Source of the DNA: Phycisphaeraceae bacterium
GTDB taxonomy: Bacteria > Planctomycetota > Phycisphaerae > Phycisphaerales > Phycisphaeraceae
Assembly: GCA_020851395.1 (NCBI GenBank)
Contig: JADZCW010000040.1
Location: 1 to 39,992, forward strand
Direction of reading: 5' to 3'
DNA length: 39,992 nucleotides
Position numbers and translations under genes: made by a program. Numbering within the stretch: the first letter of the stretch is position 1; each line of letters starts with the position of its first letter. This document shows positions 1-39,992 of the stretch, piece by piece. The notes below the pieces were generated by a model, which saw nothing but the letters and a program-made list of their open reading frames with translations, did not search any database and was not told the DNA's origin.

Positions 1-680
1 ATGGCGTGGAAGAAGAACTCGTTGACCATGAAGTCGAGCCAGTCAGCCATGCGGCGGTCGAGCTCGTCGTAGGGACGGCGGGGCTGCCAGACCTCCATGG
101 CGTGGGCGTGGCTGACGGGCTTGTCGGAGTACTGGCGGATCAGGTGGAAGGCCAGGCCATGGGCGCGGAGCATGTTGAGCTTGGTGTTGCCCTGTTCGAA
201 GGGGACATTGGAGTTGAACTCGTTAAAGGGCAGCCAGCCGGCGACGCGGGAGGCGATGCGGGGGACGATTTTGTTAAGGAATCGCTCCCAATAACGGAGG
301 TTCACGCGCTTGTTGAAGCCGCCCAGGGCGGTGAACCAGGCGGGCTCGACGAAGTGGTAGAAACAGACCCAGGGCTGGATGCCCTTGGCGAGCAGGCGGT
401 CGATCAGGTCGTCGTAGTGGTCGATGGCGGACTCATCGAAGCGGCCCTCCTCGGGCTCGACGCGGACCCAGTTGATGGAGAAGCGATAGACCTGGTGGCC
501 GAGCTGAGCGATCAGGTCGACGTCCTGCTTGTACATCTCCCAGTGATTGGAGCCCAGGCCGCAGGCGTCGAGGCCATTGGGGCCTGGGGGGTGGCCCTCA
601 ACTTGATAAGCGCTGGTGGCGGAGCCCCACACGAACCCCTTGGGGAACTCCATGGCGGGGAGGCTGAAGATGTCGTACAT
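1..680 (-). CDS. Glycoside hydrolase family 1 (beta-glucosidase-like), 3' end truncated by window edge
   Basis: Reverse-strand translation from ATG at 680: MYDIFSLPAMEFPKGFVWGSATSAYQVEG...GSNHWEMYKQDVDLIAQLGHQVYRFSINWVRVEPEEGRFDE...; typical GH1 N-terminal signature FPKGFVWGSATSAYQVEG and FSINWxRxxP. Not in the ORF track because it runs off the edge. Confidence 0.93.
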   Translation of the reverse strand, partial: MYDIFSLPAMEFPKGFVWGSATSAYQVEGHPPGPNGLDACGLGSNHWEMYKQDVDLIAQLGHQVYRFSINWVRVEPEEGRFDESAIDHYDDLIDRLLAKGIQPWVCFYHFVEPAWFTALGGFNKRVNLRYWERFLNKIVPRIASRVAGWLPFNEFNSNVPFEQGNTKLNMLRAHGLAFHLIRQYSDKPVSHAHAMEVWQPRRPYDELDRRMADWLDFMVNEFFFHA

Positions 681-702
681 GTCTTGCGCTTCCTGATCGC
701 TG

Positions 703-722
703 CCCCCGGAAGTTTGAACCGG
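703..722 (+). repeat. Dispersed intergenic motif copy 1
   Basis: CCCCCGGAAGTTTGAACCGG, between the RACo and GH1 genes. Confidence 0.75.
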
Positions 723-736
723 TGGCCTATGGTCGA

Positions 737-2437
737 TCATGGTAGCGAAAGCTGGTCGATGTATCGGTCCTCGAAGCCGGGATCGAGGTTGAGCTCGATG
801 ACCTGCATGCTCCGGCCGAGGCGGGCGAGCTCGGGGAGGAGGCCGCGGTCGACCAGGGCCATGTAGGCGCCGCCGAGGGAGGAGTTGCCGACGAGCTTGA
901 TCTGGTGAGGCGTAAAGCCGGGGAGGAGGCCGCAGGCGATGGCATGGACGATATCCATGTGCATTCCGAAACCGCCGGCGAGGTAAAGGGTCTTGACGTC
1001 GCTCGGTTGCAGGCCGACACGGTCGAGGAGAGTCAGGATGCCCGCGGCGATGGCGGCCTTGGCCTGGAGCAGGCGGGCGATGTCGGTCTCGGAGATCAGG
1101 ATGTCGCGGCGGCCCTGGCCCTGGGCGATGCGGTAGGCGCGGCCGTGGTCGGCGTCCTGGATGATGCTCGAGGTCAGGGGGATGGGCGGGGGATCGTTGA
1201 ACCGGCCGGCGGGGGTGAGAAGGTTGACGCGGCGGGCCTGGGCGAGGAAGTCTACGTAGCCCGAGCCGCAGATGCCCAGGGCGCTGCCGGGACGGGCGCC
1301 GGGACGCTCCGCGCCGATGACTTCCATGATGGGGGCGAGGCTGCCGTCCTCGAAGCGATAGTGACTGACCGCCCCGTCGCCGGCGCGGATGCCCGAGGAG
1401 AGGCCGGCGCCCTCGAAGGCGGGGCCGGCGGCGGTGGCGCAGCACCAGATCTGGTCGCCTTGCTTGAGGAGGATCTCACCGTTGGTGCCGACGTCGACGA
1501 GGAGGCTCGGGCCGTCGTCGTAGGACAGGCCGCTGACGATTGCGCCGGCGCAGAGGTCGGCGCCGACGTAGGCCGAGGCCCCGGGAAGGAGATGAACCTC
1601 GCCGACGTTGTCCAGGCCGAGCGATGCGCCCGTGTGCACGCGATGGTCGAGGAACTTGGGGGTAAACGGCACCATGCCCATGGGGCTGGGATCCTCGCCG
1701 ACGAGCAGGTGGAGCATCGTCGTGTTGGCGGCGACGGTCATGCCGGCGACGGCGGGAGTTGCTGAGCCGTTGGCGTCGACGCCGGCCTGCTGGAGGGCTT
1801 GGCGCAGCAGCGGGGCGAGGGTGTTCTCGACGACCTCTTTCTGGAGCTGGCGGATCATCGCGGGATCGGTCATGCAGAGGTTGATGCGGGTCAGCACGTC
1901 GTCGCCGAGGTGCATCTGCCGGTTGAAGCCGGCGGCGCGGGCGACGACCTCGCCGGTGATCAGGTCCACGAGCATGACCACGACGGTGGTCGTGCCGATG
2001 TCCACGGCGGCGCCGAGCATTGACGTGGTCGTTCGGATCAACGGGTCCTTCGCGCCACTGACCTGGAGGGAGAAATCACTGACGACCTGGGGCTCGTAGG
2101 CGAGCATCGAGCGCAGGGGCAGGTGCAGGCGGAGCGTGTCACACGTGCCGGCGCGATAGTCGCACCCCCGGAAGGGTGTGGGGTCGCCAGTCGCGTCGGC
2201 AGAGCGGTTAAGTGTGCTGCCGTCGCGGATCGAAACGAGCGAGCCCTCGACGAGGTCGATGACGCAGCCCTGGCAGATGCCTCGCTGGCCGCAGCGGGTG
2301 TTCAGCGGCCAGTCCTGGCGGCGGAGGATGTCGGCCAGGGAACGATCGCGCTCCTTGGCGTCGATCCGGACGTGCGACCAGGGCTGCGGCTCGCCGGGGG
2401 CCTGCACCCACAGATCCAGGGGTTGCGACATCGACAC
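737..2437 (-). CDS. Corrinoid activation protein (RACo-like): N-terminal 2Fe-2S ferredoxin domain plus ASKHA/DUF4445 domain
   Basis: 566 aa; Cys cluster CGQRGICQGC near N-terminus; ASKHA phosphate motif AAVDIGTTTVVVMLVDL; LLVDVGTNGEILL; GLSSGIRAGDGAV. Confidence 0.92.
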   Translation of the reverse strand: MSMSQPLDLWVQAPGEPQPWSHVRIDAKERDRSLADILRRQDWPLNTRCGQRGICQGCVIDLVEGSLVSIRDGSTLNRSADATGDPTPFRGCDYRAGTCDTLRLHLPLRSMLAYEPQVVSDFSLQVSGAKDPLIRTTTSMLGAAVDIGTTTVVVMLVDLITGEVVARAAGFNRQMHLGDDVLTRINLCMTDPAMIRQLQKEVVENTLAPLLRQALQQAGVDANGSATPAVAGMTVAANTTMLHLLVGEDPSPMGMVPFTPKFLDHRVHTGASLGLDNVGEVHLLPGASAYVGADLCAGAIVSGLSYDDGPSLLVDVGTNGEILLKQGDQIWCCATAAGPAFEGAGLSSGIRAGDGAVSHYRFEDGSLAPIMEVIGAERPGARPGSALGICGSGYVDFLAQARRVNLLTPAGRFNDPPPIPLTSSIIQDADHGRAYRIAQGQGRRDILISETDIARLLQAKAAIAAGILTLLDRVGLQPSDVKTLYLAGGFGMHMDIVHAIACGLLPGFTPHQIKLVGNSSLGGAYMALVDRGLLPELARLGRSMQVIELNLDPGFEDRYIDQLSLP

Positions 2438-2442
2438 TTCCT

Positions 2443-3225
2443 TTAACGAATCGGTTCACCGCGGAGGGTCACGGCGCGCACGACGCCGGCGTCGGGGGCG
2501 GCCTCGCACGCCTGCCCGGGCTCGAGGACGAGGAATCGCTCGGCGTCCCAGCGGCCCATCAAGAGGTCGATCAGCAGTCGCGGGTCGCCCTTCTGGGCGT
2601 CGAAGGACCAGTTCAGCCACTTGGCGCAGTCGCGGGTGTACTGCACGTCTTTCTCGTCCACGCCCACGCCGAGGTCGACCCAGACGGCGCGGTCGTACTT
2701 GGTCATCCACTGCTGCTCCATCTGGACGAGGTACTCGGCGTTGTCCCGGCCGTAGAGCTGGACGTACTTCTCGAGCAGGCCCTGGTAGCGCAGCGGACCC
2801 GGCGGGGTGTGGTGCTTGTTCCACCCGGGGGAGTACCAGTACGTGCCGGGGTATTGAGACACGTAGTCGGCGTAGCGCTGGTGGTCGCCCAACAGCAGGG
2901 TGATGCAGTCATGGGCGCGGGCCATGACGAGCTGGCAGCGCTTGGCGGCCACCCCCTCCACCCCCCTGCTGCACAGGCCGTAACCCAGGACGATGGCCTG
3001 GGCGTCGGTCGTCTGCTCGACCCGATCGACCGCGGTCTGGAGATCGATGCGGAGTTTGGGCGGCTCGTTGTGCAGGCCCTGGGGCATGACCTCGAGATGG
3101 ACAATATGACCCATCTGTTGCGTGAAATGACGGATCTCATTCTCCATCACGGCGCAGGTGATCACGGCGATCCGCGGGGGCGGAGTCGTGGGAACGGTCT
3201 GCTGAGCGTTGGCGTGGTCGGGCAC
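2443..3225 (-). CDS. DUF1638 domain-containing protein
   Basis: 260 aa; IAVITCAVMENEIRHF, AIVLGYGLCSRGVEG, MARAHDCITLLLGD, YWYSPGWN; DUF1638 proteins are commonly neighbours of corrinoid methyltransferase genes. Start codon is GTG. Confidence 0.85.
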   Translation of the reverse strand: MPDHANAQQTVPTTPPPRIAVITCAVMENEIRHFTQQMGHIVHLEVMPQGLHNEPPKLRIDLQTAVDRVEQTTDAQAIVLGYGLCSRGVEGVAAKRCQLVMARAHDCITLLLGDHQRYADYVSQYPGTYWYSPGWNKHHTPPGPLRYQGLLEKYVQLYGRDNAEYLVQMEQQWMTKYDRAVWVDLGVGVDEKDVQYTRDCAKWLNWSFDAQKGDPRLLIDLLMGRWDAERFLVLEPGQACEAAPDAGVVRAVTLRGEPIR

Positions 3226-3479
3226 GTCGGAATTCCGTGAAATACCCTGTCAAATCAGCCTTTTTGGGCCTCGTATCCACCGGCGCATCGCACGCCGGCC
3301 CTCTCTTTCGTACCCTCAACCGACGCTCCGCTCAAGCCGCGAGGAGCGTCCAGCTCTTTCCCCGCGAGGGCGGCGTGGTGGATCACCATGTTGTCCGACC
3401 TGGCCTTCGTTTCGAACATTCGTAGAGAGGTCCCCCCTTGAACCATCGGCACTCAATGATACGCTCTGTTTTTAAACAA

Positions 3480-3503
3480 AGCGTCAAACGATCCTTTGAC
3501 GCT
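3480..3503 (+). promoter_or_regulatory. 9-bp perfect inverted repeat AGCGTCAAA-cgatcc-TTTGACGCT in the 5' region of the corrinoid-protein gene (hairpin or operator)
   Basis: Read directly; ends 24 nt before ATG 3528. Confidence 0.6.
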
Positions 3504-3527
3504 GTTCCTTCACAGGAGTTCGTCACC

Positions 3528-4157
3528 ATGGCTGATCTGAACGCCCTCAAGGAAGCTGTCATCAAGGGCGATCGCGCCGGCGCCACCAAGCTGACCAAGG
3601 AACTGCTCGCCGCCGGCACGCCGCCCAAGGCGGTGCTCGACGAGGGACTCGTGGCGGGGATGGCGGTGGTCGGGGCGCGGTTCAAGAAGAACGAGGTCTT
3701 CGTGCCCGAGGTGCTGATCGCGGCGCGGGCGATGAAGGAGGCGATGACCATCCTTGAGCCGGTGCTGGTCAAGGCCGGCATCAAGCCCGCGCACACGGCC
3801 ATCATCGGCACCGTGCAGGGCGACCTGCACGACATCGGGAAGAACCTGGTGGCCATGATGTGGAAGGGCGCGAACTTCGGCGTGGTCGACCTGGGCACGA
3901 ACGTCTCGCCGCAGCGGTTCGTCGACGCGGCGCAGGAGCACAAGGCGTCGATCGTGGGGCTGTCCTCGCTGCTGACGACGACCATGCCGGCGATGAAGCA
4001 GGCGGTCGTCGCCCTGCGGGCGGCCAACGTGACGTCCAAGATCCTCATCGGCGGCGCGCCGGTGACGCAGGCGTTCGCCCAGGAGATCGGGGCTGACGGC
4101 TACGCCCCGGACGCGGCGAGCGCCGTGGACGTGGCGAAGAAACTCGTCACCACCTAA
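3528..4157 (+). CDS. Corrinoid (B12-binding) methyltransferase protein
   Basis: MADLNALKEAVIKGDRAGATKLTKELL...; cobalamin motif GTVQGDLHDIGKNLV (DxHxxG), VGLSSLLTTTM, ILIGGAPVTQAFA. ORF track extends to 3438; ATG 3528 preceded by AGGAG is the likely start. Confidence 0.95.
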   Translation: MADLNALKEAVIKGDRAGATKLTKELLAAGTPPKAVLDEGLVAGMAVVGARFKKNEVFVPEVLIAARAMKEAMTILEPVLVKAGIKPAHTAIIGTVQGDLHDIGKNLVAMMWKGANFGVVDLGTNVSPQRFVDAAQEHKASIVGLSSLLTTTMPAMKQAVVALRAANVTSKILIGGAPVTQAFAQEIGADGYAPDAASAVDVAKKLVTT

Positions 4158-4186
4158 CCCCCCCCACCCCCGGAAGTTTATTCCGG
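4158..4186 (+). repeat. Dispersed intergenic motif copy 2
   Basis: CCCCCCCCACCCCCGGAAGTTTATTCCGG immediately after the corrinoid-protein stop. Confidence 0.75.
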
Positions 4187-4255
4187 TTGTTCAAATGTAA
4201 CGCTTGTTTGCCGTGACCTGAGCACCGCATCGCTCAGGCTGGAGATCCTTCGCGC

Positions 4256-5314
4256 ATGGACAGGCAGTATTATCTCGACCTAGCCGCCCAGGGACTCCGC
4301 ATGCCCATCGGCACGGACCTGGTGCTGCATGAGCGGGCGGATGCCCAACAGACTGTCGTCGATGGGCGCAGGCTCGGACAGGTCGTCGTCGAGTCGGCGA
4401 GGCGGTACCGGACGCCGCTGGCGATGCCGCTGATGGACCTGGCGATCGAGAAGGCGTGGCTGCTGAGCATCCTGGGGGTGCCGGCCGAGCAGCATGAGAC
4501 GTATCAGTTTGCCACGCCGCCCGAGATCGACATGCGGAAACTTGACGCGGCGCTGGCGTCGACCGGAACGCCTCGGCTGACGGCCACGGTGGAGGCGGTG
4601 CGGCTGGTGGCGCGTGAGACGGAGCTGCTGCCGGTGGGGATGAGCATCGGGCCGTTCTCGCTGACGACGAAGATGATGCTGGACCCGATCACGCCGGTGT
4701 TCCTGGCGGGGTCGGGATTGACGGCTGCGGATGAGCCGGAGGTGGCGCTGTTCACGACGCAGCTGGCGATCAGTGAAAAAGTAATCCACGCGTCGCTGCG
4801 CCGGCAGATCGAGGCGGGGGCAAGGATGATCGTCGTCTGCGAGCCGGCGGCGAATACCACTTTTATTTCCCCGAACCAGATGGCGGACGGGTCGGATGTG
4901 TTCGAGCGGTTCATCATCGAGCCCAATCGGCGGCTGCGGAAGCTGCTGAACGAGCACGGCGTCGACCTGTTCCTGCACGACTGCGGGGAGCTGACGGATG
5001 AGATGCTGCGGCGGTTAGTTATGCTCGATCCGGCGGTCCTGAGCCTGGGGGCGAGCAGGACGCTCTGGCTCGACGCGGCGATCGTGCCCAAGACAACGGT
5101 GCTGTACGGGAACCTGCCGACCAAGCGGTTCTATTCCGATGAGCTGACGCCGGTGGGGCTGATCGAGAAGATGACGCGCGAGCTGATCGGGCGGATGCGC
5201 GAGGTCAGGCACCCGTTCATCCTCGGGTCAGAGTGCGACGTGCTCTCGGTGACGGGGGCTCACGACGCGATCAGCCGGAAGGTCCGGGCGATGCTGGACT
5301 GCCCGGCGTCCTGA
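4256..5314 (+). CDS. Uroporphyrinogen decarboxylase-superfamily protein (MtaA/MtbA-like Co-methyltransferase candidate)
   Basis: 352 aa; LFLHDCGELTDEML (H-x-C-G, putative Zn ligands) and FILGSECDV C-terminal Cys; directly downstream of the corrinoid protein. Confidence 0.87.
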   Translation: MDRQYYLDLAAQGLRMPIGTDLVLHERADAQQTVVDGRRLGQVVVESARRYRTPLAMPLMDLAIEKAWLLSILGVPAEQHETYQFATPPEIDMRKLDAALASTGTPRLTATVEAVRLVARETELLPVGMSIGPFSLTTKMMLDPITPVFLAGSGLTAADEPEVALFTTQLAISEKVIHASLRRQIEAGARMIVVCEPAANTTFISPNQMADGSDVFERFIIEPNRRLRKLLNEHGVDLFLHDCGELTDEMLRRLVMLDPAVLSLGASRTLWLDAAIVPKTTVLYGNLPTKRFYSDELTPVGLIEKMTRELIGRMREVRHPFILGSECDVLSVTGAHDAISRKVRAMLDCPAS

Positions 5315-5420
5315 ATAACGCGGCGTCGCTCACAAAACGGTGACGAGGTAACATCAGTCTGACTCTTCATGAAACATCTACACGTGCTTCCCCCTTTGAA
5401 GGGCATAAGGAGCATTCGTC

Positions 5421-6452
5421 ATGGCTCGATTCTCGAAAGCACAGGACATCAAGGTCGGCGTCATCGGGTACGGCGGCGCGTTCAACATGGGCAAGGCGCA
5501 CCTGGAGGAGATGAAGCGGGCGGGGATGACGCCCGTGGCAGTGGCGGAGATCGACGAGAAACGGCTGGAGGTCGCCCGTCAGGACTTCGCGGGGATCGAG
5601 ACGTACAACTCGGCGGCGAAGATGCTCAAGGAGTCGGACGTCCACCTGCTGGCGATCATCACGCCGCACAACACGCACGCGGCGTTGTCGCTGCAGTGCC
5701 TGCGGGCGGGGCGGCACGTGGTGTGCGAGAAGCCGTTCGCCATCACGACGGCGGAGTGCGACAGGATGATCGCCGAGGCCAAGAAGCGCAAGCTCGTGGT
5801 CTCGACGTATCACAACCGCCACTGGGACGGGTGCATCCTGCACGCCCTGGACCGAATCAAGAAGGGTGCGATCGGGCAGGTGGTCCGGATCGAGGCCCAC
5901 ATGGGCGGGCACGGCAAGCCCGGGGACTGGTGGCGGTCGAGCAAGTCCATCTCGGGGGGGATCCTCTACGACTGGGGGGTGCACCTGCTCGAGTACTCGT
6001 TGCAGATCATCACCTCGCCGATCGTGGAGGTCAGCGGATTCGCCAAGACCGGGCACTGGGCGCCGCAGAGCAAGTGGAAGCAGGACGCCAACGAGGACGA
6101 GGCGTTCGCCGTGGTGCGGTTCAAGTCGGGGCAGTGGCTGACGCTGTGCATCACGAGCATCGACGGCAACGCCAAGCGTGGGCAGATGGAGATCACCGGG
6201 ACGCAGGGGACGTACATCCTGGACTACCGCACCTGGGAGATCATCCGCCACGAGGGCGGCGAGAAGGTCGTCACGTCGGGGAAGAATCCGGATTCGCAGG
6301 GCTACCGTCTCTACCAGAACGTGGCGGACCATCTGATCAAGGGAACGCCCTTGGTCATCACCGGCGAGTGGGCGCGGCGGCCGATCCATATTCTGGACCT
6401 GGCGAATCAGAGCGTGCTCAAGGGCAAGACGCTCAGGGCCCGTTATGCGTAG
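5421..6452 (+). CDS. Gfo/Idh/MocA family oxidoreductase
   Basis: 343 aa; N-terminal Rossmann KVGVIGYGGAFNMGKAHL; AGRHVVCEKPFAITTAECDRMI with the conserved EKP motif. Confidence 0.95.
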   Translation: MARFSKAQDIKVGVIGYGGAFNMGKAHLEEMKRAGMTPVAVAEIDEKRLEVARQDFAGIETYNSAAKMLKESDVHLLAIITPHNTHAALSLQCLRAGRHVVCEKPFAITTAECDRMIAEAKKRKLVVSTYHNRHWDGCILHALDRIKKGAIGQVVRIEAHMGGHGKPGDWWRSSKSISGGILYDWGVHLLEYSLQIITSPIVEVSGFAKTGHWAPQSKWKQDANEDEAFAVVRFKSGQWLTLCITSIDGNAKRGQMEITGTQGTYILDYRTWEIIRHEGGEKVVTSGKNPDSQGYRLYQNVADHLIKGTPLVITGEWARRPIHILDLANQSVLKGKTLRARYA

Positions 6453-6479
6453 CAGGCGCCGACGCCTGCTCTTGTTCCC

Positions 6480-7565
6480 ATGCCTGCCGAACTGACCAGC
6501 CGTGATCGTGTCAACAGGATGATGGAGCACCGCGATCACGATCGGGTGCCCCGGCAGGACGGTTACTGGCCGGAGACGATCGCACGTTGGGAAGGCGAGG
6601 GGCTGCGCGGCGGCGAGCAGACGGTTCGCACGATGCTGCGACGTGATTTCGCCGGGCTGTGCTGGAGCTGGCCCCGGCCGTTCCCCGGACGCAGCGAGCT
6701 GCTGGAGGAGGATGAGCAGACACGGGTGATCATCGACGGCTTCGGACAGAAGACCCGCGAATGGAAGAGCCGCTCCGGCACGCCCGAGCACCTGGGCTGG
6801 GAGTGCGACAGCCCCCGGAAGTGGAGAGAGGTGTTTCGTCCGGCTCTGCTCGGGACGGGGCTGCATGTGAGTGTCGAGGAGTCGCGGAAGGGCTTCGCCG
6901 AGGCGCGCAGGCGCGGGGCCTGGTGCCACTTCAGCGGGGTGGAGGGGTTCGAGGCCACACGCAAGATGCTCGGCGATGAGATGTCGCTGATGGCCATGGC
7001 GGAGGACCCGCAGTGGATCCGCGACGTGTCGGCTGTGCACACCGACGTGCTGCTGCGCGATTTCAATGCGCTGTGGGACGCGGGGGTGCATCCCGACGGG
7101 GTGTGGATCTACGGGGACATGGCATTCAACCACGCGACGGTCTGCTCACCAGCGATGTACCGCGATCTGATCTGGCCCGACCACAAGCGCCTGGCTGATT
7201 GGGCGCACCAGCATGGGTGCAAGTTCATCTACCACACCGATGGACGGATCCACGCGGTGCTGGACCTTTACGTCGAGGCGGGGTTCGACTGCCTCCAGCC
7301 CCTCGAGGCCAAGGCGGGGATGGACGTCCGGGAGCTGTGCCCGGCGTACGGTGACCGGCTGGCGATGTTCGGGAACATCGACATGACCGTGGCCGGGACG
7401 AACGACCGCGAGAAGGTCGAGCACGAGGTGCGCAGCAAGCTCGCGGCAGGGATGGCAACGAAGGCGTATGCGTATCACTCGGATCACTCGGTGCCCCCGA
7501 CGGTGAGTTGGGAAACGTATCAATGGATCGTTGAGTTGCTGGACAGGTATGGGAATTATGCTTGA
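6480..7565 (+). CDS. Uroporphyrinogen decarboxylase-superfamily protein
   Basis: 361 aa; KFIYHTDGRIHAVLDLYVEAGFDCLQPLEAKAGMDVRELCPAYGDRLAMFGNID...; SDHSVPPTVSWETY. Confidence 0.88.
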   Translation: MPAELTSRDRVNRMMEHRDHDRVPRQDGYWPETIARWEGEGLRGGEQTVRTMLRRDFAGLCWSWPRPFPGRSELLEEDEQTRVIIDGFGQKTREWKSRSGTPEHLGWECDSPRKWREVFRPALLGTGLHVSVEESRKGFAEARRRGAWCHFSGVEGFEATRKMLGDEMSLMAMAEDPQWIRDVSAVHTDVLLRDFNALWDAGVHPDGVWIYGDMAFNHATVCSPAMYRDLIWPDHKRLADWAHQHGCKFIYHTDGRIHAVLDLYVEAGFDCLQPLEAKAGMDVRELCPAYGDRLAMFGNIDMTVAGTNDREKVEHEVRSKLAAGMATKAYAYHSDHSVPPTVSWETYQWIVELLDRYGNYA

Positions 7566-7711
7566 GGCGGCTGATCGCTGCTCGGAATTGATGACCGGCA
7601 TTTGACGGGCTGTCCTAGATCCGCGGAAATTCAGGAAAATGTGCCGGCCGGGTTAATCCTCGGGCCGGCGATGTGCATCCTTTCTGTGGAAGGCCTTCCA
7701 AGAGGTGCGAT

Positions 7712-8974
7712 GTGGATCAGGTGCGTGAACTCGTGACTCGGGCGGCTGCGGGCGGCTCGCTGGAGGAGCGCGTCGGCGCTTACGGGCGGCTTGTCGAGCG
7801 GTTTCGCGACATGGCCTGTGGGTATGCCTATGCGATCCTGGGCGACTTTCACCTGGCGGAGGACGCGGCGCAGGAGGCGTTCGTGACGGCCTACCGGAAG
7901 TTGGGGCAACTCGATGAGCCGGGGGCGTTCCCGGGCTGGTTCCGGAGCATCGTCCGGACGACGTGCGGGCAGATGACCCGGGGCAAGACGCTGCCGATGG
8001 CCCCGATGGATGCCGCGGGCGTGATGCCGTCGCGGGAGGACAGCCCGGGCGAACTGGCGGAGGCCCAAGAGATGCGCGACCAGGTGCTTGCGGCGATCAG
8101 CCAGCTGCCGGACGAGCAACGCGAGGTCACGACCCTGTTCTACATCAACGGGTATTCACAACAGGACATCGCCGACTTCCTGGAGGTGCCGGTCGGGACG
8201 GTCAAGAACCGGCTGCACGCCTCGCGGGGTCGGCTCAGACAAAGGATGCTGAACATGGTCAAAGACACGCTGCACGCGAGCGCTCCGGACGAGCGATTCG
8301 ACAAGAGGGTCATCGAGAGCCTGCTGGCCAGGCCGAATCTGCTGGACATCCCGGGACATCCAGTGCGGCAGGTGCTCGACGCGATCCGGCAGGCCCTGGC
8401 GGAGTTCGATTTCGTCGCGGCGGAGGATGTCGTCGTGCCGCCGGTGAAGGCCGCGAAGGAATCCTTCGCTCAGGCTTACCAGGTCGACGACGGGAAGATC
8501 CTGAGCTATGAGACGACGATCAGCCTGTTCCAGGCCGCCGAGGGCCGCCGCCCGCCGGTCCACCTGATCGTGGCGGGCCGGTCGTTTCGTGCCGTGGGTG
8601 AGACGCTCTGGCACAGCAAGACGTTTCACCAGATGGACGCTCTGGTCGTGGAGCGCGGCGCGTCGTACGAACAATGCCTGGCCTTGCTGCGGCGGGTGCT
8701 GGGGGCGGCGTTGGGCGATGAGCACTTCGTGCCGGGTGAAGTGGTTCCGCTGTGGTACGCCAAGGGGTACCGGCAGGCCATGGTCAAATCGCCCGACGGC
8801 CTGATCAATCCCGTCGGTTACGGGCGGATCGAGTCCGACGTGCTGGCGGACCTGGGCTATGACCCACAGAACGTCGGTGGGTATGCCGTGGACGTCGGGC
8901 TGGACCGGCTGGCCATGCTGCGGTGCGGGGTCCGTGACATCCGGGCGCTGTGGGAGCCGCCCTACCTTCGCTGA
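7712..8974 (+). CDS. ECF-type sigma-70 factor fused to a PheS-like (class II aaRS core) C-terminal domain
   Basis: N-terminus sigma2/sigma4: YAILGDFHLAEDAAQEAFVTAYRKLGQLDEPGAFPGWFRSIVRTTC and ISQLPDEQREVTTLFYINGYSQQDIADFLEVPVGTVKNRLHASRGRLRQRM. C-terminus: HPVRQVLDAIRQAL...RSFRAVGETLWHSKTFHQMDALVVERG...LGYDPQNVGGYAVDVGLDRLAMLRCGVRDIRALWEPPYLR aligns with PheS motifs 2 and 3. GTG start at 7712 preferred over the ORF-track start 7673. Confidence 0.85.
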   Translation: MDQVRELVTRAAAGGSLEERVGAYGRLVERFRDMACGYAYAILGDFHLAEDAAQEAFVTAYRKLGQLDEPGAFPGWFRSIVRTTCGQMTRGKTLPMAPMDAAGVMPSREDSPGELAEAQEMRDQVLAAISQLPDEQREVTTLFYINGYSQQDIADFLEVPVGTVKNRLHASRGRLRQRMLNMVKDTLHASAPDERFDKRVIESLLARPNLLDIPGHPVRQVLDAIRQALAEFDFVAAEDVVVPPVKAAKESFAQAYQVDDGKILSYETTISLFQAAEGRRPPVHLIVAGRSFRAVGETLWHSKTFHQMDALVVERGASYEQCLALLRRVLGAALGDEHFVPGEVVPLWYAKGYRQAMVKSPDGLINPVGYGRIESDVLADLGYDPQNVGGYAVDVGLDRLAMLRCGVRDIRALWEPPYLR

Positions 8975-8997
8975 ATGATCGGATCACATAACGCACA

Positions 8998-9044
8998 CAC
9001 CGGCGAGGGCATGGCCATCCGCATGCCCTCGCCGGTGATGTTTT
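8998..9044 (+). terminator. Putative intrinsic terminator (16-bp stem, 8-nt loop, followed by ATGTTTT)
   Basis: CACCGGCGAGGGCATG (8998-9013) / CATGCCCTCGCCGGTG (9022-9037), perfect complement, TTTT at 9041-9044. Confidence 0.75.
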
Positions 9045-9134
9045 GAGGTGAGGGTGGTCGGTCTCCTCTCGGTGTGCGAAACGCGTCGGCATCAGCGACA
9101 ATGTCCTGGGGCGGGATGGCTGGAGCTGGCGATC

Positions 9135-10256
9135 ATGAACACCCGTGAGCGGTTCATCGCTCAGATGCACTACCAGCCGCGCGATCGGTCGCTGATCTGG
9201 GACTTCAATTTCTGGCGTGAGACCATCGCCGTCTGGCACGAGCAGGGGCTGCCACCGCAGATCAAGCACGATTACTCCGGCGTCACCACCGACGCCTTCT
9301 TCGGGATGGACCCCACAGCCCACTGGACCGGCCACTCGGGCCTCTGCCCGGCGTTCGAGGAGAAGGTGATCGAAGACCGCGGCGACCACGAGGTCATCCA
9401 GCAGGGAACGGGCACGACGGTGCTGCGGAAGAAGTTTATGAGCTCGATCCCGATGCACCTCGGGCACACGCTCGTCGACCGTGAGAGCTGGAAGAAGCAT
9501 TACCTGCCGCGCCTCGACCCGGATCATCCGGGGCGGTTCAACCTCCAGCGGGTCCGCGAGCAGGACGCACGCGAGGAGGTGCTGCTGCTGAGCGGTGGCA
9601 GCCTCTACGGCAACCTGCGCGACTGGATGGGGATGGAGAACCTGTCCATGGTCGTCTACGACGACCCGGCGTGGTTCGAGGAGATGGTCGTGGCGCAGGC
9701 GGACTGCACCGTCGGCGTGATCCAGAAGGCCATCGAGCACGGCATCCAGCCCGACGCCTGCGGGATCTGGGAAGACATGTGCTACAACGCCGGGCCGCTG
9801 CTGAGCCCTAAGCACTTCATGCAATATCTGGTCCCACAGTACCGGCGGATCACGGATCTCTTGCACAAGATCAACGTGGACGTGGTGTGGGTCGACTGCG
9901 ACGGGTGCATCGACCAGCTCGTGCCCCTGTGGCTCGAGGCGGGGGTCAACTGCATGTTCCCCGTCGAGGTCGGCACGTGGGGCGGCGACCCGATCAAGTT
10001 CCGCAAGCAGTACGGCAGGGAGCTCTTGCTAGTCGGCGGGTTTGACAAACGCATCCTCATGCGCGGGCCTGCGGCGATCGACGCGGAGGTCCAGCGCCTG
10101 ACGCCGCTGGTCGAGGAGGGTGGGTACATTCCGTTGCCGGACCATCGCGTGCCGCCGGATGTGCCGTATGCCCACTACGTCCATTATCTCAAGCAGGCAC
10201 GGAAGGTCTGGGGAAAGGACACCAACCTGCGGCCGATGCATCCTTCGATCGCCTGA
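9135..10256 (+). CDS. Uroporphyrinogen decarboxylase-superfamily protein
   Basis: MNTRERFIAQMHYQPRDRSLIWDFNFWRETIAVW...; GIWEDMCYNAGPLLSPKHF; PLPDHRVPPDVPYAHYVHYL. ORF track opens at 9048; ATG 9135 better matches family N-termini. Confidence 0.87.
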   Translation: MNTRERFIAQMHYQPRDRSLIWDFNFWRETIAVWHEQGLPPQIKHDYSGVTTDAFFGMDPTAHWTGHSGLCPAFEEKVIEDRGDHEVIQQGTGTTVLRKKFMSSIPMHLGHTLVDRESWKKHYLPRLDPDHPGRFNLQRVREQDAREEVLLLSGGSLYGNLRDWMGMENLSMVVYDDPAWFEEMVVAQADCTVGVIQKAIEHGIQPDACGIWEDMCYNAGPLLSPKHFMQYLVPQYRRITDLLHKINVDVVWVDCDGCIDQLVPLWLEAGVNCMFPVEVGTWGGDPIKFRKQYGRELLLVGGFDKRILMRGPAAIDAEVQRLTPLVEEGGYIPLPDHRVPPDVPYAHYVHYLKQARKVWGKDTNLRPMHPSIA

Positions 10257-10289
10257 TTCTTCTTGCCCTGTTGCTGATGAGTCCGCGTC

Positions 10290-11441
10290 ATGACCATCGC
10301 CCATGCACCGATTGAGCCTATGCCGCGCCGGCCGCGATGGGAAGCCCATCTGCGGCATATCGCGGCATCACCGCTGGGGCTCTGCCCGGATTTCCCCCGG
10401 ATCGCGGAGCGATGGGAGGCTTGGTGGCATCACGAGCTGGTGGATCGGCCGCTGTTCCTGGGCAAGGTCAACACGGACGCTCGACGGGCCATGGAGAAGC
10501 GGACGGACCTACTGCACCGGCCCGACGAATGGTTCGCTGGCAAGCAAGAGGATCTCGAGCAGAAGCACTTCGTCGGGGACTGCGTGCCGAACATCCGCGT
10601 GGACTTCGGGCCGGTGCTGCTGGGCGGGCTGCTGGGGGGGCGGATGGAGTTCGGGGCGAGCACGTCGTGGACGCACCCGCACATCAACGATGACTGGTCG
10701 AACAGGCCCGGGGGGAGGATCGTCGATGGGGAGCTGTATGGGCTGCTCAAGGAGCTGTTTGAGCGCGTGGCCCGGGACGCGGCGGGGCGATATCTGATCT
10801 GCACGCCGGACCTGGGCGGGTCGGCGGACGTGCTGTCGAATCTGCGCGGCCCGGAGACGCTCTGCATGGACGTGATCGACTGCCCGCGGAACATCGCCGA
10901 GACGATCGACGCGATCTACCCGGCGTGGCATGAGGCGATCAGTGCGCTCTATGACATCGCGACGGACGCGGGGACGGGCTTGATCCACTGGCTGGAGATC
11001 TGGTCGAACAAGCCCTACATGATCCCGGCGTGCGACTTCAACTTCCTGATCGATCAGGAATCGTTCAATCGGCTGTGTCTGCCGGACATCGCGCGGCAGA
11101 CGGCGACGATCGGGCGCGGGGTGTTTCACCTCGATGGGCCGGGGGCGGCGCGGCACATCGACGCTCTCTTGGAGGTGCCGTGCCTGGAGGCGATCCAGTT
11201 CGTGCCCGGGGCGGGGTCGCCCTCGACGCTGCCATGGGTGGAGATGTTCCGGAAGATCCAGGGGGCGGGACGGTCGCTGTTTATTGTCTGCCCGCCGGAC
11301 GAGGTGCTGAGGCTCTGTCGATCGCTGCGGCCCGAGGGGCTGGCGATCCAGGTGAACTCCGGCGGGGGACCGGCTGAGTTGAACGACCTTTTCAACGCTT
11401 TTTGCAGGCAATCACTGCATCCCCGAGGCGGCGGAGGATGA
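10290..11441 (+). CDS. UroD-superfamily-like protein (divergent)
   Basis: 383 aa; PDFPRIAERWEAWWHHELVDRPLFLGKV; GVFHLDGPGAARHIDALLEVPCLEAIQFVPGAG. Confidence 0.7.
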   Translation: MTIAHAPIEPMPRRPRWEAHLRHIAASPLGLCPDFPRIAERWEAWWHHELVDRPLFLGKVNTDARRAMEKRTDLLHRPDEWFAGKQEDLEQKHFVGDCVPNIRVDFGPVLLGGLLGGRMEFGASTSWTHPHINDDWSNRPGGRIVDGELYGLLKELFERVARDAAGRYLICTPDLGGSADVLSNLRGPETLCMDVIDCPRNIAETIDAIYPAWHEAISALYDIATDAGTGLIHWLEIWSNKPYMIPACDFNFLIDQESFNRLCLPDIARQTATIGRGVFHLDGPGAARHIDALLEVPCLEAIQFVPGAGSPSTLPWVEMFRKIQGAGRSLFIVCPPDEVLRLCRSLRPEGLAIQVNSGGGPAELNDLFNAFCRQSLHPRGGGG

Positions 11442-11525
11442 TCCTGTCTGTGGGTTGCCCCTCGGCTGTGTGAGAAGCACAATGAGCTGACGCTGTTTGT
11501 TCGCCTGTTGCTTGGAGTCCTTCGC

Positions 11526-12416
11526 ATGGCCAGACCCGATCTTCTGAAACTTCTCGCCCAGCGCACCGTCCTCTGCGACGGCGGGATGGGGACGCAGCTC
11601 ATCGCGGCGGGGATGAGTCCGGGGGAGCCGTCGGCGAGGTGGAACCTGGACCACGCTGAGGTGGTGCAGGCGGTGCACCGTCGGTATCGGCAGGCAGGGT
11701 GCGATCTGGTGACGACCAACACGTTCCAGGCCACGCGGACGGCGCTGGCTCAGCACGGGCTCGAAGCGCAGACGCGGGCGATCAACCTGGCGGCGGCGAA
11801 GAATGCGCGACTCGGGGCGGGCGAGGAAACGATCGTGCTGGCGGACGTCGGGCCTTTCGGTGGATTCCTTGAGCCGATGGGGGAGACGACGGAGGACGAG
11901 CTCTCGGAGATCTTCACGGAGCAATTGATCGCCCTGCGCGACGGGGGGTGCGACGCGGTGATTGTGGAGACGATGGGCGATCCGAATGAGGCGGCTGTCG
12001 CGGTGCGGGCGGCAAAGAAGTTGGCGGATTGGCCGGTCATCGCGACGTTCGCCTTTGCGCGGACGGGAGGCGTGTTCCGCACGATGATGGGGACGATGGT
12101 GGAGCAGGCGCTCGGCGCGTTGCGCGAGGCGGGGGCGGAGGTCGTCGGGGCGAACTGCGGGACGGACCTGGAGCTTGAGGATTACGTGGAGCTGGCCCGC
12201 GAGGTGGTCAAGGCGGCGGGTGATGCAAGGGCGATCATGCAGCCCAACGCCGGGGCGCCCAAGCTCGTCGATGGGCGGAGCGTTCACCCAGCGACGGCGG
12301 GGCAGATGGCGGGATTCGCGGCGAAGTACGTCGGGGCGGGGCTGGCGATTCTCGGGGGGTGCTGCGGGACGACGCCGGAGCATCTGCGGGCAATGGCGGC
12401 GGTGGTGAAGAAGTAA
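11526..12416 (+). CDS. Homocysteine S-methyltransferase family protein (MetH N-terminal-like)
   Basis: LCDGGMGTQLIAAGM; TTNTFQATRTAL; GANCGTDLE; Zn ligand motif GGCCGTTPEHLRAM. Confidence 0.94.
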   Translation: MARPDLLKLLAQRTVLCDGGMGTQLIAAGMSPGEPSARWNLDHAEVVQAVHRRYRQAGCDLVTTNTFQATRTALAQHGLEAQTRAINLAAAKNARLGAGEETIVLADVGPFGGFLEPMGETTEDELSEIFTEQLIALRDGGCDAVIVETMGDPNEAAVAVRAAKKLADWPVIATFAFARTGGVFRTMMGTMVEQALGALREAGAEVVGANCGTDLELEDYVELAREVVKAAGDARAIMQPNAGAPKLVDGRSVHPATAGQMAGFAAKYVGAGLAILGGCCGTTPEHLRAMAAVVKK

Positions 12417-12428
12417 GGGGCGAGGGAT

Positions 12429-13088
12429 CTATCCCCCCCACCGCTCGCCCATCAGTAGCGCGGTGTTGAGGCGCTGGAGGTACTCCTTGGCGGGGATCTC
12501 GGTGGCGCCGAGCAGCGCGGTGACGGGGGTGACCATCTGGATATCGAAGAGGCTGAAGCCTCGCTCGCGCAGGCGCTCGGCCAATTTCACGACGCAGACC
12601 TTCGAGGCGTCATCGGCGCGGCTGAACATGGACTCGCCGAAGAAGGCCCCGGCGAGGGCGACGCCGTAGAGGCCGCCGACCAAGCGGCGTGATGGGGTGG
12701 AGGAATCTTCCTCAGAGGGGTCGTGTTTCCATGCTTCGACGCTGTGGGCCAGTCCGAGGCGGTGCAGTTGGGTGTAGACGTCGATGATCGCGGGGCCGAT
12801 CCAGGTGTCGGGGCGCTTGGGCGTGATCCGGGCACAGCCGGCGATGACTTGGTCGAAAGCCTGGTCAAAGGTGATGAGGTAGTCCCCGCGGCGAAGGCGC
12901 TTGGCGAGGGAGCGGGGGACGCGGAGGTTGTCGAGCTCGAGGACGCCGCGTGGGTCGGCGGTGTACCAGCGGACGTCGCCGGTGGCGGGGTCGGTCATGG
13001 GGAAGACGCCCTGGGCGTAGGCGGAGAGAACCTCCTCGACGCTGATCGCGGGGTGTCCCTCGTGCTCGGGTGAGTCGGTCTGGCCCAT
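12429..13088 (-). CDS. aat: Leucyl/phenylalanyl-tRNA--protein transferase
   Basis: 219 aa; AYAQGVFPMTDPATGDVRWYTADPRGVL; TWIGPAIIDVYTQLHRLGLAHSVEAW; GGLYGVALAGAFFGESMFSR; ASKVCVVKLAERLRERGFSLFDIQ. Confidence 0.96.
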   Translation of the reverse strand: MGQTDSPEHEGHPAISVEEVLSAYAQGVFPMTDPATGDVRWYTADPRGVLELDNLRVPRSLAKRLRRGDYLITFDQAFDQVIAGCARITPKRPDTWIGPAIIDVYTQLHRLGLAHSVEAWKHDPSEEDSSTPSRRLVGGLYGVALAGAFFGESMFSRADDASKVCVVKLAERLRERGFSLFDIQMVTPVTALLGATEIPAKEYLQRLNTALLMGERWGG

Positions 13089-13216
13089 GCTTCAACCATA
13101 CCAGTCAGCGGGACCACGTCGGATCATCAAACAACACGCCGCCGGGCTGTGTGCCCAGCGGTCGTCATCTGAATCTTCTCAATATCCGGGACCGGCGAGA
13201 CTTACAATCGGGAAAA

Positions 13217-13289
13217 TGGCCAGGGGCGGATTTGAACCGCCGACACTGCGATTTTCAGTCGCATGCTCTACCAACTGAGCTACCTGGCC
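13217..13289 (-). tRNA. tRNA-Phe (GAA)
   Basis: Reverse strand: GGCCAGGTAGCTCAGTTGGTAGAGCATGCGACTGAAAATCGCAGTGTCGGCGGTTCAAATCCGCCCCTGGCCA; cloverleaf with anticodon loop CTGAAAA. Confidence 0.97.
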
Positions 13290-13377
13290 GATGGCCTCTC
13301 AGCGACGGCAGAAGAGGTTAACCTGCTGTCGTGGTCTGTCAACCGTCCATCGGGCCGACGATCCTGGGACTTGACGC

Positions 13378-14001
13378 ATGACAATCAGCGCGTGGCTGGC
13401 TTATCTCGGGGCGTCGGTGCTGCTGACCCTGGCGCCCGGGCCGGACAATCTGCTGGTCATCGCGACGGGGATCGCACGGGGGCGGCGGCAGGCGATCACG
13501 CTGGCGTTGGGGATGTGCAGCGGGGTGAGCGTGCACACGGCGGCGGTGGCGATGGGGCTGGCGGCGATCATCTACTCGTCGGCGATGCTGTTTCATGGGG
13601 TGAAGCTGGCGGGGGCGGGGTACCTGCTGATCCTGGCGTACCGGATGGTGAGGCACCCGGCAACGCTGGGGGGGTATGCGCCGGCGTATGACGGGGGCGC
13701 GGCGTGGTTCCGGCGGGGGCTGGTCATGAACGTGCTCAATCCCAAGGTGGCGCTCTTCTTTGTGGCGTTCCTGCCGCAGTTTGTGGATCGAGAGCGGGGG
13801 GACGCGGGGAAGCAGGTCTTCTGGCTGGGGCTGGTGTTCATGCTCCAGTCGGTGGCGATCTTTACGACGATCGGGTACTTCGCGGGGTTGATCGGGCAGT
13901 GGCTGCGGGAGCGGCCGGGGACGTCGCGGGCGCTGGGGTGGCTGGCGGCGGCGGCTTTCGCGGGGATCGGGCTGAAGCTGGCCCTTGCGGGTCGGTCGTA
14001 A
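13378..14001 (+). CDS. LysE/RhtB family amino-acid exporter
   Basis: 207 aa; LGASVLLTLAPGPDNLLVIATGIARGRRQAI; multiple TM segments; GLVMNVLNPKVALFFVAFLPQFV. Confidence 0.92.
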   Translation: MTISAWLAYLGASVLLTLAPGPDNLLVIATGIARGRRQAITLALGMCSGVSVHTAAVAMGLAAIIYSSAMLFHGVKLAGAGYLLILAYRMVRHPATLGGYAPAYDGGAAWFRRGLVMNVLNPKVALFFVAFLPQFVDRERGDAGKQVFWLGLVFMLQSVAIFTTIGYFAGLIGQWLRERPGTSRALGWLAAAAFAGIGLKLALAGRS

Positions 14002-14051
14002 GGGGTTGCCAACGGGGGGTTTCCGGGGGGTTGGGCGTCACGCCAAGGGTT

Positions 14052-14079
14052 TTGCACTGCGGGTAGAGCGTGATATACT
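14052..14079 (+). promoter_or_regulatory. Putative sigma70 promoter of the rplK operon (TTGCAC-16-TATACT)
   Basis: TTGCAC 14052-14057, TATACT 14074-14079. Confidence 0.55.
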
Positions 14080-14100
14080 GTTCGGCTCTTCGTACCCCGC

Positions 14101-14126
14101 CCCCCCCCGGAAGTTTGATGACCGGG
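14101..14126 (+). repeat. Dispersed intergenic motif copy 3
   Basis: CCCCCCCCGGAAGTTTGATGACCGGG, in the presumed rplK 5' UTR. Confidence 0.75.
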
Positions 14127-14166
14127 AATGAGCTCGGAAGGGTATGCGACGACAGGCTCAGGAGAC

Positions 14167-14616
14167 ATGGCCATGGCCAAATCCAAGAAACCCATCACCT
14201 CGCAGTTCAAGATCCAGGCCCCCGGCGGCAAGGCCACGCCCGCGCCGCCGATCGGCCCGGCCCTTGGCCAGCATGGCGTCAACCCCGGCCAGTTCATCCA
14301 GCAGTTCAACGCCGCCACGGCCGCCCTCAACGGCAAGGTCGTCGGCTGCGTGATCACCGTCTACCAGGACCGCACCTTCGAATTCGAGATCAAGAGCCCC
14401 CCTGCCGCCGTGCTGATCAAGGACGCGGCCAAGGTCGAGAAGGGCTCGGGCGTGCCGAACAAGGAGAAGGTCGGCAAGATCAACGCCGACCAGCTCAAGG
14501 CCATCGCCCAGGAGAAGCAGAAGGAACTGACCGGCGCGAGCATCGAGGCCTGCATGCGGATCATCGCCGGCACGGCCCGGTCGATGGGCGTAACGGTCGA
14601 GGGGTTCCAGAGCTAA
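14167..14616 (+). CDS. rplK: 50S ribosomal protein L11
   Basis: [35 protein letters not shown]...[16 protein letters not shown]. Start 14167 or 14173 rather than ORF-track 14128. Confidence 0.98.
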
Positions 14617-14636
14617 CCCCCGGAAGCAGAACCCCG
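14617..14636 (+). repeat. Dispersed intergenic motif copy 4 (variant)
   Basis: CCCCCGGAAGCAGAACCCCGG region abutting the rplK stop. Confidence 0.7.
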
Positions 14637-14730
14637 GAACCGTGCGTTCGCCGCCGCCGGGTTGAATCGACAAGCAACAGGGCCAACCACGAGCCTGAAT
14701 CGTGGGAGATGAACCACCCCGCCATGGAAG

Positions 14731-14749
14731 GAAAACTTCCGGGGGGGGG
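14731..14749 (-). repeat. Dispersed intergenic motif copy 5
   Basis: AAAACTTCCGGGGGGGGGC on + strand, before rplA. Confidence 0.75.
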
Positions 14750-14767
14750 CATCACAAAGGAAGAATC

Positions 14768-15451
14768 ATGCTTCGCACCATCGGCAAGCGTCTCAAGGCG
14801 GACATCGAGGGCTGGGATCGTGCCAAGGCCCTGCCTCTGAACGAGGCCGTCGAGAAGGTCAAGAGCTTTAAGAAGACCAAGTTCGATCAGTCGATCGAGC
14901 TGTGCATCCATCTGGGCATCGACGTCAAGCAGGCGGACCAGAACATCCGCGGCTCGATCGCGCTGCCCCACGGCATCGGCAAGTCCAAGCGCGTGGTGGC
15001 CTTCTGCCGCGAGGACGTGGCGCCCAAGGCCAAGGAGGCCGGCGCCGTCGAGGCCGGCGGCGAGGAGCTGGTCAAGAAGGTCGAAGAGGGGTGGATGGAC
15101 TTCGACGTGGCGGTGGCGAGCCCGGACATGATGCGCGTCGTCTCCCGCCTGGGCAAGACGCTCGGCCCCAAGGGCCTGATGCCCTCGCCCAAGAACGGCA
15201 CCGTGGCGCCCGACGTCCCGACGACGGTCAAGGAATACGCGGCCGGCAAGGTCGACTTCCGCAACGACACCGGCGGGAACGTGCACGCGGTCATCGGCAA
15301 GCAGTCGTTCGACGCCCAGAAGCTGCTCGAGAACGCCCAGGCCTTCCTGACTCACATCGAGAAGCTCAAGCCCGCCTCGACCAAGGGCGTGTACGTCAAG
15401 AAAATCTCCATGTCCGGCACCATGACCCCCGGCGTCCTGGTCGCCCTGTAA
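14768..15451 (+). CDS. rplA: 50S ribosomal protein L1
   Basis: FDQSIELCIHLGIDVKQADQNIRGSIALPHGIGKSKRVVAFC...LGKTLGPKGLMPSPKNGTV. Start ATG 14768. Confidence 0.98.
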   Translation: MLRTIGKRLKADIEGWDRAKALPLNEAVEKVKSFKKTKFDQSIELCIHLGIDVKQADQNIRGSIALPHGIGKSKRVVAFCREDVAPKAKEAGAVEAGGEELVKKVEEGWMDFDVAVASPDMMRVVSRLGKTLGPKGLMPSPKNGTVAPDVPTTVKEYAAGKVDFRNDTGGNVHAVIGKQSFDAQKLLENAQAFLTHIEKLKPASTKGVYVKKISMSGTMTPGVLVAL

Positions 15452-15462
15452 ATTCCGCCAAG

Positions 15463-15480
15463 CCGGGGCGCAAGCCCCGG
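15463..15480 (+). promoter_or_regulatory. GNRA-capped hairpin in the rplA-rplJ intergenic region
   Basis: CCGGGGC-GCAA-GCCCCGG, 7-bp perfect stem. Confidence 0.5.
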
Positions 15481-15524
15481 GTAACAAGGACGCCTGTCCG
15501 AACGAACAAGCAAAGGAAACGGCC

Positions 15525-16067
15525 ATGAGCAAGCCGGTCAAGAACCTGATCACCGACTCCTACAAGCAGACCTTCGACAAGATCGACGGGGCTGTGCTGA
15601 TCGACATCCGCGGCATCGACTCCAAGGTCAACAACGAACTGCGGGCCGGCCTGCTCAAGCAGCAGGTCAAGGTCACCGTCGTCAAGAACAGCCTGGCCAA
15701 GAAGGCCTTCGCCGGGACGGCCCTCGAACAGCTCTCGGAGCTGCTCGAAGGCCCCAGCGCCCTGGTCTACGGCGGCGGCAGCGTCGTCGAGGTGGCCCGG
15801 ACGATCCTCGAGAAGGCCAAGCAGTTCGAGAAGCTCCAGGTCAAGGGCGCCGTGATGGACGGCACGCTCTACCCTGCCAACCAGGTCGACGCCCTGAGCA
15901 AGTTCCCGACCAAGGCTGAGGCCCAGGGGCAGATCATCCAGATCGTCCTGAGCCCCGCCGGCCAGGTCATCGGCGCGGCGACCAGCGCCGGGTCGGCCAT
16001 CGCCTCGATCCTCAAGACCATCGAGGAGAAGCTCGAGAAGGGCGAGGCGATCGCGAAGGCCAGCTGA
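15525..16067 (+). CDS. rplJ: 50S ribosomal protein L10
   Basis: 180 aa; VKVTVVKNSLAKKAFAGTALEQLSELLEGPSALVYGG. Confidence 0.96.
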   Translation: MSKPVKNLITDSYKQTFDKIDGAVLIDIRGIDSKVNNELRAGLLKQQVKVTVVKNSLAKKAFAGTALEQLSELLEGPSALVYGGGSVVEVARTILEKAKQFEKLQVKGAVMDGTLYPANQVDALSKFPTKAEAQGQIIQIVLSPAGQVIGAATSAGSAIASILKTIEEKLEKGEAIAKAS

Positions 16068-16181
16068 CCGCTCGGTTCACATGCAATACCCCACCCGACG
16101 GGCCCCGAATGGGGTTAAACGGACGCAGCGTGCGGCCGCCTCTTGGGTGACAACGTTCGACGCAAGAAAGGTTCGTGCATC

Positions 16182-16580
16182 ATGACTGACACCGCCACGA
16201 TCGACGCGGGCATCAAGGAAATCGGCGACAAGATCGCCGGCCTGACCCTCAAGCAGGCTGTGGACCTGAAGAACTACCTCAAGGAGGCCTACGGCCTCGA
16301 GCCCGCCGCGGGCGGGGCCGTCATGGTCGCCGCCGCCGGTGGCGCCGCCGCCGAGGCCGCTGAGGAGAAGACCAGCTTCGACGTCGTGCTCAAGAACGCC
16401 GGCGAGCAGAAGATCAAGGTCATCAAGGTCGTCCGCGAGGCCACCGCCCTGGGCCTCAAGGAGGCCAAGGACCTGGTCGACGGCGCGCCCAAGACGGTCA
16501 AGGAAGGGCTCTCCAAGGACGAGGCCAACAGCTTGGCCGAGAAGCTCAAGGAAGTCGGCGCCGAGATCGAGATCAAGTAA
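16182..16580 (+). CDS. rplL: 50S ribosomal protein L7/L12
   Basis: [71 protein letters not shown]. Start ATG 16182. Confidence 0.98.
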
Positions 16581-16618
16581 GTCGAACCGGCCCGCAAGGG
16601 TCATTGACGCTGTGACGA

Positions 16619-16648
16619 AAACCGCCCTGGGAACGGGGCGGTTTTTTT
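16619..16648 (+). terminator. Intrinsic terminator after rplL
   Basis: ACCGCCC (16621-16627) / GGGCGGT (16636-16642) followed by T-run. Confidence 0.9.
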
Positions 16649-16682
16649 GTGGCCATGGGCTGAACGTGAGTTGGATGGTGTT

Positions 16683-16710
16683 GGGTACGGGGTACAGGGT
16701 ACAGGGTATG
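16683..16710. repeat. 7-bp short tandem repeat, ~4 copies (GGGTAYR)
   Basis: GGGTACG GGGTACA GGGTACA GGGTATG. Confidence 0.8.
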
Positions 16711-16721
16711 AAGGCTGGGAA

Positions 16722-16744
16722 ACCGGGATTACTTCCGGGGGGGC
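16722..16744 (-). repeat. Dispersed intergenic motif copy 6
   Basis: CCGGGATTACTTCCGGGGGGGC region on + strand, before dinG-like gene. Confidence 0.75.
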
Positions 16745-16790
16745 ACCCTAACATTTACCTGCTGGGCCGCTACAATGCGAGGTGTCGCCT

Positions 16791-18944
16791 ATGTCGTTCA
16801 ATCCCCTGGACATCATCGCTCCCGACGGCCCGATCGCTCGGCGATTGGGGGCGGGTTATGAGCTGCGGCCCGAGCAGGCGACGATGATCGAGGCGGTGGA
16901 TCGGACGCTCACCGAGCGGTCAGCACTGGTGGTCGAGGCGGGGACGGGCGTCGGTAAGTCGTTCGCCTACCTGCTGCCGGCAATCAAGCACATCCTCGAT
17001 CGCGAGCCGGAGGCCGATGCGCGGAAGCGCGTGGTCATTTCGACGCACACGATCGCGCTGCAGGAGCAGCTGGTCTTGCGGGACATCCCGCTCTTGCAGG
17101 CGGTGCTGCCGGGGGAGTTCACAGCCGTGCTGGTCAAGGGCCGGGGCAATTACGTCTCGCTGCGACGGCTGCGGCAGGCCGGGGAGAAGCACGCGCAGCT
17201 CTTCGGCGAGCCGGAGATGGTGCGGTCGCTGCATGCACTCGAGGAGTGGGCGGCGACGACGGACGACGGGTCACTTTCGACGCGTCCGCCGATCGAGCGA
17301 CCGGCGATCTGGGACCAGGTGCAGTCCGACGCGGGCAACTGCATGGGGCGGCGGTGCCCGACGTATCAGGAATGCTTCTTTCAGAAGGCCCGGCGGCGGG
17401 CGGAGCACGCGGACCTGCTGGTGGTCAATCATGCGCTGTTCTTCGCGGATCTGGCGATGCGGCAGGAAGGGGTGGGGTTTCTACCGGCCTACGACCACGT
17501 GATCCTCGACGAGGCGCACACGGTCGAGGACGTGGCGGCGGAGCACTTCGGCGTGCGATTGAGCGAGTATCAGGTGCGGCTGCTCCTGGGGACGCTGTTC
17601 AACCCGCGGACGTACAAGGGGTTTCTGCCGACGCTGGAGAAGAAGGCGGACGGCAACCTCGTGGACCGGGCGGTGGCGACGCTGCTCGAGGCCGAACGGG
17701 AGACGCAGGTGTTCTTCGACGCCCTGGAAGACTATGCCGAACGGTTCGCCCGCGACACGGGGCGGGTGCGCGAGCCGGGGTTCATCGAGAATCGGCTGAG
17801 CGAGGCGCTCAAGCAGCTCTCGATGACGCTCAAGCTCGTCAAGGAGGCCTGCGACTCGGAGCCGGATCGGTACGAGCTGGCGGGGTACACGGCCCGCTGC
17901 GACGGGTTGGCGGCGGCGGCGGAGTCGCTGGTGATGCAGAAGCTGCCGGACAGCGTGTACTGGATCGAACGCTCGGGCGGGTCAGGGAAGAATAGCTCGT
18001 CGCACCGTCGGCAGAGGCGGATCGCGCTGCAATGCTCGCCGATCGAGGTTGGGCCGCTCTTGAATCAGCGGCTGTTCCATGCGACCAATGGGCGGGATGA
18101 GCCCGTCGGCGTGATCCTCACGTCGGCGACGTTGGCGACGCAGACGTCGAGATCGGGCAAAAGTCAGGGGAAGACAAACCCGTTCGCTCATATTCAGGAG
18201 CGATTGGGCTGTCCGGAGGCCGACACGCTTCTCTTGGGCTCGCCTTTTGACTTTGCCCGGCAGGCGGAGTTGATGGTCGAACCGGAGCTGCCCGAGCCGA
18301 ACCTGCCGGTGTTCTTTGACAAGCTCATGCCGCGCGTGCTCGAGCACGTGATGCGGTCCGAGGGTGGCGCGTTTGTGTTGTTCACGGGGTATGACCTCTT
18401 GCGTCGCGCAGCGGAGTGGCTGCGGCCGCAGCTGGCGGCGGCGGGGCTGCCGATGCTGGTGCAGGGCGAGGGGATCGACCGCTCAACCCTGCTGGAAACG
18501 TTCCGGGGGAATCCGCGGTCGGTGCTCTTGGGGACGGACAGCTTCTGGCAGGGCGTGGACGTGCGGGGCGAGGCGCTGCGGAACGTGATCATCACGCGCC
18601 TGCCCTTCGCGGTGCCGGATCGGCCGCTGGTCGAGGCGCGGATCGAGCGGATCGAGGCCCGCGGGGGCAAGGCGTTCCACGATTACTCGCTGCCGGAGGC
18701 GATCCTGAAATTCAAGCAGGGATTCGGGCGGCTGATCCGGTCGAAGACGGATCGCGGGAGCGTGGTGGTGCTTGACAGCCGGATCGTGACCAAGTCGTAT
18801 GGGAAGCTGTTCCTGCGGGCGCTGCCGCCATTGCCGGTGCGTCAGTGGCGCGGGCAGCAGTGGACCACGGCGCCGCAGGCGACGCCGTCAACCGTGAACC
18901 CCCCTACCGCTTCGACGATGCCTAGCCATGACCCAGACTTCTGA
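16791..18944 (+). CDS. DinG-like (XPD-family) ATP-dependent DNA helicase
   Basis: [19 protein letters not shown] (Walker A), [25 protein letters not shown] (DEAH), [37 protein letters not shown]. Alternative GTG start 16782. Confidence 0.93.
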
Positions 18945-19410
18945 ACTCGTCATTGAGTTGGCCGACCTGACAAACCCTCGCCATCAGAGGGCGGTGGTGG
19001 ACCTGCTGGACCACTACGCCCGCGAGCCGATCGGGGGAGGCGTGCCGCTGCGGCCGGAGGTGCGAGAGCGGCTGATCCCGGGGCTGCGCGATCACCCCAC
19101 GGCGATGATCCTGCTGGCGTGGCAGAACGACGTGCCGGCGGGAATCGCCCTGTGTTTTGAGGGCTTTTCGACCTTCAACGCCAGGCGGCTGGTCAACATC
19201 CATGACCTGGCGGTGCACGCGGACTTCCGCGGGCGCGGGATCGGGCGGGCGCTGCTGCGGGCGGTCGAGGCAACCGCGCGGCAGCGCGGATGCTGCAAGA
19301 TCACGCTCGAGGTTCGGCATGACAATGCGGTGGCGATGGGGCTCTACCGCGACGAGGGGTACGCTGAGCCGGGCGGGGATGCGCACCACTTCCTGGCCAA
19401 GAAGCTGTGA
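18928..19410 (+). CDS. GNAT family N-acetyltransferase
   Basis: [56 protein letters not shown]; overlaps dinG-like 3' end. Confidence 0.92.
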
Positions 19411-19443
19411 TGCCCCAACCCCGAAGACCTTGACAACCTTGTC

Positions 19444-19461
19444 AAACTTCCGGGGGGGGCG
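19444..19461 (-). repeat. Dispersed intergenic motif copy 7
   Basis: AAACTTCCGGGGGGGGC on + strand, abutting the hisG stop. Confidence 0.75.
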
Positions 19462-20367
19462 TCAGGGAATCACTTTGTTCAATGGGTAGCTGATGATGCC
19501 CGTGGCGCCGGCGCGGGAGAGTTTCGGCACGAGCTGGCGTTCGACGACCTCGTCGACGATGACTTCCAGGGCGACCCATTCGCCGTCGGCCAGGGGGCTG
19601 ACGGTCGGGCTCTTGGCGGCGGGCAGGAGGCTGACAATCTCGGTGAGTTTGGCGCGGGGGGCGTTCATCTTCAGGCCGACCTTCTGGCGGGCGGCGATGG
19701 CGCCGCGGAGGAGCAGGGCCAGGTCCTCGATGCGTTCGCGTTTGGAGGGGTCCTGCCAGGCGGTCTTGTTGGCGATCAGGCGCGTGGTGCTGGTGAGGAT
19801 GGTGTCGATCTCGCGGAGCTTGTTGGCCCGCAGGCTCGAGCCGGTCTCGGTGATGTCGACGATGGCGTCGACGAGGCGGGCCTTGACCTCGGTGGCGCCC
19901 CAGGAGAACTCGACCTTCTTGACGTTCACGCCGAGCTTCTGGAAGTAGCGGCGGGTCGTCTCGACGAGCTCGGTGGAGATGATGGCGCCGTCGAGGTCCT
20001 TGGGCGAGCGGACGGGGGATTCCTCGGGGACGGCCAGGACCCAGCGGGCGGGCTTGGTGGTGGCCTTGGAGTAGGTCAGCTCGGAGACCTCGTGGACGTT
20101 CGAGCCGTTCTCGATGATCCAGTCCCAGCCGGTGATGCCGACGTCGACGACGCCGTCCTCGACGTAGCGGCTCATCTCCTGGGCGCGGAACATGACCATC
20201 TCCATGCCGGGGTCGTCGATGGTGGGGAAGTAGGAGCGGTCGCGGATGGACACGTCGTAGCCGGCCCGTTTGAAGAGGTCGACGGTCGAGTCCTGGAGGC
20301 TGCCCTTGGGCAGGCCGAAGCGAAGGACGGACCGTGCGGCGGCGGGGTTGGATGCGGTGGTGCTCAC
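19462..20367 (-). CDS. hisG: ATP phosphoribosyltransferase
   Basis: 301 aa; [59 protein letters not shown]-terminal regulatory-type extension. Confidence 0.96.
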
Positions 20368-20388
20368 GTCTGCCTCTTTCTGATCTGT

Positions 20389-21132
20389 CTATTTCTTGGC
20401 GGTCTTCTTGGTGGTTTTCTTGGTGGTCTTGCCGGCGGATTTTTCGGCCACGTGCGGCGTGGGAACGTCACGGGGGGCGGCGGGCTTCTTGGCGGGCTTT
20501 TCCGGGGCGGGCTTGGTCGGGACGTCCGAGCCGTCCTCGTCGGACCAGGCCTGGATGGCCAGGTGGGCGGCGGCGGACTCGTCAGCCTTGAACTGTCGCT
20601 CGAGCAGGGCGGAGACCTGCTCGGGTGGCGTTGAGGGGTAGAGGATGCCCTCGTCGACCATGAGCTGGGTCAGGCGGTCGTCGGCGGGGATGGCGTGGGC
20701 GCCGAAGGCGTGCAGGGCGACGTAGGCCGCGACGTAGGGGACCATGCCGGGGAGGGACTCGATGTAGGAGCGGACCTCCTTCTTGGGCTTGTCCTTGAGG
20801 GCGTCGAGGCTGGTGGCATGCTCGCGGCGGAAGACTTCCTGGAGGGTGTCGCGCAGTCGGGCGGCGCGTTCGATGCCCTGGGGGTAGCGTGGGCCGATGA
20901 TGGCGACGATCTCGCTGGGGTGGCTGACGCGCAGGTCGTTGTGGTCGACCAGGGCGGCGGTGAGCTTGGCCAGGGCGGCGGTGGCGGCCTTGGTGGTGGT
21001 GTTCCACTGGAGGAAGGCCTGGATCAGGCAGGCCATAGGCTCGATCATCGCCGGCGGCTCGGCCGACGCCTTGGGCTTGAACCGCTTGACCAGCGCGGCG
21101 AGTTTCTTGGCGTTGACCTGGGATGTCTTCAA
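20389..21132 (-). CDS. Endonuclease III-like (HhH-GPD-like) protein with Lys/Ala/Pro-rich histone-H1-like C-terminal tail
   Basis: 247 aa; SLPGMVPYVAAYVALHAFGAHAIPADDRLTQLMV resembles the Nth HhH-GPD core with substitutions; tail EKPAKKPAAPRDVPTPHVAEKSAGKTTKKTTKKTAKK. Predicted TTG start overlapping the rbfA stop. Confidence 0.7.
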   Translation of the reverse strand: MKTSQVNAKKLAALVKRFKPKASAEPPAMIEPMACLIQAFLQWNTTTKAATAALAKLTAALVDHNDLRVSHPSEIVAIIGPRYPQGIERAARLRDTLQEVFRREHATSLDALKDKPKKEVRSYIESLPGMVPYVAAYVALHAFGAHAIPADDRLTQLMVDEGILYPSTPPEQVSALLERQFKADESAAAHLAIQAWSDEDGSDVPTKPAPEKPAKKPAAPRDVPTPHVAEKSAGKTTKKTTKKTAKK

Positions 21133-21590
21133 GGCCGGATCTCCGGGGCGGGTGGTGGGTCTGTTGCGGTTGAGTCATCCGATAGCGAGGCGGGGCCCGA
21201 CTCATGGGCCGATCCGCCGTCCCCCGCCCCCGGAATCGCCAGGGATTGGTCACGCCGGCGGGCGCGTTCGATGGCGTCGAGCACGTCGTCCTGTTTCTTG
21301 AGCGAGCCGTCGATCTTGAAGTTCAGACGCGGGACCGACCGCAAAGCCGTGGCCTTGCGGAGCAGGCTCTGGATGTGGCCGGCCGCGTGGCTCAGGCCAT
21401 AGAGGGCCCGCGACTCGTTGCGCTGCGGGAGGACCGAGACGTAGACCGTGGCGTCGGAGAAGTCCGGCGTCAGGTCCACCCGGGTGATGCTCACGAGGCC
21501 CTCGAGACGGGGGTCGGCCAGCTTGGTCGCCAGCAGCTGGCTGACGGCCTTCTGGAGCATCGCTTCGATCTGTTCCTTGCGGTGACTCAT
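21129..21590 (-). CDS. rbfA: Ribosome-binding factor A
   Basis: MSHRKEQIEAMLQKAVSQLLATKLADPRLEGLVSITRVDLTPDFSDATVYVSVL; start ATG at 21590. Confidence 0.93.
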   Translation of the reverse strand: MSHRKEQIEAMLQKAVSQLLATKLADPRLEGLVSITRVDLTPDFSDATVYVSVLPQRNESRALYGLSHAAGHIQSLLRKATALRSVPRLNFKIDGSLKKQDDVLDAIERARRRDQSLAIPGAGDGGSAHESGPASLSDDSTATDPPPAPEIRP

Positions 21591-21597
21591 GGTGCTG

Positions 21598-21621
21598 CCC
21601 CCCCCGGAAGTTGTTGCCCGG
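21598..21621 (+). repeat. Dispersed intergenic motif copy 8
   Basis: CCCCCCCCGGAAGTTGTTGCCCGG, 8 nt upstream of the rbfA start (rbfA on minus strand). Confidence 0.75.
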
Positions 21622-21652
21622 CGTGATGGACGCCTGGGGAGAACGGGTTCCG

Positions 21653-21988
21653 TTATTTCCACGCCCGGTCGGCGGCCTGGGGGCTGGGTGAGGGTGATCC
21701 CTGGCCGGTGAGAATCTCCATCGCATGGTCGCGGACGACGCAGTCGTTGTGGCTGGTGATCATCCGCAGCACGGCGTCGAGCACGCCCTGGGCCGTCGGG
21801 ACGCTCGATGCGGCCAGGGCCACGCCGAGGGTGGCGAGGCGCGGATCGTCCTGCGTGCCGACCTCGGCCACGGAGACACGGTGCTCGCGGGCGAGGCGGT
21901 CCTTGAGGCTCAGCACGACGCGACGCTTGTCCTTGAGCGAGGTGGACCAGGCCATGGCGAGCTCGACCTGTAAAATTCCGACGACCAT
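21653..21988 (-). CDS. DUF503 (YlxP-like) protein
   Basis: MVVGILQVELAMAWSTSLKDKRRVVLSLKDRLAREHRVSVAEVGTQDDPRLATLGVA. Confidence 0.9.
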   Translation of the reverse strand: MVVGILQVELAMAWSTSLKDKRRVVLSLKDRLAREHRVSVAEVGTQDDPRLATLGVALAASSVPTAQGVLDAVLRMITSHNDCVVRDHAMEILTGQGSPSPSPQAADRAWK

Positions 21989-22042
21989 CTTCTGAACCGG
22001 GAACGCTGTTGGGGGTTAGAGCCCGTCACCCGCGGCCGGGAC

Positions 22043-22071
22043 CACCGTGCCATACTTCCGGGGGCGGGGGG
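22043..22071 (-). repeat. Dispersed intergenic motif copy 9
   Basis: ACTTCCGGGGGCGGGGGG on + strand, abutting the infB stop. Confidence 0.75.
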
Positions 22072-24939
22072 TTACTCGCCGAGTGTGCGTTTGACCTGGA
22101 CGACCTCATAACAGACCAGGCGGTCGCCGGGTTTGACGTCGTCGAAGTTGACCAGGTGGATGCCGCACTCGAGGCCGGAGCGGACGTCGCGGACGTCGTC
22201 CTTGAGCCGGCGGAGCGAGGCGATCTCGCGGTTCTCGGTGACCACGACGCTGTCGCGGATGACGCGCATCCGGCCGCTGCGGCGGATGATGCCGGTGGTG
22301 ACCAGGCAGCCGGCGACGGTGCCGACCTTGCCGACGCGGAAGATCTGGCGGACCTCGGCCTCCCCGTGCTGGGTCTCACGGAACTCGGGCGCGAGCATGC
22401 CCTCGATGGACTTCTTCACGTCCTCGACGAGCTCGTAGATGATGCGGTAGAGGCGGATGTCGACCTTGCGTTCGTCGGCCAGGTCGCGGGCGTGTGAGGA
22501 GGCGACGACGCCGAAGCCGACGATGACGGCGTCGGAGGCGTCGGCCAGCAGCACGTCGCTCTCGTTGATGCCGCCGACGGCCACGTGCAAGACGCGGACG
22601 GCGACCTCTTCGGTGCCGGCCTTGATCAGGCTGTCGCGCAGGACCTCGACCGAGCCCTGGACGTCGGCCTTGATGACCAGGCGGAGCTCCTTGGCCTGTC
22701 CGAGCTTGAGCTGGTCGGCGAAGTTGTCGAGGGTGACCTTGGTCTTGCTCGCCAGCTGCTTGGTCCGTTCGACCTCGCGGTACTGCATGGCGATGCGTTC
22801 AGCCTGCTGGAGCGAGTCGGTGACGTAGAACTTGTCGCCGGCGTCGGGGAGCATGTCGATGCCCGAGACCTCCAGCGGGGTGGCGGGGCCGGCGTCGCGG
22901 AGGCTCTTGCCCTTGTCGTCGGCCATGTCGCGGACGCGGCCGTAGGCCCGGCCGATGACGATGAAGTCGCCGACCTTGATCTGGCCCTGCTGCACGAGGA
23001 CGCGCGCCACGGGGCCGCGGCCCTCCTGCATCTGGGCCTCGATGACAATGCCGCGGGCCGTGCCGCCGTAGTCGGCCTTGAGTTCGAGAAGTTCAGCCCG
23101 GTAGTCGAGCATCTCCAGCAGTTCCTTGACGCCCTTGCCGCCGACGGCGCTGGTGCGGATGATCTCGGTCTCGCCGCCCCACTCGACGGGGTTCAGGCCC
23201 TGCTCGGCGAGCTGGCCGTAGATCCGGCGGATGTTCTCCTCGGTGGCCTCGGGCTTGTCGATCTTGTTCAGCGCCACCACGATCGGCACGCCGGCGGCGC
23301 GGGCGTGGTTGATCGACTCGACCGTCTGCGGCATCACGCCGTCGTCGGCCGCGACGACCAGCACGACGATGTCGGTCATGTTGGCACCGCGGGCGCGCAT
23401 GTGGGTGAAGGCCTCGTGGCCGGGCGTGTCCAGGAAGACGACGGTCTTTCCCTTGCCTCCCTCGTGGCCGGCGACGGTGACGCGGTAGGCGCCGACGTGC
23501 TGCGTGATGCCGCCGGCCTCGTGAGCCGCGACGTCGGCCTGGCGGATGCTGTCGAGCAGGCTGGTCTTGCCGTGGTCGACGTGGCCCAGGACGGTGACGA
23601 CCGGCGGGCGCGGGCGGACGTCGATCTCCTTGCGGCTCTCGAACTCCGCCAGCACGGTCTGCTCGTCGGTCTGCTGCTCCTTGACGACCAGCTCGATGTC
23701 GTACTCGAGGGCGACCTCCATCGCCGTCTCGGCTCCGATCGAGGAGTTGATCGTCGTCATCATCCCCTTCTTGAACAGGTACTTGATGATGTCGGCGGCC
23801 TTGATGCCCGTGGCGGCGGAGAGGTCCTTGATGAAGATGGGCTCGGCAATCTCGATCCGACCGGTGCCGGCCGCGGGGGCGATGGCGCCGGGGACGCCCT
23901 CCTTCTTCTTCATGTCGCGGCGGCGCTGCTTGAGGAAACCGGCGGCGCCGCGGAGTCGGGCGTCGAGCTCGAGCAGGTCCTGCTCGCTGAACTTGGTCGG
24001 CCCGGTGGGCAGCCCCTCGGCGGATCGGCCGCGGCGGGTGGTCAGGGAGCGGCGTTTGCCGCCGGCCTTCTTGCCGGCCGAGCCCTCGGCCTCACCGGCG
24101 GCCTGCTTGCCGCCGACGCCGCGACCACGGGCCGGGCCGCGCGAACGGGAGATCTCGCCGTCGTCGGACTCGTCGGTCTGACCGCCGCCGCCCGAGCCGG
24201 CCGGGCCGCGCTTGGGGCGCGGCGCCTGGACCTGGTCGGGACGTTCGATGCGGACGACGCGCGGGCCCTTGAGCACGGCCTCCTTGGGCTTGTCGAGTTT
24301 CTCGCCGGCGGGGCGGACGACCGTGGGGCGGTCGGGGACATTCGGCCGGCCGATCGGCGCCGGGGGCGCGGCACGGCGGGTGTCGAGCGGGGCGACGGCG
24401 CGGGCCTTGGCCTCGCCGTGCGGGTGCGCGGGCGTGGCGTGTCCGGCCGCGGGAGCGGCCTCCGGTGCGTGCGAGGCCTCCGCGGGCGGTTCAATGGATG
24501 GCGCGATCGCGTGAGGATGGGCCGGAACATCCTCGGCCGACTCGCGGGCGGGGGCATCGACGGCGGGGTGTTCGAGGCTGGAATCAGCCTCGGACGTCTC
24601 GGGCTCTTGCTCGGCGGTGGCGGCGCCGGCCGAGGCCGTCTCGGCGTGGTCTTCCTTCTTGCGATGGCCGGCGCGGGCGCGGGCCTTGCGCACCTTGGTC
24701 AGATCGACCTTCTCGGCCGTCTCGATGGCGGTGTGCGCTTCGCTCTCCTGGCTGAACCATTCCTTGATGGTCTGGATCAGCCCCAGCTTGACGGTCGACA
24801 TGTGGTTCTGGATGCCGGGCACGCCCTCGGCCTGGCACTTGTCCACAATCGCCTTGCTCGACACGCCCAGCTCTTTGGCGACCTCGAAGATCCGCTTGGC
24901 CTTAGCCAAAATAGACTCCTTCCTGACCGACCGGCCCAA
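22072..24939 (-). CDS. infB: Translation initiation factor IF-2
   Basis: 955 aa; [68 protein letters not shown]; long charged N-terminal region. Confidence 0.98.
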
Positions 24940-24990
24940 CCACCGTGCGGCGAGAACGCGCCGCCGGCTCGTCTATCCTCCCCATCACGA

Positions 24991-26442
24991 TCAAGCGCTC
25001 TTGTCCTGTTCCGGCTGCTCCGGCGATTGCTCGCCCGAGGACTCGGACGGGGCATCCGACGCTTGCGAGGCCTCCGGAGTTTCGGCGGCTTCCGAGGGCA
25101 ATTCGCTCTTGCGCGCCTCGAGCATGTCCAGGATGCTGCCCTCGGCCGGCGCCCCTTCCGGAACGGGAGCAGGCCCCTGCCCCAGCAATGCCGCCGCCTG
25201 AGCCTCGCCCGCCTCGCCGTCGACGATGCCGCCGGCCAGCTCCGCGGCCCGACGCCGCTCGGACTCTTCCTTCTCTTTCTGCTGCTCTTCGGCGACAATC
25301 TTGCCCTTCTCGGCGGCGACCTTGATCACCTGCTCGGCCTGCTCGGACGTGCACTCGAGGGCCTCGGACAGGAACGTCGGTCCGACCTCCTCAACGTCGA
25401 ACACGCTGATGACGCCCAAGGCCGCGAGCCGATCGATCTTCTCCTCGACGACGCCCTCGACGGTCAAGAGCGTGGCCTGCATGGTGTCCAGGCTCTTGGT
25501 GAACTCGGCCGGCGTGAGGATGTCGATGTCCCAGTTGGTCAGGCGCGCGGCCAGGCGCACGTTCTGCCCCCGCTTGCCGATCGCCAGCGAGAGCTGGTCC
25601 TCGTTGACGACGACGGTGGCGCGCCCGAGCTCGAAGCAGAGGCTGATCTCGACGACCTCGGCGGGCTTGAGCGAGTGCTGGATGAGGATCTGGCTCGACT
25701 CGTTCCAGCGGACGATGTCGATCTTCTCGCCGCCAAGCTCGTCGACGATGTTCTTGATGCGGCTGCCTCGCACGCCGACGCAGGCGCCGACGGCGTCGAC
25801 CTTCGAGTCGATGGAGCTGACGGCGATCTTGGTCCGGTGCCCGGGCTCGCGGGCCATGGCCTTGACCTCAATAATGCGCTCGGCCACCTCGGGAACCTCA
25901 ACCTCGAACAGTCGCTTGATGAAGTCGGGGTTGGCCCGCGACAACACGATCTTGACCTGGTTGCCGACGTCCCGGACGTCGAGGATCAGGCAGCGGACAC
26001 GCTCGCCGGGCTGGTGCTGCTCGCCGGGGATCTGCTCGCTGCGGGGCATGAAGCCCTCGGCCCGGCCGATCGAGATGACCAACGCGCCGCCCTCGTAGCG
26101 CTGGGCGGTGCCGGTGATCAGCTCGCCGACGCGGCCGGCGAATTCGTTGTAGATGCTCGAACGCTCGTCCTCACGGAAGCGCTGGATCATGACCTGCTTG
26201 GCGGTCTGGGCGGGGATGCGGCCGAGGGTGGCCAGGGGGACCTCCTCGCCGCCGCGCCACAGACGGATCTGGCCGCTCATGCGATCGACCTGCGAGGTGA
26301 ATTCGTCGGTGTCCACGGCGTTGAAGTGCTTGCGGGCGGCGGAGATCATCGCCTGCTCGATGTCCGAAAAGAGCGACTCCTTGTCCACGTTGCGGTCGCG
26401 GGAGATCGAGTCCACCAGTCGTACGAGTTCTTGGCCGTTCAT
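24991..26442 (-). CDS. nusA: Transcription termination/antitermination protein NusA
   Basis: MNGQELVRLVDSISRDRNVDKESLFSDIEQAMISAARKHF...; S1/KH core: AVGACVGVRGSRIKNIVDELGGEKIDIVRW. ORF track starts at 26580; ATG 26442 fits NusA N-termini. Confidence 0.97.
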   Translation of the reverse strand: MNGQELVRLVDSISRDRNVDKESLFSDIEQAMISAARKHFNAVDTDEFTSQVDRMSGQIRLWRGGEEVPLATLGRIPAQTAKQVMIQRFREDERSSIYNEFAGRVGELITGTAQRYEGGALVISIGRAEGFMPRSEQIPGEQHQPGERVRCLILDVRDVGNQVKIVLSRANPDFIKRLFEVEVPEVAERIIEVKAMAREPGHRTKIAVSSIDSKVDAVGACVGVRGSRIKNIVDELGGEKIDIVRWNESSQILIQHSLKPAEVVEISLCFELGRATVVVNEDQLSLAIGKRGQNVRLAARLTNWDIDILTPAEFTKSLDTMQATLLTVEGVVEEKIDRLAALGVISVFDVEEVGPTFLSEALECTSEQAEQVIKVAAEKGKIVAEEQQKEKEESERRRAAELAGGIVDGEAGEAQAAALLGQGPAPVPEGAPAEGSILDMLEARKSELPSEAAETPEASQASDAPSESSGEQSPEQPEQDKSA

Positions 26443-26587
26443 GTCGCTGTCCTTGCCCGCCGGGCCTGTCGCCCGGTCGGTGTGTTTCAAGTTGTTCGGT
26501 CGTGAGGTTGTCGAATCGAGCGTCGAGTCGGGATGGGGTTCTCTTGCGGGGTCTCCTGGGGGGATGAACCGGGGCGGCAATGCCTCT

Positions 26588-26625
26588 TAAAAAAACAAAC
26601 CACGATCCGCCCAGAGCGTTCGTGG
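26588..26625 (-). terminator. Intrinsic terminator on the minus strand, ~150 nt upstream of nusA
   Basis: Minus strand: CCACGA-(14 nt)-TCGTGG followed by TTTGTTTTTTT. Confidence 0.75.
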
Positions 26626-26930
26626 CCTGCGCCTGACCCGTCGAGCGGAACTCGCCTGCCTACGGGGCAGACCTCCCGACAACGGGTCGACCGCGATGCA
26701 CACCTGCGCCTAAACCATATCCCCTCCTTTGCGGGGTTCCCAGGTCCAGCGGGCAGTCGCCCGCGGGAACTTGGGGGGTCCAGACGCCTTGGGAGCCTGC
26801 GGAACAGGCTCGACGGCGGCGGCAAGCTCGGTGGCTGCCGCTGCCATCAATGTACCCGAGGCCTCAGGCCGGAATGTCGCAGCGCATCATGCACAGGTCA
26901 CGCTCCGGTCGTACACGGACGCAAGTCAGA
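26590..26930 (-). ncRNA. Putative structured leader RNA / attenuator or independent ncRNA upstream of nusA
   Basis: Preceded by TTGACA-16-TACAGT promoter and ended by intrinsic terminator; contains nested perfect stems (26736-26741/26765-26770 enclosing 26749-26754/26759-26764; 26635-26641/26682-26688 enclosing two hairpins). Confidence 0.5.
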
Positions 26931-26936
26931 ACGAAT

Positions 26937-26964
26937 ACTGTAGATAACGTGAACTTATTGTCAA
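26937..26964 (-). promoter_or_regulatory. Putative strong sigma70 promoter
   Basis: Minus strand TTGACA (26964-26959), 16-nt spacer, TACAGT (26942-26937). Confidence 0.65.
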
Positions 26965-27256
26965 GCGGGAGCGAGGGATCGCCAGGCCTCCCGCGGCGAA
27001 AAGCCATCGACGAAAAGATTAAAAGAACGGCCTCTAAGGCTGATTCAAGAGGTCGGCGGCGATGGGTGCTCATTCTGATCATCAAGCGCCAGGTTTGACT
27101 CCCCTATCCGCACTGACAACTTCATTAGTGGCATTTTTATAAGCACAAGGTAAACTCAGAACTTTAGTACCGTCACTGGTGCCAGCCCCCCTATCGGCGA
27201 ACTCGCCAGAGTCACCCACCGCCGAGCCATTCGGTCAGATCACACAAGGTGTGCAG

Positions 27257-28414
27257 ATGCAAGGTCGTGGCAGCCACGACAGCGCTGGTGCCCTACTTGA
27301 CCCCTCCGCCCCGACCGGGTCGGAGCCCGCTGCGACGTCGACGCGCGCGAGCCTGTCGACGGGGACCGTGCAGACGCCTGCCGGGCAGACACTGCGGCCA
27401 GGGGTGACGGTCCTGATCCCGGCCTACAACGAGTCGGCCAGCATCGCCGACACGATCAAGAGCCTCCAAGCACAGACCGTCAAGCCCACCGTCATCCTCG
27501 TCGTCGACGACTGCTCGAAGGACAACACGGGACAGATCGCCCGCGACCTGGGGGCGACGGTCATCCGGCCGGAGAAGAACACAGGCTTCAAGGCCGGGGC
27601 ACAGATCTTCGGGCTCAAGCAGATCGACACCGAGTTCGTGCTGGCCATCGACGCCGACACAACGCTGGCCCCCGACGCCCTCGAGCGCATCCTCGCCCCC
27701 ATGGCGGACCCGAAGAACGGGGCGGCGTGCGGCATGGTCCTGCCCCGCTACGTCAAGACCATCTGGGAGCGCGGCCGGTACGTCGAATACCTCTTCGCCT
27801 TCACCTTCGGCAAGGCGATCCAGAATCACTACCACCGGCCGATGATCGCCTCGGGCTGCTTCACGATCTACCGCACGGACCTGCTGCGCAAGATCGGCGC
27901 CTGGCAGCCGCGGACCGTTGCCGAAGACCTGGACCTGACCTGGACCTTCTTCGCCAACGGATACAACATCGCCTTCGTCGAGAAGGCCGTCTGCTACCCG
28001 ATCGAGCCGCACGACTTCCACTTCCTCCGCAAGCAGCTCAAACGCTGGTCGCACGGTTTCTTCCAGTGCATGCGGATTCACTGGCGGATGGTGCTCGATC
28101 AACCCTACCTCCGCTCGATGATCGCGGTGGGCATGTGGGACGCGTTGATCGCGTCGATTGTCTATCTGTTCCTGCTGCCGCTCTTGGCGGTGCTGCTGCA
28201 CCCGATCTACCTGCTGCTCTACTTCATCGACGCGCCGGTGGTGGCGGTGCCGGTGCTGATCGGGGCGGCTCGACGTGGGCAATTCTGGAAGGCGCTGATC
28301 AGCCTCCCGGGTTTTTTCGTGCTTCGACTGGTCAACTCGGTATTCATGCTCGAGGCGGCGTGGAGCGAACTGATCCTTCGCAAGCCGCTGGCCGTTTTTG
28401 AGAAGGGACATTAG
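27257..28414 (+). CDS. Processive GT2 glycosyltransferase (PgaC/HasA/NodC-like), membrane
   Basis: TVLIPAYNESASIADTIKSLQ; VDDCSKDNT; IDADTTL; VAEDLDLTW; QLKRW (QxxRW); C-terminal TM segments. ATG 27257 likely; ORF track opens at 27179. Confidence 0.9.
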   Translation: MQGRGSHDSAGALLDPSAPTGSEPAATSTRASLSTGTVQTPAGQTLRPGVTVLIPAYNESASIADTIKSLQAQTVKPTVILVVDDCSKDNTGQIARDLGATVIRPEKNTGFKAGAQIFGLKQIDTEFVLAIDADTTLAPDALERILAPMADPKNGAACGMVLPRYVKTIWERGRYVEYLFAFTFGKAIQNHYHRPMIASGCFTIYRTDLLRKIGAWQPRTVAEDLDLTWTFFANGYNIAFVEKAVCYPIEPHDFHFLRKQLKRWSHGFFQCMRIHWRMVLDQPYLRSMIAVGMWDALIASIVYLFLLPLLAVLLHPIYLLLYFIDAPVVAVPVLIGAARRGQFWKALISLPGFFVLRLVNSVFMLEAAWSELILRKPLAVFEKGH

Positions 28415-28416
28415 TC

Positions 28417-28863
28417 ATGGCAGCGGGTCTTCCCAGCACGGGCATCGGCGGCATCTTCTACCTTCTGTTGGTCCTCTGGATGCCGCTGCGCGAGCTGCAT
28501 CTGACGTTCCAGGGGCGTAGCAGCCTCGCCCGCTGGCGGGGAATCGCGATGCACTGGTTCGTCGTCGGGTGCATGATCGGGATGATCTTCGGCCAGGGCT
28601 ACCTCATGGACGCCATGTGCGAGTGGCTGCTGAAGATCTCTCCGCTGGACTCGTCGTGGCAGCTGGCGAGCATGCTGCTGGACGACGCATCGTCGCCGGC
28701 GTTCGCGCTGACGCCGTTCGTGCTGCTGGTACTGGTGCTCGGGGCGGTGCACGTGGCCCGGGCGATGGCGCATCGGCAGCCCGCGACTCCCCTGCCGGCC
28801 TCGACGACGGCTCAGCAGGTCGCAACCCCCACCCTGGCGGCCGGCGAAGCCGCGACGGTGTGA
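28417..28863 (+). CDS. Small integral membrane protein, likely partner of the upstream GT2
   Basis: 148 aa with hydrophobic segments; starts 2 nt after the GT2 stop. Confidence 0.7.
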   Translation: MAAGLPSTGIGGIFYLLLVLWMPLRELHLTFQGRSSLARWRGIAMHWFVVGCMIGMIFGQGYLMDAMCEWLLKISPLDSSWQLASMLLDDASSPAFALTPFVLLVLVLGAVHVARAMAHRQPATPLPASTTAQQVATPTLAAGEAATV

Positions 28864-29010
28864 AGCGACGGATTCCGTGGGCTCAACGACCAGCGGGAAT
28901 TCTCACCTGCCCCTGCCAGCCGTGAGGCACCTGGCTGTTTCAACCGCTTGACACCCCGTGCCCAGCCGGGACAATAAATCCCGTCGGCCGGCCCCCCTGC
29001 CGACCGCCGT

Positions 29011-29083
29011 GCGGGTGTAACTCAGTTGGTAGAGTGTCAGCTTCCCAAGCTGAATGTCGCCGGTTCGAATCCGGTCACCCGCT
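29011..29083 (+). tRNA. tRNA-Gly (CCC)
   Basis: GCGGGTGTAACTCAGTTGGTAGAGTGTCAGCTTCCCAAGCTGAATGTCGCCGGTTCGAATCCGGTCACCCGCT; anticodon loop TTCCCAA. Confidence 0.96.
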
Positions 29084-29216
29084 TTGAGCCCCCCTTCCGC
29101 GACGCAACATTTCCCCTGACCTGCATCCCCCGTTGACCGGCTGACCCGGCGGGATGTAATTTCCCGCCCCCGGCCTAACGCTGGGGCCCGAGCTTGACGA
29201 TAAAAACGTCCGATCA

Positions 29217-29245
29217 CCGTCTGCCAGGCGACGGATTTTTTTCGT
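29217..29245 (+). terminator. Putative intrinsic terminator
   Basis: CCGTC-tgccaggc-GACGG then ATTTTTTTC. Confidence 0.65.
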
Positions 29246-29371
29246 TTTTCGCCGAACCGCCCTGGCACCCCCTCCGTAGAAAGGGGTGAAGCGGGCGGGA
29301 ACGCGACCCCTGCCCAGCAGATCAGACTTGTGACTTCTCCTTTCCTCCTTGTGCGTGCGTGACGCAGACGT

Positions 29372-29413
29372 GAAACGACCCCTTCGCTCCGAGCGACGGG
29401 GCCGTTTCATTTT
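29372..29413 (+). terminator. Putative intrinsic terminator
   Basis: GAAACGACCCC...GGGGCCGTTTC followed by ATTTT. Confidence 0.7.
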
Positions 29414-29698
29414 GGGGCATAACGACGCGCCAGAGCTTGGTACATCCCCCAAGACGGGTTATCGGAGCCTCTGCCCCAGGCCAAGGGGTCGGCAGGCGAC
29501 GTAAACCCTTTGCTAATCCGCGCCCCGGGGGCCTGGGGCGTTAAGTGGTCGGGATGTTAGGACGATGTCTTCCTTGCGGTCTGTAACGGATTTACCGACC
29601 GGGCAAACCGTCGGCGCAGGGTGGCACTGTGCCACCACCGAGCCGACAGGACACCACGCCGGGGCAGAGTCAGGAGTGTCTGGACGTTGTCAGCTGTC

Positions 29699-30577
29699 AT
29701 GCCCCTTACCGTTGATCCCGTGACCCCGGCCGCCGGCGCTCATGCCGCGCCGCCCGGGCGAGAGGTTGTTCTCCGCCCCGGCCGACGGAGCTGGCTCGGG
29801 GAGCTGCGCGAGCTGTGGGACTACCGCGACCTGGTCTTGCTGCTGGGCCTGCGCGACGTGCAGGTCCGCTACAAGCAGACCGCCTTGGGCGCGGCCTGGG
29901 CGATCCTCCAGCCGCTGATGACGATGGTGGTGCTCAACCTCTTCTTCGGGCGGCTGCTGGGGGTGGCGCAGCACGTGCACGGGATCCCCTACCCGATCTT
30001 CGTCATCGCGGGGCTCCTGCCGTGGACGCTGTTCTCCACGGCGGTGACGGCGGCGAGCAACAGCCTGGTGACACACGCGGGGATCATTCAGAAGGCGTAC
30101 TTCCCCCGGCTGGCGGTGCCCATCGCGGCCGTCGGGGCGCCGCTGGTGGACTGCGCTGTGGGTCTGCTGGTGCTGGCGGGGATGATGGCATGGTTCGGCG
30201 TGGCGGTGAGCTGGAAGCTGATGCTCTTGCCGCTGCTGCTGGCCTCGACGCTCACGGCGGTGCTGGGGATCGGGATCCTGCTGGCGAGCATCACGGTCTG
30301 GTACCGCGACTTCAGGCACGTGATCGGGTTCATGCTGCAGGTCGGGTTTTTCCTGACGCCGGTGATCTATCCGGTGAAAATCGTGCGGGAAGAATTCCAG
30401 GCTCTGCTGTCGCTCAACCCGATCGGCGGGGTGATCGAGGCGTTCCGGGCGGTGATCCTGGACACGCCGATCCCGTGGATGCACTGGTCGATCTCCGCGA
30501 CGACGGGCTGCCTGGCCCTGGTCGTGGGGCTGATGCACTTTGTGCGAATGGAGCGCCGCTTCGCGGACGTGGTCTGA
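29699..30577 (+). CDS. ABC-2 type polysaccharide export permease (Wzm-like)
   Basis: LRDVQVRYKQTALGAAWAILQPLMTMVVLNLFFGRLLG; YPIFVIAGLLPWTLFSTAV; LNPIGGVIEAFRAVI. Confidence 0.95.
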   Translation: MPLTVDPVTPAAGAHAAPPGREVVLRPGRRSWLGELRELWDYRDLVLLLGLRDVQVRYKQTALGAAWAILQPLMTMVVLNLFFGRLLGVAQHVHGIPYPIFVIAGLLPWTLFSTAVTAASNSLVTHAGIIQKAYFPRLAVPIAAVGAPLVDCAVGLLVLAGMMAWFGVAVSWKLMLLPLLLASTLTAVLGIGILLASITVWYRDFRHVIGFMLQVGFFLTPVIYPVKIVREEFQALLSLNPIGGVIEAFRAVILDTPIPWMHWSISATTGCLALVVGLMHFVRMERRFADVV

Positions 30578-30616
30578 CCCCCCGAAAATGGACGCCGGTG
30601 CGGATGGCGTCATGGG

Positions 30617-31915
30617 TTGATGAAGGAACGCAGGATGAGTCAGTACGTGATCGAGATCGACAACCTGAGCAAGCGCTACCTGCTCGGTCGCCTGCGCGAC
30701 CCGCAGGTGAACATGGGCGAGGCGCTGGTGAGCGCGGGGCGTCGTGCGCTGGGTCGGTTGCGCCGTCTCGGCAGGGCGTCGCCTGATCGTCTGGACGAAT
30801 CCTTCTGGGCGCTCCACGACGTGAGCTTCGCCGTCGAGCGCGGGCAGGTGCTGGGGGTGATCGGCCGCAACGGCGCGGGCAAGAGCACCTTGCTCAAGAT
30901 CCTCTCCCGCATCACCGAGCCGACGCGGGGCAAGGTGACCCTGCGCGGGCGCGTCGGGAGCCTGCTGGAGGTCGGGACGGGGTTCCATCCGGAGCTGAGC
31001 GGGCGGGAGAACATCTTCCTCAACGGGGCGATCCTGGGGATGCGCCGGCGGGAGATCGCGGCGAAGTTCGACCAGATCGTGGACTTCGCGGAGGTGGGCC
31101 GGTTCCTGGACACACCGGTCAAACGATATTCGAGCGGGATGTACGTGCGGCTGGCCTTCGCGGTAGCGGCGCACCTCGAGCCCGAGGTGTTGATCGTCGA
31201 CGAGGTGCTGGCGGTGGGCGATGCGGGTTTTCAGAAAAAGTGCCTGGGGAAGATGAGCGAAGTAGCGGGCGAGGGACGGACCGTGCTCTTGGTCAGCCAC
31301 CAGATGGCTGCGATCCAGAGTCTCTGCCACCGGGTGGTGATGCTCGACGGCGGGCGGGTGACCTACGCGGGCGATACGGCCGAGGGCGTGGGGCGTTACC
31401 TGCGGAGCCTGCGTCCGCAGAACGGATCGCAGAACCTGCTCAGTCACACGGTCCGCCAGGGGGATGGGCGGATCACCATCCGGTCGATGCAGCTCCGCGA
31501 CACCGAGGGGCACACGATCGACCATGCGATCTGCGGGCAAAAGCTGGTGCTGGCGATCGGGTATCGCGTGCGGGGTGGGTCGGCGGTGAGCCGGGTCGTT
31601 CCAAGCTTCGCGATCCGGGACAGCCGGGGGGTGTCGTTGATCCTGCACCGCAGCAACTTCACCGGGCAGCGGTTTGACGACCTGACCGGTGAGGGGGAGT
31701 TCACTTGCGTGATCCCGCGACTGCCGCTGACGGCGGGTCAGTACGAGGTGGGGCTGAACATCGAGGTGGACGGGCGTGTGAGCGACAACCTCGTGGCGGG
31801 GGGATTGAGCGTCGAGGACGGCGACTTTTTCGGCACCGGCTGCGGGGGCCACCCCGGCCACAGCCCCGTGCTGGTTGAAGGAGATTGGGCATGCCAACCG
31901 CTCAGGGCCGCCTGA
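30617..31915 (+). CDS. ABC transporter ATP-binding protein (Wzt-like) with C-terminal Wzt_C-type domain
   Basis: VIGRNGAGKSTLLKILSRITEPT; RYSSGMYVRLAFAVAAHLEPEVLIVDEVLAVGD; ~150-aa C-terminal beta-rich extension. ATG 30635 is an alternative start. Confidence 0.95.
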   Translation: MMKERRMSQYVIEIDNLSKRYLLGRLRDPQVNMGEALVSAGRRALGRLRRLGRASPDRLDESFWALHDVSFAVERGQVLGVIGRNGAGKSTLLKILSRITEPTRGKVTLRGRVGSLLEVGTGFHPELSGRENIFLNGAILGMRRREIAAKFDQIVDFAEVGRFLDTPVKRYSSGMYVRLAFAVAAHLEPEVLIVDEVLAVGDAGFQKKCLGKMSEVAGEGRTVLLVSHQMAAIQSLCHRVVMLDGGRVTYAGDTAEGVGRYLRSLRPQNGSQNLLSHTVRQGDGRITIRSMQLRDTEGHTIDHAICGQKLVLAIGYRVRGGSAVSRVVPSFAIRDSRGVSLILHRSNFTGQRFDDLTGEGEFTCVIPRLPLTAGQYEVGLNIEVDGRVSDNLVAGGLSVEDGDFFGTGCGGHPGHSPVLVEGDWACQPLRAA

Positions 31916-32760
31916 GTCTGGGTCGTCTGCTGCCGCCACGCGAATGGTGGGCGGAGTGGGTCCTCGGCCGCGTGCTTCGCCGGTACGTGCCGGTGCGGCA
32001 CCCGTGCGGGTTCGAGCTGTTGTTCGAGGCCCGCGAGCGGCCGGCACACACGCTGAGGCACGGGTTCGATGACCGTGGGCTGATCCGGTGCTTGCAGTCG
32101 CGGCTGCGGGCGGGTCAGACGGTCGTCGACATCGGCGGCTGCCGGGGCGCGGTGACCATCGCGGCGAGTCGGGCGGTCGGGCCGACGGGACGCGTGATCT
32201 GCTTTGAGCCGGACCCGGACAATCACGCACGGCTGCTGCTGAATCTTCGCCGCAACGGCTCGCCGGCGAACGTGACGGTGGTCCATGCGGCGGTGTTCGA
32301 CCGCGAGGGCCAGCTTGAGCTGCAGCAGTTCGGGCACGAGGCCCGCGGCTGGAGCACGCTCGGGCGGTTCGAGCTCGACGGGCGACGTCCGGTGGCCAGC
32401 GTGCCGGTGCGGACGGTAACGCTCGACGGGTACTGCCGGGCGAACGGCATCGACCGCATCGACGTGCTCAAGATCGACGCCGAGGGGGCTGAGCCGCAGG
32501 TGCTCGCCGGGGCGCGGGGGCTGATCGGACGCGGGGCGGTGGGTGAGATCTACTTTGAAATCTCCCAGAAGCCGCTCGAGGGGCTCGGGCACACGATCGA
32601 CGACGTGCTCAACCCGCTCTTGGCGCTGGGGTGCCAGTTCGAGCTGGTGCGGGTCGATGGATCGACGCAGGCCGTTGACCCCAAGGCGATCCACCAATCG
32701 TTCTGGGGGGACTACCGGGCGGTGCTGCCCGTGGCGGGCAAGACGCGGGCGGCGGCATGA
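31891..32760 (+). CDS. FkbM family methyltransferase
   Basis: GQTVVDIGGCRGAVTIAASRAVGPTGRVICFEPDPDN; DRIDVLKIDAEGAEPQVLAGA. Confidence 0.93.
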   Translation: MPTAQGRLSLGRLLPPREWWAEWVLGRVLRRYVPVRHPCGFELLFEARERPAHTLRHGFDDRGLIRCLQSRLRAGQTVVDIGGCRGAVTIAASRAVGPTGRVICFEPDPDNHARLLLNLRRNGSPANVTVVHAAVFDREGQLELQQFGHEARGWSTLGRFELDGRRPVASVPVRTVTLDGYCRANGIDRIDVLKIDAEGAEPQVLAGARGLIGRGAVGEIYFEISQKPLEGLGHTIDDVLNPLLALGCQFELVRVDGSTQAVDPKAIHQSFWGDYRAVLPVAGKTRAAA

Positions 32761-33437
32761 GGACCGCGTGGCAAGCGAGGAGCATGAAGATGACCCAGGG
32801 GCTGCTGCGACTGGTCCGACGAGCGGAGGACGCCCTGCAACGCAGGGAAGACCAGGTGTTGCGTCGGCGCGGGCTGGCGGCGGCGAAGCGGCTGTACGCA
32901 GAGCGTTCGCCGCTGCGGCTGGACCTCGGCTGCGGCGGGCAGGCGCGGGCGGGCTTCGTCGGGGTGGACCTGTGCCCGTCGGCGGACCTGCACTGGAACC
33001 TGTGCTGGGGGCTGCCGTTCCCGGACGAGAGCGTCGCCGAGATCCGGTCGGACCACTGCCTGGAGCATCTGCCGCTGACGGCGGTGATGACCGTGTTGCG
33101 CGAGGCACATCGCGTGCTGCGGGACGGCGGGCGGCTGAGCTTCACGATCCCGCACGTGGACCCCTACCTCGACGCGTATCGCCGGGGGGATGAAGCGTTC
33201 TTGCACGAGAAGATTTTCGATGTGCCGGCGGGAACGGACGAGCTGTACGAGACGCCGTTCGACCGGATCGCGTGGCTGCTGCACCGTGACGGGGAGCACC
33301 GGTCGCTGTTCGACGCGGCGTCGATCGTGGCCAAGGTGCGGCGGGCGGGCTTCACGGAGGCCTGGACGCGGGAGTACGACGCGGCACAGGACATTCATCC
33401 GCGTTTCTCATCGTGTTACGTGGAGGCTGCCAAGTGA
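32757..33437 (+). CDS. Class I SAM-dependent methyltransferase
   Basis: LRLDLGCGGQARAGFVGVDLC; LPFPDESVAEIRSDHCLEHLP; VLREAHRVLRDGGRLSFTIPH. Confidence 0.9.
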   Translation: MRTAWQARSMKMTQGLLRLVRRAEDALQRREDQVLRRRGLAAAKRLYAERSPLRLDLGCGGQARAGFVGVDLCPSADLHWNLCWGLPFPDESVAEIRSDHCLEHLPLTAVMTVLREAHRVLRDGGRLSFTIPHVDPYLDAYRRGDEAFLHEKIFDVPAGTDELYETPFDRIAWLLHRDGEHRSLFDAASIVAKVRRAGFTEAWTREYDAAQDIHPRFSSCYVEAAK

Positions 33438-34633
33438 TCCTGCTCGGTGACATCTGCCCGGGGGCATGGCCGTCGCGCATGGACTTCGGCGACGCCTGGG
33501 TGCTGTGCAACCTTGAGGGGCCCGTCTGGGATCGTGCGACGCCGCCGACGCCCGCGGCCAAGGCCGGGCCGACGCTCTATTCGGGCACGCTGCCGATGAC
33601 CAGCGGGCCCGTGGCTGCGAGCCTGGCCAACAACCACCTGATGGACCTCGGGGCCGAGGGGCTCACGAGCACGATGGTGCAACTGGCGCTGCGGCGCTGG
33701 GTGGGCGTCGGAGCGGGCGGAAGCCTCGAAGAGGCCCGCCGGCCGATCATGATCGACGACCACGGCACGCGCGTGGCGGTGATCGCCTGCGCCGAGGCTC
33801 AGTTCGGCGTGGCGACGGCGCAGCGGGCGGGCGTGGCGGAGCTGGGTCCGTGGGTGCATGGGGCCATTGCCCGGGCCCGCGAGCAGGCGGACGCGGTGGT
33901 GGTGAGCGTTCACGCAGCGCTCGAGGCGGCGCCCTGGCCGGCGCCGTGGCAGCGGGAGCTGTATCGCTCGTGGATCGACGCCGGGGCGGCGGTGGTGCAC
34001 GGGCACCACGCCCACGTGCCGCAGGGGTATGAGCATTACCGTGACGGGCTGATCTTCTACGGGCTGGGTAATGCGCTGGTCGATCCAGCGGCTTGGAAGG
34101 ATCGGCCGCACGGGCTGTGGTCGGTCGGGGCGGACGTCCGATGGAGCCACAACCGGCCCAAGGCGGAGCTGCTGGCGTTCCGCTGCGTGGAGCGCGATGG
34201 GTGCCTGATGTTGGAGCCCCGCGGCCTGGCGGAAGCCGAGGTAACGGAATACTGGCGCGACGCGATGGCGCCGCTCAAGGACCAGACGCTGCTGCACGGA
34301 TTGTGGCAAGAATCGGCGATCCGGGGGTATGAGCATCATTACCGGCAGTACCTGCGACTGGGCGGGGTCGGTGGTCGGGCAAGCGTACGGCCGTCGTGGT
34401 GGTCGAGCCTGCGGCGGATCGGCAAGGCCGAGACGGCGCAGCCTCCGCGGAACTGGGACCTCCTGCTCTGGCACGTGCTGCTGGCCTGCCCGAGCCATCA
34501 GCACGCGATCGCCGAGGCGCTCGGCGTGCTGGGGGGCGAACGGTCGGACTATCGAACAAAACAGACGCGCGAGCTGGCGGATCGGCACATGCCCTGGTCA
34601 GTCACCCCGCCCAGCGGAAGGGAGGCGGCATGA
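33434..34633 (+). CDS. CapA-like (PGA biosynthesis-type) protein
   Basis: GTG start at 33434; GDICPGAWPSRMDFGDAWVLCNLEGPV; SLANNHLMDLGAEGL; VVHGHHAHVPQGYEHYRDGLIFYGLGNALV. Confidence 0.88.
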   Translation: MILLGDICPGAWPSRMDFGDAWVLCNLEGPVWDRATPPTPAAKAGPTLYSGTLPMTSGPVAASLANNHLMDLGAEGLTSTMVQLALRRWVGVGAGGSLEEARRPIMIDDHGTRVAVIACAEAQFGVATAQRAGVAELGPWVHGAIARAREQADAVVVSVHAALEAAPWPAPWQRELYRSWIDAGAAVVHGHHAHVPQGYEHYRDGLIFYGLGNALVDPAAWKDRPHGLWSVGADVRWSHNRPKAELLAFRCVERDGCLMLEPRGLAEAEVTEYWRDAMAPLKDQTLLHGLWQESAIRGYEHHYRQYLRLGGVGGRASVRPSWWSSLRRIGKAETAQPPRNWDLLLWHVLLACPSHQHAIAEALGVLGGERSDYRTKQTRELADRHMPWSVTPPSGREAA

Positions 34634-36066
34634 GCCCGGCCGCTCCCCACACACAACCTCTGGCGGTCACCGACTGGCTGGCGTCGGAGCCGGTGTTCTA
34701 TCACGAGAAGACCGGAGCGGTCGGCCGGCGCATCCAGGACGTCTTCGACCCGGCGGACTTCGAGTTCGACGGGCAGGGGCTTCGCCATTACCTGGCGTTC
34801 GGCTACAGCGTGCTGGGACGGACGCCCGTGCGGCACGTGCGGATGCTGCCGCCCTGCTGCCGGCTGATCCGCGACGGGGGGGCGCTGCGGGTTGAGCGAG
34901 ACGCGGACCCCGCGCTGGCCTGGCTTGGACGGACGACGCAGGAACATGACGTGCTCGACCTGCTCAGCGAGCGCGTGCGTCAGTGGGAGGCGCAGTCCGG
35001 CGGGGAGATCGTCATCCCCACCAGCGGCGGTTTTGATTCCCGGCTGCTGACGCTGATGATCCGCGACCGGCAACGCGTGCGGTCGTTCACCTATGGCCTG
35101 AGCGATCAGCCGTCGCAGTCCACCGAGGTGGTCCACGCCCAGGCCCTGGCACGCACGCTCGGCACGCGATGGCGGATGATCGAGTTGGGCGACTATCACC
35201 GCGAGTTTGACGCCTGGGACCAGCTCTTCGGCCCGAGCACGCACGCGCACGGGATGTATCAGATCGAGTTCTACCGCAAGGTGCTCGCCGAGGTGGCGTA
35301 TGGATCGCCCATGCTCAGCGGGATCGTCGGGGACCTCTGGGCGGGCAGCGCCCCCCTGCCGGCGATCGAAACCCCCGACGACCTTACCCGGCTGGGCTAC
35401 GCGCACGGCATGAACGCCGACGCCTCGCAGTGCCTGCTTCCCCCCGCCCCCGGCCCCACCCCCGGACTTGATGACGAGGCGCGGGCGTATCTGGCGGAGC
35501 GACGCGAGCTGCTGAACGACCCAGCCATGCGCATCGTCGAGCTCGTGCGGTTCAAGATGGTGCTGCTACGCTACCTGCTGGTGGTCCCGGGGACCCTGGG
35601 GCTGCGGCCCTGGTCGCCGTTCCTGGACGTGGAGGTGGCGATGTCGATGGTGCGGCTGCCCGAAGAGCGGCGGCGGAATCGGCAGTGGCAGCGGGACTTT
35701 TTCGCGCGTCAGGGCGTGGACTTCGAGTCGATGGGGCTGGCGTCTAGCCGATCGAACACGCTGAACCTGCGGGCGATGGAACGCGTGGCCCCGCCGGCGC
35801 TCGATGAACGGCTGCTGGGACAGATCGTGCGGCGGGATTACGTGCGGCGGATCAACCGGCACGTCGCGGGACGGACCCTCACCGGGGCGGCCACGCAAGG
35901 GCTGCTGAGTCTCGCGGCCGAGCGCTGGACGCCGCGGCTGGCGCGGGGGGCGCGGGAACGCCGGCTCGAAGCATATTTTGCGTACCTGACCCTCAAACCC
36001 TTGGACAACCTCCTGCGCGCCCGGGAGGCGGCGAGCGGCAGTCGCTCCGCCGCCAGGGCGGCCTGA
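34630..36066 (+). CDS. Asparagine synthase-like protein (degenerate glutaminase region plus ATP-PPase domain)
   Basis: EIVIPTSGGFDSRLLTLMI (PP-loop SGGxDS); LSGIVGDLWAG; RPWSPFLDVEVAM; no N-terminal catalytic Cys2. ORF track opens at 34396; ATG 34630. Confidence 0.87.
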   Translation: MSPAAPHTQPLAVTDWLASEPVFYHEKTGAVGRRIQDVFDPADFEFDGQGLRHYLAFGYSVLGRTPVRHVRMLPPCCRLIRDGGALRVERDADPALAWLGRTTQEHDVLDLLSERVRQWEAQSGGEIVIPTSGGFDSRLLTLMIRDRQRVRSFTYGLSDQPSQSTEVVHAQALARTLGTRWRMIELGDYHREFDAWDQLFGPSTHAHGMYQIEFYRKVLAEVAYGSPMLSGIVGDLWAGSAPLPAIETPDDLTRLGYAHGMNADASQCLLPPAPGPTPGLDDEARAYLAERRELLNDPAMRIVELVRFKMVLLRYLLVVPGTLGLRPWSPFLDVEVAMSMVRLPEERRRNRQWQRDFFARQGVDFESMGLASSRSNTLNLRAMERVAPPALDERLLGQIVRRDYVRRINRHVAGRTLTGAATQGLLSLAAERWTPRLARGARERRLEAYFAYLTLKPLDNLLRAREAASGSRSAARAA

Positions 36067-36100
36067 ACCAACAACCACCGACCACAATCGGACCGTGAGC

Positions 36101-36781
36101 ATGAGCATGACAACGATCGCCACACCGAGTTCGCACTACCAGGGCCAGGCCGGGCGGCAGTACTTCGCCTACCAGAACGCGGGCGGGTCGCGGCGGGGGC
36201 GGATCAACGCCCGCAAGTTCGCGGCCTTCGTCGATCAGGACGACGTGGTGCTGGACTTCGGCTGCGGCAACGGGTCGATGCTGGCCCACCTCGACGCGCG
36301 GGAGCGGATCGGCGTGGAGGTCAACCCGGCGGCGCGGGCGACGGCGATCGCGATGGGGCTGACGTGTCACGAGTCCCTGGCCGCGGTGTGGGACGACAGC
36401 GTCGACGTGATTGTGTCCAATCACGTGCTCGAACACGTGCCTTCGCCGCTGGCGTCGCTGGTGGAGATGCGACGCGTGCTGCGGCCGCAGGGGCGGGTGG
36501 TGCTGTGCCTGCCCATCGACGACTGGCGGACGCAGCGGACCTTCACCAAGCCGGACATCAACCGACACCTGTACACCTGGTCGCCTCGATTGCTGGGCAA
36601 TCTGATGGCGGAGGCGGGGTACAAGGTCGGGCAGGTCAGCGTCCTGACGCACGCGTGGCCCGAGCGGTCGTGGGAGTACTGGGACAGCAAACTGCCCGTG
36701 CGGTGGTTCGACGCGCTGTGCTGGTGGACGTCGGTGCGGCTGCGCCGGCGGCAGATCATCGCCTGGGGGATCAAACCGTGA
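36101..36781 (+). CDS. Class I SAM-dependent methyltransferase
   Basis: DDVVLDFGCGNGSMLAHLDARERIGVEVNPAAR; VDVIVSNHVLEHVPSPLASLVEMRRVLRPQGRVVLCLP. Confidence 0.92.
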   Translation: MSMTTIATPSSHYQGQAGRQYFAYQNAGGSRRGRINARKFAAFVDQDDVVLDFGCGNGSMLAHLDARERIGVEVNPAARATAIAMGLTCHESLAAVWDDSVDVIVSNHVLEHVPSPLASLVEMRRVLRPQGRVVLCLPIDDWRTQRTFTKPDINRHLYTWSPRLLGNLMAEAGYKVGQVSVLTHAWPERSWEYWDSKLPVRWFDALCWWTSVRLRRRQIIAWGIKP

Positions 36782-37881
36782 GCCGACCCCGCGTGAGCTT
36801 CGGCATCATCGTGCTCAATGGCGAGCCCTTCCTGCCTTACTGCATCCGGGCGCTGTATCCGTTTGCGCACCAGATCCTGGTGGTCGAGGGGGCGTGCCCC
36901 GGGGCGGCTGCGGTGGCGACCCCGGAAGGACACTCGACCGACGGCACGCTCGAGACGCTGCGACGCATGCGGGCGGAGGAGGATCCCGAGGGCAAGATCA
37001 CGGTCATCACGGCGGAGGATCGCGGCCACTCCGACGGCTTCTGGCCGGGCGAGAAGGACGAGCAGTCACGAGCGTACGCGACGGCGGCCACGGGGGATTA
37101 CCTCTGGCAGGTCGATTCGGATGAGTTCTACCGGGCGGACGACATGGCCCGCGTGCTGGACATGCTCGAGGAGGATCCGTCGATCACGGCGATGAGCTTC
37201 CACCAGGTGCAGTTCTGGGGCGGGTTCGACGCGTTTGTCGACGGCTGGTACCTGCGGCGCGGGGGGCAGGAGTTTCACCGGCTCTTTAAGTGGGGGCCGG
37301 GGTATCGGTACATGGCGCACCGGCCGCCGACGGTGGTCGACGATCAGGGGCGGGACGTGCGGCGGGGGCATTGGCTCAGCGCCCGCGAAACGCGTCGGAT
37401 GGGACTGCATCTCTATCACTACTCGCTGGTGCTGCCGTCGCAGGTGCTCGGCAAGAGCGCGTACTACGCCGCGGCGGCATGGTGCCGGCGCAAGGGCCTG
37501 GTGGATTGGGCGCGGCAGGCGTACATGGAGCTGGACTGGCCGCTGCACTGTCACAACGTGTATGACCTGCCGGGGTGGCTCGAACGATTCACGGGCGAGC
37601 ACCCAGAACAGATCCGCACGCTCATTGACGATCTCGCGACGGGACGGCTGAACGTTGAGCTGCGGCGGACGGATGACATCGACGCCCTTCTCCGCCGACG
37701 TTGGTACCGAGCGGCGGTGACGGCGCTCAAAGTGCTTGAGCCCTTCGATCGGATGTTCCGCCGGTGTCGGCGGCGGATGCTGATCTGCGAGGGCTGGCTC
37801 GTCGGGCATGCCAAGCGGTTCGTGCCATTCTGGCGGATGAACGGTCGATCGAGCAAACCCCTGGAGGCTGCACGCCCGTGA
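36778..37881 (+). CDS. Glycosyltransferase (GT2-like)
   Basis: VSFGIIVLNGEPFLPYCIRALYPFAHQILVVEGA; GDYLWQVDSDEFY (DxD-like). GTG start at 36778; the ORF-track start 36364 lies inside the upstream gene. Confidence 0.85.
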   Translation: MSRPRVSFGIIVLNGEPFLPYCIRALYPFAHQILVVEGACPGAAAVATPEGHSTDGTLETLRRMRAEEDPEGKITVITAEDRGHSDGFWPGEKDEQSRAYATAATGDYLWQVDSDEFYRADDMARVLDMLEEDPSITAMSFHQVQFWGGFDAFVDGWYLRRGGQEFHRLFKWGPGYRYMAHRPPTVVDDQGRDVRRGHWLSARETRRMGLHLYHYSLVLPSQVLGKSAYYAAAAWCRRKGLVDWARQAYMELDWPLHCHNVYDLPGWLERFTGEHPEQIRTLIDDLATGRLNVELRRTDDIDALLRRRWYRAAVTALKVLEPFDRMFRRCRRRMLICEGWLVGHAKRFVPFWRMNGRSSKPLEAARP

Positions 37882-39248
37882 AGATCCTCCAGGTCAATTC
37901 GTCGGACATCGGCGGGGGCGCCGAACGCGTGGCGCTGAGCCTGCATCATGCCCTGCTGCGGCTGGGCGTGCAGGCCAAGCTTGCCGTTGGACGACGCCGA
38001 AGCATCGAGCCGGGCGTGTTCCAGATCGACCAGGCGACGCGTCATGGTTTTGCGACGCAGCTCTGCCTGAGCCTGGCGGACTGTCTGCACCCGAGTGATC
38101 GCTGGCCGGATATCCCCGGCCGCGTCGCTCAGCTGCTGCGGGCGGTGGCGCAACCGGGCCGGACGCTGCGGCGTCGGCTGGGGCGCGAGGATTTCGGGTT
38201 CCCGGGCTCGTGGCACCTGCTCGAGCAGGCGGGGTTCACGCCGCGACTTCTCCACGCCCACAACCTTCACGGCGGGTACTTCGATCTTCGCTGCCTGCCG
38301 CGACTGAGCGGCAAGATCCCGGTGCTCATCACGCTGCACGACGCGTGGATGCTCAGCGGGCACTGCGCCCACAGCCTCGGTTGCACACGGTGGCGGACGG
38401 GGTGCGGCGGGTGCCCGGACCTGTCGATCTATCCCTCGGTCCGCCGCGACGCGACGGCTGGCAATTGGCGGCTGAAGCGCGATCTCTACGCTCGCTGCCG
38501 GTTGCGTGTCGCCACGCCGTCGCGGTGGCTGATGAGGCAGGTCGAGCAGTCGATGCTCGCGCCGGCGGTGGTCGAGTCGCGGGTCATTCCCAACGGCGTG
38601 GACCTGTCGATCTTCCGGCCGGGCGATCGCGACGCGGCGCGGGCTGCGCTGGGGCTTCCGCGGGAGGCGGACATCCTGCTGTTTGCTGCCAATGGGGTGC
38701 GGAGGAATCCATTCAAAGACTACGCCATGCTCGAGCGGGTGCTCGAACGGCTTGGGGGCGGCAAGACGGCCGGTGATCCCGAGCGAGAGTTGGTTCTGGT
38801 GGCGCTCGGTGAGGAGGCGCCTTCGCGGCGGATCGGGCGGGCGGAGCTGCGGTTCATCCCGCCGGTGACGAACCCGTCTGAGGTGGCTCGCTATTACCAG
38901 GCAGCGGACGTCTACCTGCACGCGGCGAGGGTCGACACGTTCCCGACGGTGATCCTCGAGGCGATGGCGTGCGGGCTGCCGGTGGTGGCCACGGCGGTCG
39001 GCGGGGTGCCGGAGCAGGTCCGCGATGGGTTGGACGGTTTCCTCGTGCCGGCGGGCGACGACGAGGCGATGGCCAGCCGGACGGTGTGGCTGCTCGCGGA
39101 CGCGACGCGTCGGCAGCTCATCGGGCGGGCGGCGCTCAATCGTGCGGACGCGTGCTTTGACCTGAACCAGCAGACGCGGGCTTATCTTGACTGGTACCAA
39201 GCGATCCTGGCCATCCCGCAGGCCCAGACCTCCCGGAGGGCGGCTTAG
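37878..39248 (+). CDS. Glycosyltransferase family 4 (GT-B)
   Basis: MKILQVNSSDIGGGAERVALSLHHALL; VIPNGVDLSIFRPGD; ADVYLHAARVDTFPTVILEAMACGLPVVATAVGGVPEQV. GTG start 37878. Confidence 0.94.
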   Translation: MKILQVNSSDIGGGAERVALSLHHALLRLGVQAKLAVGRRRSIEPGVFQIDQATRHGFATQLCLSLADCLHPSDRWPDIPGRVAQLLRAVAQPGRTLRRRLGREDFGFPGSWHLLEQAGFTPRLLHAHNLHGGYFDLRCLPRLSGKIPVLITLHDAWMLSGHCAHSLGCTRWRTGCGGCPDLSIYPSVRRDATAGNWRLKRDLYARCRLRVATPSRWLMRQVEQSMLAPAVVESRVIPNGVDLSIFRPGDRDAARAALGLPREADILLFAANGVRRNPFKDYAMLERVLERLGGGKTAGDPERELVLVALGEEAPSRRIGRAELRFIPPVTNPSEVARYYQAADVYLHAARVDTFPTVILEAMACGLPVVATAVGGVPEQVRDGLDGFLVPAGDDEAMASRTVWLLADATRRQLIGRAALNRADACFDLNQQTRAYLDWYQAILAIPQAQTSRRAA

Positions 39249-39261
39249 CCGCGGAGCAGCG

Positions 39262-39992
39262 ATGCCTAGCACACTCAAAAAAGTGGCGGTCGTCTGCGGC
39301 GTCTGGCCCCCCCACCGCTCGGGCGAGGCGGAGTATGCCCTGCACCTGAGCCGGCAGCTGGCTGCGACGGGGATGGATGTTCACGTGCTGACGGGGGCGA
39401 ACGTTCCGGGTGAGGAACACGGACGGATCAGCACGCGCCCAGCCCAGCGGCTGACGGTGCACCCGATCATGCCCGGGTGGTCGTGGCGGGATTGGCCGCG
39501 GGTGCGGCGATTCCTGAGGGCGGGACGGTTCGATGCGGTGTATGTCGTGTATGTCGGGTGGATCTATCAGCGCAAGCCGATGATCACCTTCCTGCCGACG
39601 TTGGCAAAGCGCGTGCTGCGCGGGGCGCCGGTGGTCAGCGTTCTGATGAGCGTTTCGGGGGCGGACACGGCGTCACAGAGCTTGATCAGCCGGGTCGTGC
39701 ACAGGTTGCTCCGCGGCCGAGGCGGGCGGGCGGGGAACTATCATCTGGGCACACTTGCCTCGGACAGCGATGCGCTGGCGTGCCTGGGCGATGATCATCG
39801 CGAGCGGCTGAAGAAAGTCGATTTCGGAGCCGCCGAACGCTGTCAGGTCATCCCACCGGGGCCGCCGATTCATCTCGCGAAGCATTCGAGAAGGACGCAT
39901 GGGGCGGGGAATCCGGGCATCGTCGCGGCTCGCCGGCATCTTGGAGCGTCGTCGTCGAACGACTTTCTGCTGGCGTATTTCGGGCTGATCTA
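39262..39992 (+). CDS. Glycosyltransferase (GT4-like), truncated by window edge
   Basis: MPSTLKKVAVVCGVWPPHRSGEAEYALHLSRQLAATGMDVHVLTG...; GT-B N-terminal signature; open to the edge. Confidence 0.85.
   Translation, partial: MPSTLKKVAVVCGVWPPHRSGEAEYALHLSRQLAATGMDVHVLTGANVPGEEHGRISTRPAQRLTVHPIMPGWSWRDWPRVRRFLRAGRFDAVYVVYVGWIYQRKPMITFLPTLAKRVLRGAPVVSVLMSVSGADTASQSLISRVVHRLLRGRGGRAGNYHLGTLASDSDALACLGDDHRERLKKVDFGAAERCQVIPPGPPIHLAKHSRRTHGAGNPGIVAARRHLGASSSNDFLLAYFGLI

Follow-up and report, generated by a model that had tools for sequence, protein, structure and literature searches.

A planctomycete ECF sigma factor fused to a PheRS-derived domain as a candidate one-component regulator

Results

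The fusion gene and its surroundings

The DNA analysed here, which we refer to as the window, is a 39,992-nucleotide stretch from a Phycisphaeraceae bacterium. It carries a gene in which an extracytoplasmic function (ECF) sigma factor is joined to a domain resembling the α-subunit of phenylalanyl-tRNA synthetase (PheRS; the subunit is PheS) (Table 1). The forward frame spanning 7673-8974 contains no internal stop codon, and the AGAGGTG just upstream of the GTG at 7712 makes this the likely start codon of a 420-residue product. Pfam searches of this protein recovered both sigma region 2 and sigma region 4 with no match to Sigma70_r3, the composition of an ECF sigma factor, and the protein scored 81 bits against the NCBIfam model TIGR02937 (cut-off 42.9). 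Within the C-terminal half, tRNA-synt_2d (PF01409) matched residues 244-416 (6e-20; 72 bits against a cut-off of 19.8), and both Pfam and an AlphaFold2 (AF2) model placed a globular C-terminal domain after sigma region 4. The original prediction, that sigma2/sigma4 signatures and a PheS-like core share a single ORF, is thus confirmed for both halves. The linker between them is partly common to HEAT-fused ECFs of the same group, and a similar linker occurs at loci L125 and L131.

Table 1. Features of the fusion gene and of the neighbouring genes in the window.
Feature	Position	Strand	Basis
B12-binding protein	3438-4157	+	Pfam
URO-D-like protein	4256-5314	+	Pfam
GFO/IDH/MocA oxidoreductase	5421-6452	+	Pfam
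URO-D-like protein	6480-7565	+	Pfam
ECF sigma-PheS fusion gene, type A, 420 aa	7712-8974	+	GTG start, open frame, RBS-like AGAGGTG, Pfam, same-junction homologs
Sigma region 2, residues 27-87	7790-7972	+	PF04542 (Sigma70_r2), 7.1e-12
Sigma region 4, residues 123-175	8078-8236	+	PF08281 (Sigma70_r4_2), 3e-14
Conserved linker RLRQRM...TLHASAPDERFDKRVIESLLARP	8231-8353	+	Alignment
PheRS-α-like class II catalytic core, from about GHPVR to the end	8354-8971	+	PF01409, PDB phmmer/hmmsearch, AF2 and Foldseek
Motif 2 region LIVAGRSFRAVGETLWHSKTFHQMDALVVERG	8564-8662	+	Alignment with 45 PheS
Motif 3 region LGYDPQNVGGYAVDVGLDRLAMLRCGVRDIRALWEP	8854-8962	+	Alignment with 45 PheS
URO-D-like protein	9048-10256	+	Pfam
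Homocysteine S-methyltransferase	11508-12416	+	Pfam

The forward-strand genes surrounding the fusion (3438-12416) probably constitute a corrinoid methyl-transfer cluster, which this copy of the fusion may serve. The opposite strand encodes, at 12429-13088 and thus 3.5 kb away from the fusion, a leucyl/phenylalanyl-tRNA-protein transferase (PF03588), an enzyme that uses Phe-tRNA; this proximity is probably a coincidence. As had been noted from the sequence by eye, no anti-sigma gene accompanies the fusion: none was found among its neighbours in the window or among the Pfam-assigned neighbours of seven other members. PheT was likewise not found among the Pfam-assigned neighbours of fusion genes. 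No conserved neighbourhood was seen, and because the surroundings differ from member to member, neither the signal nor the regulon can be read from genomic context. Two type A fusions have a nucleotidyltransferase gene (PF01909) directly downstream and co-directional (L123:5805-6626 and L055:6729-7772, both on the reverse strand). Aminoglycoside-modifying-like neighbours (NTP_transf_2 at two loci, an APH-like protein at one) were considered as a shared context and rejected, as no relationship is detectable between the two nucleotidyltransferases. A simple search for a GAAC-N17-21-(C)GTC-type ECF promoter upstream of the fusion gene found none.

Relationship of the C-terminal domain to PheS

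We compared the C-terminal domain with synthetases using both sequence profiles and predicted structures. A phmmer search of the PDB matched the window protein to E. coli PheS α (3.6e-14), and a profile built from 13 fused domains retrieved E. coli PheS at 1e-42, along with SepRS, PylRS and, weakly, HisRS. AF2 was run on five homologs. In the full-length model the C-terminal domain had a pLDDT mostly between 80 and 95; the sigma half was of low confidence, and the interface between the halves cannot be read from this model. Modelled alone, the domain reached a mean pLDDT of 83.7 and a pTM of 0.84. Foldseek searches of the PDB ranked bacterial PheRS α chains first for both the full-length model (E = 2.6e-19) and the isolated domain (E = 1.6e-18; query-normalised TM-score 0.77), followed by mitochondrial PheRS and SepRS. 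Profile and structure comparison of the C-terminal region both support a core of the PheRS α kind, as originally predicted.

The domain shares with PheS (TIGR00468, PF01409) its fold, the motif 2 arginine and FHQ block, the motif 3 arginine, and the GxG and DPxxxxG segments. It nonetheless falls well below the level of a PheS equivalog (66.7 bits against a TIGR00468 cut-off of 237.45) and is equally near SrmL (NF051887), a PheS paralog annotated as a 'PheS-related mystery ligase' (about 67.6 bits against a cut-off of 300). All 13 fused domains matched the SrmL model, the best at 2.5e-33, but this model spans no sigma domain. The HisZ model (TIGR00443) matched only 4 of the 13, weakly. Class II synthetase paralogs with other roles include HisZ, the HisRS-like domain of GCN2, PoxA/EpmA and AsnA; the fusion resembles these in reusing a synthetase core for regulation or non-tRNA chemistry, and differs in that its core belongs to the PheRS family (subclass IIc) and is joined to a sigma factor. 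A phage-borne origin of the domain is disfavoured because a scan of IMG/VR found no relative; a viral structure library returned general class II synthetases only.

Conservation of the active site

Residues are numbered after Thermus PheRS α, with positions assigned by motif and spacing. On this numbering, F216 contacts adenine, R204 and R321 contact AMP, and F258/F260 contact the phenylalanine ring (PMC8555319). In an alignment of the fused domains with 45 PheS, R204 was kept in 12 of 13, R321 in 11 and Q218 in 12, and position 216 was aromatic in 11. H212, for which we assume the role known generally from class II enzymes, was present in eight. Position E220 was E or D, and position S180 was T, in 12 of 13 each; T180, Q218 and D/E220 presumably hold the amino group. 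The window protein itself has R204, Q218 and R321, so that the motif 2 arginine, FHQ block and motif 3 arginine recognised by eye are indeed retained.

The phenylalanine pocket is a different matter. Q183 was kept in none of the 13 domains, F258/F260 were mostly gone, and E262 was gone in nearly all; the window protein has L, Y and L at F258, F260 and Q183. The pattern of residues thus indicates that the adenylate site is better preserved than the phenylalanine pocket. The FPFTEPS and GCGM segments had been reported as unrecognisable. They are degenerate in the window protein, but the homologous region is visible in homologs (L123 reads RWRGVCGCGMF in the GCGM region) and the fold runs through it. 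The NFDALNIPxxHPARDxxDTF segment of PheS is missing in type A. The N-terminal tRNA-binding coiled coil was also not found: there was no Phe_tRNA-synt_N match in Pfam, and the core starts directly after the sigma linker. As the Phe-ring pocket is lost and the tRNA-binding arm was not found while most adenylate residues are kept, sensing of phenylalanine or tRNA specifically is disfavoured; amino acid and tRNA sensing had been among the options of the original prediction.

Conservation is also uneven among members. The domain of G092 lacks both the motif 2 and the motif 3 arginine, and that of G960 lacks the motif 3 arginine. Judged by these losses, catalysis is not a common property of the fused domains, and adenylate binding may not be general among them.

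Distribution and two types of fusion

Profile searches identified the fusion in at least 12 of approximately 1,050 distinct planctomycete genomes, a lower bound because some searches scored only the best four to five candidates per genome. Carriers span the class of the window and at least two others. When 398 genomes of the class were searched with the domain profile, all matches scoring over 100 bits were either sigma-fused or cut by a contig end; ordinary PheS scored at most 88 bits, against at least 155 bits for fused domains. A linker-pattern scan of an 85,462-species genome collection returned four loci. Full-length type A homologs share 40-47% identity and an identical, in-frame junction. 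Because independent planctomycete genomes carry this junction in one frame, we excluded a frameshift or two adjacent genes as its source.

Two types can be distinguished. Type A comprises the window gene and those of G064, G075, G092, G228, G255, G910 and G960, with a linker mostly resembling TLHxNAPDERFxKRVIExLLxRP followed by HPVR; the genes of G075 and G255 are cut by contig ends. Type B, found in G000, G015, G134, G429 and G975, differs in its linker, and its sigma half has diverged further. The genome of the window (G000) carries both types, its type B gene being divided between contigs C261 and C183 with an 89-nt overlap, and the same split is seen in G015. The closely similar type B genes of these two genera (G000:C183/C261 and G015:C27/C43; loci L058, L135, L059 and L136) have different downstream neighbours, and both assemblies break at the same 89-nt stretch. 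This may reflect either recent transfer or close kinship combined with co-assembly. Differences between the pair at codon positions 1, 2 and 3 number 37, 22 and 99, a pattern as expected under purifying selection.

We also considered that the fusion replaces the cell's own PheS, and rejected this since G015, G228 and G910 carry ordinary PheS alongside it. Ordinary PheS was not seen in the genome of the window, which is 66% complete.

Trees of the two halves

We reconstructed one tree from the 13 fused domains and 45 planctomycete PheS and another from the sigma halves. In the domain tree, all fused domains fell on one side of a branch with 100/100 support, apart from the ordinary PheS; type B formed a clade (100/99), and several terminal branches were long. 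In the sigma-half tree, by contrast, the fusions were not one clade (AU p = 0.0146). Type A sigma halves were interleaved with ECFs bearing HEAT (PF13646), TPR, T2SS-F (PF00482) or unassigned C-termini that look GNAT-like by eye; the sigma half of G064 was sister to two of the GNAT-like kind (99/99). The simplest reading of these trees is a single origin of the regulatory PheS domain, which later either passed from one sigma backbone to another or came and went as one of several C-termini on a shared backbone; support inside type A is modest. Because type A sigma halves mix with ECFs carrying HEAT, TPR and T2SS-F-like C-termini, the PheS module looks like a sensor that can be swapped.

Further architectures were encountered during these searches. 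Single ORFs at L134:4672-6198 (-) and L128:4008-5693 (+), from two genera of one family, begin with an ECF sigma domain and continue into a complete FliA/sigma-28-like sigma factor; with two Sigma70_r2, one region 3 and two Sigma70_r4 matches, they are apparent double sigma factors. Same-group ECFs at L132:3409-4713 (+) and L148:2766-4409 (-) carry a domain like that of type II secretion protein F (PF00482), and an ECF sigma with many ankyrin repeats lies at L133:2940-5189 (-). Large C-termini with no Pfam assignment occur in same-group ECFs at L145:1103-2248 (-), L146:3559-5514 (+), L126:3422-5395 (-) and L130:4250-5374 (-), the last with a weak match to GNAT (6e-4); L145/L146 have a sigma half whose sister is one fused to PheS.

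Discussion

The explanation that we favour for these results is that the fusion is a one-component, ligand-gated ECF sigma factor with a PheRS-derived C-terminal half, to which we assign a probability of roughly 0.6. This reading is supported by the fold, the recurrence of the fusion, the retention of adenylate residues, the monophyly of the domain against the non-monophyly of the sigma halves, the purifying-type codon pattern of the type B pair, and the lack of an anti-sigma gene among the Pfam-assigned neighbours. The sigma2-sigma4 half would bind the RNA polymerase core and a promoter, while the class II core, having abandoned tRNA charging, would stand in for the missing anti-sigma factor. 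The domain would respond to a small molecule that it binds, for which the likeliest candidates are a non-phenylalanine amino acid, the adenylate of such an amino acid and an adenine nucleotide. Once bound, the ligand would shift the packing of the domain, possibly of a motif 1 dimer, against sigma2-sigma4 and so gate access to RNA polymerase or the promoter, much as the SnoaL-like extension does in ECF41. Exchange of the module between ECF backbones, which the trees support, would be expected of a portable sensor. The architecture and the idea of a fused sensor, both put forward in the original prediction, are now backed by profile, structural and comparative evidence, and from these we infer the sensor role itself. 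The more detailed proposal, that a retired PheRS core has moved between at least two ECF backbones and gates the sigma factor through a new amino-acid-like or adenylate ligand, is more tentative, at somewhat less than even odds.

One may postulate instead that the domain binds no small ligand and is a protein-interaction module, using its motif 1 interface to contact PheT or a different synthetase subunit, or else contacting an RNA polymerase partner, such that sigma activity would mirror the condition of the translation machinery. The normal pairing of PheS with PheT is established, the HEAT, TPR and ankyrin extensions of same-group ECFs are themselves interaction modules, and some members lack the catalytic arginines; a scaffold, however, would have no need of R204, R321 and an aromatic at position 216, kept in 12, 11 and 11 of the 13 domains, and we regard this scenario as unlikely. 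Somewhat less probable again is that the domain is still an active ligase, which would adenylate an amino acid and attach it to a protein as a switch by modification; the target might be its own sigma half or RNA polymerase. PoxA/EpmA and AsnA are examples of class II paralogs without a tRNA-charging role, several members including that of the window keep the motif 2 and 3 arginines, H212 and FHQ, and the domain scores equally high against SrmL and PheS. Set against this are the loss of Q183 throughout and of E262 nearly throughout, of H212 in 5 of 13 domains, and of the motif 3 arginine in two members.

Lastly, the fusion is rare (12 of approximately 1,050 genomes) and known from draft assemblies only, with several copies broken at contig ends, as a non-functional or drifting gene or an assembly artefact might be. 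Yet distant families and classes carry the junction unchanged in full-length open frames, and the type B pair shows a purifying-type codon-position bias; both speak against this, and we consider it very improbable.

The ligand-gated reading has precedents among ECFs with regulatory C-terminal extensions, and at least 26 ECF groups are cited as having N- or C-terminal extensions (PMC8999054). The fusion shares with the C-terminally extended groups a sigma2-sigma4 unit with a fused domain, the lack of a neighbouring anti-sigma gene and the same proposed intramolecular control (PMC8999054), and differs in that its extension is a class II synthetase core. Control of the sigma factor by this extension is a prediction from analogy. 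The word synthetase is absent from the ECF reviews searched, PMC8999054 among them, and the literature searched contained no paper pairing an ECF sigma with a PheRS or synthetase domain; the architecture may already be catalogued in the full ECF classification.

It is well known that regulators can be built from synthetase cores, but we found no example in the literature searched of one wired straight into a sigma factor. This planctomycete ECF group swaps C-terminal modules on closely related sigma backbones, and the coupling of sensor to sigma is therefore testable by domain exchange. If the ligand does prove to be an amino acid or adenylate, the state of translation or of the amino acids would set transcription initiation with no part played by ppGpp, a riboswitch or an anti-sigma factor. 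A single polypeptide would then link RNA polymerase directly to amino acid or aminoacyl-adenylate status, a parallel at the level of transcription initiation to sensing by T-box or GCN2.
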